The notes beneath the pieces were generated by a model. That model was given only the letters and a program-made list of their open reading frames with translations. It had not been told where the DNA came from and made no database searches. From Methylomonas sp. LL1 (GTDB taxonomy: Bacteria; Pseudomonadota; Gammaproteobacteria; Methylococcales; Methylomonadaceae), in NCBI RefSeq assembly GCF_015711015.1, contig NZ_CP064653.1, forward strand, positions 1,116,001 to 1,180,000: 64,000 bases of DNA. Direction: 5' to 3'. The position numbers and the translations under genes were made by a program. Shown one piece after another: positions 1 through 64,000 of this stretch. Each line of letters starts with the position of its first letter. Positions within the stretch are counted from its first letter, which is position 1.

Positions 1-384
1 ACGGTCAAAGCCGAATTCAATCCAGAGCAAATGCTGCCTATCAAGGCCGATAGGCGCAGAGTCAGTCAAATAATGAATAACCTGCTGTCCAATGCCATCA
101 AATACAACAAACCGAATGGCAAAGTCTGGGTCGGCATGCAAAAACGCAGCAATGGCATGTTGCGGATCAACGTCGCCGACACCGGTATCGGCATTGCCCG
201 CGACGACTTGGATTATGTATTCGAAGCCTTCGAACGCCTCAGTGCCCAAGACCACAGCATAGACGGCATAGGTATCGGATTATCCATTTGCAGCCAGTTG
301 GTAAACCTGATGGCCGGACACATCGGAGTCGACAGTGAATTAAATGTCGGCTCGCAATTTTGGATAGAATTACCGTTAATTTAA
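1..384 (+). CDS. Histidine kinase, C-terminal ATPase part (cut by window edge)
   Basis: The reading frame is open from base 1 and stops at 382-384, so the gene starts upstream. What remains is the HATPase_c domain of a sensor histidine kinase: the N box is seen in NNLLSNAIKYN, the G1 box in DTGIGI and the G2 box in DGIGIGLSI, ending with a GSQFWIELP strand. This domain binds ATP and phosphorylates the histidine of the missing dimerisation domain. The next gene, also a sensor kinase, starts 19 bases later on the same strand, so the two probably belong to one signalling cluster. The input domain is not visible. Confidence 0.9.
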   Translation, partial: TVKAEFNPEQMLPIKADRRRVSQIMNNLLSNAIKYNKPNGKVWVGMQKRSNGMLRINVADTGIGIARDDLDYVFEAFERLSAQDHSIDGIGIGLSICSQLVNLMAGHIGVDSELNVGSQFWIELPLI

Positions 385-403
385 GCTTAGCCTGTTTACC
401 GAT

Positions 404-2272
404 ATGTCGACCGACACCGAAAATCTGATCAATGAACTTCGTAGCCAACTGAAGGATTGGGAGGTACGCCATCACACGCTATTGAACACCTTGAGCGACG
501 CCCTGATCACCATCGACAACCAAGGCCGGATCAAAAATTTCAATCAGGCCGCCGAGCATGTGTTCGGTTATCTGGCCGGCGAAGTGGTGGGTGAAAAAGT
601 CAATATTTTGATGCCGGAACCGCACAGCATCGAGCACGATAAATACATGACCCGCTACATCAATACCGGGCGCAAGCACATTATCGGTACCGATCGTGAA
701 GTCATGGCCATGCGCAAGGACGGCTCCCAATTCCCGATTGAACTGGCCGTCAGCGAGATGTGGCAGGATGGCGAATTACAGTTTACCGGCTTGATCAAGG
801 ACATTACCGAGCGTAAAAAAATCGAGCAATTGAAAAACGAGTTTATCTCCACGGTCAGTCATGAACTCCGCACGCCATTGACGTCGATTCGCGGCGCATT
901 GGGCTTGATCAACAGCGGCATTTGCGGCCCGTTACCCGACAAAATGGGCGATTTATTGACCATCGCCACTAACAACACCGAGCGCTTGCTGTTACTGATC
1001 AACGACATTCTGGATATCGAGAAAATCGAGTCCGGTAATCTGCGTTTTGATTTTAAACGCCTCGATCTGGCAAATCTGATTGAAAACGCCATCGCCGATT
1101 GCAGTAGTTATGCGGCCGAACACCATATTCACTACCGCTTCATTTGCCAGGACAACCCCTTGTATGTCAACGCCGACCCCGACCGCTTGATACAAGTCAT
1201 CAATAACTTGCTGTCCAACGCCGCCAAATTTTCGCCCAAAAACGGCGATGTCGAAGTCACGCTGATTCAACATCAAGGCTTCGCCCGCATCAGTGTCCGC
1301 GATCATGGCCCTGGCATTCCCAGCCAGTTTTTGCCGAGATTATTCGATAAATTTTCCCAAGTCGACGGCAGCGACAAACGCAATACGGGCGGAACCGGTT
1401 TGGGCTTGAGTATCGCCAAGGCCATCGTCGAAAAACATCAGGGCAAAATCGGCGTTGAAACGCAGGAACACTTCGGCAGCACCTTTCATGTCGATCTCCC
1501 CATGCAATCCATCAATGGCCTGGGCGAACAATTACAGGATGAACTGGCCGAAGGCGCCAAAATACTGATTATCGAGGACGACCCCGACGTTGCCCATTTG
1601 ATCAAGCGCATCCTGCTGGATGCCGGCTTCAGTTCCGAAATAGCTTACGACACCATGCAAGCCAAGCAGTTATTGCGGAAAAACACCTATCACGCAATTA
1701 CGCTGGACATCATTTTACCCGGCCAGTCGGGCCTGGATTTTCTGAAGGAATTACAGAACAATAAGGCCGACGAAACGCCGGTGGTGGTGATTTCGGTCGA
1801 TAGCTACAAAAAACATGCGGATGGCGATGACTTCAGCAGCAGTATTATCAACTGGCTGCAAAAACCGATTAATAGCGAAATACTGATAAGCACCATTAAA
1901 AACATCAAACCCAGTTCCGGCCATCACCGGCCTCTGATTCTGCAGGTCGAAGACGAAGCCGACGTGCGCAAGATCGTCGAGCTGATTTTGACCGACACCG
2001 CCGACGTGATTGCGGCCGGATCGCTACGGGAAGCCCGCCAACAGCTCGGCCAACGCCATTTCGACCTGGTACTGCTCGATGTCGGCTTGCCGGACGGCAG
2101 CGGGCTTACTTTGTTGCCGGAGATCAAAAAGCGTCACCCCGGCACCGAAGTGGTGATTTTTTCGGCGCAGGATGTGGGACAGGATATTGCCAGTCAAGTC
2201 AGTGCCGCATTGGTAAAATCCGCCACCAGCAATATCAAACTGATTCAAACCATCAAGGCGGCAATTAAGTAA
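404..2272 (+). CDS. Hybrid sensor kinase: PAS, kinase core, two receiver domains
   Basis: A soluble hybrid kinase of 622 residues with no membrane segment. A PAS domain covers about residues 22-135, ending in the usual DITERK motif. HisKA follows, with the phospho-acceptor His153 in VSHELRTP, then HATPase_c to about 370 with N box NNLLSNAAKF and G2 box GGTGLGLSI. Two receiver domains lie in tandem: about 387-500 (acidic pocket EDD, acceptor Asp in LDIILPG) and about 508-622 (EDE, acceptor Asp in LDVGLPD). The PAS sensing role is known for the family; the signal is unknown. The stop overlaps the next start by one base (TAATG), which suggests coupled translation with the PilZ-REC protein. Confidence 0.92.
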   Translation: MSTDTENLINELRSQLKDWEVRHHTLLNTLSDALITIDNQGRIKNFNQAAEHVFGYLAGEVVGEKVNILMPEPHSIEHDKYMTRYINTGRKHIIGTDREVMAMRKDGSQFPIELAVSEMWQDGELQFTGLIKDITERKKIEQLKNEFISTVSHELRTPLTSIRGALGLINSGICGPLPDKMGDLLTIATNNTERLLLLINDILDIEKIESGNLRFDFKRLDLANLIENAIADCSSYAAEHHIHYRFICQDNPLYVNADPDRLIQVINNLLSNAAKFSPKNGDVEVTLIQHQGFARISVRDHGPGIPSQFLPRLFDKFSQVDGSDKRNTGGTGLGLSIAKAIVEKHQGKIGVETQEHFGSTFHVDLPMQSINGLGEQLQDELAEGAKILIIEDDPDVAHLIKRILLDAGFSSEIAYDTMQAKQLLRKNTYHAITLDIILPGQSGLDFLKELQNNKADETPVVVISVDSYKKHADGDDFSSSIINWLQKPINSEILISTIKNIKPSSGHHRPLILQVEDEADVRKIVELILTDTADVIAAGSLREARQQLGQRHFDLVLLDVGLPDGSGLTLLPEIKKRHPGTEVVIFSAQDVGQDIASQVSAALVKSATSNIKLIQTIKAAIK

Positions 2273-3246
2273 TGAGTCAAAGAAGTCAATCACGCTTCCC
2301 CTGCGTCGGTATCGACTTGATGTTCTCGCCGTTGCAGGATGATTATATCGAAGGCATGGGGGCCAAAATCTATCAGGCCGTTTGTCACGACATGAGTTTT
2401 TCCGGTTTATCGTTCGATGTGGTTCACGCCATGCAAGTCGGCGAGCAAATCATCATTATCATTGAAAACCAATTTCAACCCAGCGAGCGTCTGCAAGCCG
2501 AAGTACGTTGGTGTAAAACCATCTCGGAAGGCGTGTTTAGAATCGGGGTCAAAATCCTGCTCGAACAAATTCACGATGGCTCGCCCATCGCCAGCGCCGA
2601 TCTTCTGGAAGACATCGCCGCCCACCCGCTTGCCATGCCCAGCGGGGCCGAATTACGCTGCCCAGCCTGTTTGGAACGGGCGGTGTTCGAACTGGTTGAT
2701 AATCAACTGGGTTACTGGATGGATGGGGTTTTACCGCTTTATACCTGTTCGGTCTGCGCCACCACCCGCACCATACCCAATATTTTGGAGTTCAACCGCC
2801 GTTTCTATCTGACCGAACTGAACAGTAACCGACTGGTGTTCGGCGCGAACACCAAACTTAGCCGGCCGAATACGCTGCATAAAATTCTGTATGTGGAGGA
2901 TGACCCCGACATTCAAACCGTCGCCAAGATGGCGATGGAAATGATAGGCGGTTTTGAGCTGGAAGTCTGCGATGACGGTTACCAAGCCCAGCAGAAGGCT
3001 CAAGCCTTTCAGCCCGATCTGTTTTTATTGGACATGATGCTGCCGGGCATGACCGGTATACAAACCCTGGAACAGTTACGCGCGCTACCCGGCTTGGAGC
3101 AAGTACCGGCCATATTCATGACCGCAAAAATTCAAAACCATGAAATTGAAGACTACAAACGCCAAGGGGTATTGGGCGTCATTCCAAAACCGTTTGACCC
3201 AATGACCTTAACCAACGACATCAATAACATCTGGCAAGGCCAATAA
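2272..3246 (+). CDS. PilZ-like / zinc-ribbon / response-receiver protein
   Basis: A protein of 324 residues with three parts. Residues 1-105 resemble a PilZ domain (basic SQSRFPCVGIDL start, DMSFSGLSFD strand, ending IGVKIL), the class that binds cyclic-di-GMP; the usual RxxxR is only weakly kept, so binding is inference. About residues 122-165 hold a CPAC...CSVC pair typical of a small zinc ribbon. Residues 203-324 form a receiver domain (VEDD pocket, acceptor Asp in LLDMMLPG, conserved Lys in IPKPF). It overlaps the hybrid kinase gene by one base, so that kinase is its likely phosphodonor. There is no DNA-binding or enzymatic output domain. Confidence 0.8.
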   Translation: MSQRSQSRFPCVGIDLMFSPLQDDYIEGMGAKIYQAVCHDMSFSGLSFDVVHAMQVGEQIIIIIENQFQPSERLQAEVRWCKTISEGVFRIGVKILLEQIHDGSPIASADLLEDIAAHPLAMPSGAELRCPACLERAVFELVDNQLGYWMDGVLPLYTCSVCATTRTIPNILEFNRRFYLTELNSNRLVFGANTKLSRPNTLHKILYVEDDPDIQTVAKMAMEMIGGFELEVCDDGYQAQQKAQAFQPDLFLLDMMLPGMTGIQTLEQLRALPGLEQVPAIFMTAKIQNHEIEDYKRQGVLGVIPKPFDPMTLTNDINNIWQGQ

Positions 3247-3249
3247 AAA

Positions 3250-4023
3250 TCAGCGCATCGCGCAAGACGAATAGAGGTCTGCCTGGGAACCCAATTGTTG
3301 CAGCTTGGCTTTATCCAGCATCACCCTGGCAAACCATTGGGTCTTGGTTTTTTCCCGCTGGTTGATTTCCGCTTGAATGCCGATTTGAGCTAACTGATTT
3401 TTATAGTTGTTTGCCCGTTGCCTATCATTGAAAACCCCCAGCGAATATCCGCCTTTGTTGTCTCCGGCCGGAATCAGCCAAATATCCTGCAAACCTTTCG
3501 CATTTAACATCAGTTTGTTAATCCTGGATTGCTCGGGATTTTTCGCCGCCGGATAAAAAACCTGAAAATCACTGGGAATGGCGGTTTCTTTTGCAATGAT
3601 TTGCTTGCTGGCCAAGTTATGCCCGGCCAACCATTTGTTCACGCTAGACTCATCGGCAAATGGGCCGGCCTCGACACATTTGCGAACCACGGCTTGAAGC
3701 GGTGTTTTTTCCGGCTCAACCGGTTTGGCGACTACTCGCGGCTTGCGGGATGTGGCAGAGGCTGAATAGGCTTGAAGCGTCCAATGCCGGACGCGCGACT
3801 TTTCCAGCAGGCGATCGATTTCAGCCAGACGCCAACGATTGATGTTGTTTTCGACGATTTCGGCAATAACGGCACCGCGCCTAGCGTCGGCATACTCACT
3901 GACCAACAAGATGGACGACGGCGTGACGGGTTCGGATGGCCGAGGCGACACCCGGCCGGCATTGAATTGCCACAGAAAAAAACCGATGTTCAGTAGACAT
4001 AACAACAAAAACAACGATTTCAT
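3250..4023 (-). CDS. SPOR-domain-like membrane-anchored protein
   Basis: A protein of 257 residues with a single N-terminal membrane anchor (MKSLFLLLCLLNIGFFLWQF) and a periplasmic remainder. The C-terminal part (about 175-250) has the look of a SPOR peptidoglycan-binding repeat: GGYSLGVFNDRQRANNYKNQL followed by a second strand-helix unit. The ATG at 4023 is chosen over an upstream start because it overlaps the coaX stop in an ATGA. In related proteobacteria a SPOR protein often follows the birA-coaX pair, which fits here. Its role in cell-wall or septum biology is inferred from the domain only. Confidence 0.75.
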   Translation of the reverse strand: MKSLFLLLCLLNIGFFLWQFNAGRVSPRPSEPVTPSSILLVSEYADARRGAVIAEIVENNINRWRLAEIDRLLEKSRVRHWTLQAYSASATSRKPRVVAKPVEPEKTPLQAVVRKCVEAGPFADESSVNKWLAGHNLASKQIIAKETAIPSDFQVFYPAAKNPEQSRINKLMLNAKGLQDIWLIPAGDNKGGYSLGVFNDRQRANNYKNQLAQIGIQAEINQREKTKTQWFARVMLDKAKLQQLGSQADLYSSCAMR

Positions 4024-4760
4024 GCCAACCGATCTCCCTCGCAAAAAACCGACAACCCTTTCAATACCAGTTTCTCATCGACCACGCAAGGCCGTGACAA
4101 GGACAGGGCTAGCGTATTGGCATCGCCCCCGGTCAATAACAGGCGATAGCTGCTTGAAAACTGGCGAACGCTATGTTCTACCATGCCCAAGGCCGCCATC
4201 AACACACCATTGGCAATCGCCGCATCGGTCGAGTTTGCCGGTTCCGTCCGGTACACCCGAGCATTGAAAGTCAGGTCGGCGGTATTGGAGGCCAAGGCCT
4301 TTTGCATCGTGATCAATCCCGGGCAAATCAAGCCGCCCAGATGGGTGCCGTCGGCCCGCATTGCGTCCAAGGTAATCGCCGTGCCGCAATCGACCACGCA
4401 GACATCGCCCGGATAATGCCGGTGAGCGGCAATCAATCCCAGCCAGCGGTCCACGCCTAACTTTTCCGGTTCAACATAGCTGTTTTTGACGCCATGGGCA
4501 TAGTCCGCCGATTTCGGCAGCACCAGCGCAAGCTCCGGCCAAAGGCTATGCCTTAAATCCATAATATCCGTCAGCAGCTGCTTACTGGAAACCGAGGCAA
4601 TCGCCAGTTTTTTGGGCGGCTCAATGGCCAACCAACGCTCGCGCAGAATCGAAAAAAAACGCGGCTGCCGATAATCCAGGGCCTCGACGACTTCGATACG
4701 GCCGTCGGTTTCAACCGCCCATTTCAGGCGTGAATTGCCTATATCGACTAACAGATTCAT
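4020..4760 (-). CDS. coaX: Type III pantothenate kinase
   Basis: This enzyme phosphorylates pantothenate in the first step of coenzyme A synthesis, using the ASKHA fold. The 246 residues carry the family motifs: the phosphate loop DIGNSRLKW near residue 6, a PEKLGVDRWLGLIAA segment, and VDCGTAITLDA with the second acidic residue. Type III enzymes are not inhibited by CoA and need a monovalent cation (family knowledge). It sits between birA and a SPOR protein, with ATGA overlaps on both sides, so the three genes form one transcript reading leftward. Confidence 0.95.
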   Translation of the reverse strand: MNLLVDIGNSRLKWAVETDGRIEVVEALDYRQPRFFSILRERWLAIEPPKKLAIASVSSKQLLTDIMDLRHSLWPELALVLPKSADYAHGVKNSYVEPEKLGVDRWLGLIAAHRHYPGDVCVVDCGTAITLDAMRADGTHLGGLICPGLITMQKALASNTADLTFNARVYRTEPANSTDAAIANGVLMAALGMVEHSVRQFSSSYRLLLTGGDANTLALSLSRPCVVDEKLVLKGLSVFCEGDRLA

Positions 4761-5749
4761 GCCGCCCTGAAACTGACTTCTCCGGATGCGAAGGCACGTA
4801 AGCGGCCATCGCCATCCTCCAGCAACAACAAGCCTTGGTCATCGACGCCTCTAACGATGCCGTCAATACGCTGCTGGCCGATGAAAAGACTTACCGCTCC
4901 GCCCCGCATGCAGTCGAACTCGCGCCATTGGTTGACATGATCCGGCAAATCTTGATTATCGAAATCGGCGATGACTGGCAACATTTCGTTCAATAACAAT
5001 GCCACTAAGCTATTGCGCTGGCTTATGGCGCCGTCGCCGAGGATTTGTTGCAGATCGACCCAAGCCTGCTCGATGCCAGCGGCCTGTCCACTGGGCAAAT
5101 AAACATTCAAGCCCAATCCGATTACGGCATGACAAGGCCCGCTGCTTTCGCCGGACACTTCTATCAAAATACCGGCCAGCTTACGCCCGCGCCAATAAAT
5201 ATCATTGGGCCACTTCAAGCCGACATCTTCGACGCCGGCACCGCGAAGGGCGCGCACGACCGCAACCCCAATGGCCAAACTTAAGCCGGCAATCGCCCCG
5301 GGGCCATTCTGGTAACGCCAAAGCAGGGAGAGATAAATATTATGCCCGAAAGGTGAAATCCATTGGCGCCCACGCCGCCCCTTGCCGGCTGTCTGGTATT
5401 CGGCCAGACAAACCCAGCCCGACGCTTGATTCTGTTGGGAGATTTGCAATAGATAGCCGTTGGTCGACGGCAGACAGGTGTGGATTTCCATTCGCTGCAT
5501 CAAAGACCGGGTTTGCTGGCGCAGACCGGTTTCAATCTGATTTTGATCGAGTAATTGCAAGGGGTGTTGCAACTTGTAGCCTTTGCCGCTGACACCGACC
5601 ACCTCGACACCCCAAGCAGACATGGCCTGTAGATGCTTCCAGACAGCCGTGCGGCTAACCGCCAGCACCCGCGCCAATTCGGTGCCGGAGTGGAATTGAC
5701 CATCTGCCAATAAACCCAGCAGGCATTTAAGATTATCGGAATTCAGCAT
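4757..5749 (-). CDS. birA: Biotin-protein ligase / biotin operon repressor
   Basis: BirA activates biotin to biotinyl-AMP, attaches it to the biotin carrier protein of acetyl-CoA carboxylase, and in the two-domain form represses biotin genes. Both parts are present: an N-terminal winged helix (about 1-62, LARVLAVSRTAVWKHLQ) and the catalytic domain with the glycine-rich loop GKGRRGRQW (122-130), KWPND (179-183) and GRKLAGILIE. At 330 residues it has the usual length for class II BirA. It is the first gene of the birA-coaX-SPOR unit and overlaps coaX by four bases (ATGA). Confidence 0.95.
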   Translation of the reverse strand: MLNSDNLKCLLGLLADGQFHSGTELARVLAVSRTAVWKHLQAMSAWGVEVVGVSGKGYKLQHPLQLLDQNQIETGLRQQTRSLMQRMEIHTCLPSTNGYLLQISQQNQASGWVCLAEYQTAGKGRRGRQWISPFGHNIYLSLLWRYQNGPGAIAGLSLAIGVAVVRALRGAGVEDVGLKWPNDIYWRGRKLAGILIEVSGESSGPCHAVIGLGLNVYLPSGQAAGIEQAWVDLQQILGDGAISQRNSLVALLLNEMLPVIADFDNQDLPDHVNQWREFDCMRGGAVSLFIGQQRIDGIVRGVDDQGLLLLEDGDGRLRAFASGEVSFRAA

Positions 5750-5788
5750 AATGGCCTTGCAGCCACCCGAAACATTGGCATCAAACGA

Positions 5789-6373
5789 TCAACTGGCGTT
5801 TTTGTCGCGCAACTGCTGCATCTGCTTTTTGATGACATGTTTAATCAGCAATTCACGGTCTTCTTCTTTCATATTCACATATTCAACACAAATCGCAAAC
5901 GGGTGCTCGGCATTGTGTTCTGAAATGTCCTTGCATTGCACCACGCGGGCATAGGCTACGATGACCGCCAAACAAGAAGTCAATAACATCCTCAATTCGA
6001 GCAATTCGCCAATCTTGATGGGCTGATCATTGGTAAAGGCTACACCGGCGGCGCTCAAGCTGACTTCGCGCATATCATGTTCGGAAAAAGCCTCGTCCTG
6101 GGAGGTTAATGCCTGACTAACTAGGTTGACCTTGCTGTCGATCAGTTTGAGATACTCGAACATTTCAGGGTCTCGCCGCTCCAACCTAGGGGCCAGCGTG
6201 GACAACTCCTGGTTCAATACATCGAGCGCGGCGGTTAAACTGCAACTGCTCAACACATCGGTTGAAACATAACTCAATTCCTTGATTTTGCTTGGGTCGA
6301 TCACTCTGTGCAGCAGATTAATCGTATCGCTTACCCTGAAATAACGTCTCTTCTCTTCAAACTCATCCGCCAT
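5789..6373 (-). CDS. PilZ-domain protein
   Basis: A protein of 194 residues with an N-terminal EKRRYFRV element (the RxxxR-type c-di-GMP contact of PilZ proteins), a helical middle region of about 80 residues, and the PilZ barrel at about 95-190 with REVSLSAAGVAF as the second contact strand. It probably senses cyclic-di-GMP; no output domain is attached. The ATG at 6373 is preceded by AGGA at eight bases and is preferred over a GTG six bases upstream. It lies downstream of tusC on the same strand, with an 80-base gap. Confidence 0.8.
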   Translation of the reverse strand: MADEFEEKRRYFRVSDTINLLHRVIDPSKIKELSYVSTDVLSSCSLTAALDVLNQELSTLAPRLERRDPEMFEYLKLIDSKVNLVSQALTSQDEAFSEHDMREVSLSAAGVAFTNDQPIKIGELLELRMLLTSCLAVIVAYARVVQCKDISEHNAEHPFAICVEYVNMKEEDRELLIKHVIKKQMQQLRDKNAS

Positions 6374-6453
6374 GATCACTATCCTAACCGGTGTTAATAT
6401 CTGTTGATTTTAGCCGATGACGGCCACAAACAGGCAATATTTACCACGCCCGT

Positions 6454-6813
6454 TCAATCCGGAATGACTACATCGTGTTGCCGAATCAGCTCATTCACCC
6501 GCTCGCGTCCGATAATCCGGGCCGGCAGAATCAATTGATCCTCGGTCAGTCCTCTGTCCGACAACGATTCGGCTTCCACATACAGGTTTTTAACGTCGTA
6601 AATATCCAGCGCTAAATACATCGCCGCGGTATTTTTTAACACCATGGCATCCGGGTTTTGCCCGGCTTTCAGCTGAAATACCCCGTCATCTAAAAACAGT
6701 ATGCTGACGGACTGATCGAATGCAGCCGTGGTCAGTATCTGATCCAACGTCTCCTGCACATGGCTGCTGACATGCGGTAGTTGCCGCATCACAAATAGAT
6801 AGTTTTTTTTCAC
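6454..6813 (-). CDS. tusC: Sulfur-relay protein TusC (DsrF-like)
   Basis: A 119-residue member of the DsrE/DsrF family, starting MKKNYLFVMRQLPH, with the family's Rossmann-like core (SILFLDDGVFQL) and a C-terminal VNELIRQHDVVIPD. TusC is the non-catalytic partner of TusD in the complex that passes persulfide sulfur towards 2-thiouridine of tRNA, or in sulfur oxidisers forms DsrEFH. It follows tusD by six bases. A tusB gene would normally come next; instead a PilZ gene follows, so the BCD set is incomplete here. Confidence 0.85.
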   Translation of the reverse strand: MKKNYLFVMRQLPHVSSHVQETLDQILTTAAFDQSVSILFLDDGVFQLKAGQNPDAMVLKNTAAMYLALDIYDVKNLYVEAESLSDRGLTEDQLILPARIIGRERVNELIRQHDVVIPD

Positions 6814-6819
6814 GCCTTT

Positions 6820-7209
6820 CTACCCGAACACCAAACAGCGGTCGGCCATCAAAGTCGATTCCAGCCATTGGCCTAAACCGGCGATCCGGAAACCGTCCGC
6901 CAAATCATCGTCTTTAGCGCCCTGGCGCCGTGCCTCGTCGCCACACAGCAGTCCCCGCCGTTGCGCGGCGGAAATGCAGACCACCAAATCAATTCGATGA
7001 TCGCGCGCCAACGCCGACCACAGTGCGCCGATCTGGATCTCGTCATCGGGCGGCAAGGCATAGCGGAATGCATGCTGTATGCCATCCTGATAAAAAAAGA
7101 CACGCAAAATTTGATGATCGGCTTGCAAGGCCGCCAGAATAAATCGATAGGCAATCAACCCGGCATTGGATGCATACGGGCTGGTGTTGACTTGAATGGC
7201 ATATTTCAT
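6820..7209 (-). CDS. tusD: Sulfur-relay protein TusD (DsrE-like)
   Basis: This is the catalytic subunit of the Tus sulfur relay. The 129 residues keep the active-site cysteine in LVVCISAAQRRGL and the end WLESTLMADRCLVFG, both close to the E. coli TusD pattern. The start at 7209 (MKYAIQVNTSPY) matches the family N-terminus; an upstream in-frame start adds seven residues that do not. The gene starts the tusD-tusC unit and is divergent from bepA, with about 130 bases between the two starts. Confidence 0.88.
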   Translation of the reverse strand: MKYAIQVNTSPYASNAGLIAYRFILAALQADHQILRVFFYQDGIQHAFRYALPPDDEIQIGALWSALARDHRIDLVVCISAAQRRGLLCGDEARRQGAKDDDLADGFRIAGLGQWLESTLMADRCLVFG

Positions 7210-7341
7210 GACGCAGTAAAGGGCCGGCAATAAATAACTTATAATTTGTTTATTTTACTACCAACATATCATGTTGTTCCGGTTTTCACTGCCACCGCTA
7301 TGGGCCTGAAACCAAATTGCCGCATTCTTGTCGGATTTGCC

Positions 7342-8793
7342 ATGAAACTAAAAACCTTAACGCTAGCTATCGCAATCAGCCTACTTCCCTCTATCCCGCG
7401 CGCGCTGGAGATCGAAAAAATCCAACTGCCGGAGATGGGCGATTCCGCCGGGGCGCTGATTTCTCCGGTCGAGGAAAAAGAGTTTGGGGCGGCTTTTTTC
7501 CGCAATCTACATAGCCAGGCCGACATCAGCCAGGATTTGGAAATAGAACAATATATCCAATCCATTGGCCGCCAACTGGCCGCGCATAGCGACAATCCTT
7601 CCACTCCGTTCCATTTCTTCGTGGTGATGGACCCCAACATTAATGCTTTTGCCGGCCCTGGCGGTTACATCGGAGTTAATTCGGGCTTGATTCTGCTGAC
7701 CGAAGCGGAAAGCGAACTGGCCTCGGTCATGGCTCACGAGATTGGCCACGTCACCCAGCGCCATCTATATCGGCAAATCGAGGCGGCCAGTAAGATGTCG
7801 ATTCCGACCGTGGCGGCAACCTTGGCCGCGATACTGATAGGCACGCAATCCCCCAGCATGGGCCAGGCGGCATTAATGGCGGTACAGGCCGGCAGCGTTC
7901 AATTTCAGATTAACTTTACCCGCGACAATGAGAAAGAGGCCGACCGGGTAGGCATGCAAACATTGGCGGATTCCAGCTACGATCCGCGCAGCATGCCGAC
8001 TTTCTTCGAGCGGTTGCAGCACTCCACCCGCTATTACGGCAAAGGCATCCCGGAGTTTCTGCGGACTCACCCGGTTTCCGAAAGCCGGATCGCCGACACT
8101 CGCGGCCGGGCCGAGACTTATCCCTACAGGCAATATCCGGACTCGATGGGTTACCTGTTAACCAAGGCCAAATTATATGCCCTGACTACTTTCGATAAAA
8201 ATGCCGCGATGCAGCATTTTTCCACTCTGGAGCAACAAGGTACCGCCGAACAACGCGCCGTCGCCCGCTACGGCATGGGTTTGGTCCATCTGCAGAATTT
8301 GCAATTTCCGGCGGCCAGCGAAATCTTTCAAAAGTTGGCCGAGCAATACCCCAATCAACCGCAATACGTGGCGGCGTTGGCCCGCACCGCGATGGAAAGC
8401 AAGGATAATCAAAAAGCCAATCAATTGTTTGCCCAAGCCGTCCGCAATTTTCCAAACAACGATGCGATAAAAATCGAATACACCCGCTACTTGCTCAAAA
8501 GCGCACAGCCGCAACAAGCGAAAAACATTCTACTCAGCCTGTCGGACAACCAAAAACAGCAGCCGTTTTATTTCCAGCTACTGGCGCAAATTCACGCCGA
8601 CATGAAGCAGGCGGCCGAGTCCCACCGCTATATGGCCGAACATTACTATGCCAGCGGGCAAACCGACGATGCCATCATGCAAATCAGACTGGCCAAACAA
8701 GAAAAAAACCTCAACTATCAACTTCAGGCCATTCTGGATGAACGCTTGAACTTTTTTCTGTCCGAACAAGAACAGAAAAAAATCGATGATTAA
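7342..8793 (+). CDS. bepA: Periplasmic M48 metalloprotease / chaperone, BepA family
   Basis: BepA degrades or rescues misfolded LptD and other outer-membrane proteins. From the ATG at 7342 the protein is 483 residues with a cleavable signal peptide (MKLKTLTLAIAISLLPS, cut near residue 22). The zinc site HEIGH is at about 132-136, with the third ligand in NEKEAD at about 197-201. A C-terminal half of TPR helices (about 270-480) holds substrates. An upstream in-frame ATG at 7246 would bury the signal peptide and is rejected. It stands alone and is followed by a long intergenic region. Confidence 0.9.
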   Translation: MKLKTLTLAIAISLLPSIPRALEIEKIQLPEMGDSAGALISPVEEKEFGAAFFRNLHSQADISQDLEIEQYIQSIGRQLAAHSDNPSTPFHFFVVMDPNINAFAGPGGYIGVNSGLILLTEAESELASVMAHEIGHVTQRHLYRQIEAASKMSIPTVAATLAAILIGTQSPSMGQAALMAVQAGSVQFQINFTRDNEKEADRVGMQTLADSSYDPRSMPTFFERLQHSTRYYGKGIPEFLRTHPVSESRIADTRGRAETYPYRQYPDSMGYLLTKAKLYALTTFDKNAAMQHFSTLEQQGTAEQRAVARYGMGLVHLQNLQFPAASEIFQKLAEQYPNQPQYVAALARTAMESKDNQKANQLFAQAVRNFPNNDAIKIEYTRYLLKSAQPQQAKNILLSLSDNQKQQPFYFQLLAQIHADMKQAAESHRYMAEHYYASGQTDDAIMQIRLAKQEKNLNYQLQAILDERLNFFLSEQEQKKIDD

Positions 8794-9379
8794 TAAATAT
8801 TAGTATATGCAGATATAGCCAAGTTTCTGTTTCAACATATTAATTTCGGCACGAAACTAGTTTTAGGTAAAAGCATGCTTTTTTTGATGGACATCTCAAT
8901 TTTTTTTCCCTAAACTCTGCCCACCTTTTAGGGGTGCACAAGGTCTTTACACACTGAGGCCAATGTCTTTGAGGGGAGGGAAGCGGCCTGTAGCTAAGGC
9001 GCATAACAATAACAATAACAGTAACTGCTTGACTAAACTGCCTTAACCGGTAGACGTCCAAAAATAATAAAAAACAAAAGGACGAGCCCGCGTACAGCGG
9101 GCTTTTTATTGCTCGACGTCCCTACTCTTCCCCAGTCCTACAAATAGTCGTTCCCAAGCTCACCCATCGGGAATGCGCTTAAATATCGGTTAACTAAGGT
9201 GACCATGTGCCAGGCCTCCGGCCTCGGCTTGCTCCGGCGAACTTCATTTGCCGGCAAAGCCATTGTTAAAATCAGGACTGCAGTCGTTCCTATGTTATGA
9301 GGATAGCCGCTAACTGATTTTTGCTGTAGCCTTTTACCGCACCCCACGCTTCCAAAGCCGAACTTCAGTACTTAAAAAT
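8794..9379. other. Intergenic region of 586 bases with a lone terminator
   Basis: No convincing protein gene lies between bepA and hpnN. The middle part (about 8930-9060) is rich in short ATAACA runs. A factor-independent terminator reading rightward sits at 9085-9110, roughly 290 bases after the bepA stop, too far for a normal bepA terminator. The stretch 9130-9360 contains the 9-mer AGTCGTTCC twice (near 9146 and 9283). A minus-strand open frame at 9138-9347 has no recognisable domain. A small RNA ending at the terminator is possible but unproven. Confidence 0.4.
9085..9110 (+). terminator. Intrinsic terminator
   Basis: A perfect seven-pair stem, AGCCCGC (9085-9091) and GCGGGCT (9097-9103), closes a five-base loop and is followed by a T-rich tail (TTTTATT). 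No coding region ends just before it, so it may terminate a short non-coding transcript or a long bepA 3' end. Confidence 0.75.
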
Positions 9380-11989
9380 ATGCCGAATAATGCGTTTCAA
9401 TCGCTGGCTAAACTACCAGTTCGCCTTCCCTGGCTGATCTTGCTGTTATTCATCGCCGCCAGCGGCATTTGCTTGCCTTATATCGCCGAACATCTGGGAG
9501 TTAACAACAACACATCGGAAATGCTTTCGCCGGATTTGCCGTTTCAGAAAGTCAGGCTAAAACTGGAGAAGGAATTCCCTCGCGATGCCGCGGCTATTCT
9601 GGTGGTGGTTGAGTCGACAACTCCGGAACAGACTGCGATGGCTGCCGACTATGTCAACCGGCACCTGCAGACGCAAACCAATCTGTTCGAATCCAGCTAT
9701 ATTCCGGAAGATAATCCGTTCTTCCGCCGCCAAGGACTTTTATATCTCAGCCTTGATGACCTGGAAGTCCTATCCACCAAACTGATCGACGCCCAACCGT
9801 TTATTGGCTATCTCTCCACCCATTACCATTTTGCCGGATTGATCGACATCATTTCGTTGGCTTTAGAAGGTCATGAGCAAGACCTGACCATGCCTCTCGA
9901 TCCACTACTAAGCGCAATCGACCAAACCCTAGTCGCGGTCAAAGCAGAGCAACCGCATTTTCTATCATGGCAGCAACTATTGACCGAAACTCGCTTCGGT
10001 CGCGATCAGACCCGGCGTCTGGTGATAGCCAAACCCCATATGAATTTCAAGCAACTAATGCCGGCGAAAGCACCAATGGCTCATTTGCGTGGATTAGCCG
10101 ATGAAGTGTCCGCCCAATTTCCCGGCGTTACGCTCAGCTTTACCGGAGAAGTGCCATTGGAGCACGAGGAACTGGAAACCGTCATGCAAGGCATGGTGAT
10201 TTCCAGTATGGCGTCCTTGTTGTTGGTACTAATTGCGTTGTGGTTAGGTTATCGCTCCTGGCGGCTGTTGTTCGTAACCTTCATCGTACTCATCATTGGC
10301 CTGGTTTTGACCACAGGGTTTGCAACCTTGGCTGTCGGCCATCTGAATCTGATTTCGGTGGCGTTTGCGACGCTTTACATCGGACTGGGTGTCGATTACG
10401 CAACCCATTTTTGCCTGCGTTACAAGGAGTGCCGCCGGCAAGGCATGCCTGGTGATCAGGCGCTGTTTAGCACTATCAATAGCATAGGTGTACCCCTTTT
10501 TTTATGTGCATTTACCACCGCGATTGGTTTTTTTGCCTTCATTCCGACCGATTTCAAGGGGGTCTCGGAATTGGGCGTGATCGGCGGTGTCGGTATTTTC
10601 ATTGGCTTCATTGTTTCGGTGACCTTGCTGCCGGCGTTGCTGAAACTGTTGCCGCTGACATCCTTGAGCATTAATGACAAGCCGCTATTGCCTGTCTGGG
10701 CTTATAGTTTTCCATTCCGGCATGCCAAAGCCATCCGTATTGGAGCGGTGCTGCTGGCGATAGGCGCATGCTTTATGCTGACCCGACTTACATTTGATTC
10801 CAACCCGGTCAATTTGCGCGATCAAAACACCCAGTCGGTGATTGCCTTCAAGAAACTCCTCAAAAGCAAAACCGATTCGCCGTTCTCGACCTCGGCTTTG
10901 ACCGATAGCCTGGAACGCGCCGACCAATTGGCTGGGCAATTTGCCAAATTGGCCAGCGTACATGAGACCATCACCCTTAGCGACCTAGTCGCTGATCAGC
11001 AAGAGGAAAAATTGGAGATCATCGATAATTTGAATCTGATCATGCCGACCCAGCTCAATCGATTCGAACAGCCAGCGGAACCATCCAATGTACGTGGAGC
11101 CTTGCTGAAACTGGCCGAAACCTTACAAAAAACGGCGGTGCAACAATCAAGCGTCGTCGCCGGCGGATTATTGAGCAAATTGCATGGCGATGTGCTGGAT
11201 TTCATCCAGCATGCCGACAATAACGCAAATCCGTCCGGCGTCTACGGTCAATTGGAAAAAAGCCTGTTCGAATTACTGCCGCACACTCTATTGCAACTAC
11301 GCGATGGTCTGACCGCGACAGCCTTCGGCATCAACGACATTCCGCAAGAGGTTCGGTCACAATGGGTCAGTGATAGTGGCGTGTATCGGGTTTTGGTGAT
11401 GCCGGAACAGGATCTGAACAATACCGATTATCTGAAAACCTTCGTAAATGATATGCTAAACACCTATCCAGACGTATTCGGCCTTCCGATCGGTGACGTC
11501 AAGTCCGGCGAGGCAATAGTCCAGGCCTTTGTCGAAGCCTTTACTAGCGCATTATTGGCAATCATCCTGTTGCTATTGGTGCAGACGCGTAACGTTAAAA
11601 CCACGTTACTTATAATTACGCCATTGCTCTTGGCGTCCTTGCTGACCGGCGCCGCCAACGTACTACTAAACAACCCGTTCAATTTTGCCAACATCATCGT
11701 GTTACCCCTACTACTGGGTATTGGCGTCGATAGCGGCATCCATATCGTCTACCGTTTACAACACCAGCATGACGCGGAAGACACTGTATTACAAAGCAGT
11801 TCCGCCAGAGGCGTTTTTTATAGCGCGTTGACCACCCTGTGCAGCTTTTCCAGCTTGGCTTTTAACACCCACGCCGGTACCGCTAGCATGGGTTTGTTGT
11901 TGGCTATAGGCATTTCCCTGATGCTAATATGCTGTCTTTTGGTTTTGCCAGCCATCGCACACAAACCATCCCTCCCTCGGTCAAAATAG
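9380..11989 (+). CDS. hpnN: Hopanoid-associated RND transporter HpnN
   Basis: A large inner-membrane transporter of the MMPL/RND type, 869 residues, thought to move hopanoids to the outer membrane. The start region (TM at about 15-35, then GVNNNTSEMLSPDLPFQK), the periplasmic segment around NPFFRRQGLLYLSLDDLE and the two blocks of five to six membrane helices (about 270-430 and 705-865) follow the HpnN pattern. Two GxGVDxGxH-like motifs (GLGVDYATHF, GIGVDSGIHI) mark the helix-4 equivalents of the halves. No other hopanoid gene is in the window, so here it is detached from the shc/hpn cluster. Hopanoids are common in methanotrophs. Confidence 0.88.
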   Translation: MPNNAFQSLAKLPVRLPWLILLLFIAASGICLPYIAEHLGVNNNTSEMLSPDLPFQKVRLKLEKEFPRDAAAILVVVESTTPEQTAMAADYVNRHLQTQTNLFESSYIPEDNPFFRRQGLLYLSLDDLEVLSTKLIDAQPFIGYLSTHYHFAGLIDIISLALEGHEQDLTMPLDPLLSAIDQTLVAVKAEQPHFLSWQQLLTETRFGRDQTRRLVIAKPHMNFKQLMPAKAPMAHLRGLADEVSAQFPGVTLSFTGEVPLEHEELETVMQGMVISSMASLLLVLIALWLGYRSWRLLFVTFIVLIIGLVLTTGFATLAVGHLNLISVAFATLYIGLGVDYATHFCLRYKECRRQGMPGDQALFSTINSIGVPLFLCAFTTAIGFFAFIPTDFKGVSELGVIGGVGIFIGFIVSVTLLPALLKLLPLTSLSINDKPLLPVWAYSFPFRHAKAIRIGAVLLAIGACFMLTRLTFDSNPVNLRDQNTQSVIAFKKLLKSKTDSPFSTSALTDSLERADQLAGQFAKLASVHETITLSDLVADQQEEKLEIIDNLNLIMPTQLNRFEQPAEPSNVRGALLKLAETLQKTAVQQSSVVAGGLLSKLHGDVLDFIQHADNNANPSGVYGQLEKSLFELLPHTLLQLRDGLTATAFGINDIPQEVRSQWVSDSGVYRVLVMPEQDLNNTDYLKTFVNDMLNTYPDVFGLPIGDVKSGEAIVQAFVEAFTSALLAIILLLLVQTRNVKTTLLIITPLLLASLLTGAANVLLNNPFNFANIIVLPLLLGIGVDSGIHIVYRLQHQHDAEDTVLQSSSARGVFYSALTTLCSFSSLAFNTHAGTASMGLLLAIGISLMLICCLLVLPAIAHKPSLPRSK

Positions 11990-12227
11990 CAGCATGACCA
12001 AAGCGCCCTAAGCCCTGCTTTACATAGCATTTAATCAACGTAACGTTGACAACCACCCCGGCACCACCTTTAAAACGGAAGTCTACGCTCGTCAACTGGA
12101 TGGCGAGAAATATCTAATAATAAGATCACTGAAGACAACAGAGCAAAAATCACGACGAACAAACCAGCCGGGAGCGTCTGCCATTTGCCGATGTGAAAAA
12201 GGAGACAGATTGCCGCTAATGGCTGCC

Positions 12228-13403
12228 CTACCCCGGTTCGCCGTCGATACGCGGCTCGGTCAGAACCGGCGTGTAATAAAACACAAACAAGGAGAACGCC
12301 GCCAGCCAGCAATAACTGGAAGCCAGCACAAAACCGCCATACCAGCCGGGCAGAATGGCCGGTAACAGTACCCGCAACAACGCCGCAACATTGATTAACA
12401 CGAAAGCAATGGCCATGACATTGGAGGCTTTTAACGCCCTGCCGGTATGCCCCAAGGCCACCCGCGCCATCATGCCCAAGGTCAAAATACCGATACCACC
12501 CACGGTAAAGGCATGCAGTGCCAAGGAAGGCACGACCAACGAATAAGCCGCCAACGCAACCAGCGCAAAGCCTAAAATCAGCCAGGCGTAACCGACATAT
12601 AATACCCACAGCAAGGGTACAAACCAAATACGCGGGTTATACCAACCTAAAACCCGCATCACATTCAGCACCACGGCCGCTAGGGCAACCAGGGTTAATA
12701 CCAGGCCGGTAATACCGAACATCATCAACACAAAAACCGCCAAGCCGAGCACAATAGCGGCAATATCAAGCCCAGGATTACGAATACAGATGACGCCGGA
12801 CAAGCCTCGCTCGGTAAAAAACGGAAACACCCGGCCCGCGATCACCAGTATCATCATCACAATCAGCGCAACCACCAGATTCAGCCCCAGCATGGCGCTG
12901 GTTTCCGAACCACCCAGGATTTGCGTATGTATCAAACCGTTCCCCAAGGCCATCAACAGCAACAAGGCGGTAAAAATTAGATTTTTAAAATCGCCGGTTT
13001 TCAAAACCGGTTTAGTCACGAAATAAGCCAGAGCCGGCAGAAAGGCGAAATCCACAGCGGCAATCAACCCATCCGGCAACAGTTCGGAGTAAAACGGCGT
13101 GACTCGGCCGTAAATCCATAACAAACCGAGCGAGGCCAATTGATCGGGTGTCACCGTCTGTCTACCGGTCCAGTTTTTGACGGCCGTCAATAAAAAACCG
13201 GCGATCACCGCGACCGAGTAACCCAGCAACATTTCATGCGCATGCCAGATGGTCGACGGATAATAATTGTCGATATGCAAGGAACCATTGGAGATGGAAT
13301 TCCACAGCGCAATCAGGGCCAAGGCCGACAATCCCGCCAGGGCAAAAAACACCCTGAATCCCATGGCAAACAGCGGGTAATCAAAAACCGGTTTGTTATT
13401 CAT
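12228..13403 (-). CDS. nnrS: NnrS family haem/copper membrane protein
   Basis: A polytopic membrane protein of 391 residues with about twelve hydrophobic helices. It begins PVFDYPLFAMGFRVFFALAG and carries the conserved histidines of the family (IWHAHEMLLGY, LALHAFTVGGIGILTLGMMARVALGH). NnrS helps bacteria cope with nitric oxide and protects iron pools; the mechanism is not settled. The start is set at 13403, eight bases inside the end of the DUF455 gene, so the two are probably translated as one unit. In the 238 bases between its stop and the hpnN stop I see no gene. Confidence 0.9.
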   Translation of the reverse strand: MNNKPVFDYPLFAMGFRVFFALAGLSALALIALWNSISNGSLHIDNYYPSTIWHAHEMLLGYSVAVIAGFLLTAVKNWTGRQTVTPDQLASLGLLWIYGRVTPFYSELLPDGLIAAVDFAFLPALAYFVTKPVLKTGDFKNLIFTALLLLMALGNGLIHTQILGGSETSAMLGLNLVVALIVMMILVIAGRVFPFFTERGLSGVICIRNPGLDIAAIVLGLAVFVLMMFGITGLVLTLVALAAVVLNVMRVLGWYNPRIWFVPLLWVLYVGYAWLILGFALVALAAYSLVVPSLALHAFTVGGIGILTLGMMARVALGHTGRALKASNVMAIAFVLINVAALLRVLLPAILPGWYGGFVLASSYCWLAAFSLFVFYYTPVLTEPRIDGEPG

Positions 13404-14199
13404 GCAGCCTTTCCTCCAGCCAATCAATTTCGTTATCCGAGAATCCGGCGATTATACGCACTTCTCGATTAAACGGCCCCTTGGGTTTGCCTTTGTAATA
13501 ATTCAGAATCAATTCCTTATAGGCTTGCTCGGGCTCCAGGCCGCGCTGTTTTGCCAAGGCATTGAACCAAAAAGAACCGCGCTCGACATGGCCGATTTCG
13601 TCTTGATAAATCCGGGTTAAAATCGCCACCCCGGCGCTATCGCCCAGGGCTCGCAGTTTGTCTATCATCGCCGGCGTCACATCCAGGCCGCGCGCCTCCA
13701 TGCAACGCGGCACCAGTGCCAGCCGGGCCAGAATATCCTCTGCGGTGTCCTCGGCATGAGACCACAAGCCGCGATGCGCCGGTAAATCACCGTAATCAAA
13801 ACCCAAAGTCAACAGATGATTGCGAATTAAACCGAAATGTTGGGCTTCCTCGTCGGCTATCCCGAGCCAGTCGCGATAAAAATCCTCCGGCAAGCCGCGA
13901 AACCGGTAAATGATGTCCCAGGCTAGATAAATCGCCACAAACTCGATATGCGCCAATGCGTGAAAGAATGCCGCCTTGCCTTCCACCGTATCGAGCCGCC
14001 GGCGCGGCATATCGCGCGGCATCAGCAATTGTGGTTTAGCCGGAAACATCGTATTAACGATCGGCAAGGCTTGGCTGCCCGTTTCAAATGACAAGCGATT
14101 ATCATCCAGCAAAGCCCTCGCTTGATGAGTTAAAGCCAGTTTTTGTGCAATGTCGCTGTCGAACAGACAACGCTCGGCAAATTCAAAAAGGTTGTTCAA
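13396..14199 (-). CDS. Ferritin-like DUF455 protein
   Basis: An all-helical protein of 267 residues from the proposed TTG start at 14199, beginning LNNLFEFAERCLFDSDIAQKLALT as family members do. The longer open frame reaching 14541 covers low-quality, cysteine/arginine-rich sequence that is the complement of the AraC gene's end, so it is not real. Metal-ligand-type motifs are HALAHIEFVAIYLAWD, DEEAQHFGL and YQDEIGHVERG, typical of a diiron four-helix bundle. DUF455 proteins are related to the tRNA hydroxylase MiaE; the substrate is unknown. Coupled to nnrS by an eight-base overlap. Confidence 0.82.
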   Translation of the reverse strand: MNNLFEFAERCLFDSDIAQKLALTHQARALLDDNRLSFETGSQALPIVNTMFPAKPQLLMPRDMPRRRLDTVEGKAAFFHALAHIEFVAIYLAWDIIYRFRGLPEDFYRDWLGIADEEAQHFGLIRNHLLTLGFDYGDLPAHRGLWSHAEDTAEDILARLALVPRCMEARGLDVTPAMIDKLRALGDSAGVAILTRIYQDEIGHVERGSFWFNALAKQRGLEPEQAYKELILNYYKGKPKGPFNREVRIIAGFSDNEIDWLEERLHE

Positions 14200-14398
14200 G
14201 TGTGTCCCAAAAGTCGTGAAAGCCAGCCATCGGTTAACCAAATCGAGCAACGGACTGGCATGTCCCGCCGCCGAGTTAAATTGATACCGGGGTGCGGTAT
14301 TGAAAAGATTATATCCCTGGTTTGTCGTGGTTTGCTGATAGCGGCCTATTCCGACTACTTGTTGCGGAAGAAATCGGCGCAGGCCGACTACTTTCCGC

Positions 14399-15268
14399 TT
14401 ACGCCAAAGGCAGATAAATATCCGTGACCTGTTCGTGTTCGGGCGTTTCAGGCACCCGTTTGATGTAGTGGAAAAACAGCGGAAAATCGCGCAGTTCCTC
14501 GCCGCTTTCCGGCAACCACTCCCTATAGAGGTAATAAACACTGTCGCTAATGCGGTCGGTCGAGCCGATATGGCGCACCACCGCGCAACGACCTTCCGGA
14601 ATCCGTTTGTTAACCACCCCTTGCGGGTTTACCGGCACGGGTTGCTTGACCTCGCCGCACACATCGAAACGAAATGCTTCCGGCGGCGTGACCGCCGGAT
14701 CGTCATAGGCGATACCAAAAGTACGGCTGCCGGCGACCGGTGACAAGCCGCTTTGCTTGCGCCAGTCTATGAATTTTCTGACCGTATCCATCACAAGGGT
14801 ATGTGATCCACGGTGCTCCAAGACTGCGAGCATGGTTTCTGAAAAATCGACGGTTGTTACGTTCATCTGGGGACTCCTAATTCGTTTGGGTAATTGCATG
14901 CGCTCGTTCCAAGGCTGCCATGCAGGCTGCGTTCTGAATTGAGTGGGCGTTTGTCCGAAGCATTTTTTGAACGCGCGGGAGAACGATTCCGCATTGCCGA
15001 AACCGGTTTCCAACGCAATGTCGGTAATGCGGCGCCGCTCCTGAAATACCAGTTGGTACGAAGCCTTGCGTAGTCGCAATAACTGAATGTAACGCGTCGT
15101 ACTCAATCCGGTGTAAGCGGAAAATTGCCGTTGAAAGTGAAATCGGGAAAAATTGGCTTGTTTGCTCAATTCGTTTATGGACAGCGGCTCGAACAGATGC
15201 TTGTCTATGTAATCGAATACCCGATCGAAGCGCGTCGCATAGGCCGCGCCGGCCGTTTTGTTGCTCAC
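14399..15268 (-). CDS. AraC-type regulator with GyrI-like effector domain
   Basis: A transcription regulator of the SoxS/Rob kind. Two AraC helix-turn-helix units lie at about residues 12-110 (INELSKQANFSRFHFQRQFS and ITDIALETGFGNAESFSRAFK), followed by a GyrI-like ligand domain at about 130-289 that binds small hydrophobic or cationic molecules in relatives. The GTG at 15268 is chosen because AGGAGG stands eight bases before it; an upstream TTG at 15304 lacks this. It is a single gene. The 217 bases from its start to the methyltransferase stop (15268-15485) hold nothing I recognise. Confidence 0.87.
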   Translation of the reverse strand: MSNKTAGAAYATRFDRVFDYIDKHLFEPLSINELSKQANFSRFHFQRQFSAYTGLSTTRYIQLLRLRKASYQLVFQERRRITDIALETGFGNAESFSRAFKKCFGQTPTQFRTQPAWQPWNERMQLPKRIRSPQMNVTTVDFSETMLAVLEHRGSHTLVMDTVRKFIDWRKQSGLSPVAGSRTFGIAYDDPAVTPPEAFRFDVCGEVKQPVPVNPQGVVNKRIPEGRCAVVRHIGSTDRISDSVYYLYREWLPESGEELRDFPLFFHYIKRVPETPEHEQVTDIYLPLA

Positions 15269-15484
15269 CTCTATACCCTCCTCAATCGAGATGTACTGTA
15301 ACAATCTTCGATTAATACCGCCTGACTGAGCGTGCTAAGTTGACATGAGGGATGCATAGAACAAATGGCTGGCGCATTGACCCGATCTCTGTGTTTAAAG
15401 ATCCCCGCCGAGGAATGACGCGCACGACACACTGGAGTTGAACGCCGTGGCCTCGGCGCTCAAACAGAGGTGGGCTATCGCTCC

Positions 15485-16645
15485 TCAATTTACAGAATCA
15501 CAACGGCCTGCTCCCCCCTGATCGGTAGATTGAGCCGCCCGCAGCACCAGTATTTTCCCGAACGTCCGCAAGCCCACCACCTCCCGCAGCACTAACCCGC
15601 TCTGATCGAACAGCCGCCGCCATTCGTCCAGCGTCCGTTCCCGGCCGCGCGTGTTGACGAACATCTGCATGTCGAACGCGGTCGCGGCGATGTCGGCCCG
15701 TCTGTCCGGCATCAGCATTTCCATCACGGCGATAGTCGCATCAGGGCCTGCGGCGGCACTCGCCACGTTGGATAACGCGGCGATGCAAACGCCGTCATCA
15801 AAGCCATGCAGCACCGCGCTCAGCAGGTAAATGTCCTTGTCGCTGCCCGCCTTGGGCACGGATTGCAGTAGGTCGCAGGCTTCGAAGCTCATGCGCTGCA
15901 GTACGGCGCCCTCGCCCTGGTCTTTCCAGAACTGCGCCGCGCCTTGGATGATCTGTTCGCGGTCGGCCACCAGCGCTTTGAGATGCGGATGGTGTTTGAG
16001 GATGGCGAGGGATTTTGCGCCCTTGGAGCCGCCGACGTCGATGATGCGCTCGAAGCGCGACCAATCGAAATCGGTAACGAAGCTGTCTCCGCTCAATGCT
16101 TCCACGCTATCCATCGCTTGCCCGAACAGTGCATCGAATTCGGGGTTGCGGTCCATATACGAGTAAAACGCCTGCCCGTGCGCCGATTCGAACGGCACGC
16201 CGCCGCTACGTACGCCCTGCTCCAATTGCTCGAACCACGGCCGGCTCATTTCCGGCGAGTTGTGCATCAGCACCATCGCCCGCACGCTATGGGGATGATC
16301 CGGGCACAAGCAGGACGAAAGTTTGTTGTTACGGAAGCGACGCGGCGAAACTTCCTCGAACACGTCCATCGCCGCCAGCATGCGCAGCAAGCGGTAAAGC
16401 GCTTCGGCATCGGCAGCGACGCGTTCGGCCAAGGTTTCGGCGCTAGCTTCGCCGTCGGCCAGTGCACCGGCGATATCCAACTTCGCCGCGACATACAGCG
16501 CTCGCGATTGCCAAAAGGCTGAACCGATCTGGAGCAGGCGGCTCGGCGGCGGTACGAGTTTGTTGGGCAGATTTTGCAGCCAGGCGCCGAATCTGGCGAG
16601 TTTGGCGAAGCGGCGCACTGCGGCGGCGTTCTTTTGCAATGTCAT
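15485..16645 (-). CDS. SAM-dependent O-methyltransferase (hydroxyindole/CrtF type)
   Basis: A 386-residue two-domain methyltransferase. An N-terminal winged dimerisation domain (about 35-115, FWQSRALYVAAKLDIAGAL) precedes the SAM-binding core with RIIDVGGSKGAKSLAI, and AVLHGFDD, where the histidine is the usual catalytic base of small-molecule O-methyltransferases. The acceptor is unknown; relatives act on phenols, polyketides and carotenoids. A strong GGAGG precedes the ATG. It begins one base after the TetR stop, so this regulator probably controls it. Confidence 0.82.
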   Translation of the reverse strand: MTLQKNAAAVRRFAKLARFGAWLQNLPNKLVPPPSRLLQIGSAFWQSRALYVAAKLDIAGALADGEASAETLAERVAADAEALYRLLRMLAAMDVFEEVSPRRFRNNKLSSCLCPDHPHSVRAMVLMHNSPEMSRPWFEQLEQGVRSGGVPFESAHGQAFYSYMDRNPEFDALFGQAMDSVEALSGDSFVTDFDWSRFERIIDVGGSKGAKSLAILKHHPHLKALVADREQIIQGAAQFWKDQGEGAVLQRMSFEACDLLQSVPKAGSDKDIYLLSAVLHGFDDGVCIAALSNVASAAAGPDATIAVMEMLMPDRRADIAATAFDMQMFVNTRGRERTLDEWRRLFDQSGLVLREVVGLRTFGKILVLRAAQSTDQGGAGRCDSVN

Positions 16646-16646
16646 A

Positions 16647-17258
16647 TCATGCCTCCGGTTGCGCGGCGGCCATGCCAGCCGCCAATAATTTGCCGTTGAG
16701 GGTGGCGAGTTCGGCGAGAAAGGCTTCGTCCATCTGCCCGCCCATTTGCTCCTCGAAAATATCCTTCAGCAACATCGGCATCATGGCAAGGCTGACGAAG
16801 GCCATGCGCGCCACGTCGGGATTGAGCGCCTGATCGACCTGCCCGTTTGCCTTCAGCTGTTCCAGCTGCCGCGCGCCACCGCTGCGGCCACGCTCCAGCA
16901 ATTGCAGGATAAAACGTCGGCCCGGCCCGTGATTGAGGGCGAGCACTTTGAGGATGAGCTTGGGAAACTCGGGATGCCGGCGCATGGTGTCGTAATAGAA
17001 GCGCAGATATTCGGCGAAGCCGCCGACCTCGGACAGGATGTTGTTGTCGAGTATGTCCAGGATGGGCTTAAGCGTCTCGCGGATCATCTCTTCGTACAGC
17101 CCTTCCTTGTTGCCGAAGTAATAGCGGATCATCGAGATATTGGCGCCCGCCTTGTCGGCGATGGCGCGGGTGGTGACCTTGTGGTATTCGTCGGCGAGGA
17201 AACATTCCAGCGCCGCCTTGAGCAGCCGCGCGTAAACCGGGTCGCGAATATCGTTCAT
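16647..17258 (-). CDS. TetR-type repressor (CerR/DUF1956-like)
   Basis: A regulator of 203 residues: N-terminal helix-turn-helix (about 10-55, VTTRAIADKAGANISMIRYYFGNKEGLYEEMI) and a helical ligand domain. The start at 17258 has AGGAGA at the right distance; seven extra residues upstream are discarded. It lies directly in front of an O-methyltransferase on the same strand (one base apart), which suggests that it represses this two-gene unit and responds to the methyltransferase substrate or product. Confidence 0.85.
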   Translation of the reverse strand: MNDIRDPVYARLLKAALECFLADEYHKVTTRAIADKAGANISMIRYYFGNKEGLYEEMIRETLKPILDILDNNILSEVGGFAEYLRFYYDTMRRHPEFPKLILKVLALNHGPGRRFILQLLERGRSGGARQLEQLKANGQVDQALNPDVARMAFVSLAMMPMLLKDIFEEQMGGQMDEAFLAELATLNGKLLAAGMAAAQPEA

Positions 17259-17375
17259 CGTAAATCTCCTGCAAGCCATGATGGCGGCAGGTTAGCACCG
17301 GCAGCGCGAGGGCCATAACGTTTTCGCCAATCAAGATACGCGGTTTGATTGAACGGCGACGGCTTCCTTTCGCTG

Positions 17376-17990
17376 TTAGCGTAGCAAGCGAATCCCAAGC
17401 AACATGCAGCCCACGGCAAACGTAAAAATCCCGGCGATAGAAACGAACACCGAAATCGCAGGCCCCAGCGCATAAACCAAGGCTCCGGCGAAAATTAACA
17501 CCGCCGCAGGTTTGGGATAGAGAGTCGAACGATAGATCGATAGACAAAACAGCACGATGCCGATCAATATCGTCACGGATGCCGAAATTCTAAACGCCAA
17601 TACAGCCGGATCGTTTTTGATGATGGCGTCCCGTAACAGGAAGGCGGTTTCCGGATAGCGGGCGATGACGGGATAGAGAAATAGCTCCCAAGTCACCTTG
17701 CAGGCCTGTAACAAATAAGCCGCCTCGACGAATAAAAAACCGACGGCTCCCTGCAAACCGGCTGTAGCACGCATTTTTGCATAAACGGCGTAGAACCCAA
17801 CCAGCAACGCTAAAACGCCGGCGAAGGCGACCGCCGCCAAAGGCACCCAGCCGGGACTGCGCACGACCTTGGCATAGTCGAAGGTTCCCGTCCCTAACGG
17901 TAATACTAGTGGGAACAAGACCGCATAGGCGCTGAGCAGCAATGAACCGGCTATGATGGCGGTGCCACCGAGTTTTTCGAAAACGTGCAT
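17376..17990 (-). CDS. Six-helix membrane protein of unknown function
   Basis: A protein of 204 residues with about six hydrophobic segments, starting MHVFEKLGGTAIIAGSLLLSAYAVLF. The ATG at 17990 follows GGAGAGGAAT, a good ribosome site, so an upstream frame start at 18041 is discarded. It resembles DUF4386-like or other small uncharacterised membrane proteins of bacteria, but I cannot assign a function. It ends about 120 bases before the TetR start and may be its upstream neighbour in the same direction. Confidence 0.65.
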   Translation of the reverse strand: MHVFEKLGGTAIIAGSLLLSAYAVLFPLVLPLGTGTFDYAKVVRSPGWVPLAAVAFAGVLALLVGFYAVYAKMRATAGLQGAVGFLFVEAAYLLQACKVTWELFLYPVIARYPETAFLLRDAIIKNDPAVLAFRISASVTILIGIVLFCLSIYRSTLYPKPAAVLIFAGALVYALGPAISVFVSIAGIFTFAVGCMLLGIRLLR

Positions 17991-18205
17991 ATTCCTCTCC
18001 CTGTTTCGATTGATTGTCGACCACCGCCCCATTGGCGACATTCAAGCTTTCCAAGCCAATGTCAGTAGCAAAAGAGTGAGCTGTCAGTCAATGCCAAGTT
18101 AGATTGTGTATGCCGGGCATGTAGTGGGCGATAACCCAACCAAGCTAAACGCCAACGTGTTAATTGAAGGCTAAAACCCGGTAACAGAATGGATTTTATT
18201 ACAGG

Positions 18206-18925
18206 TTAGCCTTTCGGCTTAAATTCCGCCAGCACCTTCATTAACTCAAACATTTTAGTCGTCGGATCATCCGTATTCAATTGACTTTGTTGTTTGAATA
18301 ATGATTCAGACCAGACGATTGCGTTTTCTATATTTTTGCCATTATTCAAAAGATTAAATCTATCTTTATCAATCCGCTTATTAGTATGACTATAATCAGT
18401 TATATGCTTTTTGAGCCGTTTTATCGTGTTATTTTCGGATCCTAGCGGAGAATCCGCTTTCTCAAAGTGTAATAACATCCAATATTCAAAGCACGGAACA
18501 GAGGTTATTTTTATTATTTCACCGCCACGAACAGATTTGGTTCGGTGGCAAGCTTTGGTGAACGCATCCGGATCGTCCTTATCGAATAGGCAATATATGT
18601 ATTCGTAAGGTTTAAACGGTGTTTTGCGTTTCTGAGCAACGGCAACGGCATAATCAACAACGCTAATGGGCGATGACCCGTACTTAACCTCACCAATTTT
18701 GGGTGGAGCTTTTTGAATCTCTGAAAACGTTTTAGGGCATACATGCTGAGTGGCATCTATCAAATGAATTTTGTTTTCAATGTCCCAAGCGTTTCGTAAA
18801 TGGCGAATATAATCGCCTTCGGTTTCACCTTCGCAAACCACTAAAATGACAGCCGCCTGTTTAACTTGTTGTCTTTTTAGATCGTCTGTTTTTTTCTTAT
18901 TTCTTTGAAAAAGCTTATCGCTCAT
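18206..18925 (-). CDS. rloB: RloB-like protein (AbiLii, Toprim-like nuclease)
   Basis: A protein of 239 residues of the RloB family. A basic, lysine-rich start is followed by VILVVCEGETEGDYIRHL, the Toprim-like acidic strand of the family, and later by YIYCLFDKDDPD, a second acidic cluster. RloB proteins pair with RloA ATPases in restriction loci and in AbiL-type abortive phage defence. The ATG at 18925 overlaps the rloA stop in an ATGA, so it is translated from the rloA message. The pair is clearly AT-richer than its surroundings, in line with horizontal transfer. Confidence 0.82.
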   Translation of the reverse strand: MSDKLFQRNKKKTDDLKRQQVKQAAVILVVCEGETEGDYIRHLRNAWDIENKIHLIDATQHVCPKTFSEIQKAPPKIGEVKYGSSPISVVDYAVAVAQKRKTPFKPYEYIYCLFDKDDPDAFTKACHRTKSVRGGEIIKITSVPCFEYWMLLHFEKADSPLGSENNTIKRLKKHITDYSHTNKRIDKDRFNLLNNGKNIENAIVWSESLFKQQSQLNTDDPTTKMFELMKVLAEFKPKG

Positions 18926-20181
18926 TGCCAACTAAACTCATCGATGAAAGGGACGGCACCATACTTTCCTTCTAAATAACCTTTTGCCAGCGATTCATTA
19001 GATCGCGGGCAAAAATCGCTCAATGGGTAAAGTTGAGTCGCTAGTTCGCTATCTTTTTCAACAAACCACACTTGGTCGCGGCGGAAAATATCATTTTTTA
19101 ATACCGAAATATCGTGAGTCGTAAAAATTAACTGGGCATTGTTAGGATTGGTTTCTGGGTTATTGAATAAACCGATAATCATCTTTACGATAAATGGGTG
19201 TAAGCTATTGTTTAACTCGTCAATATAAACAATACGCCCATTTTCTAAAATATCAATAATAGGAAATGCCCATCCGAATAGCTTTTGGGTGCCTTCAGAT
19301 TCTTCAGTTAAACTAAGTGGGGCACGTTGGTCTTTGACATGCGTTAAATTTACTTTGAATTTACTCAAATTACCCTTTTCAAAGGCGACTCTAAGTCTAT
19401 CAGGGATACTACCGTTTTCTTGTTCAAACTTTTTTAAATCGTCTAAATCCAATTTTTTTTCTTCGACATCAAGGTCGATAATGGATAGGTCAGCAGTAGT
19501 GAGGTAGCGTAGAACTTTCTTTTTAAGCTCACTATCTTGGATTTTGTTAGCTGTATAACCAATATATCCTTCTGAAAGAAAGACAATTTTATTTCTAAGC
19601 CAATTAAATACGGGTTTTAATGTTTCTGAATTATCTTGTACCGCTACGGATAATAACAAAGAGTTATTGCGTGTCCGGCGTTTCCAAGCCTCTCTATCCG
19701 CTTTTTTGGCTAGATTTCTGTGTACAATCCATTGCTCTTTATCTTCCCCATCGCGTTCAATCCAGGTTTGTACTGAGTTTTTTGGAGTAACATAAAGCCA
19801 TTCATTCAATACTGCTTCCTGGTTTACGGCAAAGCCATACTGATAGCGTGCGCCTTTATCGATAAATACAACTTCAAACGTGGATGGTTCTAGGTAGGAG
19901 GTATTGTCTAATTTGAATGGGATCGTGTCGGTTTCCTCGCCTTCATTCATCTTGCTATTGTTAAGAATAAATTGCTCCATGAATTTCAAGGCATCCAGTA
20001 ACGATGTTTTTCCTGCCGCATTGGCTCCATAAATCGCCACGGTACGAAGTAATTCGCTTGGCTGGCCGCCAGTAGAAAACAGATTATCAGGATGTTCCTT
20101 ATAAGCTTTAACTGGAGTAAGCCTTAACGTTTGTTGCTCCCTAATCGACTTAAAGTTAGCAACGCTGAATTCAACTAGCAT
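18922..20181 (-). CDS. rloA: RloA-like AAA/ABC-type ATPase (AbiLi)
   Basis: An ATPase of 419 residues from the ATG at 20181. It starts MLVEFSVANFKSIRE, the usual SMC/RecF-like first strand, with Walker A GANAAGKTS at 52-60, a signature-like LTEESEGTQKLF, Walker B IVYIDELNNSLHP and the terminal FTTHD switch. Family members act with an RloB partner in phage defence. The 73 upstream codons of the open frame run into the region before the GFA gene and look non-coding. It is the first gene of a two-gene operon with rloB and is AT-rich. Confidence 0.83.
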   Translation of the reverse strand: MLVEFSVANFKSIREQQTLRLTPVKAYKEHPDNLFSTGGQPSELLRTVAIYGANAAGKTSLLDALKFMEQFILNNSKMNEGEETDTIPFKLDNTSYLEPSTFEVVFIDKGARYQYGFAVNQEAVLNEWLYVTPKNSVQTWIERDGEDKEQWIVHRNLAKKADREAWKRRTRNNSLLLSVAVQDNSETLKPVFNWLRNKIVFLSEGYIGYTANKIQDSELKKKVLRYLTTADLSIIDLDVEEKKLDLDDLKKFEQENGSIPDRLRVAFEKGNLSKFKVNLTHVKDQRAPLSLTEESEGTQKLFGWAFPIIDILENGRIVYIDELNNSLHPFIVKMIIGLFNNPETNPNNAQLIFTTHDISVLKNDIFRRDQVWFVEKDSELATQLYPLSDFCPRSNESLAKGYLEGKYGAVPFIDEFSWQ

Positions 20182-20305
20182 GATTTGTATTTGGCCGCGA
20201 CAAGAATTATCAAAAATTGCAGGTTTTATGCAAAAAATAGGATTTACGGTTCGAAGTATAGACCTGACTGCCCTAAAATGCACTAAAAATGACGAATCGT
20301 CACCC

Positions 20306-20716
20306 CTACCGATCCGCCGGATGATTGATACCATCCCCGGTTCGCACTTCGCCCAGTTCAAAAGGGTTAACGCCTTCCAGGCAGGCGACGTTGTAGCCAT
20401 ACAGACTAGGTTCCGATCGGCGCTGGTGGTGGGTATAGATGCCGCAATTCGAGCAGAAATAATGTTTGGCGCTCATCGTGTTGAATTGATAAAGCTTCAG
20501 GACCTCTTCACCCTTAACGACCCTGATTCCCGAGAGCGGCACCGACGCCATAATCGCGCCTTTGCGCCGGCATAGCGAACAATCGCAACGGCGCGGATCG
20601 ACGATGCCGTCGGGAAGATCGAGTTCGAGTTCCACCGAACCGCAATGGCATGTCGCGCGGTGCTTGGGGTTGATGGTGGTGTTGCCTACTTTTTTGATCA
20701 TATCGTGGTTGTCCAT
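20306..20716 (-). CDS. GFA (CENP-V) family zinc protein
   Basis: A protein of 136 residues with the zinc cysteines of the glutathione-dependent formaldehyde-activating family: CHCGSVELELD, CDCSLCRRKG and YFCSNCGIYTHH. Some members activate formaldehyde by adding glutathione, which would suit a C1-using organism, but most are uncharacterised, so the substrate is open. It has full length, unlike the broken GFA relative at 27.6-28.0 kb. A 124-base gap separates it from rloA. Confidence 0.85.
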   Translation of the reverse strand: MDNHDMIKKVGNTTINPKHRATCHCGSVELELDLPDGIVDPRRCDCSLCRRKGAIMASVPLSGIRVVKGEEVLKLYQFNTMSAKHYFCSNCGIYTHHQRRSEPSLYGYNVACLEGVNPFELGEVRTGDGINHPADR

Positions 20717-20820
20717 TGGGTTTTATTAAGGTTAAGTCTGCGTTAGCAGTTGATTTTGTCTGCAAAAAGCCGCGAAGCGAACAACTGCCGAAGGCACGCT
20801 TTTAAACCTCTTACATACCG

Positions 20821-21098
20821 CCCGAGCATCGCAGCTTTTGTCGAGACAAATCGGCAGGACAGCCGATTTACATGCACAGCACCCGAAGGGCGAGGTACAT
20901 GGATGTACCGAGTGATTTGCCCGAAGGGGCGCGGCAGGGATGCCGCGCGTTTTACGTAGGGGCTGGGAAGCTCCTTCGGAAAACCCTCGACAAAAGCGAG
21001 AAGCGCAGGATTCAGCGGCATGTGGGTGGCCTTTTCTTTGGATACTTTCTTTTGGCCGCGCAAAAGAAAGTATCTCGGCTGTCGGTCCGAGAACCGAC
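20821..21098. repeat. Multi-hairpin intergenic repeat, copy A
   Basis: This element fills most of the 666-base gap between the GFA and GST genes. It contains a chain of inverted repeats: an outer pair GCTTTTGTCGAG (20834-20845) with CTCGACAAAAGC (20986-20997); AAATCGGC/GCCGATTT (20848-20869); GGTACAT/ATGTACC (20894-20909); GCGCGGCA/TGCCGCGC (20929-20948); AGGGGCT/AGCTCCT (20958-20975); a 14-base arm pair starting GATACTTTC (21041-21074); and GTCGGT/ACCGAC (21081-21098). A second copy lies at 53.05-53.26 kb. Its stems differ from this copy by paired changes. Open frames across it on both strands look like artefacts of the repeat. Confidence 0.8.
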
Positions 21099-21208
21099 TT
21101 CTAAATGGCTTCGCGTAGCGTTACTGATCAAAATATATCGGCGGAAGCAATTCAACTACTAACGCACACATAGCAATTATTAATCCGGCCTAAGTTATCA
21201 CCGGTATT

Positions 21209-21290
21209 CCGTTCGGGCTGAGCTTGTCCAAGCCCGCTGCAGCCTGCCCTTCGACAAACTCAGTACCCTCAAGGGCATAAAGGCGAACGG
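21209..21290. repeat. REP-like inverted repeat
   Basis: Ends CCGTTCG (21209-21215) and CGAACGG (21284-21290) face each other. Inside, GGGCTGAGCTTGTCCAAGCC and CCTTCGACAAACTCAG form imperfect complementary arms. This is the widespread proteobacterial intergenic element of the type 'GAGCTTGTCGAAG...CTTCGACAAGCTC'. It sits in the same gene-free gap as repeat copy A. I see no transposase. Confidence 0.65.
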
Positions 21291-21382
21291 TGTTTAAAGG
21301 CCGGTTAATCGTCTATGGTCCTCATGCTTTGGATTGGGGCGACTGGCGTATTTTATGACACTGCCTAGCTCTGCACGCGAGC

Positions 21383-22072
21383 TTACGGGCCAATGCCACG
21401 ATAGTCGTGCAGCCAAGTGCCGGCGTTTCGGGCCATCTGCTCGTGTTCTTCATCGCGCCATGTTTCGTTCAACGCGGCGGCATACCAATCTTGCATGGCC
21501 GGCAATGCTAGCAAACGATCGACGTAGGTTCGGCAAGCAGGGGCCAACTCCAGTCCATAGGTTTGTACGCGAAATGCGACGGGCGCGAAGAAAGCGTCCA
21601 CGGCGGTAAATACCTGCCCGGCCAGGAAGGGGCCGCCAAAGCGAGTCAAGCCATCGAGCCATAGTTCATTCAGTCGCGTCAGATCCCTTTCCAGCGCCGG
21701 CGAAGACGATGCCATTTGAATCCGTAGCCCGCAATTCATCGTGCAACACTCCCGCAGTACCTGAAACCCCGAGTGCATTTCCGCAACCGCGCAACGCGCC
21801 CAGGTTCGCGCCGCTGCATCGGCCGGCCAAACCGCCGGGGTTCGCTCGGCCAAGTATTCGGTAATCGCCAGCGAATCCCAAACAACTGTTTCGCCGTCGA
21901 TCAGGCAGGGGACTTTTCCGCTTGGCGAAAAACTGTGGAAGGCGTTGGTTTCATCGGTTTCGGCAAACGGGAAGAGCTTTTCGATAAATGGAATGTCGAG
22001 TTCACGCATCAGTACCCAAGGTCTTAGCGACCATGATGAGTAATTTTTATTGGCAATGTAGAGTTCGAACAT
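21383..22072 (-). CDS. Glutathione S-transferase family protein
   Basis: A GST of 229 residues. The N-terminal thioredoxin-like domain (1-80) starts MFELYIANKNYSSWSLRPWVLMREL, with the catalytic serine/tyrosine region YSSWS, the cis-proline in GKVPCLID and the glutathione contact WDSLAITEYLAE. An all-helical C-terminal domain follows. The ATG at 22072 is preceded by GAGG; the 37 extra upstream codons belong to a decayed gene region and are dropped. Its substrate is unknown; relatives conjugate electrophiles or reduce peroxides. Confidence 0.88.
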   Translation of the reverse strand: MFELYIANKNYSSWSLRPWVLMRELDIPFIEKLFPFAETDETNAFHSFSPSGKVPCLIDGETVVWDSLAITEYLAERTPAVWPADAAARTWARCAVAEMHSGFQVLRECCTMNCGLRIQMASSSPALERDLTRLNELWLDGLTRFGGPFLAGQVFTAVDAFFAPVAFRVQTYGLELAPACRTYVDRLLALPAMQDWYAAALNETWRDEEHEQMARNAGTWLHDYRGIGP

Positions 22073-22094
22073 GATCGATTTATCCTCTTGGTTT

Positions 22095-22286
22095 CTAAAC
22101 GTTGATTTTGGCACTTCGCGCAAGCCCGGCGAAAAAATTGCTTGGCCGTTCGCCATCCGATTTCCGAGCAAGAGATTTCGCAAATTCGCTCACGGCGCCG
22201 ACAAATCCATCGGCTTGGTCCTGCATGATGAAATGTCCGCAGTTCTTTCGGTTTGATAAACGGCGCCCGCCAGCGCTTAAAAACAT
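22095..22286 (-). pseudogene. Possible remnant of an alpha/beta-hydrolase C-terminus
   Basis: The 330 bases between the GST start and the DUF6624 stop hold no intact gene. On the minus strand, a short frame reads NCGHFIMQDQADGFVGAVSEFAKSL, which resembles the last catalytic-histidine segment of alpha/beta hydrolases (GHF...Q.P..F...V..FL). Nothing matching the rest of such an enzyme is upstream. I read it as a leftover end of a deleted hydrolase gene. The match is by eye and short, so it could be chance. Confidence 0.3.
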
Positions 22287-22405
22287 GCGATTGCCAAGCC
22301 GAACAGCAAGTAGCGCAAACGCTGCAACAATACGAATGTCATGTCAGCGAACGGAAGGTTGGATGCTGCGAGAAATCGAACCATATCCGAACCGGTTGCT
22401 GGGCT

Positions 22406-23011
22406 TCAACTTGCAACTCTCCAACCCACGGAATAAAGCCATTTTTGATATTGCTCATCCAGGTCGGGCGGTGTCGGAATATTCTCGCGCGTGCTTTGCG
22501 CTGTTAATTCGGCGGTTCTTTCCTCGATGGTATTCAAGCCGACCGCAAGCCGTCGATCATTGACGGTTTCCGGATTCTCGATTGGATAAGGTTCGAGTTC
22601 GCCATTCTTATTTGGCTGGAATTGAGTCCCGTAACGTTGCGGTTTTCCCTCATACATGCGAATACGGTCTTCCAGAAATGCCACCTGCCAAAGCATCACT
22701 TCGTTGTTGGAGGCGGCTTGCTTCAGCAAAGAAAGGCAATGCCGCATGAATGAAGGATTGCCAATGGCATGTTGAGCGATCAACCATGCCGCCCAAGCCC
22801 CCTCCTCACTCACAAGACGGTTTCCAGGCCAACCATATTGCTCGATGATGGCCTCAAGGCGAGCGGCATTGCTTTTATGTACGGCCTCCATGCGCGGGTG
22901 ATAGAGAGCGTGGCTTAGAGAGCCATCGGCGACCAACGCCTCCCGTACCGAGAGATCATTTTTTGCCATCGCCACCAGTTCCTGGCTCAACATTTCGTTT
23001 GAATGATTCAT
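22406..23011 (-). CDS. DUF6624 domain protein
   Basis: A soluble protein of 201 residues without signal peptide. It has the features of the DUF6624 family: an N-terminal helical part with DLSVREAL, then GWPGNRLVSEEGAWAAWLIAQHA, LMRHCL-type helix, EVMLWQVAFLEDRIRMYEGKPQRYGTQ and a C-terminal RRLAVGLNTIEERTAEL. The function of the family is unknown; members are scattered among mobile and accessory gene pools. No neighbour suggests a role. Confidence 0.75.
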   Translation of the reverse strand: MNHSNEMLSQELVAMAKNDLSVREALVADGSLSHALYHPRMEAVHKSNAARLEAIIEQYGWPGNRLVSEEGAWAAWLIAQHAIGNPSFMRHCLSLLKQAASNNEVMLWQVAFLEDRIRMYEGKPQRYGTQFQPNKNGELEPYPIENPETVNDRRLAVGLNTIEERTAELTAQSTRENIPTPPDLDEQYQKWLYSVGWRVAS

Positions 23012-23165
23012 CGGGGCTCTGTTTTGGCAATTAGAACGTGTACAGTATGTCTTCCAGCAACGATAAGTGGCGCTTCAGCTTGTGCCCACCGGTGGACGAT
23101 CCGCCGCGCGCCATGAACATGGCATACTATCCCGGCTGCCAATCAGCGTCGAAGATTAATCCGCT

Positions 23166-23321
23166 TTAAGCTGACGGACGTTTGATCAAGAGCCGAATCC
23201 AAAACCACGTCTCGAAGGCTGCCCCAACGATGAAGGCGGCGTTACCAACACCGGAATAGCCAGCCAGATAACAAGCCACGGCTACCGCTAAAATCATTAC
23301 GGTAATGATGTGATGTTTCAT
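23166..23321 (-). CDS. Small membrane protein, 51 residues
   Basis: A short frame starts with ATG at 23321, ten bases after AGGAGA, and ends with TAA at 23166. It codes for MKHHIITVMILAVAVACYL, then AGYSGVGNAAFIVGAAFE and TWFWIRLLIKRPSA: a membrane helix at about 5-22, a second hydrophobic stretch at 26-42, and a positive tail. The good ribosome site and clean hydrophobic pattern support a real gene. Function unknown. The flanking bases (23012-23165 and 23322-23399) hold nothing else I can support. Confidence 0.55.
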   Translation of the reverse strand: MKHHIITVMILAVAVACYLAGYSGVGNAAFIVGAAFETWFWIRLLIKRPSA

Positions 23322-23399
23322 ATCCCCGTTCTCCTAAGCATTAACGGCGTAAAAAATTTCTTGGTTCATACCGAACCAATCATACAAAGCATTCATGAT

Positions 23400-23873
23400 T
23401 TATTCGCTTAAAAGCTCAATGGCCGGGATCGGCAAATGGTAGACATAAAACTGTTCGTCGCGCGTCCAGCCTGTTGTTCGATAAAGCCCCTGCGCCTCTG
23501 TGTTGATTGCTGCCGTTGACAAGGTCAGGCGAACAGCGCCTAAGGCGGCCGCATATTCGACTGCCGCCGCTATGAGCCGGCCGGCAATGCCTTGTCTGCG
23601 AAATCCTGCATCGACGAACAGATCGTTGAGAATGTAGGTTCTAGCCAGCGAGACTGACGAAAAGCTGGGATAAAGCTGGACAAAGCCGGTGGTTCTATTG
23701 TCCTGTTCGGCCAGGAACAGTATCGATTCGCCGTGTTCGAATCGATCCCGCAAAAATGATCTCGCCGCATGCGGATCGCTGGGCTTACCGTAAAACTGAC
23801 GGTAACCGTCGAATAACGGAATGAGTGCATCCAGGTCGAACAGCGTAGCTTGGCGAACAGCAAATGGCTTCAT
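23400..23873 (-). CDS. GNAT-family N-acetyltransferase
   Basis: An acetyltransferase of 157 residues, from ATG 23873. Motif A of the GNAT fold is seen in LNDLFVDAGFRRQGIAGRLIAAAVEYA (acetyl-CoA pyrophosphate loop), with the preceding TTGFVQLYPSFSS strand and a C-terminal GLYRTTGWTRDEQFYVYHL. The acceptor is unknown. It is one of several GNAT genes in the 23-35 kb accessory stretch and lies 25 bases downstream of the PaiB-like gene start-to-stop in the opposite order, on the same strand. Confidence 0.85.
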   Translation of the reverse strand: MKPFAVRQATLFDLDALIPLFDGYRQFYGKPSDPHAARSFLRDRFEHGESILFLAEQDNRTTGFVQLYPSFSSVSLARTYILNDLFVDAGFRRQGIAGRLIAAAVEYAAALGAVRLTLSTAAINTEAQGLYRTTGWTRDEQFYVYHLPIPAIELLSE

Positions 23874-23897
23874 GGCGACTTCTCTCAATGGTTGGAC

Positions 23898-24530
23898 TCA
23901 GGATTTGGTTGCATCGGCGACCAAACTTGCCATGGCCGGCTGGCCGGATTCGCTCAAAGCTTTGATCACGCTACTTTGGTTTTCCGGCGGCTGGTTTTGG
24001 CTGACTTTCCACTTGCCTTGCAGCCGCGTCACGCTGATTTCGATGCCGATAATCTGTGTGATCAATCGTTCGGTAAAATCAGCCGGGGCGTCCGATACAG
24101 ACCAGGGCTCGGGAAAACCAGCTTCGAATTCCTGCGTCATAGCCTCCAATTGCCGGCGAATCCAGACTGGATCGTCGATGATCCGCAGCCTGCCGTAAGC
24201 ATGCACGGCGGCGTAATTCCAGGTGGGCACCACCTTGCCGGTTTCAGGTTTGGTCGCATACCAGGATGGCGAAATATAGGCATTTGCTGATTGGAACACC
24301 GCCAATACTTCGGTTTGCGGTTCGAAGTCCGTCCACAGCGGATTCGAGCGGGCGATATGGCCGTGCAAACTGCCGTAAGGTGAACCGTCGTCCTCCACCC
24401 AATGCAACGGAATATGGTTAGCGTTCAGGCCCTTGGCGGACAAGGTAACTAATGTCGCCAGTGGATAATCGCGTATCAATGTCTGCATGACATCGATTCT
24501 GGGTTGTTCGAAATGTTTGGGGATATACAT
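23898..24530 (-). CDS. paiB: PaiB-type FMN-binding protein
   Basis: A protein of 210 residues of the FMN-binding split-barrel PaiB family, starting MYIPKHFEQPRIDVMQTLI, with NANHIPLHW, LHGHIARSNPLW and NAYISPSWYATK, VPTWNYAAVHAYG as the conserved pieces. In Bacillus, PaiB is linked to negative control of sporulation and protease genes; in Gram-negative bacteria it is probably a flavin- or haem-binding enzyme. The next gene downstream is a GNAT gene, as in the Bacillus paiA-paiB pair, where PaiA is also a GNAT. Confidence 0.85.
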   Translation of the reverse strand: MYIPKHFEQPRIDVMQTLIRDYPLATLVTLSAKGLNANHIPLHWVEDDGSPYGSLHGHIARSNPLWTDFEPQTEVLAVFQSANAYISPSWYATKPETGKVVPTWNYAAVHAYGRLRIIDDPVWIRRQLEAMTQEFEAGFPEPWSVSDAPADFTERLITQIIGIEISVTRLQGKWKVSQNQPPENQSSVIKALSESGQPAMASLVADATKS

Positions 24531-24735
24531 GAGTGATTGCTGGATACTTACCGTTTAAGTGTCGATGTCGCTTAGACATTGATTTTGTAATTCAAGGTCA
24601 CTTCGTCGCCGTGCATGCCGCGGAATCCCCAATTGCAGGCGGGACTTTCGACAATGCAAATTTCGATGTCCTAACGTCGGCGTGTATTCGCCGAGCAATG
24701 CGATTGATACGGTCATGGATGGGTAAACTCTTTGT

Positions 24736-25560
24736 TTAACCCAACGTTTTGATCGATATGCATATCATCGGCGCGGTTCGATACAGACAGGAATAATGGG
24801 AAAGTCCGTCCAGTACCGTGATGTTCGAACAGCCAGGCAACGCCGATGCCAAATAATCGGCCATGGCAACCGGCGACCAATTGTCTTCCGCACCGTGCCA
24901 GATATGAGTATCGACGCTTATATCGGCCAGCGTCGCTTTCCAGGGCTGCACGTAGGCAATAACGTCGCGAGTGTAGCCTAGCGAATCGCGCTTGAAACAG
25001 GTTTTGAGCGTTCGGGTCATGGCGATCCGAAACGTCTTGTCCACTGCCAAAGCCTTGTCTTCACCGGCCGCGCTGGAAAATAACATTCGCAACAACAGGC
25101 CGGGAAAAATACTCGCCAGCCATCCTTGTACGCGAGCCAGCCGCAGAAATGCCGACGGATGATTTTGAGCCAGCCGGAAAACGGCTTTTCCCGCCGCCGC
25201 GTCGATAAAGTTACCGGCATCCAGCGGCGCGGCCGCGGAAACCAAATGCAGGCTGCGGACTTTGCCGTTCATCGCGCGGCATACTTGTAAGGCTACGAAT
25301 GCTCCGATCGAAAAGCCAATAAAATCGACGGGTTTATCGCCAACCTTCTTGGCAATCTCTTCGGCTATACATTGATAATACGCAGCACCTTGCAACCGAG
25401 GGGCTATGGTCGAGCGGTCATAACAAATGATGGTCAGCTGATGTTGTTTGCCATAAACATCGAATATTTCGCATTCGTCGGGCGAACCCGGCGTACCGTG
25501 GAAATAGATCACCGGCTGGCCGTCGCCGGCGCCGAATTGGCTAAATTCTATTGATGGCAT
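24736..25560 (-). CDS. Alpha/beta hydrolase
   Basis: A hydrolase of 274 residues from the ATG at 25560. The oxyanion segment VIYFHGTPGSPDECE, the nucleophile elbow GFSIGAFVAL and a C-terminal HIWHGAEDNWSP followed by LDGLSHYSC provide Ser, Asp and His of the triad. Substrate unknown. Its start lies 13 bases inside the end of the amidase gene, so it is co-translated as the last gene of an lspA-side group. The 205 bases after its stop include a 30-codon open stretch (to ...GDEVTLNYKINV) that could be a decayed gene end. Confidence 0.82.
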   Translation of the reverse strand: MPSIEFSQFGAGDGQPVIYFHGTPGSPDECEIFDVYGKQHQLTIICYDRSTIAPRLQGAAYYQCIAEEIAKKVGDKPVDFIGFSIGAFVALQVCRAMNGKVRSLHLVSAAAPLDAGNFIDAAAGKAVFRLAQNHPSAFLRLARVQGWLASIFPGLLLRMLFSSAAGEDKALAVDKTFRIAMTRTLKTCFKRDSLGYTRDVIAYVQPWKATLADISVDTHIWHGAEDNWSPVAMADYLASALPGCSNITVLDGLSHYSCLYRTAPMICISIKTLG

Positions 25561-27038
25561 AAGGGCGGCATCCTGTGTTTCCAAGGCTCGGCCTGTTCGA
25601 GCTGGGCGGCCAGTTGGAACAGTAGCCGGTCGTTACCTGTTGCGGCCATGAACTGCGCGCCATGCGGCAAGCCGTCGTCGCTCCAATACAGCGGCACCGA
25701 CATGGCCGGTTGGCCGGTAATGTTGGCAAGCGGGGTGAACGGCGTTTGCTGCACGGCTTTGCTGATGATCGCATCCAACAAGCGGTTGCAGAATAGCTTG
25801 TCGGCCAATCCGGTCACCAGCAATCCGCGCATCAGCCATTGTTCCAAGATATTGGGATCGAGCGCATCGGACGCCAACGGCGGCGTGGCGACTGTCGGCG
25901 TCAGAACCACGTCGTAGCGGCGATGAAAATCCGCCAAGCGCCCGGCAATCCGCTGCCAGACAGCCAGCGCCTGCTGTACCTGTTCGTCGCTCACGCCTTT
26001 GCCGATGCCGGCCATCAGCCGGGTATTCAACTCGATGGCCAGCTGAGGCTCGGTCAGCTCCAGCCACTGCGCCATATTGGCGACATCCCGAGCGGTATAG
26101 TAAAAAATCACGGTCAGAAAGGCGCGCATCAATTCGCGGCCGTCGAAATTCCAGACCGCATCCTCCACAACGTGGCCGAGCGCCTCGCAATGTTTGGCGG
26201 CTTTGGCCGCGGCAGATAGACAGTCGCGGTGTATCGGCGTCTCGACAGGCGCCCGGTTGACCAGCGCAATTTTCAGCCGTTTCGGTGGCTGCGTGGTAGC
26301 GTGCAGGTAAGACGTCAGAGCCGGATTGGTCGAAGCCTGATCGGTGTTGCCGGCCACCCAATCCAGATAGGCGGCGCTGTCGCGCACGCTGATCGTGCAG
26401 ACATGGCTGACCACAGCCCCGCCCCAAGCCTTCGATAAATCTTCGAAGCGATTCAAGCCTCGGGACGGTTTGAAACCGAAGATGCCACAATAGGACGCCG
26501 GCAATCTGATTGAACCGCCGCCGTCGCTGGCATAGGCCATCGGCACGATGCGTGCGGCCACGGCAGCTGCACTGCCACCGCTGGAGCCGCCCGAATTAAG
26601 GCTTAAATCCCAGGGGTTGCGGGTGCTACCGAACACGGCGTTGTTGGCCAGCGCCGATGCGCCGAGCTCGGAGATGTTGGTCTTGCCGAAGGTAATCAAA
26701 CCGGAGGCATTGAGCCGGGCGGCCATCTCGCTGTCGGCGGCGGGACGGTAATCCTTCATCGCCACGCTGCCGTTCGACATCGGGACACCTGCGAAACGCA
26801 GCATCAGGTCCTTGACCAGGAACGGCACGCCGGTAAACGGTCCGCGGTTGCCTAGGTTTTTCACCAGCGATTCCGCCAGTTCGTCCATCGGCGTGACGAC
26901 AGCATTCAGTAACGGATTGAACTCAGCCAAACGCGTCTGAGCGGCCTTCAGCAACTCCCCTGCCGAAACTTCGCCGGATTGCACCAGTTGCGCCAGACCC
27001 AAGGCATCGTATTGCGGATATTCGCTGAAGGGGTTCAT
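25548..27038 (-). CDS. Amidase signature family hydrolase
   Basis: An enzyme of 496 residues of the amidase-signature family, which cleaves C-N amide bonds. The Ser-cisSer-Lys triad is present: Lys76 in PFLVKDL, the GGSSGGSAAA loop at about 150-159 and the nucleophilic serine in SDGGGSIRLPAS at about 176. The sequence is not linked to gatB/gatC, so it is a stand-alone amidase and not GatA. The ATG overlaps the lspA stop by four bases, giving the order amidase then lspA on the minus strand, with the alpha/beta hydrolase downstream on its other side. Confidence 0.87.
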   Translation of the reverse strand: MNPFSEYPQYDALGLAQLVQSGEVSAGELLKAAQTRLAEFNPLLNAVVTPMDELAESLVKNLGNRGPFTGVPFLVKDLMLRFAGVPMSNGSVAMKDYRPAADSEMAARLNASGLITFGKTNISELGASALANNAVFGSTRNPWDLSLNSGGSSGGSAAAVAARIVPMAYASDGGGSIRLPASYCGIFGFKPSRGLNRFEDLSKAWGGAVVSHVCTISVRDSAAYLDWVAGNTDQASTNPALTSYLHATTQPPKRLKIALVNRAPVETPIHRDCLSAAAKAAKHCEALGHVVEDAVWNFDGRELMRAFLTVIFYYTARDVANMAQWLELTEPQLAIELNTRLMAGIGKGVSDEQVQQALAVWQRIAGRLADFHRRYDVVLTPTVATPPLASDALDPNILEQWLMRGLLVTGLADKLFCNRLLDAIISKAVQQTPFTPLANITGQPAMSVPLYWSDDGLPHGAQFMAATGNDRLLFQLAAQLEQAEPWKHRMPPLCHQ

Positions 27039-27535
27039 CGCTCAGACAGCCGTTTACTCGCGCGGGGCATGCCGGTAAGCAACATCAACGTGCCAGCGAC
27101 CACGACCATATCGGCCACGTTGAACACGCCGGTGCGGATTGGCCCAATGCCGATATTGATGAAATCCACCACATAGCCGCCGTACATCAATCTATCGATC
27201 AGATTGCCCACGCCACCCGCCAACAACAGCGTGTATGCCAGTATCGAGGACGGCGAGGCCGATTTGGAAAACAGGATGTAACCCAGCAAAACGGCTAACA
27301 TTCCGGCTACGCCAAGCGAGAATAAGCCGTCGCGCAAATTTTCCGGAAACGACGATCCCAGACCCAAAAATGCGCCATGGTTATGAGCCAATTGCAAGCG
27401 CACCGTGTCCCCCCAAAACGACCAGACTTCAGTCTCGCACAATAACGACTGGGCAACCGATTTACTGGCCTGGTCGCAGCCGACGCAGGAGATCAGCACG
27501 ATAACGGTCAAGACAATACGTTTGGCTAGGTTCAT
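27035..27535 (-). CDS. lspA: Signal peptidase II (prolipoprotein peptidase)
   Basis: An inner-membrane aspartyl protease of 166 residues with four helices that removes signal peptides from lipoproteins. The catalytic aspartates are in GNLIDRLMYGGYVVDFINIG and FNVADMVVVAG. An unusual feature is the GCDQASKSVAQSL start, which keeps the D-Q-x-S/T-K pattern. It is not next to ileS as the main lspA usually is, so it may be a second copy. Its stop and the amidase start overlap (ATGA). Confidence 0.85.
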   Translation of the reverse strand: MNLAKRIVLTVIVLISCVGCDQASKSVAQSLLCETEVWSFWGDTVRLQLAHNHGAFLGLGSSFPENLRDGLFSLGVAGMLAVLLGYILFSKSASPSSILAYTLLLAGGVGNLIDRLMYGGYVVDFINIGIGPIRTGVFNVADMVVVAGTLMLLTGMPRASKRLSER

Positions 27536-27551
27536 TCGCTACTTCCTCATG

Positions 27552-27952
27552 TTAAGTATGTTGTTTCAGTTCAAGATCGGGATTGACATAATCCCAAGGC
27601 TGATGGCTGGCAGCCCAAAACACCGTCTGCGGCTTAAACACAGTCGGGGTATCCAAGGTTGCGGCATGAAAAAACAGCATGCCCGGATAACCCGATGATT
27701 TCTTTAAAACCGGATTGCCGCAAGTGGACAAAACCCGCTAGTGACTGTATTGCCGCTATCGGCAGTCAATTCGTAAAATTTCAGCTCTCCCGAAATAGCC
27801 GTGTCCTTTTCCGATGCCACAACCTCGGCCGAATGGCCTGTTCCGGTGATTCTTTGACACTGCCTGCATTGACATAAAAACGCTAAACGCGGCTCGGTTT
27901 GTAATTTATAGCGAATTGCTCCGCACATGCAGCCACCTATAAACTGGCTCAT
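27552..27952 (-). pseudogene. GFA-family gene broken by a frameshift
   Basis: The first 78 codons from ATG 27952 encode a typical GFA start: FIGGCMCGAIRYKL, FLCQCRQCQRITGTGHS and SGFCP. The frame then runs out at 27704. One frame over, the same strand continues CGNPVLKKSSGYPGM, LFFHAATLDTPTVFKPQ, then WAASHQPWDYVNPDLE, which is exactly the usual GFA C-terminus, to a TAA at 27552. A single missing base near 27724-27727 explains it. It is either a real frameshift mutation or a sequencing error. The intact relative is at 20.3 kb. Confidence 0.8.
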
Positions 27953-28073
27953 GCAAATTCCCCTGGCAATGATTTAATCGCTATGATGATAGTCATTCCG
28001 TTGGCGACATGGATAGGTTTGGCGGAAAGTTCGTTGAAGCACTTAACCATGGCTGTCTCGGTGGCTTGAATGG

Positions 28074-28733
28074 CTAACGGTTGAATTGAGTAATATTAGC
28101 AAATTGCTCGAGCAGTTGCGGCAGCTGCGACATATCATCGAATAAAACATAGCCCGCGGTCTGATATGAATTGGTCACGCCGGTTTGTGCATAGTAAAGC
28201 GGCGTCATACCTGCTGCTATGGCAGCCTCAACCCCCACTTCACTATCTTCAATCACCGCACATTGACTAGGCATAAAGCCCATCGCATGGGCGGCATATT
28301 GGAATAAACCCGGATCGGGTTTCCAAGAACCGATCTCATACGAACTGAATAGATTGTCACCAAAATAAGCAGCAAGGCCGCTAACTTCCAAGGCCTGACG
28401 GATTTTCGGAAGCGGTCCGCTGGAAGCAATGCATTTCGGCGAGTTCAGGGTTGCGAGCATTTCCAAAACGCCAGGCATGGGTTTCAAATCATGCGCGAAG
28501 AGTTCCGTAACACGCTGACGATAGTGCTGTTCAAACGAATCTTGCAGATTTAGACCAAGTCGATTTTCTAGGTCAATCAGAATCGAGCTTAGTTTTTGCC
28601 CGCGATAGCGCTCGGTCAAGGTCTCCAGTGGATCATGCAATTGCGGAAGCAGATCGAGAAAGGCTTGATTGCACAGTCCCTCGCTGTCAACCAGCGTGCC
28701 GTCCAAATCGAAGATGACACAAATATTGTTCAT
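28074..28733 (-). CDS. HAD-family phosphatase (phosphoglucomutase-like)
   Basis: A HAD hydrolase of 219 residues, subfamily IA with the cap domain after motif I. Motif I is VIFDLDGTLVDSE, motif II is CIASSGP, the lysine is in GSWKPDPGLF, and motif III is CAVIEDSEVGVEAAIAAGM. Relatives are YieH-like 6-phosphogluconate phosphatases or beta-phosphoglucomutases; the substrate cannot be fixed from sequence. The 105 bases upstream of its start contain GCCTAACAAG, which looks like half of an integron attC core, but no matching half. Confidence 0.85.
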   Translation of the reverse strand: MNNICVIFDLDGTLVDSEGLCNQAFLDLLPQLHDPLETLTERYRGQKLSSILIDLENRLGLNLQDSFEQHYRQRVTELFAHDLKPMPGVLEMLATLNSPKCIASSGPLPKIRQALEVSGLAAYFGDNLFSSYEIGSWKPDPGLFQYAAHAMGFMPSQCAVIEDSEVGVEAAIAAGMTPLYYAQTGVTNSYQTAGYVLFDDMSQLPQLLEQFANITQFNR

Positions 28734-28838
28734 AGCGAGAAACTTGTTAGGCGTCTCAAGCGGACCAAAACCGACGATATAGCGGATGTTGGGGGCGAAT
28801 TGGAAACCGGAAATGGCATAGGCCCATTGACACCATTT

Positions 28839-29405
28839 TTAAAGTACCCCAGCCAGCGATTCTTTGAGCGGGATGTCTGCTTTAAGCCTGTACCAGTCAT
28901 TGAACCGCTGACGATAGGATTCAAAGGGTTCGTGCAGTGCTACGCGCGGATCGTTACTCAGGGCGTAGGCCATGCCTTCGATCAGCCACTGCTCACTTGT
29001 TAACAACACCAGGCTACCAAAGCGGTCGGCCTGCCAATGATGGATGAGCTCATGCGCCACGTAGTGTTGCCGCCAAGCTCGTGGCGCGATGGCGATAGCG
29101 AAACTGCCCAAGGTGAATCCAGCCTTGTTAGATAGCCCGAATGTCGACCGGCATTGCTCCGTGCTACAGAAGATAATCTTCGGCTCGCCGATAGACAAGC
29201 CCCATTGCGCGGCAAGATAATTTTTCGAATCCTTGAGTAGTGATTGCGCCGCCGCCAGCCGAGAAAAATCGTCTACACATAGGTTTTGTTCGTTGCAATT
29301 GACGCCGAATGCTTCCGGAATCAACACCCGAACCGGTTTGAAAAAAGCCAACGCGGAAATCGGCAACAGCAGCAGAATCACGACAGACCATTTAATGAAT
29401 TTCAT
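28839..29405 (-). CDS. Exported zinc-metallopeptidase-like protein
   Basis: A protein of 188 residues with an N-terminal signal or anchor (MKFIKWSVVILLLLPISALA). A zinc motif HELIHHWQADRFG (HExxH) is followed about 20 residues later by EQWLIEGMAYALS, in which the glutamate could be the third ligand, as in gluzincins. Four cysteines in the middle may form disulphides outside the cytoplasm. No named family is recognised with confidence. It is a lone gene with about 100 bases on its downstream side before the HAD gene. Confidence 0.65.
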   Translation of the reverse strand: MKFIKWSVVILLLLPISALAFFKPVRVLIPEAFGVNCNEQNLCVDDFSRLAAAQSLLKDSKNYLAAQWGLSIGEPKIIFCSTEQCRSTFGLSNKAGFTLGSFAIAIAPRAWRQHYVAHELIHHWQADRFGSLVLLTSEQWLIEGMAYALSNDPRVALHEPFESYRQRFNDWYRLKADIPLKESLAGVL

Positions 29406-29446
29406 CAATCTTCCTCCATGGCATCTAATGCAAAGTACCCGATTGC

Positions 29447-29929
29447 TTAACCATTTGTCGCTAAATTCTGCCTCATTTTCCGACCGCCAACCGGAATAAG
29501 ACCATTATGTTGATAAAAACTTAATGTCCGCTCGAATTCCGGAAGCGGCGGCGTGCATAACTCCATGCACGACCAACCGCGCTGTTGCCCATAAGTTCTA
29601 ACCTGCTCAATCAACAGGCCGCCGACACCCGAACAGCGAAACTCGGGAATCACGTAAAACTCTTGAATGACGCCTATTTTGCCGCCGGCATATAACGCAT
29701 AGGTTTCGGTGATGGTCGCAACGGCAACGGGAGTATTATCCGACCAGCCAACAATGGCCGCGTAGTGACCTGCGGATAACAAGGCTTCACAGCGCTGAAC
29801 CGTACCTTCCAAATCGATATCGAAATGCTGCGCATGAGTGCGCTCACAGATTTCCTGTGTAAGTTGAATTACCAGCGAGCCTATAATTTCTGCGTGGTCT
29901 GGCGTTGCTTGGATAAACTTCAATTTCAT
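29447..29929 (-). CDS. GNAT-family N-acetyltransferase
   Basis: An acetyltransferase of 160 residues from ATG 29929. The acetyl-CoA loop is FYVIPEFRCSGVGGLLIEQVRTYGQQRGW, preceded by IGVIQ and followed by LPEFERTLSFYQHNGL. The longer open frame to 30142 runs into a methyltransferase pseudogene in another frame and is not used. Its acceptor is unknown. It lies just downstream of the broken methyltransferase, on the same strand. Confidence 0.83.
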   Translation of the reverse strand: MKLKFIQATPDHAEIIGSLVIQLTQEICERTHAQHFDIDLEGTVQRCEALLSAGHYAAIVGWSDNTPVAVATITETYALYAGGKIGVIQEFYVIPEFRCSGVGGLLIEQVRTYGQQRGWSCMELCTPPLPEFERTLSFYQHNGLIPVGGRKMRQNLATNG

Positions 29930-29969
29930 TTGTGTACTTACATGCGATAGTTGCTTTAATCCAAGTTCG

Positions 29970-30353
29970 TTATTTAGACTTGATGAGCAGCATTTGATTA
30001 CCGCCGCGTTGAAATTCGTATACAACCTTAACGATCTGTACGTCAAACCCTCGACTGGCAAATTCTTCGCTGACAAGAGAAAGATAAGGCGATACCGATC
30101 CATCCAGCGTAAGCAGCGGAAAAACCCGCACCTCGCTAGCAATGCTGTAGTGCCTGAAGATGAAACTCCGCCGACAAGTGCGCGCTGTACAAAAACAGAA
30201 AATGCGACGACAAGGCAATATCGAATTTTCCGTTTTCGAAAGGCAGCGAAGGTAACTCTCCAGCTACATATCGGCCTTGGTCAGACCAAACATGTCGACA
30301 TATTCGGTGTATGAACGTCCCCAAGGTACGACCTTGTCCAGTGTAAAAGCCAT
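29970..30353 (-). pseudogene. Broken SAM-methyltransferase gene (internal deletion and frameshift)
   Basis: From ATG 30353 the first 29 codons read MAFTLDKVVPWGRSYTEYVD then MFGLTKADM and a stop, which is the standard N-terminus of a family of about 230-residue class I methyltransferases. The central SAM-binding part is missing. In a second frame the C-terminal half follows (RYVAGELPSLPFENGKFDIA, LSSHFLFLYS), ended by a stop near 30133, and a third frame supplies the last part (IASEVRVFPLLTLDG ... YEFQRGGNQMLLIKSK) to TAA at 29970. One deletion and at least one frameshift are needed, so the gene is dead. Confidence 0.75.
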
Positions 30354-30389
30354 CCAATGTTCCCTAAATGTTTCGGGTTTCTAACCCGG

Positions 30390-30791
30390 TTATTGCGCTT
30401 CTGAATGTTTGACAGCAAATCGCCCGATGCGGCCAAGATGGGTAAAGCCAAATCCCTCCGGGCATTTGAGTCCGTAACCCAGCGCCCGATCGAAGCCGAT
30501 GTGGGCACACCAGATTAAACCGGCACATTGCAGTGCCGGAGACGGAACCGTAAAACCTATCACCAGGCTGGTAATGGCACCGATGTAGGAATGTGCGGTG
30601 TTATAGCTAATGGCGCCAACTTTGGCGCCGGCGAAATAACCAAGCAAAGATAGATCGGGCACCAGGAAGTAGATTGCGAAAGTACTCCAGTCCAGATCGA
30701 GTTTTGCGTAAGCGATGCAGGCCGCAACCAGCACACAAAATCCCTCCAGCCGCAATAAAACACGAACGGCACCTGCTGTTTCACCTAGCAT
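30390..30791 (-). CDS. DUF4260 membrane protein
   Basis: A membrane protein of 133 residues with about four helices. It matches the DUF4260 family in LLRLEGFCVLVAACIAYAKL, FLVPDLSLLGYFAG, YNTAHSYIGAI and the C-terminal IWCAHIGFDRALGYGLK, which are the conserved histidine and aspartate stretches. Function unknown. GGAG stands before the ATG. A lux-box-like palindrome lies 76 bases upstream, so this gene could be a quorum-sensing target. A GGGTT/AACCC hairpin at 30376-30389 overlaps the end of the gene. Confidence 0.82.
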   Translation of the reverse strand: MLGETAGAVRVLLRLEGFCVLVAACIAYAKLDLDWSTFAIYFLVPDLSLLGYFAGAKVGAISYNTAHSYIGAITSLVIGFTVPSPALQCAGLIWCAHIGFDRALGYGLKCPEGFGFTHLGRIGRFAVKHSEAQ

Positions 30792-30866
30792 TTTGACTCC
30801 AGAAGTTTCTGCATAGAAACTGATTATTTTGGGTTAATTACAACCCAGGTTGATGTCTTGCAACAA

Positions 30867-30882
30867 CTGTCAGTGTTGACAG
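30867..30882 (-). promoter_or_regulatory. Lux-box-like near-palindrome upstream of DUF4260 gene
   Basis: CTGTCAGTGTTGACAG is a 16-base dyad, broken only at its centre. Together with the five bases AACAA in front of it on the plus strand it matches the palindrome upstream of the LuxR gene at 34661-34681 in 19 of 21 positions. Such dyads are typical LuxR-type operator sites. It lies 76 bases before the DUF4260 start, a normal distance for an activator site. Confidence 0.55.
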
Positions 30883-30991
30883 GGTATGGTTTGAAACTTG
30901 TAATTTCCGGCGCGCAGCCCGCTTATTATCCGGCTATAACTGCAATCCAGGATTTGCTATGTATCGACAAGCGCTCTTGGCATTTTGCCTC

Positions 30992-31813
30992 TCATTCGGC
31001 GCCCATAAATGCCAACATAAGATTCATTTGTGCGGCCAACATGGGAACGCCGGTTTGGACGACCTTCCCTTGTCCGGACGCTTCCAGGAGTAGCGGCGTC
31101 ATTTCCGGCGCGATCACGCATTCGGCTATCAGGTCGCATTGCCATATCAATCCCTTGGCGATCGGTAGCTCGTCACTTGGCTTCATGCCGAGAGAAGTGG
31201 CGTTGATAGCGACATCGTAGTGATCATTCGAATACACCTCTGCCGATATCTTTACTTGAGGATAGGCATGGCTGACTCTCGCTAACAGCGCGCTGGCTCT
31301 TTCCGGCGTTCGATTCTTTATGCAGAGTGAAGTGCAGCCGTGTTTTGCAAGGGCAAAAGCAATGGCCGATGCCGCGCCGCCAGCCCCGACCAGAAGGACG
31401 TGCGCGCCTCTCACGTTGTATCCGGCGCCGACTAATCCGGCAACAAAACCCTCGCCGTCCAGTATGGTGCCGATGAGGCGGCCGTCTTGGTTTCGGCGAA
31501 CCACATTCACGGCGCCGACCAGGCGTGCCTCCGGGGTAAGTTCATCGACTAAACTGGAGGTAACGATTTTATGAGGCATGGAGACGACTGCGCCCCCGAA
31601 GTTTTTCATAGCGCGCAGGCCCGCAATAAATGCGGGAAAGCCTTCGGCCGAGACTTGCATGGGAAGCATTGCAAAGGCCCCCAAGAGTCCCCGTTCATCC
31701 AGTAATGTGTTTGCCATGACCGGCGTTCTAGCCTGGCTGACGGGGTCGGCTATTACGCCGAGTATTTTGGTGTTGCCGGTAATGGATGCAAGCATGTTTT
31801 TTGGATTCTGCAT
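30992..31813 (-). CDS. Shikimate dehydrogenase-like oxidoreductase
   Basis: A 273-residue AroE-family enzyme. The substrate domain (1-105) has the catalytic lysine in VVSMPHK and the Asp partner in LDGEGFVAGL; the NAD(P) domain has VLLVGAGGAASAIAFAL and later INATSLGM. The serine pair of true AroE (SxS at the start) is not obvious; ADPVSQARTP is there instead, so this is probably a quinate/shikimate-like or paralogous enzyme rather than the biosynthetic AroE. No aromatic-pathway neighbours are present. Confidence 0.8.
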   Translation of the reverse strand: MQNPKNMLASITGNTKILGVIADPVSQARTPVMANTLLDERGLLGAFAMLPMQVSAEGFPAFIAGLRAMKNFGGAVVSMPHKIVTSSLVDELTPEARLVGAVNVVRRNQDGRLIGTILDGEGFVAGLVGAGYNVRGAHVLLVGAGGAASAIAFALAKHGCTSLCIKNRTPERASALLARVSHAYPQVKISAEVYSNDHYDVAINATSLGMKPSDELPIAKGLIWQCDLIAECVIAPEMTPLLLEASGQGKVVQTGVPMLAAQMNLMLAFMGAE

Positions 31814-31840
31814 AAAAGTGAGGCGTTGTCCCTTTGAATG

Positions 31841-32401
31841 TCATGTTGCACGATAGTGATATACCCCATATTCCCAATAGCCGCCGCCCGGCTTTGAGGG
31901 ACCAACCCAGTTTCTGGCTAACAATTCCTGAGCTATGAAGTAATTAACGAAACCATGTCCCACCAACAAGATACTTTTATGCTCACGCGCCATGTCTATT
32001 AATGTCGATGCGGCAACTTGCGCCCGCTTTTTTGCCATGTAGAGCGATTCGCCGTTTCGCGAGAATCCAATTACCGACAGACACCGCAACAGTATGCCCC
32101 AGGCTTCGACCGACATCGTCAATGTACCCTGTTTGAAATGAGGGATAGCAATTTCCCGAAATAGTGGATCGCTCAGTAAAATATCGCTAAATCCCAGTGC
32201 CTTGGCCGACTCTAAAGAACGAGTAAAATCGCTACAAACGGCAGCATGGCATGCCGATGCACGTTGCTTGGCGTTTTCCGGCGGTTCGTCTTCTATACCG
32301 GATAAATCATAACGGCTGATAATCTCGCCAACGTCCCGCGCTTTGGCTTTACCTTTCAGCTCGAACGTCGGTTTACCGTGCCTGATTAATGTAATTTCCA
32401 T
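31841..32401 (-). CDS. Histidine-phosphatase-superfamily protein
   Basis: A protein of 186 residues with the phosphohistidine motif LIRHGKPT at its start and LLVGHGFVNYF near the end, which supplies the second catalytic histidine. The middle has CSDFTRSLESAKAL (the arginine pocket) and RNGES. Family members remove phosphate from sugars, proteins or small molecules; the substrate is unknown. The start is ATG 32401; six upstream codons are dropped. It is 28 bases from the AroE-like gene on the same strand. Confidence 0.83.
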   Translation of the reverse strand: MEITLIRHGKPTFELKGKAKARDVGEIISRYDLSGIEDEPPENAKQRASACHAAVCSDFTRSLESAKALGFSDILLSDPLFREIAIPHFKQGTLTMSVEAWGILLRCLSVIGFSRNGESLYMAKKRAQVAASTLIDMAREHKSILLVGHGFVNYFIAQELLARNWVGPSKPGGGYWEYGVYHYRAT

Positions 32402-32497
32402 CACTGCGCATTCATGCAAAACGTAGAAAAACTGAGGAGCTTTTATATGATAGTGGCGTACTTTGTATGCCTAAAGCCTGTTTTGGGAAATGCCAGT

Positions 32498-33001
32498 TCA
32501 TGACAGCGATTGTGGTAGAGAATGAATTAGGTCTGTGATCGCCAATTGCATCGGGACAAACGCCACGCCATTGTCTTCGACGCCTGGCCCTTGCGGCTGA
32601 AAGCCAAGCCGCGCATAAAACGGCACGGCGGGCAGCGAGGAATTAACCGTGAAAGTTTCCGACGGACTTGCGGCCAGCGATAACTCGATGGCTCGCAACG
32701 CTAATGCCGTGCCGATGCCTTGGTATTGGAACACGGGCGCTACGAACAGATGAAAAACATGCCGCGCGTCGCGGACGGCAGCTACTCCGGCCAGCGTATC
32801 GCCGAACAAACCCAGCAGATAAAGGAAATTGGCGTTAGCGATGTAACTGTTAATAGCTTGGGCGGAAATGCTCGAAAAAAACATCTCTGTGCCTTCGCCG
32901 CTTGGGTTAACTGTACAAAAACCGGCAACTCTGTGAATCAGCTGGCTGATTGCGTCGGCATCTGCCGGCACGGCGTGGCGGATGATCAATGGCGAGTTCA
33001 T
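32498..33001 (-). CDS. GNAT-family N-acetyltransferase
   Basis: An acetyltransferase of 167 residues from ATG 33001 (MNSPLIIRHAVPADADAISQ). It shows LFVAPVFQYQGIGTALALRAIELSL as the acetyl-CoA loop and VPFYARLGFQPQG near the end. The acceptor is unknown. Its start lies 23 bases beyond the stop of the reductase/transglutaminase fusion gene upstream, on the same strand, so it is probably the third gene of a GNAT-fusion-GNAT transcript. Confidence 0.83.
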   Translation of the reverse strand: MNSPLIIRHAVPADADAISQLIHRVAGFCTVNPSGEGTEMFFSSISAQAINSYIANANFLYLLGLFGDTLAGVAAVRDARHVFHLFVAPVFQYQGIGTALALRAIELSLAASPSETFTVNSSLPAVPFYARLGFQPQGPGVEDNGVAFVPMQLAITDLIHSLPQSLS

Positions 33002-33023
33002 GAATAAGCGGTCGTTTCGACGT

Positions 33024-34118
33024 TCATTGGTTTGTAGCGATAAAGTCCGGCAAGTTGTCATAAACCTGCTCGACGGTTTGGTGTTCGGTGAGGGCTTTGA
33101 CGACGGCCGGCAAAGGCTCAGCCCGAATGCCGGGCAAATCTTGTTCCAAAGGATTCACAATCGGGAACGCCAATTTTTCCAGCGGCGGGCAAAAGTCCGC
33201 TTCCACGCCGGGCTTGTTGCCGCGCGCATCGATCCGGTACCAGCCGTATTGTTGCAGGTAAACCGCGTTCAAACCGTGCAGGCAATAAGGAGTCCGGTCG
33301 CCGTCCATGGTCAGCCGCTGGTAGCAAAGCCCAGCTGGAATGCCATAGGCGCGCAACAGCGCAGCCAGCAAATGGCTTTTGGCATAACAGTAGCCGGTGC
33401 CGTGGATCAACACCTCGGAGGCTTTACAGGTCACCGGATTCAGCCGGTAGTCCCAACTATGCTTGATCTCGTCGCGGACGAATTCGAAACAGCGTTTGGC
33501 GATTTCTTCCTCATCGGCGCAACCGTCCGCCAACTTGGCGGCTTGCGCGACGATCGCGGTATGTTGGCTATCGATATAAAGGCTACTGTTCAGATATGGC
33601 TTCATCGCCGCGCGTTCGATTTCCACTAATACGTCGGTAAGTAAAGAGACTATTTCCGGCGCAGCCAGCAGGTCTGCTTCGCCGATATTCGCGCTCGGCA
33701 ACGGTAACGTGATCGATGCCGCTTCGATCAGCTTGGCCGACATGGTGATCAAGGTTTCCCGGAGTGCGGCGTCGGCATGATGGGCGCGCGGCGTCGCGTT
33801 CAATACCGCCACCGTTTTATAGGCAAATCCCTCGAATGCCACCAGCCAATCTAGCGCGTTTTTGATGGTGCCGGTGACGCCGTGGGCGTATTCCGGGCTG
33901 GCAATCAGCAATGCATCCGCCGAGGCCACTTTGTTACGCAATAGCTGTGCGGCGGCCGGAGGCGCGTTTTCCAAATCCGGATTGTATAAGGGCAAGTTGC
34001 CAAGGCCGGAAAACAAACAGACTTCAATCGAAGCCGGCGCCAAATGCTTTACGGCGCGCAGCACGGCGGAATTGATGGACGCCGCCCGCAAGCTGCCGGA
34101 TAAAGCCAGTATTTTCAT
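33024..34118 (-). CDS. Fusion of NADPH-dependent FMN reductase and transglutaminase-like domain
   Basis: A protein of 364 residues with two enzyme domains. Residues 1-170 form a flavodoxin-like FMN reductase (SsuE/azoreductase type: LALSGSLRAASINSAVL, SPEYAHGVTGTIKNALDWL). At residue 172 begins MKPYLNSSLYIDS, which looks like the start of a stand-alone transglutaminase-like protein, with the thiol-protease triad Cys in GTGYCYAKS, His in CLHGLNAVYL and Asp in YRIDARGN. This arrangement suggests that two neighbouring genes merged in frame. The role is unknown. It sits between two GNAT genes, seven bases from the first. Confidence 0.85.
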   Translation of the reverse strand: MKILALSGSLRAASINSAVLRAVKHLAPASIEVCLFSGLGNLPLYNPDLENAPPAAAQLLRNKVASADALLIASPEYAHGVTGTIKNALDWLVAFEGFAYKTVAVLNATPRAHHADAALRETLITMSAKLIEAASITLPLPSANIGEADLLAAPEIVSLLTDVLVEIERAAMKPYLNSSLYIDSQHTAIVAQAAKLADGCADEEEIAKRCFEFVRDEIKHSWDYRLNPVTCKASEVLIHGTGYCYAKSHLLAALLRAYGIPAGLCYQRLTMDGDRTPYCLHGLNAVYLQQYGWYRIDARGNKPGVEADFCPPLEKLAFPIVNPLEQDLPGIRAEPLPAVVKALTEHQTVEQVYDNLPDFIATNQ

Positions 34119-34125
34119 TGCCAAG

Positions 34126-34557
34126 CTAGGTGTTGAATGCCAGGGAAAAGTGATGACTGCTCAGTTGAAAGCCCTTGTTAAGATATAAACGATGGGCGTT
34201 AATGCGCTGATAGCCGGAATCCAAATGCACGCCCTGGCAGCCGTGCGCTTGCGCATGCTCGATCAGCCAATCGAGCAAGGCGCCGGCGAAACCTTGCGAA
34301 GTCTGGCCGCTGAGCGTGGCTAAATCGTCGACATACAGAATTTTGCCCCAGGCCAAAAACTCGGCGAACCGGAAACCCGCCACGCTTTTAATGGCGCCTT
34401 GTTGTCTAACAGCCAAAATTTGGTAGGACTGCGCTTGCTGGCGGCGAATTTGGGCCAAGAACTGCTCCTGCTTGAGATGCGGGCGCAGCTCGCTGAACAC
34501 CGGAAAACAGGCTTGAATGTCGGCGTCGGTATCGGCAATGAAAATATCGAGGGTCAT
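34126..34557 (-). CDS. GNAT-family N-acetyltransferase
   Basis: An acetyltransferase of 143 residues: MTLDIFIADTDADIQACFPV, then VAGFRFAEFLAWGKILYVDDLATLS and the acetyl-CoA-loop equivalent SQGFAGALLDWLIEHAQAHGC, ending LYLNKGFQL. The loop lacks the usual R/QxxGxG/A pattern in full. It is divergent from luxR; the lux-box-like palindrome at 34666-34681 lies 109 bases upstream of its start and 95 bases upstream of luxR, so it could be controlled by LuxR. It probably heads a three-gene unit with the fusion protein and the next GNAT. Confidence 0.8.
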   Translation of the reverse strand: MTLDIFIADTDADIQACFPVFSELRPHLKQEQFLAQIRRQQAQSYQILAVRQQGAIKSVAGFRFAEFLAWGKILYVDDLATLSGQTSQGFAGALLDWLIEHAQAHGCQGVHLDSGYQRINAHRLYLNKGFQLSSHHFSLAFNT

Positions 34558-34665
34558 GGCGGCTTAACAATCAAAAGGGTGTCTGTTGGCTTAAAACAAG
34601 ATACAGTGTGGCTGAAATTCCTACCAACTTTGTTAGATTAGATGCTATTTGCAGTCGGCTAACAA

Positions 34666-34681
34666 CTGTCAATATTGACAG
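34666..34681. promoter_or_regulatory. Perfect lux-box-like palindrome between GNAT and luxR
   Basis: CTGTCAATATTGACAG reads the same on both strands over 16 bases. It lies in the 219-base region between the divergent GNAT and luxR starts, in the right place for a LuxR-type operator. A near-identical copy is found at 30867-30882. The extra match AACAA on its left side is shared by both copies, which on the minus strand lies downstream, towards GNAT and DUF4260. Confidence 0.65.
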
Positions 34682-34776
34682 CTTATATCGCCATTTTGCT
34701 TTGCCGGTAAATCAGGATTTCGATGCATTCACCATTTTAGGATAAGCTTTCCAACAGTTTTAACGTTGGTAACCCC

Positions 34777-35487
34777 ATGAAAGCCTGGCAAGAAATTCAA
34801 CTTCAAGCACTGCAGACTTGTGAAAATGAGCATCAGATTTTTCAAACCATTGTTTCAATGGGTGCGGAATTGGGTTTTGATTACTGCGCCTACGGACTGA
34901 GGTTGGCGCTGCCACTGAGCAATCCGAAGATCGTGAAAAAGAGTAACTATCCAATGGCTTGGCAAGCGCAATATCAGACAAAAAACTATTGTGCGATCGA
35001 TCCCACCGTCAAACACGCCCTGCGCTCGCCACTGCCTATCCAGTGGACGGACGGTTTGTTCGCTTCGACGGCGGCGTTTTGGGAGGAAGCGCGTTCGTTC
35101 GGTTTGCGTTATGGTTGGGCGCAATCCATGCGGGATGTCCCTGGCGCAACCGGCATGCTCACTTTAGCGCGATCCGATGAGCCGCTTACCGAAACCGAGC
35201 TTGCGGCCAAGGCTTTCAAAATGGCTTGGTTAACTCAAAATGCGCATATTGCCTTGTCGCGCAGCTTGTTACCGAAATTGCTGCCGGAAGCGGATACCAA
35301 ATTATCCAACCGCGAGGTTGCGGTACTACGCTGGACTGCCGATGGCAAGACTTCCGGCGAAATAGCCAGCATCATGAAAATAACCGAGCGGACCGTTAAT
35401 TTTCATATCAGCAATGCCGCGACGAAATTGAATGCGGCCAACAAAACCTCGGCAGCCGTCAAAGCGGCGATGCTCGGTTTTTTATAA
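34777..35487 (+). CDS. luxR: LuxR-family quorum-sensing regulator (no adjacent LuxI)
   Basis: A regulator of 236 residues with an N-terminal autoinducer-binding domain (about 15-160) and a C-terminal LuxR helix-turn-helix (about 173-230, LSNREVAVLRWTADGKTSGEIASIM). The residues that hold acyl-homoserine lactone in TraR/LuxR are all present with a five-residue offset: Trp62, Tyr66, Asp75, Pro76, Trp90. It should therefore bind an acyl-homoserine lactone. No LuxI-type synthase is in the window, so it may be a solo receptor. A perfect palindrome 95 bases upstream is its likely operator. Confidence 0.9.
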   Translation: MKAWQEIQLQALQTCENEHQIFQTIVSMGAELGFDYCAYGLRLALPLSNPKIVKKSNYPMAWQAQYQTKNYCAIDPTVKHALRSPLPIQWTDGLFASTAAFWEEARSFGLRYGWAQSMRDVPGATGMLTLARSDEPLTETELAAKAFKMAWLTQNAHIALSRSLLPKLLPEADTKLSNREVAVLRWTADGKTSGEIASIMKITERTVNFHISNAATKLNAANKTSAAVKAAMLGFL

Positions 35488-35699
35488 AAACCCTGCGGTC
35501 AAATTTGATTACGGTGAATTCGACTCTTCATGACGCTAAAAACTGCCACATTGACTGTTTGATTATGAGCAAACACCTCATGGTATTTCGGCTTTTGCAT
35601 TCCGCGCCACGACTCAAAAAGGGCTCACACCTGTTGAGGTGCATCATTTGCTCACGCCTCGCTCCGCTGCCGACTTGGCCCGTGAACCGTGCGCGCTGT

Positions 35700-35909
35700 T
35701 CATAAATATGATCGACCCGATGATGCCAGCCCTTGCTCGTCGAAATAATGGGCGCTTTCGGCATCCACCTTGAGATACAGTGTATTGTCCACCACTAGGG
35801 CGAACATCAACCCACCGTGATAGATGCCGCAGCCGCCGAACATCATGCGCAGGGTAACGGGGCCGAACAGTTCGAAAACTTCGGGTAGATAGGCAATCAG
35901 TTCGCTCAT
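35700..35909 (-). pseudogene. Truncated TfoX N-terminal-domain gene
   Basis: From ATG 35909, which follows a GAGG site, 69 codons encode the start of a TfoX/Sxy-type domain: YLPEVFELFGPVTLRMMFGG, CGIYHGGLMFALVVDNTLYLK and AESAHYFDEQGL. The usual remainder (about 40 residues, with a KKG...LSYY segment) is missing; the frame ends in SSGRSYL. I found no continuation in the next 200 bases on the minus strand, so the gene looks cut off by a deletion. TfoX proteins relate to competence control. The 212 bases between luxR and this remnant hold no other gene. Confidence 0.65.
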
Positions 35910-36004
35910 CGCAACCTCAAAAAATGCATGCCCGCACCATCCAGCTAAGTGATAACCCCCCTTTTACCTTACGACCGCCGGTAATGGCAAAGCCTTCGGA
36001 ATAA

Positions 36005-36478
36005 TCATGCCCCTACCCCAACCGGAAACGCCGTCTTATCCACCACCCGCCGCAATACGAAGCTGGTATGTACTCCGCTGACCCCCGCAATGCCGGTGAT
36101 ACGTTTCAGCAGCAATTCCTGGTAGGCGTCCAAGTCCTTGACCATAACCTTGAGCTGATAATCGGCGGCCTGGCCGGTGATCAGCAGGCATTCCATCACC
36201 TCCGGAATCCCGGCAATAGCCGCTTCGAAGGCGCTGAAACGTTCCGGCGTGTGTTGGTCCATCGAAATGTGGATCAAGGCCATCAGCGTCAGACCCAAGG
36301 CTTTGGCGTCCAGCAGCGCCCGATAGCCGACGATCAAGCCGCCCTCCTCCAACGCCCGCACCCGCCGCAAGCAGGGTGACGGTGACAGGCCGATGCGATC
36401 GGCTAGGTCCTGGTTGCTGATGCGGCCGTCGGCTTGCAGGATGTTCAAGATTTGACTGTCGTATCGATCCAGTTCCAT
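36005..36478 (-). CDS. Lrp/AsnC-family regulator
   Basis: A regulator of 157 residues with the usual two parts: an N-terminal helix-turn-helix (ILQADGRISNQDLADRIGLSPSPCLRRVRALE) and a C-terminal RAM/ASNC effector domain (about 65-145, with ITGQAADYQLKVMVKD). Such proteins bind amino acids and control amino-acid genes. It is divergent from leuA, with 162 bases between the starts, so leuA is a probable target. At 157 residues it is the normal length of Lrp proteins. Confidence 0.88.
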   Translation of the reverse strand: MELDRYDSQILNILQADGRISNQDLADRIGLSPSPCLRRVRALEEGGLIVGYRALLDAKALGLTLMALIHISMDQHTPERFSAFEAAIAGIPEVMECLLITGQAADYQLKVMVKDLDAYQELLLKRITGIAGVSGVHTSFVLRRVVDKTAFPVGVGA

Positions 36479-36640
36479 AAAATATCCATTATTCAGATAC
36501 TAAAACAATTAAATAAAACGTTTTCCATTCTTACGGCAATATTCTATCAATGATAGGCATTTTTCATAGCACAAACGCAATCGCCTAGCGGACGGTTTGG
36601 CTTATCTTATCGGCATCCCATTTACCGAGAGCACGCAGCC

Positions 36641-38368
36641 ATGTTGACCGATCCTTCCCGCAAATACCGCCCATTCCCGCCGGTGGCGCTTGCCGACCGG
36701 CAATGGCCAAACCGCACGATCACTCAAGCGCCGATCTGGATGAGCACCGATTTGCGCGACGGCAACCAGGCCTTGTTCGAACCAATGAACGCCGAACGCA
36801 AACTGCGCCTGTTCCGGACCTTGTGCGGCATCGGTTTCAAGGAAATCGAAGTGGCGTTTCCGTCGGCCTCGCAAACCGATTTTGATTTCGTGCGCCGCTT
36901 GATAGACGAGGCGTTGATACCCGACGACGTAACCATCGAAGTGCTCAGCCACGCCCGCGAGCAGTTGTTGCGCCGCACCGTCGAAGCTCTACACGGCGCA
37001 CGTTCGGCCATCGTCCATATCGTCAATGCAACCTCTCAACCGTTTCGCGAACTGGTATTGGGCATGAGCCGGGCCGAGGTATTGGCGATGGCCGTCAATG
37101 CGGTACGGCTGGTCAAACAATTGACCGCCAACCAGCCGGAAAACCAATGGCGCTTGCAATATAGCCTGGAAACCTTCACCGCCACCGAGCCGGAGTTTGC
37201 CGTCGAAGTTTGCGATGCGATCAGTGCCGCCTGGGGCGCGACGCCGGACAATAAGATCATTCTGAATTTGCCTTCGTCGGTGGAAACGGCGACGCCGAAC
37301 GTCTACGCCGACCAGATCGAATGGATGCACCGCCATATCGCCCGCCGCGACAGCGTCATCCTCAGCGTGCATCCGCACAACGACCGCGGCACCGCGGTAG
37401 CCGCCGCCGAACTGGCGTTGATGGCCGGCGCCGAGCGCGTCGAGGGTTGCTTGTTCGGCAACGGCGAACGCACCGGCAACGTGGATTTGGTGACGCTGGC
37501 GTTGAATCTCTACACCCAGGGCGTGGCGCCGGGCTTGGATTTTTCCGACATCAATAAAGTGGTGGGCGATTTCGAGGCGTGCACTGGCTTGAGCGTACCG
37601 CCCCGCCAACCCTATGCCGGCGAGTTGGTGTTCACCGCATTTTCCGGCTCGCACCAAGACGCCATCAAGAAAGGCTTTGCCGCGCGGCAGCCTGATAGCG
37701 TCTGGAATGTGCCCTATCTGCCGTTCGATCCGGCTGATGTCGGCCGTGGTTACGACGCGGTGATCCGCATCAACAGCCAGTCCGGCAAGGGCGGTATCGC
37801 CCATTTGTTGGAAAGCCATTATGGGGTCGTACTGCCTCGCCGCCTGAAGTTGGAGTTTTCGCAAGTGGTGCAACGCCATGCCGACCGCCGCGGCGGCGAA
37901 ATCGGCGCGGAACAGTTGTGGCGATTGTTCGCAGAGACTTATCTCGACGCGGCAAAACCGTGGCGTTATCTGGATCACCAATTGTTCGAGCATGCGCAAG
38001 GCCAAGGCATACAGCTGCAAATCGAATTTGATGGCACGTCGCACGAATTAACCGGCCTGGGTAACGGACCGATAGCCGCCGCCATCCAGGCTTTAGGCTC
38101 GCTCGGCAGCGCAGTGGTGGTGTGCAGCTACGAGGAACGCTCGACCGGCAGCGGCGGCGATGCCCTGGCCTGCGCCTTTGTCGAACTGGCGACTGCGAAT
38201 AGCCAAACCGCCTATGGCGTCGGCATGGACGGCAACATCATCAACGCATCGATCAAGGCGCTGATCAGCGGTTGCAATCGCTTGGCCAACGATACCGGCA
38301 TTCTGCAACACCACTCCATTAAATCGGCGGGTTTAACTCAAACAACTCGCCAACCGCAAACCTTATAA
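36641..38368 (+). CDS. leuA: 2-isopropylmalate synthase, second (yeast-like) type
   Basis: LeuA joins acetyl-CoA and 2-ketoisovalerate to make 2-isopropylmalate, the first step of leucine synthesis. This 575-residue protein starts with SRKYRPFPPVALADRQWPNRTI and STDLRDGNQALFEPM, which mark the type found in actinobacteria and yeast and distinct from the E. coli LeuA. The metal histidines are in SVHPHNDRGTAVAAAELAL, and NGERTGNVDL and the C-terminal LeuA regulatory domain (about 440-560) follow. It is separated from an Lrp regulator by 162 bases and is followed by a methyltransferase gene. Confidence 0.92.
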   Translation: MLTDPSRKYRPFPPVALADRQWPNRTITQAPIWMSTDLRDGNQALFEPMNAERKLRLFRTLCGIGFKEIEVAFPSASQTDFDFVRRLIDEALIPDDVTIEVLSHAREQLLRRTVEALHGARSAIVHIVNATSQPFRELVLGMSRAEVLAMAVNAVRLVKQLTANQPENQWRLQYSLETFTATEPEFAVEVCDAISAAWGATPDNKIILNLPSSVETATPNVYADQIEWMHRHIARRDSVILSVHPHNDRGTAVAAAELALMAGAERVEGCLFGNGERTGNVDLVTLALNLYTQGVAPGLDFSDINKVVGDFEACTGLSVPPRQPYAGELVFTAFSGSHQDAIKKGFAARQPDSVWNVPYLPFDPADVGRGYDAVIRINSQSGKGGIAHLLESHYGVVLPRRLKLEFSQVVQRHADRRGGEIGAEQLWRLFAETYLDAAKPWRYLDHQLFEHAQGQGIQLQIEFDGTSHELTGLGNGPIAAAIQALGSLGSAVVVCSYEERSTGSGGDALACAFVELATANSQTAYGVGMDGNIINASIKALISGCNRLANDTGILQHHSIKSAGLTQTTRQPQTL

Positions 38369-38387
38369 AGTGAAACAGGAGACAACA

Positions 38388-39191
38388 TTGAATACTTACC
38401 GCTGGAACGCCCAGGATTATGCTCAAAACTCGCAAGCCCAACAGCAATGGGCTAAAGAACTGATCGCACTGTTGCAGCTAAGCGGCCACGAAACCGTGCT
38501 GGATTTAGGTTGCGGCGACGGCAAAGTCACGGCGGAAATCGCCAGAATCGTCGATTGCGGCGCGGTGGTCGGTATCGATAATGCCGAGGCGATGATAGCT
38601 CTAGCCAAGCATAGCTACCCGGAACAGCAACATCCTAACCTGTCGTTTCGGGTCATGGATGCGGGGAATTTAAGCTTTGCCGAACAATTTGACGTTGTGT
38701 TCTCCAACGCGGTGCTGCATTGGGTCAAGCAGCATCAACCGGTGATCGACGGCTTATACCGAAGCCTGAAAATGGGCGGCAAAATCCTGCTGCGCATGGG
38801 CGGACAAGGCGATGCCGCCGCCATGCGGGCGGCGATTGACCGGATCAAGGACTCGGCGCCATGGTCGCGGTATTTTATCGGCTTCGAGTTTCCGTATACC
38901 TTTTCAGCGGTCGATGAATACCGGGTGATGCTGGACGCCGCCGGCTTTAATGTCAAACGGCTCGAACTCGTCGCCAAGGACATGAGCCACGACGGACGGG
39001 AAGGTCTGGCGAGCTGGATTCGAACCACCTGGCTGCCGTACACGCACAGGATTCCCGAAAACCATAGAGAATCGTTTATCGAAGCGGTCTGTTCGAGTTA
39101 CCTAGATCAAGTGCCGTTATGTGCGGACGGCCAAGCCCATGTGGCGATGGTCTTGCTCGAAGTCGAAGCGGAGAAATCGGCAAAAACTTAA
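38388..39191 (+). CDS. Class I SAM methyltransferase (trans-aconitate type)
   Basis: A methyltransferase of 267 residues with motif I VLDLGCGDGKVTAEIA, followed by VVGIDNAEAMIALAK and a FDVVFSNAVLHWVKQH post-motif, as in trans-aconitate methyltransferase. The start is set at TTG 38388, five bases after AGGAGA; a GTG at 38370, one base after the leuA stop, is possible but has no ribosome site. It is 19 bases from leuA and probably shares its transcript. The substrate is unknown, but a carboxylic acid fits the family. Confidence 0.82.
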   Translation: MNTYRWNAQDYAQNSQAQQQWAKELIALLQLSGHETVLDLGCGDGKVTAEIARIVDCGAVVGIDNAEAMIALAKHSYPEQQHPNLSFRVMDAGNLSFAEQFDVVFSNAVLHWVKQHQPVIDGLYRSLKMGGKILLRMGGQGDAAAMRAAIDRIKDSAPWSRYFIGFEFPYTFSAVDEYRVMLDAAGFNVKRLELVAKDMSHDGREGLASWIRTTWLPYTHRIPENHRESFIEAVCSSYLDQVPLCADGQAHVAMVLLEVEAEKSAKT

Positions 39192-39414
39192 GCCCGCGTG
39201 ACCCGGACTAGTGAAGCGTTTTCGGGAGAAACGGAAGTCTTTGTTCGTGCTAATACGCTTCGGTATTCGCGCGGCCTTCATGCTCAAGTGCTTACCTGAT
39301 TGTATTAGTTCGGCCAATACTGAAATTTCGCGCCAATCTCTCCTATGGGATCAGCACACGCTAGAAACCATTATTATCTGTTTTTTTCAATATGAGTACG
39401 TGTGTTGTAGTGGT

Positions 39415-40113
39415 TTACTCTACTGTTTCTGGCGAATAGTCAATACGATTCCACTCAATCGAACGCTTGCGCCAGTGTGTATCAATTTCCTGAGTGAAGT
39501 CAGGCCGTACCAACTTGGCGCGAACTTCACACCATTCCGACGATTCACGGCGAATCACCAGCCCTTCCAGGGAGCCAGATCGATAATTACTGGGAGCGGT
39601 CACGACTAACCGTTTCAGTTCGGAAAGTGAGGTCTTACCATAAAACACTTGCGGCACCGTTACCAAACCGGCTTCGTTTGCCAACTTATTACGACGAGAG
39701 GAGTTCCAGAACCGGCCAACGCTCTTGTCGTACACATCAAACAAAAGCAACCAATCCGGCAGCGCTGAATAGTCCAGCGAATGGCGCGCGGCACACCATT
39801 CACAAAAAAAGACTAAGCGAGGGTTTAGCACTGCGTGTAATGCGTCACCATGCTGAGATAGCCAAGCGGGCAAGCGCGTAAACTGGCCTGCATGAGGTTC
39901 AGTAAGATACTGGCCCCGATTTTGCAATTGCAGTTGACCGTCGGCATCAAGCGACAACCCTAGATTGGCACCATCGAGCTTCTCTTCCACCAACACTGCA
40001 TCTGCAAGCAATGATTTGACCTCAGCAGTGGTCAACACCTTGTCATCGCGTGGCACACCTTCACCCAGCCAAGCAAGGTGCGGTGTATGAGGGTAGCGGA
40101 AGAAACCGGTCAC
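39415..40113 (-). CDS. RNA ligase (Rnl2/DRB0094-like)
   Basis: An RNA-joining enzyme of 232 residues, about the size of a bare nucleotidyltransferase domain. The adenylated lysine is Lys45 in EEKLDGANLGL (motif I, KxDGxN); later motifs are FFCEWC (motif III area), SLEGLVIRRES (motif IV) and RAKLVRPDF (motif V lysine). It starts with GTG at 40113, three bases after the stop of the PIN nuclease gene, so it is the third gene of the ATPase-PIN-ligase operon. I infer that it reseals RNA cut by the neighbour, or by an invader. It has no kinase/phosphatase partner here. Confidence 0.83.
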   Translation of the reverse strand: MTGFFRYPHTPHLAWLGEGVPRDDKVLTTAEVKSLLADAVLVEEKLDGANLGLSLDADGQLQLQNRGQYLTEPHAGQFTRLPAWLSQHGDALHAVLNPRLVFFCEWCAARHSLDYSALPDWLLLFDVYDKSVGRFWNSSRRNKLANEAGLVTVPQVFYGKTSLSELKRLVVTAPSNYRSGSLEGLVIRRESSEWCEVRAKLVRPDFTQEIDTHWRKRSIEWNRIDYSPETVE

Positions 40114-40116
40114 GAC

Positions 40117-40647
40117 TCAAGCCGGCAACTCTGGCAAGGGATTGTTTGGAAATTTCTTGCGATAAAAAACGCAAGCGTCGGCGGGACACAAAAATTCCAC
40201 TCTAACACCTTTTGCCTGCAAGCTCTGCCACCAGTCCAGCCATTTGCAGTCGGCGGCCTGCCAAACGGTTGGCTTATTTGGGTGAGCGTTGGCTACAGCC
40301 GCGAATTTGCGATCAGGCGCATCGAATACACGTTGCAGTGACGGATCGGGAAACTCCGCAAAATAATCATTCGTGGTTTCAGTTAGTGCTACAAATTCTA
40401 CTCTTGCGGTATTGCCTTGGTTTTGTAACAGCCATTTTAAAAAACTATCGCCTACTCCTTTAGGTTGATTCGGGTGCGTTTTATTCAGATACTCGCCAAG
40501 AATCCGGAAGTCATCATCAATGACAGTTATCCCTGATTTTTCCATGTCCTGCAAACGACGAATACACTCTTCAACGCACTCAGGCGAAACTTCCGGATGC
40601 CGTCCATTTGCCACTAGCAGTACATTGGTATCAATTACTGCCTTCAT
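40117..40647 (-). CDS. PIN-domain nuclease
   Basis: A protein of 176 residues with a PIN-type fold: the first acidic residue is in KAVIDTNVLLVA (Asp6), an acid-rich helix follows (PECVEECIRRLQDME), and a DAPDRKFAAVANAH stretch (109-122) and QAADCKWLDW give further carboxylates for Mg2+ binding. PIN proteins are RNases, often toxins, but no VapB-like antitoxin is next to it. Its start overlaps the ATPase stop (ATGA). A position between an ATPase and an RNA ligase suggests a controlled RNA-cutting step. The target is unknown. Confidence 0.75.
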   Translation of the reverse strand: MKAVIDTNVLLVANGRHPEVSPECVEECIRRLQDMEKSGITVIDDDFRILGEYLNKTHPNQPKGVGDSFLKWLLQNQGNTARVEFVALTETTNDYFAEFPDPSLQRVFDAPDRKFAAVANAHPNKPTVWQAADCKWLDWWQSLQAKGVRVEFLCPADACVFYRKKFPNNPLPELPA

Positions 40648-42041
40648 TGCGTGCTGGCCTGTTTATTGAGTTCTTTTTTGCGGTGCATCGCTGCCAAAGT
40701 ACGGCCGGCAATGTCAGCCATCTCATCACCAAAAAAATTTTCCGGCCAGTTTTCGATCTCTCCAAACATATTAAGGCGCAGTGGCTCCAGTTCTGTTGCT
40801 GCATCAGTGCGATGGCAGAAATATACCGCTACATCGTCAGGCAAAACGGAACCCTCTGCCACTCGCCGTTGCAGGCGATTGAGAAAATGTTCTGAATGAC
40901 TTTCGACGATCAATTGAACGTTGCGCTCTTTGCCGTTTTCACGGGCTTGCGTTGCGGAGATAGATACGTCGGCCAATTCAGCCTGGACTTGTGGATGTAA
41001 ATGAATTTCCGGTTGTTCCATCCAAATCGTCGAATTGGGAGTGCAATAAAAAGCCTGTACCAGAGCGGGTAAAACCTGTGATACGCCAAAACCCACATCC
41101 GTGATTTTGACCTCGCTGGCTGAGGCGTGTGTTTTGACCAGTACCTCGTATTCTTTTCGGCCTTCCGCCACGGGTTTGACCGAAAAACTTTCAATGATCC
41201 CCAAGTCTTTAAGCCATTGCGCGATAAACTCATCAAAGCGCGCCAAATGTTTTTTAGGGCCACGATTCAGCTTTCTTTCCTGGGCACTGGCAGCCAGAAT
41301 GGCTGCAATCGCAAACTCACCCTTCTGTCCTACGCTCTCCGGCGTTTCTCCCGACCATGAATAGATGCGTTTTGGATGATCACGCAAGGGTCCTAGGTAG
41401 TACACACTATTGAGCGCCGCTTCCGTACTCAAGGCAAAATCCGATAAAAATTCCGCATTTTGAAAGCGGGCGCGACTCTGATCGGAAATGCGGTAAAACT
41501 TGTCTGGGTCATCCAACGGCCAAATTCTTCCTGTATTGCGCACAAATTTATATTCGTTCGAAGAAATATCCAGTTTGTTTTTTTCGTCGCGCGAGTATTC
41601 AACTGACAACTGATTTTCATTGTTACGCAAAAGTTGATAAGTCAACTTGTCAACTCTGGGTTGTTCTTTCGCAGCGGCCGAAAGCGTGACATCTAACCGC
41701 AGTTCATCTCCGGCAAATTTTTTCTGGCTGATCGGGTCGCGCGCCACCAGCTCTTTGCCTGGAATTTTCCATCCGAGTTCAAATTCCAGCTCGTTCGTTA
41801 AATCATGGTTATGCAGGCATTCTGCAAACGTGCCCAAGTCAATAAGAGCATTATCATCACCCAAGTGAAGAGGTCGCTTTCGGTCGGCCGATAATGTTGT
41901 TTGCTTGAGCGCCAGCAGTAAGTGACCCAAACTACTCTTGCCCGAGCTGTTCGCGCCGAAAATCACCGTCAACGGTGCGAGACGAATGGGACCGGTGTCT
42001 TTCCAGGCTTTAAAGTTTTTGATGTGCAAATGGGTTAGCAT
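40644..42041 (-). CDS. OLD/AAA-type ATPase, DUF3696 family
   Basis: An ATPase of 465 residues that starts MLTHLHIKNFKAWKDTGPI, with Walker A FGANSSGKSS (28-37), a signature-like ITDVGFGVSQVLPALVQ, Walker B STIWMEQPEIHLHPQ and the switch histidine VESHSEHFLNRL; it has no C-terminal Toprim domain. Such proteins are partners of nucleases in many anti-phage systems. It is the first gene of a three-gene unit and overlaps the PIN nuclease by four bases. The 258 bases upstream hold no gene. Confidence 0.88.
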   Translation of the reverse strand: MLTHLHIKNFKAWKDTGPIRLAPLTVIFGANSSGKSSLGHLLLALKQTTLSADRKRPLHLGDDNALIDLGTFAECLHNHDLTNELEFELGWKIPGKELVARDPISQKKFAGDELRLDVTLSAAAKEQPRVDKLTYQLLRNNENQLSVEYSRDEKNKLDISSNEYKFVRNTGRIWPLDDPDKFYRISDQSRARFQNAEFLSDFALSTEAALNSVYYLGPLRDHPKRIYSWSGETPESVGQKGEFAIAAILAASAQERKLNRGPKKHLARFDEFIAQWLKDLGIIESFSVKPVAEGRKEYEVLVKTHASASEVKITDVGFGVSQVLPALVQAFYCTPNSTIWMEQPEIHLHPQVQAELADVSISATQARENGKERNVQLIVESHSEHFLNRLQRRVAEGSVLPDDVAVYFCHRTDAATELEPLRLNMFGEIENWPENFFGDEMADIAGRTLAAMHRKKELNKQASTQ

Positions 42042-42299
42042 TTATGTGATTTTCCTGTTTTAAATTTGTCCTAGGCATACAAGGCGATAAGTGAATATTG
42101 GCTTCGAACCATGCACGCTAATCGCACATTTTGACGGACAGATTGTTGAGCGTTTGTTGTCCCTGCAAATTAATTATCTTACGACATCTTAAGCTTAGGG
42201 TCGGTTTTACTCACCCATCCTCCATAATCAGAACATTCTACGCGATTAGCGTTTTACGTTCTCACGCGTCCGCATTGGCGGCGACAAATTTAAAAGCTC

Positions 42300-42791
42300 T
42301 CAATACGGCATCCCGTCCTTGTGGGCGAAGCGAAAGTTATTATCGACAAAGGCAGCCTGCAAGTCGTCGTCCGGGTAGACGACTTGGTCACCCGCGCTGC
42401 GGTCGCCGATTTCCAGATACACGACGTCACTCGCCGTTTCGTTGACCAGCCGGTGGGCATCGCCGCTGCCGGCTTTAAAGCCGGCGCACATGCCGGGCGA
42501 CAACGGCGTGGGGCCGGCATCGGTGTAAAGGGTTGGGCAACCTTGCAAGATGTAGATAAATTCGTCCTGCTGGCTATGCGCATGGCGCAAAGCCGATATC
42601 GCCCCCGGCGCCAACCGCGTCAGATTGACGCCGAAATTTTGCAGGCCAAACAATTCGCCTAACGCCCGTTTTTCACGGCCCTCCAGCCGGGCGCCATGCA
42701 AGTGCAAAATGGCTTGCGGATACAAGGATTTTCTTGCGCGCGGCGGCACTTGCTCCGCTTCGGCGGCAATTGGGAACGTTGATTCAGTCAT
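42300..42791 (-). CDS. Cupin-domain protein
   Basis: A protein of 163 residues with a cupin barrel. Motif 1 is ALRHAHSQQDEFIYILQG (His, His, Glu metal ligands) and motif 2 is AGSGDAHRLVN with the last histidine. The YPDDDLQAAFVDNNFRFAHKDGMPY end is typical of a family of small stand-alone cupins. The reaction is unknown. It is a single gene, flanked by a 258-base gene-free stretch on one side and an inverted-repeat element on the other. Confidence 0.82.
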   Translation of the reverse strand: MTESTFPIAAEAEQVPPRARKSLYPQAILHLHGARLEGREKRALGELFGLQNFGVNLTRLAPGAISALRHAHSQQDEFIYILQGCPTLYTDAGPTPLSPGMCAGFKAGSGDAHRLVNETASDVVYLEIGDRSAGDQVVYPDDDLQAAFVDNNFRFAHKDGMPY

Positions 42792-42834
42792 GGGGAACGA
42801 TCCTAAGAAGATTGAAAAATGCTGGCGGTTTACT

Positions 42835-42931
42835 CCCTCTCCTGCTGGAGAGGGCGGGGGTGAGGAGGTTTAAATAGGCAAAATGCATTGTTCTAATTCT
42901 CCTCACCCTACCCTCTCCAACAGGAGAGGGG
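42835..42931. repeat. Large inverted-repeat element (REP-like)
   Basis: Two arms face each other: CCCTCTCCTGCTGGAGAGGG with GGGGGTGAGGAG (42835-42868) on the left, and TCTCCTCACCC then CCCTCTCCAACAGGAGAGGGG (42899-42931) on the right. Each arm also forms its own hairpin. The right arm is followed by a run of T bases, so it could also stop transcription rightward. Similar CTCTCC...GGAGAG elements are frequent in gammaproteobacterial intergenic regions, and part of the motif recurs at 48541-48560. Confidence 0.65.
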
Positions 42932-42969
42932 TTTTTTGCTTCGCGCTAAATAGTTACAAAAATGCAAGA

Positions 42970-43470
42970 TTAGTCGACAAACGGCGCGCAGATGAAATCG
43001 ATGGCGCCGTAGTCGCAACCGCACTGGCTCAACAACGCGGTGATTTGGCCGCGATGGTGGGTTTTGTGGATCAACAAGGTAGTCAGCATAATGGTCACGG
43101 CCAACACTTTATCTTGCCCGGTGGACAGGCTGCGGAAGGCGATGCGCCGTTGTAAATCGTCGCTTTGCAAACCTTGAATCCAATCCAGCAAAGCCTGGTC
43201 GCAATCGGCTTGCGCCGCGCGCAATTCGGCAAAATCGGCGTAAAGCTCCAAGTCCAGGCGTTGGTATGGCACCGGTTGACCTTGCAAGCGGGCCAGCCAG
43301 ACGCGGTCGCCCAGCAGCAAATGGTTCCAGGTGCCGTGGATCGAAGCAAAAAACACGCCCCTATCCTGTTTGCGCTCGTCGTCTGTCAAGCTGGCACAAG
43401 CGTCGTACAGACGTTGATTCACCCATCGGCTGTAACGCGCCTGCAACTGCAAATTTTCCAACAAATTCAT
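42970..43470 (-). CDS. DinB-family protein
   Basis: A four-helix-bundle protein of 166 residues from ATG 43470. The three metal histidines of DinB/YfiT proteins are in SIHGTWNHLLLGDRVWL and LLIHKTHHRGQITALLSQCG. Relatives include thiol-transferases for bacillithiol or mycothiol, and proteins of unknown role. Its start overlaps the stop of the aminotransferase gene in an ATGA, so it is the third gene of a unit with the exporter and the aminotransferase. Confidence 0.82.
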   Translation of the reverse strand: MNLLENLQLQARYSRWVNQRLYDACASLTDDERKQDRGVFFASIHGTWNHLLLGDRVWLARLQGQPVPYQRLDLELYADFAELRAAQADCDQALLDWIQGLQSDDLQRRIAFRSLSTGQDKVLAVTIMLTTLLIHKTHHRGQITALLSQCGCDYGAIDFICAPFVD

Positions 43471-44342
43471 AAGATGCCTCCGCACTCTTGGTCTATGGTC
43501 CGCCGAAATGCCTGTTGCAATTGGTGAAACACCGGTCCGGGGCAACTAGGCATTGATCGGCAGTCGATACTGGCGACCGCAATCAGTTCCGCGCCGGTGC
43601 CGGTCAAGAAACATTCGTCGGCGGCATACAAGTCGTACACGCCCAACGGCTGTTCGCTGGTTTCGACGCCGTTATCCTGCGCCAACTGTAGCACCAACTC
43701 ACGAGTGATGCCTTCCAACGCGCCCTCGCTGCACGGCGGCGTCAGCAAGCAGCCGTCGCGGACGATGAACACATTGTCGGCGGTGCCTTCGGCCACCCGG
43801 CCTTGGGCGTTGAGCAGTATTGCTTCGTCGGCGCCGGCATGGTTGGCTTCGATTTTGGCCAGAATGTGGTTCAGATAATTCAGGCTTTTGATGCGCGGAT
43901 CCAGGCCGTCGGCCGGCAAGCGGCGCACCGACGAAACGATCAGCCGCGCGCCAGCTTGTTGGCCGATGTCTATCATCGTCAACTGATCGGCGATGGCGAT
44001 GACATTAGGCTGAGCACAGCTTTTGGGATTCAAGCCCAGCGGTCCGGCGCCGCGCGTCACCATCAGCCGGATATAGCCGTCGTCGTCTGCAAACGCTTCG
44101 ATCAGCCGTTCGATGACAGCCTCCAATTCCTGGGTGGAGTATGGTATTTCCAGCGCAATCGCCCGCGCCGACAGCGCCAGGCGTTGCAAATGCCGTTGCA
44201 GACGAAAAGCCCGGCGCCGGTAAAAACGTATGCCTTCGAACACGCCGTCGCCGTAAAGTAGTCCGTGGTCGTTGACCGGGATACACGCTTGATTGGTTGG
44301 CAGCAATTGGCCGTTCAGCCAAGTTAGCGAATGGGTACTCAT
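43467..44342 (-). CDS. Class IV PLP aminotransferase (branched-chain/D-amino-acid type)
   Basis: A fold-type IV transaminase of 291 residues. PLP binds the lysine in IKSLNYLNHILA (Lys152), and the phosphate end is near EGTADNVFIV and LEGITRELVL. DHGLLYGDGVFEGIRFY at the start is typical of this class. It may be a branched-chain aminotransferase (IlvE), a D-amino-acid transaminase or an aminodeoxychorismate lyase relative; the RLMVTRGAGPLGL segment favours IlvE or D-amino-acid transaminase. It overlaps the DinB gene and follows the exporter gene by 15 bases. Confidence 0.85.
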   Translation of the reverse strand: MSTHSLTWLNGQLLPTNQACIPVNDHGLLYGDGVFEGIRFYRRRAFRLQRHLQRLALSARAIALEIPYSTQELEAVIERLIEAFADDDGYIRLMVTRGAGPLGLNPKSCAQPNVIAIADQLTMIDIGQQAGARLIVSSVRRLPADGLDPRIKSLNYLNHILAKIEANHAGADEAILLNAQGRVAEGTADNVFIVRDGCLLTPPCSEGALEGITRELVLQLAQDNGVETSEQPLGVYDLYAADECFLTGTGAELIAVASIDCRSMPSCPGPVFHQLQQAFRRTIDQECGGIL

Positions 44343-44357
44343 AAAATGCTCCTGATG

Positions 44358-45296
44358 TTAACGTTGGCATGAAGATTTTCTGCCGGCCAAGACGCAGGCG
44401 ACGACTACAGAGGCGGTTGCCAATTGTTCAATCTCGACACTTTCACCGATCAACCCCGAACCGGCTGCCATGCTGAGAAACGGCTGCAGCAATTGCAGTT
44501 GGCCGATCTGCGCGGTGCCGCCCAGCGCTAAACCGCGATACCAGGCAAAAAATGCCAGATACATGCTGACCACACTGACGTAGGCGAAGCCCAACAGACT
44601 AGGCCAGCCGACCAGCTCGATGCGCGACGGCGCGGTTTGCACCACCCACGGCAACAACAGCGGTGCACTTATCAATAAGGCCCAGCTGATGGTTTGCCAA
44701 GCGCCGAGCTGTTTGGCCAACCGCGCACCTTCGGCATAACCGTAGGCCACGCAGGCAATCGCCGCCAGTAAATACAGATCGGCTTGCTGCAAACCTGCCA
44801 CACCGGACCGGTAAACGAAGATCAGGATCGCGGAGCTACCCAATGCCGTTGCCAGCCAGAATCGCCATGCCGGCCGCTCACCCGACAACAGCACGCCGAA
44901 ACCGGCGGTCAACAACGGCGTCAAGCCGACCACCACGGCGCCATGCACCGCCGAAACTTGTTGCAAGGCCAATGCCGACAGTAGCGGAAAACCAATCACC
45001 ACACCGCCGGCGGTTGCGGCCAATCTGAGCCATTGACGGCCCTTGGGTAAACGACCGCCTCGCCACCACAACGCCAATGCGGCGAATAGTGCCGCGACTA
45101 CCGCTCGGCCCAGGCCGACGAATACCGGATCGAGTTCCGCCACCGCTAGCCGGGTCGCCGGTAAGGTCAGGCTGAAACCGAGGATGCCGGCACAGCCGAA
45201 CCAATAACCGCGTGTCAGCTCGGAGGATTGGGGAGGATTACTGAGATTTAGACCGCCAGCGGCAAACGCGGCGCGGTTCAACAAACGGAATTTCAT
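44358..45296 (-). CDS. EamA/DMT-superfamily exporter
   Basis: A membrane protein of 312 residues with ten helices in two EamA repeats. It is of the RhaT/YdcZ kind, which exports amino acids or related metabolites. The ATG at 45296 is chosen; an in-frame GTG 30 bases upstream is possible. It is divergent from the MocR regulator gene and shares a promoter region with strong inverted repeats, so MocR probably controls it. It heads the unit exporter-aminotransferase-DinB. Confidence 0.82.
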   Translation of the reverse strand: MKFRLLNRAAFAAGGLNLSNPPQSSELTRGYWFGCAGILGFSLTLPATRLAVAELDPVFVGLGRAVVAALFAALALWWRGGRLPKGRQWLRLAATAGGVVIGFPLLSALALQQVSAVHGAVVVGLTPLLTAGFGVLLSGERPAWRFWLATALGSSAILIFVYRSGVAGLQQADLYLLAAIACVAYGYAEGARLAKQLGAWQTISWALLISAPLLLPWVVQTAPSRIELVGWPSLLGFAYVSVVSMYLAFFAWYRGLALGGTAQIGQLQLLQPFLSMAAGSGLIGESVEIEQLATASVVVACVLAGRKSSCQR

Positions 45297-45350
45297 AGTC
45301 TTGCCCTGTTTGATCGGAGGCGTCACTTTAGACTATGATGCGGCGATCAA

Positions 45351-45413
45351 TACAGATGCAAAATCTGTAAATTATATCGATACAATTTCGACTCAAAATG
45401 AATTGTATCGATA
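45351..45413. promoter_or_regulatory. Inverted-repeat operator between exporter and mocR
   Basis: Two nested dyads lie in the 147-base gap between divergent starts. The larger pairs TATCGATACAATT (45375-45387) with AATTGTATCGATA (45401-45413), a perfect 13-base inverted repeat with a 13-base spacer. The smaller pairs TACAGAT (45351-45357) with ATCTGTA (45363-45369). The larger one is 30 bases before the mocR ATG. This arrangement fits a MocR-type dimer controlling itself and the exporter unit. Confidence 0.75.
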
Positions 45414-45443
45414 GCCAAACGCCTCAACTGTATTGCAAACGCC

Positions 45444-46856
45444 ATGAATCTTCGCTACGAAAACCTCGCCGAACATTTGCTCAACGCCATCTCCCAGAAT
45501 CTGTATCGACCGGGGGAACGCCTGCCCAGTGTCCGTCAGCTTAGCCAGCGGCACCAAGTCAGTACCGCAACGGCGGTCAGCGCATTACGGTTGCTGGAGG
45601 ACCAAGGCCATCTCGAAGCCCGCCAGCGTTCGGGGTATTACGTCAAGTCGCGCCCGCGCTGTTCGCTGCAGGAACCAGCCATGTCGGCGCCACCGCGCGA
45701 ACCGACGCTGGTGACGGGGCAGGAATTAGTGTTGCGTCTGGTCAAGGCTGCCAACGATCCGAGGATCGTGCAATTGGGCGCGGCGGTGCCGTCGGCGTCG
45801 TTTTTGCCGACACAAAAAATGGCCCAGTTGTCGGCCAATGTCGCCCGCCGTTACAGCCAACGCATTGCCAATTACGAATTTCCGCCGGGCGCGCCGGAAT
45901 TGCGCCGGCAAATCGCCCGGCGTATGTCCGAACAGGGCTGCCCGGTCGATCCCAACGACATCCTGATCACCAATGGCTGTCAGGAAGCGATGACGCTGGC
46001 TTTAAAAGCAGTTACCCGGCCGGGCGACATCGTCGCCGTCGAATCGCCGACCTTTTATGGACTGCTGCAAGTCATCGAATCGTTGTCGCTGCGCGCGATC
46101 GAAATTCCGACCCATCCGCGCGACGGCATCGCGCTGGATGCGCTGCAACTGGCTTGCGAGCAATGGCCGATCAAGGCCTGTATCGCGGTGCCCAACTTCA
46201 GCAACCCTTTGGGTTATTGCATGAGCGATACCCGCAAACGCGCCTTGGTGGAACTGACCAATCGCTACCGGATCTCGCTGATCGAGGACGACATTTACGG
46301 CGACCTCGGTTTCGGCCCGCAACGGCCGTCGCTGGCGAAAAGCTGGGACAACGAAGGACGAGTGTTGTATTGCTCTTCGTTTTCCAAATCGCTGTGTCCC
46401 GGTTTACGGGTAGGATGGCTGGTGGCCGGGCCACACTTGGAACAAACCGAATATCTGAAATACGTCGGCAATCTGGCGACGCCGACTCACGCGCAATTGA
46501 CGGTTGCGGAAATGCTGGCCAAGGGCGGCTACGAACGCCATCTGCGCCAGGCGCGCAACCAATACCGGCAAGCGGTGGAGCGAATGACGGCGGCCATCGG
46601 CGCTTATTTTCCGCCAGGCACCCGCGTTACCCAACCGGAGGGCGGCTTCGTGATCTGGGTGGAACTGCCGGAAACTGTCGATGCGACGGCGTTGAGCCGG
46701 CGAGCATTGGAGCGAGGCATCAGCATCGCGCCCGGCCCGATGTTCTCGGCGACGCAAAAATACCGCAATTTCATCCGCCTGAATTGTGCGGTCGATTGGG
46801 ATGAGCGAGTCAATCAGGCCTTGGTTAGGTTGGGGCAGATGGTCGGCAAGCAATAA
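45444..46856 (+). CDS. MocR/PdxR-family regulator (GntR HTH fused to aminotransferase)
   Basis: A regulator of 470 residues. The N-terminal GntR winged helix (about 5-75, GERLPSVRQLSQRHQVSTATAVSALRLLEDQG) is fused to a full fold-type I aminotransferase domain (about 110-465) with the PLP lysine in SSFSKSLCPGLRVGW and LITNGCQEAMTLALKA. Such proteins sense PLP, GABA, taurine or amino acids and activate adjacent genes. It is divergent from the exporter, with a shared operator. The neighbouring transaminase may share its effector. Confidence 0.9.
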   Translation: MNLRYENLAEHLLNAISQNLYRPGERLPSVRQLSQRHQVSTATAVSALRLLEDQGHLEARQRSGYYVKSRPRCSLQEPAMSAPPREPTLVTGQELVLRLVKAANDPRIVQLGAAVPSASFLPTQKMAQLSANVARRYSQRIANYEFPPGAPELRRQIARRMSEQGCPVDPNDILITNGCQEAMTLALKAVTRPGDIVAVESPTFYGLLQVIESLSLRAIEIPTHPRDGIALDALQLACEQWPIKACIAVPNFSNPLGYCMSDTRKRALVELTNRYRISLIEDDIYGDLGFGPQRPSLAKSWDNEGRVLYCSSFSKSLCPGLRVGWLVAGPHLEQTEYLKYVGNLATPTHAQLTVAEMLAKGGYERHLRQARNQYRQAVERMTAAIGAYFPPGTRVTQPEGGFVIWVELPETVDATALSRRALERGISIAPGPMFSATQKYRNFIRLNCAVDWDERVNQALVRLGQMVGKQ

Positions 46857-46951
46857 CCCGAATTGCATTTCCCAAATACCCTGAGTCATCCAAAATCAAG
46901 CCATCGTGTCAACATCGATTTTCTAGCCTTTTTCCAGAGTGATTACAGCTG

Positions 46952-48412
46952 TCAGCGGTTAGCCTGATCGATGCGGATTGCCGACGGTTCCGCTATCCAG
47001 CCGCCGCCGAAAGCCCGGTAGATAGCCACCATGGCTACGCGTGTCGCTGTCTCGGCCTTCGCACGTTCGTCGTTGACGGCCAGCATGCCGCGCTGGGCGT
47101 CGAGTACGGCCAAATAATCGCCCGCTCCGCGCCGATATAAGGCATCGGCCAAGCGGTAGGCTTTTTCCGCCGCAGCTTCAGCCTGGGTTAATCGCTCAAA
47201 GTGTTCCAGCGCGGATTGACGGGCCACGAAGGCGTTTTCCACGTCCTCCATCGCCAGCAGAAAAGTCTTCTCATAATTGGCCGCGACTTGCTCCAGCCGG
47301 GCATCGGCCGCAGAGATGTGTGCCCGGATGCGTCCGGCGTTGAAGATCGGTGCTGTGAGGCCGGAGCCCAGCGCATAAACGCTCTCCGCCAGACTCGGAA
47401 ATCCGCCGACCGCCAGCGAGCCGAAACCGCCGCTGGCCGACAGCACCAGTTTCGGAAACAGATCGGCTCGCGCCGAACCCAGGCTGGCCGCCGCCGCGCT
47501 GACTTCGGTTTGCGCAAAGCGCAGATCCGGTCTTTGCGCCAGCAAATCGGACGGCAGCAGGCCGGGCAGGTTCGGCGCTTCCTTAGGCATCGGGACGACG
47601 ACGCTTAGCCGGTTTTCCAGACTCTCCGGTTGCTCGCCCAGTAACACGCCCAAGCGATGGATCAGGTTTTTCGCGGCGTTGCTCAGCATTGGCAAGGTGG
47701 CTTCCGTGCCATGCAACAGAGTCTGTTGGCGGGCGATGTCCGCTTCGTTGCCGAGGCCGGCTCGATAAAACGATTGCAAGGCTCTCAGCCGCTCCCGCTG
47801 CAAGTCGATATTTTTTTGCAGGATGCCGATACGTTGCTGCACGCCGCGCAGTTCCAGATAATTGGTCGCCACCTGTGCCAACAACCCTACTTGCGCCGCA
47901 TGCAGGGCTTCTCCACTGCCTTCGGCTTGAGCCGCCGCGGCTTCGGCTGCCAAATGCCGTCCGCCGAATAAATCGATTTCCCAACGCGCGGCCAAGCCGC
48001 CGCTGACCGCATCAGCGGTAGGCGCGATCAGTTCGATGCCCTGTGCGCCCGGCACGCCGACGATCCGGTCTATCCGCTTTTCCCGGCCGCCGGAGGTAAA
48101 AAAATCGATGCTGGGATACAACGCTGATTCAGCGATAGTTACCATCGCGTTGGCTTCGCGAGCGCGGGCGGTGGCAATTTTCAGGTCATGGTTGGCAAGT
48201 AGCGCGCGGTCTATCAATTCGTTCAGCAAGGGATCGTTGAACCCTTGCCACCAAGTTTTCAAGTCCGCCGTTTCGGCGGTTTGGGCGTTGGATACGTGTT
48301 TCCATTTTGCCGGGCTATTGAGCGCTACTTGGTCGCCGACACGAGTCGGCGTACAGGCGCTTAGCCAAGCTAGGGACAATAGGGTTAGCGGTGTTAAATA
48401 TCTAGTATTCAT
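46952..48412 (-). CDS. Outer-membrane efflux lipoprotein (NodT/OprM type)
   Basis: A TolC-like outer-membrane channel of 486 residues, with a lipoprotein signal (MNTRYLTPLTLLSLAWLSAC, lipid cysteine at 20). The two OEP repeats span about residues 60-265 and 270-465. The start is ATG 48412; the upstream 55 codons cross a repeat and are rejected. It is the last gene of the efflux operon: adaptor, pump, channel on the minus strand. A repeat lies between the pump and this gene, so the gap is about 120 bases. Confidence 0.87.
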   Translation of the reverse strand: MNTRYLTPLTLLSLAWLSACTPTRVGDQVALNSPAKWKHVSNAQTAETADLKTWWQGFNDPLLNELIDRALLANHDLKIATARAREANAMVTIAESALYPSIDFFTSGGREKRIDRIVGVPGAQGIELIAPTADAVSGGLAARWEIDLFGGRHLAAEAAAAQAEGSGEALHAAQVGLLAQVATNYLELRGVQQRIGILQKNIDLQRERLRALQSFYRAGLGNEADIARQQTLLHGTEATLPMLSNAAKNLIHRLGVLLGEQPESLENRLSVVVPMPKEAPNLPGLLPSDLLAQRPDLRFAQTEVSAAAASLGSARADLFPKLVLSASGGFGSLAVGGFPSLAESVYALGSGLTAPIFNAGRIRAHISAADARLEQVAANYEKTFLLAMEDVENAFVARQSALEHFERLTQAEAAAEKAYRLADALYRRGAGDYLAVLDAQRGMLAVNDERAKAETATRVAMVAIYRAFGGGWIAEPSAIRIDQANR

Positions 48413-48444
48413 TGCAAAACTCCGTGGTCGTATACGCCAAAAAT

Positions 48445-48517
48445 GTAGGTTGGGCAGAGCATCGCGAAGCCCAACAAAATCAAATCGTTGGGCTTCATTA
48501 CATTCAGCCCAACCTAC
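48445..48517. repeat. Nested inverted-repeat element
   Basis: Outer arms GTAGGTTGGGC (48445-48455) and GCCCAACCTAC (48507-48517) enclose an inner pair GAAGCCCAAC (48466-48475) and GTTGGGCTTC (48487-48496). This palindromic block, with GTAGGTTGGGC ends, is a known kind of dispersed proteobacterial repeat. It lies in the gap between the pump and the channel genes of the efflux operon, where it could affect mRNA processing or stability. Confidence 0.7.
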
Positions 48518-48530
48518 CTTTTTTATTCCC

Positions 48531-51500
48531 TCACCCCAACTCTCTCCCGGCGGGAGAGGGAACTTTTGCGTCTCCACGTTTCACTCTGAACCAGGCCGCA
48601 TAAAGCGCCGGCAGGAAAAAGATCGTCAGCGCGGTCGCCACCGTCAATCCACCCATGATGGCGATGGCCTGTGGGCCGAAGAAATCGTTGCGCGACAACG
48701 GAATCATCGCCAGGATGGCGGCGGCGGCCGTCAACAAGATGGGCCGGAAACGCCGCACCGTCGATTCGACGATGGCGGCCCAGGTGTCCAGCCCGGCTTT
48801 TTCGTCCTGTTCGATCTGATCCACCAGAATCACCGAGTTGCGCATGATCATGCCGGCCAGCGCCAGAATGCCGAGCAGTGCCATGAAACCGAACGGTGCT
48901 CCGAACAAAAGCAAGGCTAAGGCCGCGCCTATCACACCCAGCGGCGCGGTGCTGAACACCATGAAAGTCCAGGACAGGTTCTGCAACTGCATCATCAACA
49001 AGATCAACGTGACGATCAGCACCAGCGGAATCCAGACCAGGATGGACTTCTGGGCAATCCAGGCATCTTCCTTGGCCGCCCCGGTCTCGATGAAATAGCC
49101 GGCCGGCAGCTGGTTTTTTATGGACTCAAGCTTCGGGATGATTTGCGCCGACACATCGGGGGCCAGCATGCCGTCGGCCACGTCTGCGCGTACCGAGATG
49201 GCCGGGAAGCGGTTGCGGCGCCAACGCACGCCGTCCTCGAACACGGTCTCGAACTTGACGAACTGCGACAGCGATACCGATTTGCCGTTGGCGGTGCGAA
49301 CCGCAACCTCCGGCAATTCGTCGGCGGCCCTGCGCAGTTCGGGGCTGGCCCGCCAGACGATGTCGATCAATTTATCCTGCTCGCGCAATTGCCCGACCGG
49401 GATGCCGGTGTAATGCGCCTGCAAGGCCAGCGACAGGCTGGCCGTCGAAACGCCGAGGGCACGGGCCTTGTCCTGATCCAGCGCCAAGCGCAACGAAGGC
49501 ATGCGCTCGTGCCAGTCGTCATTGACATCCACGGCATTGGGATTGCCGCGCACAACCTCGGCCACCCGATCGGCAATGGCGCGCACGATATTGGGGTTTT
49601 CGCCGAGCACTCTGAACACCACGGGATAATCCATCGGCGGCCCGACATTGAGGCGCATGACGCGTCCTCTCACGTCCGGAAAGTCCGTGGCGAAGGCCTG
49701 CCGGACGCGTTGCATCACCCGTTCGCGCGCCGCATTATCCTTGGTCATCACCACCAATTCGGCCAGATTGGTATTCGCCAGTTGCTGCACGATCAGCAGG
49801 AAAAACCTTGGCGTGCCGCCGCCGATATAGCTGGCCACATTCACCACATCCTCGTCTTCGGCTAATAAAGCCTCCATGCGTTGGGCGGCGGCTTCGGTTT
49901 CCGCAAACGAACTGCCCTCCGGCAGCCAGAGGTCGACGATGATTTCCGGCCGGTTGGATAGCGGGAAGAACTGTTCGGGAACGCGGCTTAACGTCACGAT
50001 ACCAAGGCCGAACAATACCAACGTGGCGATAATCACTTTGTTGCGGTGCGCCACGCAGGCATCCACCCAGCGGCGCAAGCGATTGTAGAACGGCGTATCG
50101 AACAAGTCGTGGACCGGACCGTCGGCATTGGTGTGCACCTTGAGTATCAAAAATCCCAAATACGGGGTAAACACGACCGCGCCTATCCACGACAGCAGCA
50201 TCGAGATACCCACCACCTGAAAAATCGACACCGTGTATTCGCCGGCTTGCGACTTGGCTAAACTCACCGGCAAGAAACCGGCGATGGTGATCAAGGTGCC
50301 GGTCAGCATCGGAAACGCCGTGGCGCGGTAGGCATAGGTCGCGGCGCGCATCCGGTCCCAGCCTTCTTCCAGCTTGCGCGCCATCATCTCGACGGCAATC
50401 ATCGCATCGTCCACCAACAGGCCCAGCGCCAGGATCAATGCCCCTAACGAAATACGTTGCAAATCGATACCGCACAGCAACATGACCAGCAAGGTGGCGG
50501 CCAGCACCAGCGGCACGGTCAGCGCCACCACGGAGCCGGTACGCCAGCCCAGGCTCAAAAAGCTCACCACCAACACGGTGGCCAGAGCCTCGAAGAAAGT
50601 CCCGCCGAACTCCGCCATCTGCTTTTTAACCACATGCCCTTGATTAGCGACCACTTCTACGTCCATGCCCAACGGCAACTCGGTTTCGATGCGAGCCAGC
50701 GTGTCATCCAAGGCTTGTTCCAGGTCGATCACATTGCCTTTCTTGTTCATCGTCACGCCGAGACCGAGGGCCGGTTTGCCGTTGAAACGCATCTTGAATT
50801 CCGCCGGATCGGTATAGCCGCGCGTCACCATGGCAAAATCGCCGACCTTGAAAGTTCGATTTTCGATGCGCACCGCCAGATTGGCGATGCTGTCCACCGA
50901 ATCGAACGCGCCAGTCAGGCGTATCGGTAAATTGCGTTGCGGGGAAAATACCGTGCCGGCCGGCACCATGCCGTTTTGCTCCTGTAAGGCCTGAGCAAGC
51001 GCCGATGCATCCAGGCCCAATTCGGCCAGCTTCTTGTCGGAAAATTCGACGTAAATCTTTTCGTCCTGCACGCCGATCAGATCGATTTTCTCGACATCCT
51101 TGACCCGCAAGAGCTGTTGGCGGACCGAATCGGCCGCCTGTTTCAGCTCGGCATAACTAAAACCCTCGCCGGAAAAGGCGTAGAGCAGGCTATAGGTGTC
51201 GCCAAATTCGTCGTTGAAAAACGGTCCGATGCTGCCGGGAGGCAGCGTCATGCGGATGTCGTCGACCTTCTTGCGCACTTGATACCAAAGCTCGGGAATC
51301 TCCTTGGGCGGCGTATCCTCGCGGGGCGTGACGAAAATCAGCGATTCGCCGGGTTTCGAGTAACTGCGCAGGTAATCCAGGTTAGGCAGCTCCTGGATTT
51401 TTTTTTCCAGTCTATCGGTCAACTGCTGCTCCACTTCCAACGCGGTGGCGCCGGGATAGAGGGTTTTGACCACCATCACCCGGAAGGTGAACGGCGGATC

Positions 51501-51617
51501 TTCCTGTTGGCCCAGCCGGTAATAAGCGAACATGCCACCGAGAACCACCAATGCGATCATAAAACCGGTGAATGAGCGGTGTTTAAGCACCCATTCGCTG
51601 AGATTGAACTCGCTCAT
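48531..51617 (-). CDS. RND efflux pump, inner-membrane subunit
   Basis: A proton-driven pump of 1028 residues with twelve helices and two large periplasmic loops, of the AcrB/MexF-like HAE branch. LVVDDAMIAVE-type charged helix-4 residues are seen as GLLVDDAMIAVEMM. It overlaps the adaptor gene by four bases (ATGA). The last residues, SPAGRELG, are coded by a CTCTCCC/GGGAGAG repeat unit, so the C-terminal tail is probably an add-on derived from the intergenic repeat. Substrates are unknown; many such pumps carry drugs or solvents. Confidence 0.9.
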   Translation of the reverse strand: MSEFNLSEWVLKHRSFTGFMIALVVLGGMFAYYRLGQQEDPPFTFRVMVVKTLYPGATALEVEQQLTDRLEKKIQELPNLDYLRSYSKPGESLIFVTPREDTPPKEIPELWYQVRKKVDDIRMTLPPGSIGPFFNDEFGDTYSLLYAFSGEGFSYAELKQAADSVRQQLLRVKDVEKIDLIGVQDEKIYVEFSDKKLAELGLDASALAQALQEQNGMVPAGTVFSPQRNLPIRLTGAFDSVDSIANLAVRIENRTFKVGDFAMVTRGYTDPAEFKMRFNGKPALGLGVTMNKKGNVIDLEQALDDTLARIETELPLGMDVEVVANQGHVVKKQMAEFGGTFFEALATVLVVSFLSLGWRTGSVVALTVPLVLAATLLVMLLCGIDLQRISLGALILALGLLVDDAMIAVEMMARKLEEGWDRMRAATYAYRATAFPMLTGTLITIAGFLPVSLAKSQAGEYTVSIFQVVGISMLLSWIGAVVFTPYLGFLILKVHTNADGPVHDLFDTPFYNRLRRWVDACVAHRNKVIIATLVLFGLGIVTLSRVPEQFFPLSNRPEIIVDLWLPEGSSFAETEAAAQRMEALLAEDEDVVNVASYIGGGTPRFFLLIVQQLANTNLAELVVMTKDNAARERVMQRVRQAFATDFPDVRGRVMRLNVGPPMDYPVVFRVLGENPNIVRAIADRVAEVVRGNPNAVDVNDDWHERMPSLRLALDQDKARALGVSTASLSLALQAHYTGIPVGQLREQDKLIDIVWRASPELRRAADELPEVAVRTANGKSVSLSQFVKFETVFEDGVRWRRNRFPAISVRADVADGMLAPDVSAQIIPKLESIKNQLPAGYFIETGAAKEDAWIAQKSILVWIPLVLIVTLILLMMQLQNLSWTFMVFSTAPLGVIGAALALLLFGAPFGFMALLGILALAGMIMRNSVILVDQIEQDEKAGLDTWAAIVESTVRRFRPILLTAAAAILAMIPLSRNDFFGPQAIAIMGGLTVATALTIFFLPALYAAWFRVKRGDAKVPSPAGRELG

Positions 51618-52783
51618 AAGCTAGCCTCGCCGCTGGCGGCGCCGTCGCCATCCATGCTCGGCCGAACGGATTGCGGAATACGCACGCTTTGGCCTTCCCT
51701 CAAACGATTGCCGCCGGTGCTGACCACCAGTTGTCCTACCGTGAGTCCGGAAACGGCCAGCCGTTGCTCCGGCAAGGTGGCGATTATTTGTATCGGTATG
51801 GCTTTGACGGTTGCGCTGTATTCGTCGATTAGCCAGACGCAAGCCTGCCCCGGCCGATTTTGCGGCGTAAAGACCGCCGATAGCGGAACGCCGAGATGGG
51901 CCGGGGTATTTGCAGGTATCCAAACCGTCGCCGTCATGCCGAACCGTGCATCCTCTTGGCCTTCCAAAAGCGTTACCTTGGCCCGATAGGTGCGGCTTAA
52001 TGGATCGGCCGCCGCCGCGATTTCACGAACACGCGCCTTGAAGCGCCGATCGCCGCCGGCCCACAAGCTAACGCTAACCTCCTGCCGGAGACCGATGTCG
52101 GCAATCCGATGCTCGGGGATGTCGATAGGGATCTCCTTTTCATCCAGTTGAGCTATCTTGACGATGGGCTGACCGGCGGCGAGGACTTGCCCGGTCTCGA
52201 CCTCCAACCCCGTCACCACCCCGTCGCGGTCGGCCTCTAAATCGGTGTAAGTCAATTGGTTGCCGACTTGCCCTAGCTGGGCTTCCAGCGCCGCGACCTT
52301 CTGCTCCGAGCCAATATAAAGTGTTTCGCGCCTGTCCAATTCCGGCTGGCTGACGGTATTTTCAGCATACAGCGCCCGGTAACGTTCGAGGTCATCCCGG
52401 CTGTATTCGCGTTCGGCTTTGGCCGCGATCAATTGAGCTTCGACATTTTGCTTAGCGAGCCGATAATCGCTTGGATCGAGCCTGACCAGAATTTGCCCCT
52501 TTTTTACCTTGTCGCCGATTTCGACCGAACGGAATACCACTTTTCCGGCCACCCGGAACGATAACACCGTCTCGTAGCGAGGACGCACCTCGCCGGGATA
52601 GGGTCTGTCGTTGTTTGTCTCCTGGCTGGTAATCCTAACCACATTGACCGGGCGAATAGTTTGCTGGGTGTGATCTTGTTGCGCGCAACCGGTCAAGGCA
52701 AAAAGCAGACAGCCTATCCATGGCTTGAAGACTACCAGTTGGCCGCCGCAGACTAATAGGCAAGGAATGTTCCGAGAATGCAT
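51614..52783 (-). CDS. RND efflux adaptor (membrane-fusion lipoprotein)
   Basis: The periplasmic adaptor of 389 residues that links pump and channel. A lipoprotein signal (LLFALTGCAQQ, lipid cysteine about 33) is followed by a barrel-sandwich hybrid half (FRVAGKVVFRSVEIGDKVKKGQIL), a coiled hairpin about residues 115-185 (KAEREYSRDDLERYR), the second sandwich half and the beta-barrel and membrane-proximal parts. It is the first gene of the three-gene operon. No regulator sits next to it; the nearest is the LuxR-type regulator 550 bases upstream. Confidence 0.88.
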   Translation of the reverse strand: MHSRNIPCLLVCGGQLVVFKPWIGCLLFALTGCAQQDHTQQTIRPVNVVRITSQETNNDRPYPGEVRPRYETVLSFRVAGKVVFRSVEIGDKVKKGQILVRLDPSDYRLAKQNVEAQLIAAKAEREYSRDDLERYRALYAENTVSQPELDRRETLYIGSEQKVAALEAQLGQVGNQLTYTDLEADRDGVVTGLEVETGQVLAAGQPIVKIAQLDEKEIPIDIPEHRIADIGLRQEVSVSLWAGGDRRFKARVREIAAAADPLSRTYRAKVTLLEGQEDARFGMTATVWIPANTPAHLGVPLSAVFTPQNRPGQACVWLIDEYSATVKAIPIQIIATLPEQRLAVSGLTVGQLVVSTGGNRLREGQSVRIPQSVRPSMDGDGAASGEASL

Positions 52784-53050
52784 GGCTACTCCGGTTTAAT
52801 GGCTTACTCGTATGATGGGACAAACCTTACCGAAACGGATTGGGTTAAGAAGGATGTCCTACGGGTAAACAAATTAATGCAATCGCTTTAACGGCGCGTC
52901 ACCCGTTCGGGTGAAAAAGGAAAATAATGAAGAAAAATTTGCGGATGGCGTTTTTCCACCGGCATAAATCCGAGGGTGTAGCCAGCGGGGTGCGATTCAA
53001 ACCGAGGCGGAAATATGCCGAAGGCATGGGGATAATCCCCTTATATCGCC

Positions 53051-53259
53051 CCGAGCATCACAGCATTTGGCGAGAATAGCCAGTCAGGGGAGCGGCATGG
53101 ATGCCGCTCGTTTTCGGAGGGGCTTGGAAGCCCCTTCCGAAAACCCTCGCCAAATGCGAGAAGCGCAGGATCCAGGCGGTATTGGGGCGGCTTTTTCTTT
53201 GGTTGCTTTCTTTTGGCCGCGCAAAAGAAAGCAACTCGGCTGTCGGTCCGAAAACCGAC
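53051..53259. repeat. Multi-hairpin intergenic repeat, copy B
   Basis: The second copy of the repeat at 20.8-21.1 kb, in the 556-base gap between the efflux operon and the LuxR-type gene (52784-53339), which holds no gene. Arms: GCATTTGGCGAG (53063-53074) with CTCGCCAAATGC (53146-53157); GAGCGGCAT/ATGCCGCTC (53090-53109); TTTTCGGA/TCCGAAAA enclosing GGGGCTT/AAGCCCC (53111-53143); a 14-base arm pair starting GTTGCTTTC (53202-53235); GTCGGT/ACCGAC (53242-53259). Two short hairpins of copy A are missing here. Stems differ from copy A by paired changes. Confidence 0.8.
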
Positions 53260-53339
53260 TTTTAAATTGGCTTCGCGCTAGCGTTTCATTAATTTACGCC
53301 TCAATTTGAATCGCACCCTAGCCAGCGAGGGAGGGAGGA

Positions 53340-54545
53340 TCAATTTTTTGTTATCGCGGTGTTGCTTGGCGCCGCCAGCACGCCGAAGCTGGCCGTCAGC
53401 AATTGGACGAGTTCGGACTGGCGGTGAGTGCCAGTTTTTGCCAGCACCTGTTTTAGCTGAGTTTTTACCGTATTGTTGCTGATGCCGCGTGTTTGGGCAT
53501 AATCGGCTAGGGTTTGTCCGCACAACAAGGCCATGGCGAGTTTCGCTTCCGACGGGGAAAGCCCGTAGCATTGAATCAATAAGCTGTCGTCCAGCTCCAA
53601 CGGCCTGTCAGGATCGTGGAGATATAAGGCAGCGGCTGGCCTGGCGCCGAAAAAAGGCAGATGTTGGTTTTGCAGCGATACCGCGATTGCCGACAACGGA
53701 CGGTTTGACGCGTAACGTTGCAAACTCATCGCATTGCTTTGCCCCAGCGCTATGGCCTTGCCGATTAACTGGCGCAAGGCCCGGGTGTCGCTTGCATTAC
53801 CCGCCATGCAGCGGCCCCCGGCATTCAGCGAAAAGCCTGCCGCGGAACCGATTAAGATGTCAGCCTGACGATTGCTGAATACGGCCTGGCCGCATTGATC
53901 GAACAAGACTAAGCCGATTGGCAGGCGATTCAAGAGTTCGGTGCCGGTCGCGAGTGCGCCTTTAAGGTCACACAGTTGTTTGTGAATCAGGCAAGAGCGG
54001 CGCAAATGCGGTACAAAACGGGCGAACAAGGCGGTTTCGTCGGCGGAAAACGGTTGCGGTTTGGCTCTGAAAATCGACAGACGCACCGCCAGCGTATCCT
54101 GCTTGAGAAGATGCCCGACCATGGCATGAAAATAACCCTGGGGTTTAAGCCAGTCGTTGTACCATTCGGTCCTGACCAACTCCCGCGCCGGCAACAGCCG
54201 ATCAGTGGTGACTAATTTACCTTCGGCTAAATGCCTGGAGTTTTCAAACCAGACATTGACCTTGGAATAATAGCGGTCATAAGACGCTCCGGCTTCGGGG
54301 GCGATGCGGACGGATTGAATAAAGGAAATATCGTCGCTATGGCAAATGGAACTGCGGCTGGCAAAATCGACCAGATATAGCGCCGTCCCCCGGCTACTGA
54401 AAATATCCGACAATTGTTCCAAAAATATCGGCCATAGCTCGGGCATGACGCTGGCGTCGTAGATTTTTCCGATTAAATCGTCATAGTGGCTTTCGTTCAT
54501 CAATCGTTTGCGTATAGGTTTGGTCGAAGTCGGGTTGTTATTCAT
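53340..54545 (-). CDS. LuxR-type DNA-binding regulator, about 400 residues
   Basis: A regulator of 401 residues with a C-terminal LuxR helix-turn-helix (about 335-390: GLSPSEAKLAMALLCGQTLADYAQTRGISNNTVKTQLKQVLAKTG). The N-terminal 300 residues have no acyl-homoserine-lactone site and show a helical and PAS-like layout (LPIGLVLFDQCGQAVFSNRQAD). The signal is unknown. It is a lone gene next to repeat copy B and reads towards the efflux operon, so control of that operon is possible but unproven. Confidence 0.82.
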   Translation of the reverse strand: MNNNPTSTKPIRKRLMNESHYDDLIGKIYDASVMPELWPIFLEQLSDIFSSRGTALYLVDFASRSSICHSDDISFIQSVRIAPEAGASYDRYYSKVNVWFENSRHLAEGKLVTTDRLLPARELVRTEWYNDWLKPQGYFHAMVGHLLKQDTLAVRLSIFRAKPQPFSADETALFARFVPHLRRSCLIHKQLCDLKGALATGTELLNRLPIGLVLFDQCGQAVFSNRQADILIGSAAGFSLNAGGRCMAGNASDTRALRQLIGKAIALGQSNAMSLQRYASNRPLSAIAVSLQNQHLPFFGARPAAALYLHDPDRPLELDDSLLIQCYGLSPSEAKLAMALLCGQTLADYAQTRGISNNTVKTQLKQVLAKTGTHRQSELVQLLTASFGVLAAPSNTAITKN

Positions 54546-54614
54546 CTAACGACGTGAAAATTGCGCTATCGTTGACGATAGGGCTTTTCCTCGGGCTTGT
54601 CGAGTCTCGATCGC

Positions 54615-55952
54615 TCAGGCCAAAAAACAGCGCCCGAACGCCAGCAGCATCCGGGGATTCCCCTTGAATCGAATTTTTCGTTGGATCAATGCCCAGGCCA
54701 GATGCTTTTCCTTGGCGAGAAATGCCAGCCAGGTTTTGCCGTCCGCATGCAATTGAAAATCGGGCCAACCGCAGTGTCCCGGCAAGACTTCCAGTTGTTG
54801 ATCGCGAATAATCACGGTGGCCTCGATGGCTTCGGCGCCGGTGAAGGTGAAGTGATAGCTGGCGTTCAAACCCGCCGATTTTCCCTTTTGAAACACATGG
54901 GGAAGCCCGTTCAGAAAGGCTTGTATCGAGGTTGGCCTAAGGCTATTGTTGACCGGCTTGACATGCTTGTGCGGAAAGCGGCGAACGACATGCTCTTCCG
55001 CATCGGATTTGGGCACCACGTAGATGGTCTCCTGCTTGTCCTGCAACGGCCGTACCACCCGTTTTATAAAACCCTTCTTGTCGTTCAGGAATGGGCCTAT
55101 CACATCCTCGCCCGCCGGACACACCGCCAGACAATAGGCCGCCTTGTAATTGGCGCCGAACGACAGGCTTTGCCACATCGAGACCGACTCGGCATCCGCG
55201 ACCTTTTGCCGATAACGCTTAGCATTGCCGCTGGCAGCCACCGTTTCGACCCAGTCGGTGAAGCCGCCCATGAACTCTCGGTAGTTATGGGTATAACAGG
55301 CGGAAAAGTCGAAATAGCCATCCGCCGCTATAGCTCCCACCGGGCAAGCGGCAACGCAAAGCTTGCATTCCAGGCAAGGGTTGTAATCGATCGGCCGCGA
55401 TTCCACGTCGATCTCGGCATTCAGAATAATGGTGCCGAGCAGGATGAAGTTGCCGAAAACGGGATGAATGACATTGCGATGAAGGCCGATACGCCCCAGA
55501 CCCGCCGCCTCGGCGACCGGTTTGTGCGAGACCAGCCACATTTTGTTGGGCCAGCGCTCGGTCTCCATCGGAAAACCCATCGCGGGGTTGATCGCATGGA
55601 TGCCCTGTTGCTCCAGAGTTTTGACGATGCGTCTGGCAATGTCGTTGACCTCGTCGCCGCTATGATGAAACTCCAGATTCGCAACGGAACGGGCGGGGCT
55701 TCGTATGTTTTCCCGATTCATGCGGCAGACGAAGCTCAACAAGCTCTTCGCCTGAGGAAAGGCTTGCAGGATGTCCGTCCGCTGCCCGTCCAGTTCCGTT
55801 CGGCTCAGGCTGACACAGCCGGCGTCGTCCGCCCCGGCCTCCAGTGCCAGTTGTCGCAACCATGACGCCGCCAGAATTTGTTTATCCACTCTTAGCTTTG
55901 GAGAACCGGCTTCGCGGTAGCGAAGCACTGTGGGATGCTCATCGAATTTCAT
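54615..55952 (-). CDS. 4Fe-4S (QueG-like) protein fused to an SCP2 domain
   Basis: A fusion protein of 445 residues. Residues 1-320 look like the epoxyqueuosine-reductase/reductive-dehalogenase fold with two iron-sulfur clusters: CLECKLCVAACPVGAIAADG (Cys193, 196, 199, 203) and YCLAVCPAGEDVIG (Cys274, 278). The last 110 residues resemble an SCP2 lipid-binding domain (SIQAFLNGLPHVF, ASYHFTFTGAEAIEATV, RKIRFKGNPRMLLAFGRCF). A lipid- or sterol-like substrate is the natural guess. The gene starts ATG 55952 after GAGGG; the palindrome TGTATATACA lies at 55972-55981, 20 bases upstream. Confidence 0.82.
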   Translation of the reverse strand: MKFDEHPTVLRYREAGSPKLRVDKQILAASWLRQLALEAGADDAGCVSLSRTELDGQRTDILQAFPQAKSLLSFVCRMNRENIRSPARSVANLEFHHSGDEVNDIARRIVKTLEQQGIHAINPAMGFPMETERWPNKMWLVSHKPVAEAAGLGRIGLHRNVIHPVFGNFILLGTIILNAEIDVESRPIDYNPCLECKLCVAACPVGAIAADGYFDFSACYTHNYREFMGGFTDWVETVAASGNAKRYRQKVADAESVSMWQSLSFGANYKAAYCLAVCPAGEDVIGPFLNDKKGFIKRVVRPLQDKQETIYVVPKSDAEEHVVRRFPHKHVKPVNNSLRPTSIQAFLNGLPHVFQKGKSAGLNASYHFTFTGAEAIEATVIIRDQQLEVLPGHCGWPDFQLHADGKTWLAFLAKEKHLAWALIQRKIRFKGNPRMLLAFGRCFLA

Positions 55953-56122
55953 TGTTTAACCCTCTGTTACCTGTATATACACGTTTATTAACCTAATTTT
56001 CCTTTCGCATCGCGCTGCTTGCAGGGATGAACACAGCATTCGCGCATCTATCTAAACCACCGCACCCATGTTCCGGAATTTCCGCCACTAAAGTGTAGTT
56101 ACACCTATTAATGCAAAAAAAT

Positions 56123-56611
56123 TTACCTCTGGGTTGCCGCCACCAGGGCCGACAGGCCTTCCATTAATGCAGTCAAATGCTCGGGGCTCATCTTCTCCCT
56201 GATTTTGGCTTGCGCCTGCTCCCATAGCGGATAGGCTTTGGTCAGCACGGCCAATCCGGTTTCGGTAATAGTGACCATCCGCGTACGTCTGTCGTCGCCC
56301 GAACCGACATTGACCAGCCCTTGTTTGCCCAGAATTTCCAGATTGCGGGTCAAGGTCGTGCGGTCCATCACCACGGATTCGGCGAGCTTGGTTACCAGCA
56401 CCGGACCGCTCAATTTTACCGCCACCAATAGCGAATACTGGGTGCCTCTGATGCCGACCGGCCGTAAAATCTCGTCGTAAAACTGGCTCACGGCCCGGCT
56501 CGCTTTACGGAGGTTAAAGCCGGTACAATCCGCGCAAGAGCTGTAATCCGGTGTTTCAATGGACGAGCTGTGTGAATGTGACAAGTTAGTAAACCTAGCG
56601 ATAAAACACAT
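56123..56611 (-). CDS. MarR-type repressor
   Basis: A winged-helix regulator of about 160 residues. The DNA-binding part reads GPVLVTKLAESVVMDRTTLTRNLEILGKQGLV followed by the DDRRTRMVTITETG wing. Upstream is FNLRKASRAVSQFYDEIL. The start is uncertain: ATG 56611 and ATG 56629 are both possible, and a longer frame to 56725 begins with GTG and is unlikely. It is divergent from the phosphate transporter gene, and its stop faces the iron-sulfur/SCP2 gene 170 bases away, so it could control either side. Confidence 0.8.
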   Translation of the reverse strand: MCFIARFTNLSHSHSSSIETPDYSSCADCTGFNLRKASRAVSQFYDEILRPVGIRGTQYSLLVAVKLSGPVLVTKLAESVVMDRTTLTRNLEILGKQGLVNVGSGDDRRTRMVTITETGLAVLTKAYPLWEQAQAKIREKMSPEHLTALMEGLSALVAATQR

Positions 56612-56758
56612 AAAGGAGTATATGCACATATTAACGTGTGTCAATACTTTTAACGCCGAAGCTTCACGCCATCTTTCGCATCGCGAATATTTTTTGTAAG
56701 GTTTCATACTCTTCCGACGACTCACCGCATATAGTCGATCCGATCGAGGAGATTTTCC

Positions 56759-57883
56759 ATGCTCACATGCATCTTATTCATCGGCGTTTGCTTTCTGGCC
56801 TATGCCAACGGCGCCAACGACAACTTCAAGGGCGTGGCGAGTTTGTTCGGCAGCGGCACCGCCAATTTCCGGCAGGCGCTGACTTGGGCGACGCTGACGA
56901 CGTTTGCGGGTTCGATGACAGCGCTGTTTTTAGCTCAGACTTTGCTGGTCAAATTTTCCGGCAAAGGCTTGGCACCGGACGAATTGATACACACTCCGCC
57001 GTTCATGATTGCGGTCGCGGGCGGTGCAGGGATGACTGTGATTTTGGCGACGCGTTATGGCTTCCCGATTTCCACCACGCATGCCTTATTGGGTGCCATG
57101 GCCGGGAGCACTTTATTAGCGACGTCCGGCGACATCAGCCTGGCGCCTTTGCTGAACAACTTTGTGCTGCCATTGCTGTTGAGTCCGGTTGTAGCGTTGC
57201 TATCGGCCGGATTGTTGTATCGAGTTCTGAACCTGTGGTTTAGTCGTCGGCGCATCGAAAACGACTTGTGTTTATGCGTTGAAAACCCGGAAACTCTGGC
57301 TCTGGCCGCTGACGCCAATATGACCATGACAATCGAAACGGCAACCCTTCCCTCTCTAAGCCTTGATCGACAAGAGGCTTGCGCCGAGCGACAAGCTAGC
57401 CGGATTTTGGGTTTTAATCTTCAGCGCCTGCGCGACGGACTGCATTTTTGCAGCGCCGGCGCAGTTTGCTTTGCCCGCAGCCTGAACGACACTCCGAAAA
57501 TTGCCGCCTTGTTGTTGCTGGCTCCTGGTTTTGATCTGCAATGGATCATTATCGTTGTTGCTACTGCTATGCTGCTAGGTGGTGTGTTCAACGCTCGGCG
57601 GGTAGCGGAAACCATGAGTCATAAAATCACCAGCATCACGCACGAACAGGGTTTATCGGCCAATCTGGTCACCGCATTGTTAGTGATTTTTGCCAGCAAG
57701 CTCGGGATGCCCGTATCCACCACCCATGTTTCAGTGGGTGCTTTGTTCGGTATCGGCGTGGTCGGCGGCAAGGCCAATACCGGCGTGATCGCATCCATTG
57801 CCTTATCCTGGCTATTGACGTTGCCCTGCGCGGCTGTCTGTTCCGCCGCAATCTCACACTACCTTAACGCCAACCTTCAATAA
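56759..57883 (+). CDS. pit: PiT-family inorganic phosphate transporter
   Basis: A membrane carrier of 374 residues with the duplicated PiT signature: ANGANDNFKGVA at about 16-27 and SLNDTPKIAALLL in the second half, plus the GFPISTTHALLGAM and GMPVSTTHVSVGALFG repeats. It moves phosphate with H+ or Na+. AGGAGA stands before the ATG. It is 20 bases from an ArsM-like methyltransferase gene, and the pair is upstream of a sigma/anti-sigma unit, so an arsenate/phosphate-linked response is a fair inference. Confidence 0.88.
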   Translation: MLTCILFIGVCFLAYANGANDNFKGVASLFGSGTANFRQALTWATLTTFAGSMTALFLAQTLLVKFSGKGLAPDELIHTPPFMIAVAGGAGMTVILATRYGFPISTTHALLGAMAGSTLLATSGDISLAPLLNNFVLPLLLSPVVALLSAGLLYRVLNLWFSRRRIENDLCLCVENPETLALAADANMTMTIETATLPSLSLDRQEACAERQASRILGFNLQRLRDGLHFCSAGAVCFARSLNDTPKIAALLLLAPGFDLQWIIIVVATAMLLGGVFNARRVAETMSHKITSITHEQGLSANLVTALLVIFASKLGMPVSTTHVSVGALFGIGVVGGKANTGVIASIALSWLLTLPCAAVCSAAISHYLNANLQ

Positions 57884-57902
57884 TAAAAATACGAGACATC
57901 TC

Positions 57903-58994
57903 ATGACGACCACTATCGAAATCAGCGAATCGGTCCGCCATTACTATGGCCAGGTTTTGCAATCCAGCGACGACCTGAAAACCAGCGCCTGTTGCAGCAT
58001 CGACGCCATGCCAAGCTATTTAAAAGCGCTGCTGACCGGCCTGCATCCCGAAGTGTTGGAACGTTTTTACGGTTGCGGTTCACCCTTGCCGCCTGCGTTG
58101 GAAGGTATGACCGTGCTGGATTTAGGCTGCGGCACCGGCCGCGACTGTTATCTGCTGTCGAAACTGGTCGGACCGACAGGCCGGGTGATCGGCGTGGATA
58201 TGACGCCGGAGCAACTGGAAGTGGCCGTACGCCATCGCGACTGGCACGCCGAACGCTTTGGTTACGCCAATATCGAGTTTCTGCACGGCCATATCGAAAA
58301 TCTGGCCACGGTCGGTATCGCTGACGACTACATGGATGCAGGAGGTAGGGCAATGCAGGGAGCAATTGCCGATAACAGCATAGACGTGGTGGTGTCCAAC
58401 TGCGTGATCAACCTGTCGCCGGAAAAGCCTCGCGTACTGGCGGAAATCTTCCGGGTGTTGAAACCGGGCGGCGAACTGTATTTTTCCGACGTATTCGCCG
58501 ACCGTCGGATCCCGGTCGAACTGCGCCAAGACCCGGTATTGCTAGGCGAGTGTTTGGGCGGTGCCTTGTACTGGGAAGACTTCCGGCGCATTTTGCAGGA
58601 CCTGGGCAGCCCCGATGTCCGCAAGGTCAAGCAAAATCCCATCAGCATCGACGACTCCGAGGTGTTCGCCAAAATCGGCATGGTCAAGTTCGATTCGGTG
58701 ACGGTGCGCGCCTTTAAAATGCCTTTGGAGGATCGTTGCGAGGACTTCGGCCAAGTCGCCGTCTATTTGGGCTCTATCGACCAACACCCGCACAGTTTCG
58801 ATCTGGACGACCATCATCATTTCGAAACCGGCCGGCCGTTAAGAGTGTGCGGCAACACCGCCGACATGCTGGCGGGCAGCCGTTATGGCGATCACTTCCA
58901 AGTGTTGGGTGACAAATCCCGTCATTTCGGTTTATTCGATTGCTCACCCAGACCCGGCAGCGAATCGGCCAAGGCCGACAGCGCATGTTGCTGA
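57903..58994 (+). CDS. ArsM-like SAM methyltransferase with an in-frame insert
   Basis: A methyltransferase of 363 residues, with motif I VLDLGCGTGRDCYLLSKLVG and post-motif VVVSNCVINLSPEK. Cysteines in TSACC, YGCGSP and SNC, plus the SACC tail, match the thiol-rich arsenite-methyltransferase type, though the exact substrate is uncertain. An odd feature is a 16-residue insertion (58326-58373, DYMDAGGRAMQGAIAD) between IAD and NSID, where relatives read straight through. The gene follows the phosphate transporter and precedes the sigma-factor gene, whose start it nearly touches. Confidence 0.8.
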   Translation: MTTTIEISESVRHYYGQVLQSSDDLKTSACCSIDAMPSYLKALLTGLHPEVLERFYGCGSPLPPALEGMTVLDLGCGTGRDCYLLSKLVGPTGRVIGVDMTPEQLEVAVRHRDWHAERFGYANIEFLHGHIENLATVGIADDYMDAGGRAMQGAIADNSIDVVVSNCVINLSPEKPRVLAEIFRVLKPGGELYFSDVFADRRIPVELRQDPVLLGECLGGALYWEDFRRILQDLGSPDVRKVKQNPISIDDSEVFAKIGMVKFDSVTVRAFKMPLEDRCEDFGQVAVYLGSIDQHPHSFDLDDHHHFETGRPLRVCGNTADMLAGSRYGDHFQVLGDKSRHFGLFDCSPRPGSESAKADSACC

Positions 58995-59002
58995 ACCCCG
59001 AG

Positions 59003-59602
59003 ATGGACACATCCAATCAATTGAGCGAAGCATTATTGGCCGAACATCGACCGGTGCTGTTTCGCTATGCCTTGCTGCAACTGAAAGATGCTGAACTGGC
59101 CGACGACGCGGTGCAGGAAACCTTGCTGGCCGCCTGGCAATCCTCGGCAAACTTCGAAGGCAAGGCCGGTTTACGCACCTGGCTGATCGGCATTTTGAAG
59201 CACAAGATCGCCGATCACTGGCGGCGTAGCAGCCGTGAAGTCACTACCGCTGATTTCGATCAAATGGATAACGACGCAGATGAAGTCGACGAGGAAGATT
59301 TTTTCATGAGTAACGGTCATTGGATTGGCGGCCCGACCACCTGGAACGATCCCGAAGCGGCCCTCAAGCAACAGGAGTTCTGGGCCATTTACGAAACTTG
59401 CCATAACAATCTACCGCCGAAAATGGCCAAGGTATTCATGTTGCGCGAACTGGTCGGCCTGGAAGCCGAGGAAGTGTGTCGGGAAACCGGCTTAAGCGAC
59501 GCCAATTACTGGGTCACCATGCACCGTGCCCGATTAAGGCTACGCGAATGTCTGGAAATCCGTTGGTTCAATCAGTCAAAAAAGGAGAATCGTCATGCGT
59601 AG
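59003..59602 (+). CDS. ECF-type sigma factor
   Basis: A sigma-70 relative of 199 residues with the two main domains: sigma-2 (about 10-75: LFRYALLQLKDAELADDAVQETLLAAWQSSANFEGKAGLRTWLIGILKHKIADHWRR) and sigma-4 (about 130-185: LPPKMAKVFMLRELVGLEAEEVCRETGLSDANYWVTMHRARLRLRECL). The acidic linker between them is longer than usual. An upstream ATG at 58985 lies within the methyltransferase gene and is less likely. The stop overlaps the next start by eight bases; the partner is a zinc-finger anti-sigma-like protein. Confidence 0.86.
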   Translation: MDTSNQLSEALLAEHRPVLFRYALLQLKDAELADDAVQETLLAAWQSSANFEGKAGLRTWLIGILKHKIADHWRRSSREVTTADFDQMDNDADEVDEEDFFMSNGHWIGGPTTWNDPEAALKQQEFWAIYETCHNNLPPKMAKVFMLRELVGLEAEEVCRETGLSDANYWVTMHRARLRLRECLEIRWFNQSKKENRHA

Positions 59603-59795
59603 TTGTCGCGACATTACCGCCCTGGTATCACAGGGTTTGGACAAGCAGCTCAGTTTAGGCGAACGCCTGGCGATTGGGGTGCATGTGATGATGTGTTCCC
59701 GCTGTCGTAATTTCCAAAGCCAAACCCGGTTTATCCGCAAAACAGCGCATCGCTATACCGAGCAATTGCAAAATCGTTTGGATAAAGAACCCTGA
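59595..59795 (+). CDS. Zinc-finger (zf-HC2) anti-sigma-like protein
   Basis: A protein of 66 residues with the His-Cys2-type zinc pattern of anti-sigma factors: Cys4 in SCRDITALVS, His30 in IGVHVMMCSRCRNF and Cys34/Cys37. It starts MRSCRDITALVSQGLDKQLSLGERLAIGVH, a pattern common next to ECF sigma genes. The AAAAAGGAG site is clear and the ATG lies eight bases inside the sigma gene, so the two are co-translated. It probably holds the sigma factor inactive until a stress signal releases it. Confidence 0.85.
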   Translation: MRSCRDITALVSQGLDKQLSLGERLAIGVHVMMCSRCRNFQSQTRFIRKTAHRYTEQLQNRLDKEP

Positions 59796-60078
59796 TGCAC
59801 AAACCATTACAATCCCAAGTGGCTCTACTATGGAATAACCAAGCCAGATCTGTGAAAAATTGTAATCGGCATGCAAGTAATAATTCCTAACCAGAGTACT
59901 ATTCAAACGTTGCCAAACTCCGTCAATGGTTTATCAGACTGTTTGTGCCATCGCTACTTACACTGTATTCTCCTCCCGAAAAACCATCACGGCCGTTCGA
60001 ACAATCTGCGGAACCCATGATACCAACATCAATTGAATCACATTTACGACCAGAACCACAAAGAGGCCTACTGCACTC

Positions 60079-60441
60079 ATGATCAACTTCCCGATAAAAC
60101 TGGCCGTGGCCAGCAAGGAAGGCATGGCGATCAGCGAACATTTCGGCCATGCCAAACAGTTCCGCATCTATGCCGCAACTCCAGACAGATGCGAACTGCT
60201 CGAAACTCGTGAAGTGTCGCATTACTGCCTGGGACAGCATTCCGATCAATCGGCCATGGCCGGCATTCTGGAAACCATCAAGGATTGCCATGCGGTGTTT
60301 GTCGCCAAAATTGGCGATGGCCCCACGGCAAAAGTCAATGCAATCGGCGTGCGCGCCGTCTCGCGCTACGCCTACGAGGCAATTGAGGATTCGCTGCTTG
60401 ACTACGCGCGCCGCATTGAATCAGGCGAGGAAATGTTATGA
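60079..60441 (+). CDS. NifX/NifB-C-terminal-like iron-molybdenum-cofactor protein
   Basis: A protein of 120 residues with the single dinitrogenase iron-molybdenum-cofactor domain: VASKEGMAISEHFGHAKQFRIY at the start and HAVFVAKIGDGPTAKV later. The family binds FeMo-cofactor precursors. It has no other nif gene beside it in this window, so it is either a distant member of a nif regulon or a relative with a different metal-cluster job. It overlaps the next gene by four bases (ATGA). A 40-codon minus-strand frame starting in this gene was not accepted. The preceding 283 bases hold no gene. Confidence 0.8.
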   Translation: MINFPIKLAVASKEGMAISEHFGHAKQFRIYAATPDRCELLETREVSHYCLGQHSDQSAMAGILETIKDCHAVFVAKIGDGPTAKVNAIGVRAVSRYAYEAIEDSLLDYARRIESGEEML

Positions 60442-60806
60442 CCAAGAAGCACGTAGCCAGCTGGGTGCTGGCTCACCCTCTATCGCCTATCCATGTGGAC
60501 TGTGCCACCACGGTGATGCTGAAGATCCTGGACGGCAAATGCAAAATGCGCGAAACCGAAAAGCGGGTGATGGAACTGCTTTACGATGAGGTAAAAACCC
60601 GTCCCAGCCAATTGCTGACCGAGGAACTCCATTCGCTGATTGCCGCCGCCCGCGCGCATCCGGATGAGACTATGAAAAACATCATCTACGAAAACCGACT
60701 GCTGGCGGAAACCACTATCTCACGTCCGGTGATGAAGGATTTTAAGGCCATGATACGGCGGGAAGGTCTGCTCGATGGCGGATTGGACGAAGACCCGGAA
60801 GCCTGA
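60438..60806 (+). CDS. Unknown protein, partner of NifX-like gene
   Basis: A soluble protein of 122 residues. I do not recognise the family. It is highly helical, with HVASWVLAHPLSPIHVDCATTVMLKILDGKCKM at the start and VMKDFKAMIRREGLLDGG at the end, and two cysteines at about 22 and 34. Its ATG overlaps the NifX-like stop (ATGA), so the two are co-translated. In diazotrophs, short helical unknowns often lie near nif or metal-cluster genes, but this does not fix a function. Confidence 0.7.
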   Translation: MTKKHVASWVLAHPLSPIHVDCATTVMLKILDGKCKMRETEKRVMELLYDEVKTRPSQLLTEELHSLIAAARAHPDETMKNIIYENRLLAETTISRPVMKDFKAMIRREGLLDGGLDEDPEA

Positions 60807-60894
60807 TGTCGATAACAGAATTTACCGACCACCGCATCGTCTCCTACAAAAAGCATCCCCGTCACCACAACATGAGTTCGGAAACCTATACATC

Positions 60895-61710
60895 ATGACA
60901 ACCTACGCTATCGGCAGTGTCAAGGGCGATTATCAAGCGTTATTAAAACTACTGGACAAAATTGAGTTCGATCCGGACAACGATTGCTTGTGGTTTAGCG
61001 GTAATTTAGTCAACGAAGGACCGGAGTCGCTGGCAGTATTGCGATTTATCAAAGGTTTGGGCAAAAAAGCCGTGACGGTATTGGGCTATCAGGAATTGCA
61101 TTTGTTGAGCGTGGCTTCCGGCTTTATACCGCGCGAAGCTGGCGATACACTGGACGAAATTTTGAATGCGCCGGATCGGGACGAATTACTCAAATGGCTA
61201 CGCCAGCGCGGGCTGATTCATCATGATGCCAAACTGAACTTTACCCTGGTGCATGCGGGTATCCCGGCGGAATGGACTTTTAGCCAAGCCCTGACCTTTG
61301 CCTATGAAGTCGAATCGGCACTGTCCGGCGGTAATTATCCGGCGTTTCTGGAAAATCTGCGGCGTGACCAATCGCGCTGGCATGCCAAGCTTAGGGGGTG
61401 GAAGCGACTGAATTTTATTGCCAATGCCTATACTCTGATCAAATACTGCAACGAGCAAGGCAAACTGGATTTTAATGCCAGGGGTGCCCTCGGCTCTCAA
61501 GCCGAGGGGTTAATCCCCTGGTATCGGCTGCCCAATCGGATGACGGCCAATTTGAATATCGTTTTTGCCGATGATGCCGGTTTCGCTGACGCGGCGTTCC
61601 CAGGCATTTACCCATTAGCAGGGCAAGGCAATCTATCCGCGTTAAAGCTGTCCGCAACACCCGAACCCCTGGGCATGCCACGATCGAAATCAAGTTCGAT
61701 AACGAAATAG
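60895..61710 (+). CDS. ApaH-like protein without the metal-binding residues
   Basis: A protein of 271 residues aligned end to end with diadenosine tetraphosphatase ApaH (TYAIG-VKGDYQALLKLLDKI, CLWFSGNLVNEGPESLAVLRFIKGLG, VTVLGYQELHLLSVASG, FTLVHAGIPAEWT). The metallophosphatase residues are replaced: GD of motif I is GS (residue 8), GDLVNRG is GNLVNEG (37, 41), and GNHD is GYQE (65-67). Only the histidine of LVHAGI is kept. It should be unable to hydrolyse Ap4A. Its start is 88 bases after the unknown gene; it may be a third gene of that unit. Confidence 0.85.
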   Translation: MTTYAIGSVKGDYQALLKLLDKIEFDPDNDCLWFSGNLVNEGPESLAVLRFIKGLGKKAVTVLGYQELHLLSVASGFIPREAGDTLDEILNAPDRDELLKWLRQRGLIHHDAKLNFTLVHAGIPAEWTFSQALTFAYEVESALSGGNYPAFLENLRRDQSRWHAKLRGWKRLNFIANAYTLIKYCNEQGKLDFNARGALGSQAEGLIPWYRLPNRMTANLNIVFADDAGFADAAFPGIYPLAGQGNLSALKLSATPEPLGMPRSKSSSITK

Positions 61711-61958
61711 CTTCCTTCCCTTCGTTTGGAATCGAGTTAATCGTTAGAATCTTCGCCCCCAGCGGCGCATGCGGATATATCTTTGCCGCAACTTCCAGTC
61801 CGACACCAGCTGTTAGCCGAGATACCGATCGGCCAATTTCTGCTTACAAGACTGAATCAGCGAAGACAGTTCATCGGTTCAACACTTATAATGCATGGGT
61901 TTTCCACAATTGGAATGTGGAAGCGTGCAATCAATTTCAGAATAAGGCGATTAACCGA

Positions 61959-62537
61959 ATGTTCCAAAAACTCTATGACCGCGTCATCCGCTGGTCCAAG
62001 CACCCTCACGCATTAAAATTCCTATTCGCCTTGAGCTTTGCCGAATCGTCGTTTTTCCCGGTACCGCCGGACGTGATGCTGGCACCGATGGCATTGGCAC
62101 AACCCTCCAAAGCCTTTCGTTTTGCGCTTTGGACTACGGTTGCATCGGTTGCCGGCGGAGTGTTTGGTTACGGGATAGGCTATTTTCTGTTCGACAGCAT
62201 CGAACCTTGGTTGAAAACTTCGCATTACTGGGACGCCTACCGGCAAGCGACGGCATGGTTTGACGAATGGGGCTTCTGGGCTGTTTTTGTCGCCGGGTTT
62301 TCGCCTATCCCCTACAAAGTGTTTACCATTGCCGCCGGCGCCTTGAATATGGCTTTAATGCCGTTTGTGTTGGCTTCCTTGATAGGCCGCGGCGGACGTT
62401 TTTTTCTGGTTGCCCTATTGCTGGCGGCGGGCGGTGAGAAACTGGAAGCCAAACTAAGAGAATACATGGATCGTTTGGGCTGGGCGTTGGTCGCTATCGT
62501 CGTGGTCGGCGGTTTGATTTACCGTTTCATGCGGTGA
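61959..62537 (+). CDS. VTT/DedA-like membrane protein (YqaA type)
   Basis: A membrane protein of 192 residues, from ATG 61959, with about five helices. It carries the VTT/DedA pattern AESSFFPVPPDVMLAPMAL at the first re-entrant loop and FVAGFSPIPYKVFTIAAGALNM at the second. YqaA-type proteins probably move lipids between membrane leaflets. A second DedA-type gene follows 139 bases later. The 248 bases before this gene hold nothing I can support. Confidence 0.82.
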   Translation: MFQKLYDRVIRWSKHPHALKFLFALSFAESSFFPVPPDVMLAPMALAQPSKAFRFALWTTVASVAGGVFGYGIGYFLFDSIEPWLKTSHYWDAYRQATAWFDEWGFWAVFVAGFSPIPYKVFTIAAGALNMALMPFVLASLIGRGGRFFLVALLLAAGGEKLEAKLREYMDRLGWALVAIVVVGGLIYRFMR

Positions 62538-62676
62538 TCTCATGCGGAATCTTTTTTGACTCACCCTCTCCGACATACCCGAGAGCTATAAAAAAGAGAA
62601 GAAGCGCCGAATTTGAAATGCGAAAGGCATAAATTGTGTACACCTCATCCAAACCGGCTATGCGTCTGATCAAATC

Positions 62677-63279
62677 ATGACCGAACTGCTGACGTTCATT
62701 CAAACCCATATCGAATACGCCCCATTCATAATTTTCAGTCTACTGATATTGGCCGGTTTTAACATACCGGTGTCCGAAGACGGCATGCTGTTTATTGCCG
62801 CATTTTTGGCAAGCCAAAGTCCCGAGCATTGGCCGTTGTTATACGCCAGCGTCTATTTGGGGGCTTATTTTTCCGACCTAATCTGCTATGGCTTGGGTCG
62901 AATCATTGGCCCAAGACTATTAGATTTGAAATTTTTTGCCGGCATGGCGCGGCGGGAGCGGATCGATAAAATCCACGCTTATTACGATCGTTATGGCGTA
63001 ATAACGTTAATCCTGGGCCGGTTTATCCCTTTTGGCGTGCGTAACGGTTTATTTTTAACAGCGGGGCTGGCCAAAATGAACCTCATCAAATTCGCCGCGG
63101 CTGATTTATTGGCGTGCACGATCTCCACCGCATCATTTTTTACCCTCTATTATCGCTATGGCGAACAAATGATCGAAATGGTGCGGAAAGCCAATATTGC
63201 CATTTTTATTTTAGCCCTAGCCGTGGGTGGTTATTTTTATTTTCGCCGGAAAAACCCCGGTAGGCCGAACCAGCCCTAG
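62677..63279 (+). CDS. DedA-family membrane protein
   Basis: A membrane protein of 200 residues with the VTT pattern: LAGFNIPVSEDGMLFIAAFLASQ (first loop), YYDRYGVITLILGRFIPFGVRNGLFLTAGLAKM (second loop with conserved arginine) and a last helix before the basic RRKNPG tail. DedA proteins are needed for lipid flipping and proton-gradient stability. It follows another VTT gene on the same strand and may work alongside it. It faces the hybrid-kinase gene end to end. Confidence 0.85.
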   Translation: MTELLTFIQTHIEYAPFIIFSLLILAGFNIPVSEDGMLFIAAFLASQSPEHWPLLYASVYLGAYFSDLICYGLGRIIGPRLLDLKFFAGMARRERIDKIHAYYDRYGVITLILGRFIPFGVRNGLFLTAGLAKMNLIKFAAADLLACTISTASFFTLYYRYGEQMIEMVRKANIAIFILALAVGGYFYFRRKNPGRPNQP

Positions 63280-63323
63280 GCCCGTTCCGTGAGTCAGCCG
63301 AGAAGTTGTTTGTTACCGAATTC

Positions 63324-64000
<677 letters not shown>

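Follow-up and report, generated by a model that had tools for sequence, protein, structure and literature searches.

Two copies of a structured repeat

The window, a 64,000-nucleotide stretch of the Methylomonas sp. LL1 genome (4.92 Mb in two contigs; G000 below), contains two copies of an element of about 260 nt that recurs dozens of times in this genome and displays two pseudoknots and a predicted triple helix. From P1 to the 3′ hairpin, copy 1 occupies positions 20816 to 21120 and copy 2 positions 53037 to 53284, both on the forward strand. A covariance model built from 25 copies of the window genome (R1) matches them at 20883-21099 (165.1 bits) and 53039-53260 (242.7 bits), respectively. 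The predicted architecture begins with a branched 5′ domain closed by P1, within which P2 encloses P3, P4 and P5; downstream of this domain are a triple-helix pseudoknot, a second H-type pseudoknot and the 3′ hairpin.

In copy 1, P2 spans 20834-20997 (arms 20834-20845 and 20986-20997; helix 4 of the 128-row alignment discussed below) and contains an inserted module of about 70 nt (20846-20915), hairpin P4 (20929-20948, GCGCGGCA..TGCCGCGC) and hairpin P5 (20949-20984, helices 7 and 8). The triple-helix pseudoknot, assigned from covariation and the register of its triples, lies at 21027-21073 (stem S1, 21027-21031/21054-21058; loop L1, 21032-21039; stem S2, 21042-21053/21062-21073), and is followed by the second pseudoknot (21074-21098, helices 11 and 12) and by the 3′ hairpin (21108-21120), which is less well paired (85% of cells in a 25-copy alignment). 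Copy 2 repeats this order on the same strand, with P2 at 53063-53157 (arms 53063-53074 and 53146-53157) enclosing P4 (53090-53109) and P5 (53110-53144), the triple-helix pseudoknot at 53188-53234, again assigned from covariation and triple register (S1, 53188-53192/53215-53219; L1, 53193-53200; S2, 53203-53214/53223-53234), the second pseudoknot, supported by covariation, at 53235-53259, and the 3′ hairpin at 53270-53284.

An earlier note on this DNA had described two copies of a multi-hairpin repeat whose arms differ in compensating pairs, and both copies and every arm it quoted are present. The outer arms, which form P2, read GCTTTTGTCGAG/CTCGACAAAAGC in copy 1 (20834-20845/20986-20997) and GCATTTGGCGAG/CTCGCCAAATGC in copy 2 (53063-53074/53146-53157); the 14-base arms read GATACTTTCTTTTG/CAAAAGAAAGTATC (21041-21054/21061-21074) and GTTGCTTTCTTTTG/CAAAAGAAAGCAAC (53202-53215/53222-53235); and the GCGC/GAGC hairpin reads GCGCGGCA/TGCCGCGC in copy 1 and GAGCGGCA/TGCCGCTC in copy 2. 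Features that had escaped that description are the 70-nt module, present in copy 1 and absent from copy 2; the inclusion of the 14-base hairpin in a pseudoknot, with a second pseudoknot downstream in both copies; and the terminal inverted repeats and perfect 9-bp duplication at the ends of copy 2. As judged by eye, both copies represent a sub-type distinguished by additional 5′ hairpins. Neither has a partner element within 2.5 kb, and single copies such as these may be solo or remnant units.

The ends of copy 2 are formed by GGGTGCGATTCAAAC repeats at 52988-53009 (forward strand) and 53297-53318 (reverse strand), which are flanked by the duplicated sequence TAGCCAGCG at 52979-52987 and 53319-53327. 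The same repeats, with an 8-bp duplication, occur at locus L014, and this terminal-repeat sub-type is found at seven sites in the window genome, among them window positions 52979-53327, L014, L010, L018 and L347. Terminal inverted repeats together with a target duplication imply at least one past movement of the sub-type as a MITE-like passenger, and copy 2 probably last moved in this way, with its own terminal repeats. The hallmarks of a MITE are present only in the sub-type of copy 2 and L014 and were not found for the main form of the element. Inspection of the orphan site L347 by eye revealed no autonomous transposase for the sub-type. The hairpin module of about 70 nt varies in position, residing after the 5′ arm of P2, between P2 and the first pseudoknot, or inside the second pseudoknot (window 20846-20915, L029, L253, L255, L256, L245, L246 and L274), as if parts of the element had been shuffled.

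Covariation and the folding strand

The predicted fold of copy 2 has a free energy of -114.5 kcal/mol (z = -7.33), a value equalled by none of 200 shuffled sequences. The complement of this copy is also stable (-108.7, z = -7.30), and folding energy alone therefore cannot identify the strand that folds. RNAalifold predicts 73 pairs from 25 copies of the window genome, 32 of which show two-sided changes; with the pseudoknots added, 97.3% of 1,924 base-pair cells can pair, two-sided change is seen in 38 of 77 pairs, and none of 500 shuffles reaches the covariation score.

A larger alignment was assembled from 141 hits, reduced to 128 distinct rows, from Methylomonas and from other loci scored strongly by R1. 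Here pairing holds in 98.0% of 8,912 cells and two-sided change is found for 49 of 71 pairs, with 1,096 two-sided cells against a shuffled mean of 298.8 and a covariation score again unmatched in 500 shuffles. Such counts are inflated by relatedness, which is retained in controls with partners slid by one to three columns; only 43-52% of cells pair in these. This alignment was fitted to R1 and is biased towards nested helices. Two pseudoknot helices are absent from R1, and for these 98.0% of 1,386 cells are paired, with 218 two-sided cells compared with 62.7 after shuffling; the number of their pairs with two-sided change (seven) is not above shuffles.

Mismatches across the helices are lopsided, with 275 G-U and only 32 A-C combinations, indicating that folding takes place on the strand written here, whether as RNA or as DNA. 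By comparative evidence, then, this repeat folds from one specific strand and carries a triple-helix pseudoknot that covaries. The proposal that selection acts on a folded RNA or DNA form is supported by the covariation, which persists in the larger alignment as that proposal demanded; the choice between RNA and DNA is undecided. Its stated alternative, a decayed coding gene, fits poorly because the same fold occurs in many unrelated contexts. The trinucleotide GGA is present in several of the element's loops, and a CsrA/RsmA sponge was considered without being tested.

A predicted triple helix

Within an H-type pseudoknot, the 14-base arms form stem S2. A segment 5′ of the arms (GTCGCC in one variant) pairs and covaries with the loop of the hairpin (GGCGAC) to form S1, leaving between the S1 segment and S2 a pyrimidine loop, L1, such as TTTTCTTT. 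When TTTTCTTT is laid parallel to the 3′ purine strand of S2, AAAAGAAA, U.A-U and C.G-C triples are possible at each position. In the window genome, where there are only two main variants, 199 of 200 triples fit this parallel register; no other parallel shift among those tried exceeds 125, and no antiparallel one exceeds 152.

Across a wider set, seven combinations of L1 and purine strand fit over the whole run: TTTTCTTT/AAAAGAAA, TTTCTTTT/AAAGAAAA, TTTCTTT/AAAGAAA, TTCTTT/AAGAAA, TTCTTTTT/AAGAAAAA, TTCTTTT/AAGAAAA and TTCTCTTT/AAGAGAAA. Over these variants the register is matched in 241 of 260 hairpins assessed, and 40 of 56 distinct combinations match, whereas 5,000 shuffles average 16.4 matches and never exceed 26. 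The loop thus behaves as expected of a triple-helix pseudoknot, lying in parallel register with the purine strand and covarying with it, and this register is the signature of a predicted major-groove triple helix, for which the evidence is comparative and no structure exists. Counting against it, the last loop of the pseudoknot has only 3-4 nt with which to cross a 5-bp stem, which is short relative to classical geometry. The register can be read and tested from sequence alone, and no Rfam 15 family matches the element.

Tolerance of G-U pairs and triple-helix pseudoknots are both usual in RNA, and they favour a reading in which the element works at the RNA level, stabilising, processing or insulating the mRNA of an accompanying gene or the next gene of an operon. 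That reading, to which we return below, is possible, although we regard it with some doubt. Against it, the terminal repeats and target duplication of copy 2 show movement of at least one sub-type as DNA.

Distribution

A BLAST search with copy 1 returns 53 matching pieces in its own genome, and copies aligning across the core share about 76-91% identity with that copy. R1 finds 46 matches there at E up to 1, including 41 at E<0.001. Of 41 genomes searched, 31 have R1 matches; within the genus, and counting the window genome, the figure is 23 of 25, and among the order's other families it is 8 of 16. The family is therefore also present in other Methylococcales, and it extends to Betaproteobacteria. 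Among named bacterial genomes, at least 119 stretches carry a core pattern; they come from groups that include Thiobacillus, Vogesella, Silvimonas, Curvibacter, Gallionellales, Sideroxydans and Rheinheimera, and R1 matches all 12 genomes taken from this list (2 to 122 matches each), which had been chosen by the pattern.

The window yields no Rfam 15 match at gathering score, and the nine matches in six loci at E up to 5 all fall below it. The element is not assignable to a known Rfam family (HEARO/omega RNA or others), with the betaproteobacterial copies lying outside the scan. RsmW was rejected as an identification, its three weak hits inside elements (E 0.2-2.3) scoring 24-29 bits against a threshold of 52. 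One 311-base query found no match in plasmid and phage records. Four IMG/VR stretches carry the pattern (L034-L037); by eye, a triple-helix pseudoknot without the 5′ domain is present on one contig (L036:10240-10310), L034 apparently lies inside a reading frame, and L035 and L037 are partial. No account of the fold or of the cassette layout described below was found in the literature, a weak negative in that subscription papers were mostly outside coverage.

Outward-facing pairs and their cargo

Many copies are arranged in outward-facing pairs. Among 152 copies in three Methylomonas genomes (G000, G010 and G012) there are 56 neighbours within 2.5 kb, of which 46 are divergent, 2 convergent and 8 tandem, whereas about 4 neighbours in total would be expected from random placement. 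Divergent pairs account for 92 of the 152 copies; the other 60 are not so paired. A member of the Neisseriaceae (G049) has 18 divergent, no convergent and 5 tandem neighbours among the 52 matches listed. Pairing is not universal, since in Silvimonas, with 122 matches, there are no close neighbours among the 40 matches listed. At L270:1964-3037 and in L272, two elements on the same (reverse) strand, with a 91-aa ORF between them, stand ahead of the main cargo, as though one cassette could be stacked on another.

Most often a pair encloses a single accessory ORF. With a minimum length of 75 aa, ORFs are present in 30 of 34 pair spacers and absent from four, and the longest ORFs of these spacers fall into 29 clusters; the ORFs were called mechanically, and not all need be genes. 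Pfam matches at E up to 0.001 were obtained for 8 of 30 cargo proteins (KAP NTPase, AAA_21, LprI, GNAT, DUF2971, DUF4145 and two under the curated cut-off) and for 3 of 10 further ones (AAA_15, ankyrin, and DUF3800 in a Nitrosomonadales pair, L144), so that 29 of the 40 scanned have none. Three of 10 cargo proteins scanned with PADLOC match models of candidate defence families, namely PDC-S20 (5e-154), HEC-04 (1e-50) and an AriA/GajA-like ATPase (3e-19), the last being a broad ATPase class; the genes concerned are at L221:6985-8391, L232:1472-3316 and L282:1297-2862.

Different cargo at two operon sites

Two intergenic sites illustrate how the enclosed gene varies. Between hyaE and hupH, identified by Pfam and compared in 19 loci with both flanks, elements are present in 15 loci, as an outward pair in 13, and absent from four; the spacer of L281 measures only 306 bases. 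The right-hand copy, directly before hupH, is kept in 14 of the 19. The main cargos comprise 11 families, with members shared by L266 and L273, by L268 and L272, and by L271 and L274, while L267 holds a fragment of the L266/L273 family. The cargo protein of the window genome at this site was found in none of 36 other genomes of the genus, and in 13 of these 36 a single alignment extends from hupH across the right-hand element, covering it completely or almost completely.

Between trpD and trpC, elements occur in 11 of 17 loci, the six loci without them having spacers of 74-276 bases in five cases and 579 in L247. The longest cargo ORFs are unrelated in all seven loci compared. Two loci (L244 and L245) hold remnants of a RAYT gene that is intact in L025, and the differences at this site are therefore due in part to decay and replacement of one older insert. 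Comparison across genomes thus demonstrates, for two fixed sites where elements recur, that the gene they enclose is not the same from species to species.

Conceivably, the elements are ordinary dispersed repeats that serve only as homology arms, their cargo being swapped by homologous recombination between elements and the inverted layout merely preventing loss by looping out. The identity of core-matching copies within the window genome to copy 1 and the persistence of flanking copies as cargo changes would both suit this explanation, which we nevertheless think unlikely: it leaves the retention of pairing despite sequence change, the strand asymmetry and the triple register unaccounted for. 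Moreover, within-locus identity remains high along the element (0.6-0.95) and drops at its cargo-side border to 0.24-0.55 in the adjoining 55 bases, compared with 0.24-0.29 between loci. The right-hand trp copies reach background there and the hya copies less so, and at the coarse resolution of this comparison no breakpoints were seen inside the element.

The same two sites bear on an RNA-level role. By hand count, the longest cargo ORF is co-oriented with the operon in 20 of 21 cases over both sites, which places a sense copy of the element between the cargo and the next gene; with outward-facing copies, a cargo transcript would acquire a downstream sense copy in either orientation, and spread could then be left to ordinary recombination. 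Elsewhere the orientation does not conform, as 8 of 11 single copies between same-strand genes of the window genome are antisense (by eye, on a rough ORF map). The 5′ flank of the element is not conserved between loci, and there are neither expression data nor a promoter scan to support a transcript.

A model for cassette exchange

Folded repeats paired outwards around genes that differ between species suggest an undescribed kind of gene-cassette border. What comparison establishes is the fold, the folding strand, the covarying pseudoknots, the triple register, the outward pairing of many copies and the different genes enclosed at the two operon sites; the remainder of the model is inference. 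The element of about 260 nt would act as a folded single strand, in which the pyrimidine loop of the first pseudoknot serves as a third strand along its own stem. The folded strand would be recognised by a protein, and a unit moved or exchanged together with the enclosed gene would be delimited by two outward-facing copies. A RAYT (HUH/Y1) transposase gene inside some Methylomonas units may be the mover there.

We consider the chances about even that the elements are structured borders of exchangeable one-gene cassettes, with the mover not shown and the choice between RNA and single-stranded DNA unresolved. Against this reading, no mover has been demonstrated, and outside the RAYT-bearing Methylomonas units its identity is unknown. 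In addition, inverted ends do not fit single-strand excision of the IS608 type. More tentatively, and with somewhat less than even confidence, the data could reflect an undescribed system of cassette exchange in Gamma- and Betaproteobacteria, in which an unidentified enzyme acting on the fold exchanges single-gene cassettes at fixed chromosomal sites, the cassettes lying between outward-facing triple-helix borders of about 260 nt and in some cases holding candidate phage-defence genes. Should the borders indeed be what drives exchange, this would account for the turnover of single accessory genes at fixed operon sites where no transposase is visible, and would provide a way to list such cassettes.

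The link to RAYT genes is partial. Tyrosine transposases of the RAYT type are the cargo of L017 and L025 (the latter below the Pfam cut-off but 49% identical to the former), and in seven genomes (G000, G005, G006, G007, G010, G012 and G017) a RAYT gene has a same-strand element about 60-90 bp downstream. However, 27 of 34 RAYT genes inspected have no element within 2.5 kb, and no RAYT was detected by PF01797 or profile A3 in G048, G049, G050 and G058, which contain 7, 57, 15 and 2 elements, respectively. A universal partnership is rejected on account of these element-bearing genomes, leaving RAYT as a candidate mover or frequent cargo rather than a defining part. Three further RAYT-type genes of the window genome (L217, L218) likewise have no element within 2.5 kb. 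As a separate observation made by eye, many elements are preceded, 25-60 nt upstream, by GTAG-type REPs whose GTAG end points towards the element (for example in the flanks of L011, L013, L015, L017, L024 and L025).

Comparison with known systems

In integrons, attC sites stand in direct orientation, and in p-dif modules the p-dif sites are inverted. The elements described here depart from integron cassettes in orientation (46 divergent versus 8 tandem neighbours) and in their much longer borders. They share with attC cassettes, so far as the accessible part of the source describes these, the placement of single accessory genes between recombination sites and a site that is read as a folded strand (PMC2727003).

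Telomerase RNA also contains an H-type pseudoknot with a loop strand along its stem. The SAM-II, SAM-V and guanidine-III riboswitches do likewise, according to those portions of their descriptions that were available. Relative to these RNAs, the present element is a dispersed repeat, its triple is deduced from covariation only, and it has no known ligand or gene-control role.

The BRE of Bordetella is a dispersed, mostly intergenic betaproteobacterial repeat that adjoins transcribed sRNAs; it is 75-91 bp long, averages 69% GC and is often tandem, unlike the element of about 260 nt (PMC3110155). A partial relation is not excluded, the BRE sequence not having been compared.

REP, BIME and REPIN sequences are, in the accessible text, dispersed intergenic palindromic units, often in opposite orientation and sometimes beside a RAYT gene (PMC2817692, PMC3116915), all of which are traits of the present element too. 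REPs are given there as 20-40 bp (PMC3733652), whereas the element is a multi-helix structure of about 260 nt with two pseudoknots and conserved ends that lack GTAG; the GTAG REPs near it appear by eye to be separate, adjoining repeats. A similar layout is that of TIRtrons, or TIRYT genes, in which long terminal inverted repeats unrelated to GTAG REPs flank a tyrosine transposase gene; some of these terminal repeats form moderately abundant families, often as dimers (Di Nocera 2013, PMC3733652). L017 and L025 look like TIRtrons, and a transposase between inverted repeats is also present in L253 and L254. Most element pairs inspected hold no RAYT, and the layout is absent from most pairs and from G048, G049, G050 and G058. 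The portion of that article available describes no multi-pseudoknot fold, triple helix or exchangeable cargo, and does not mention Methylomonas, Thiobacillus or Methylobacter (PMC3733652). Movement by a RAYT has yet to be shown, but by analogy the proposed cassette borders resemble the TIRtrons and REPINs of the RAYT transposase world.
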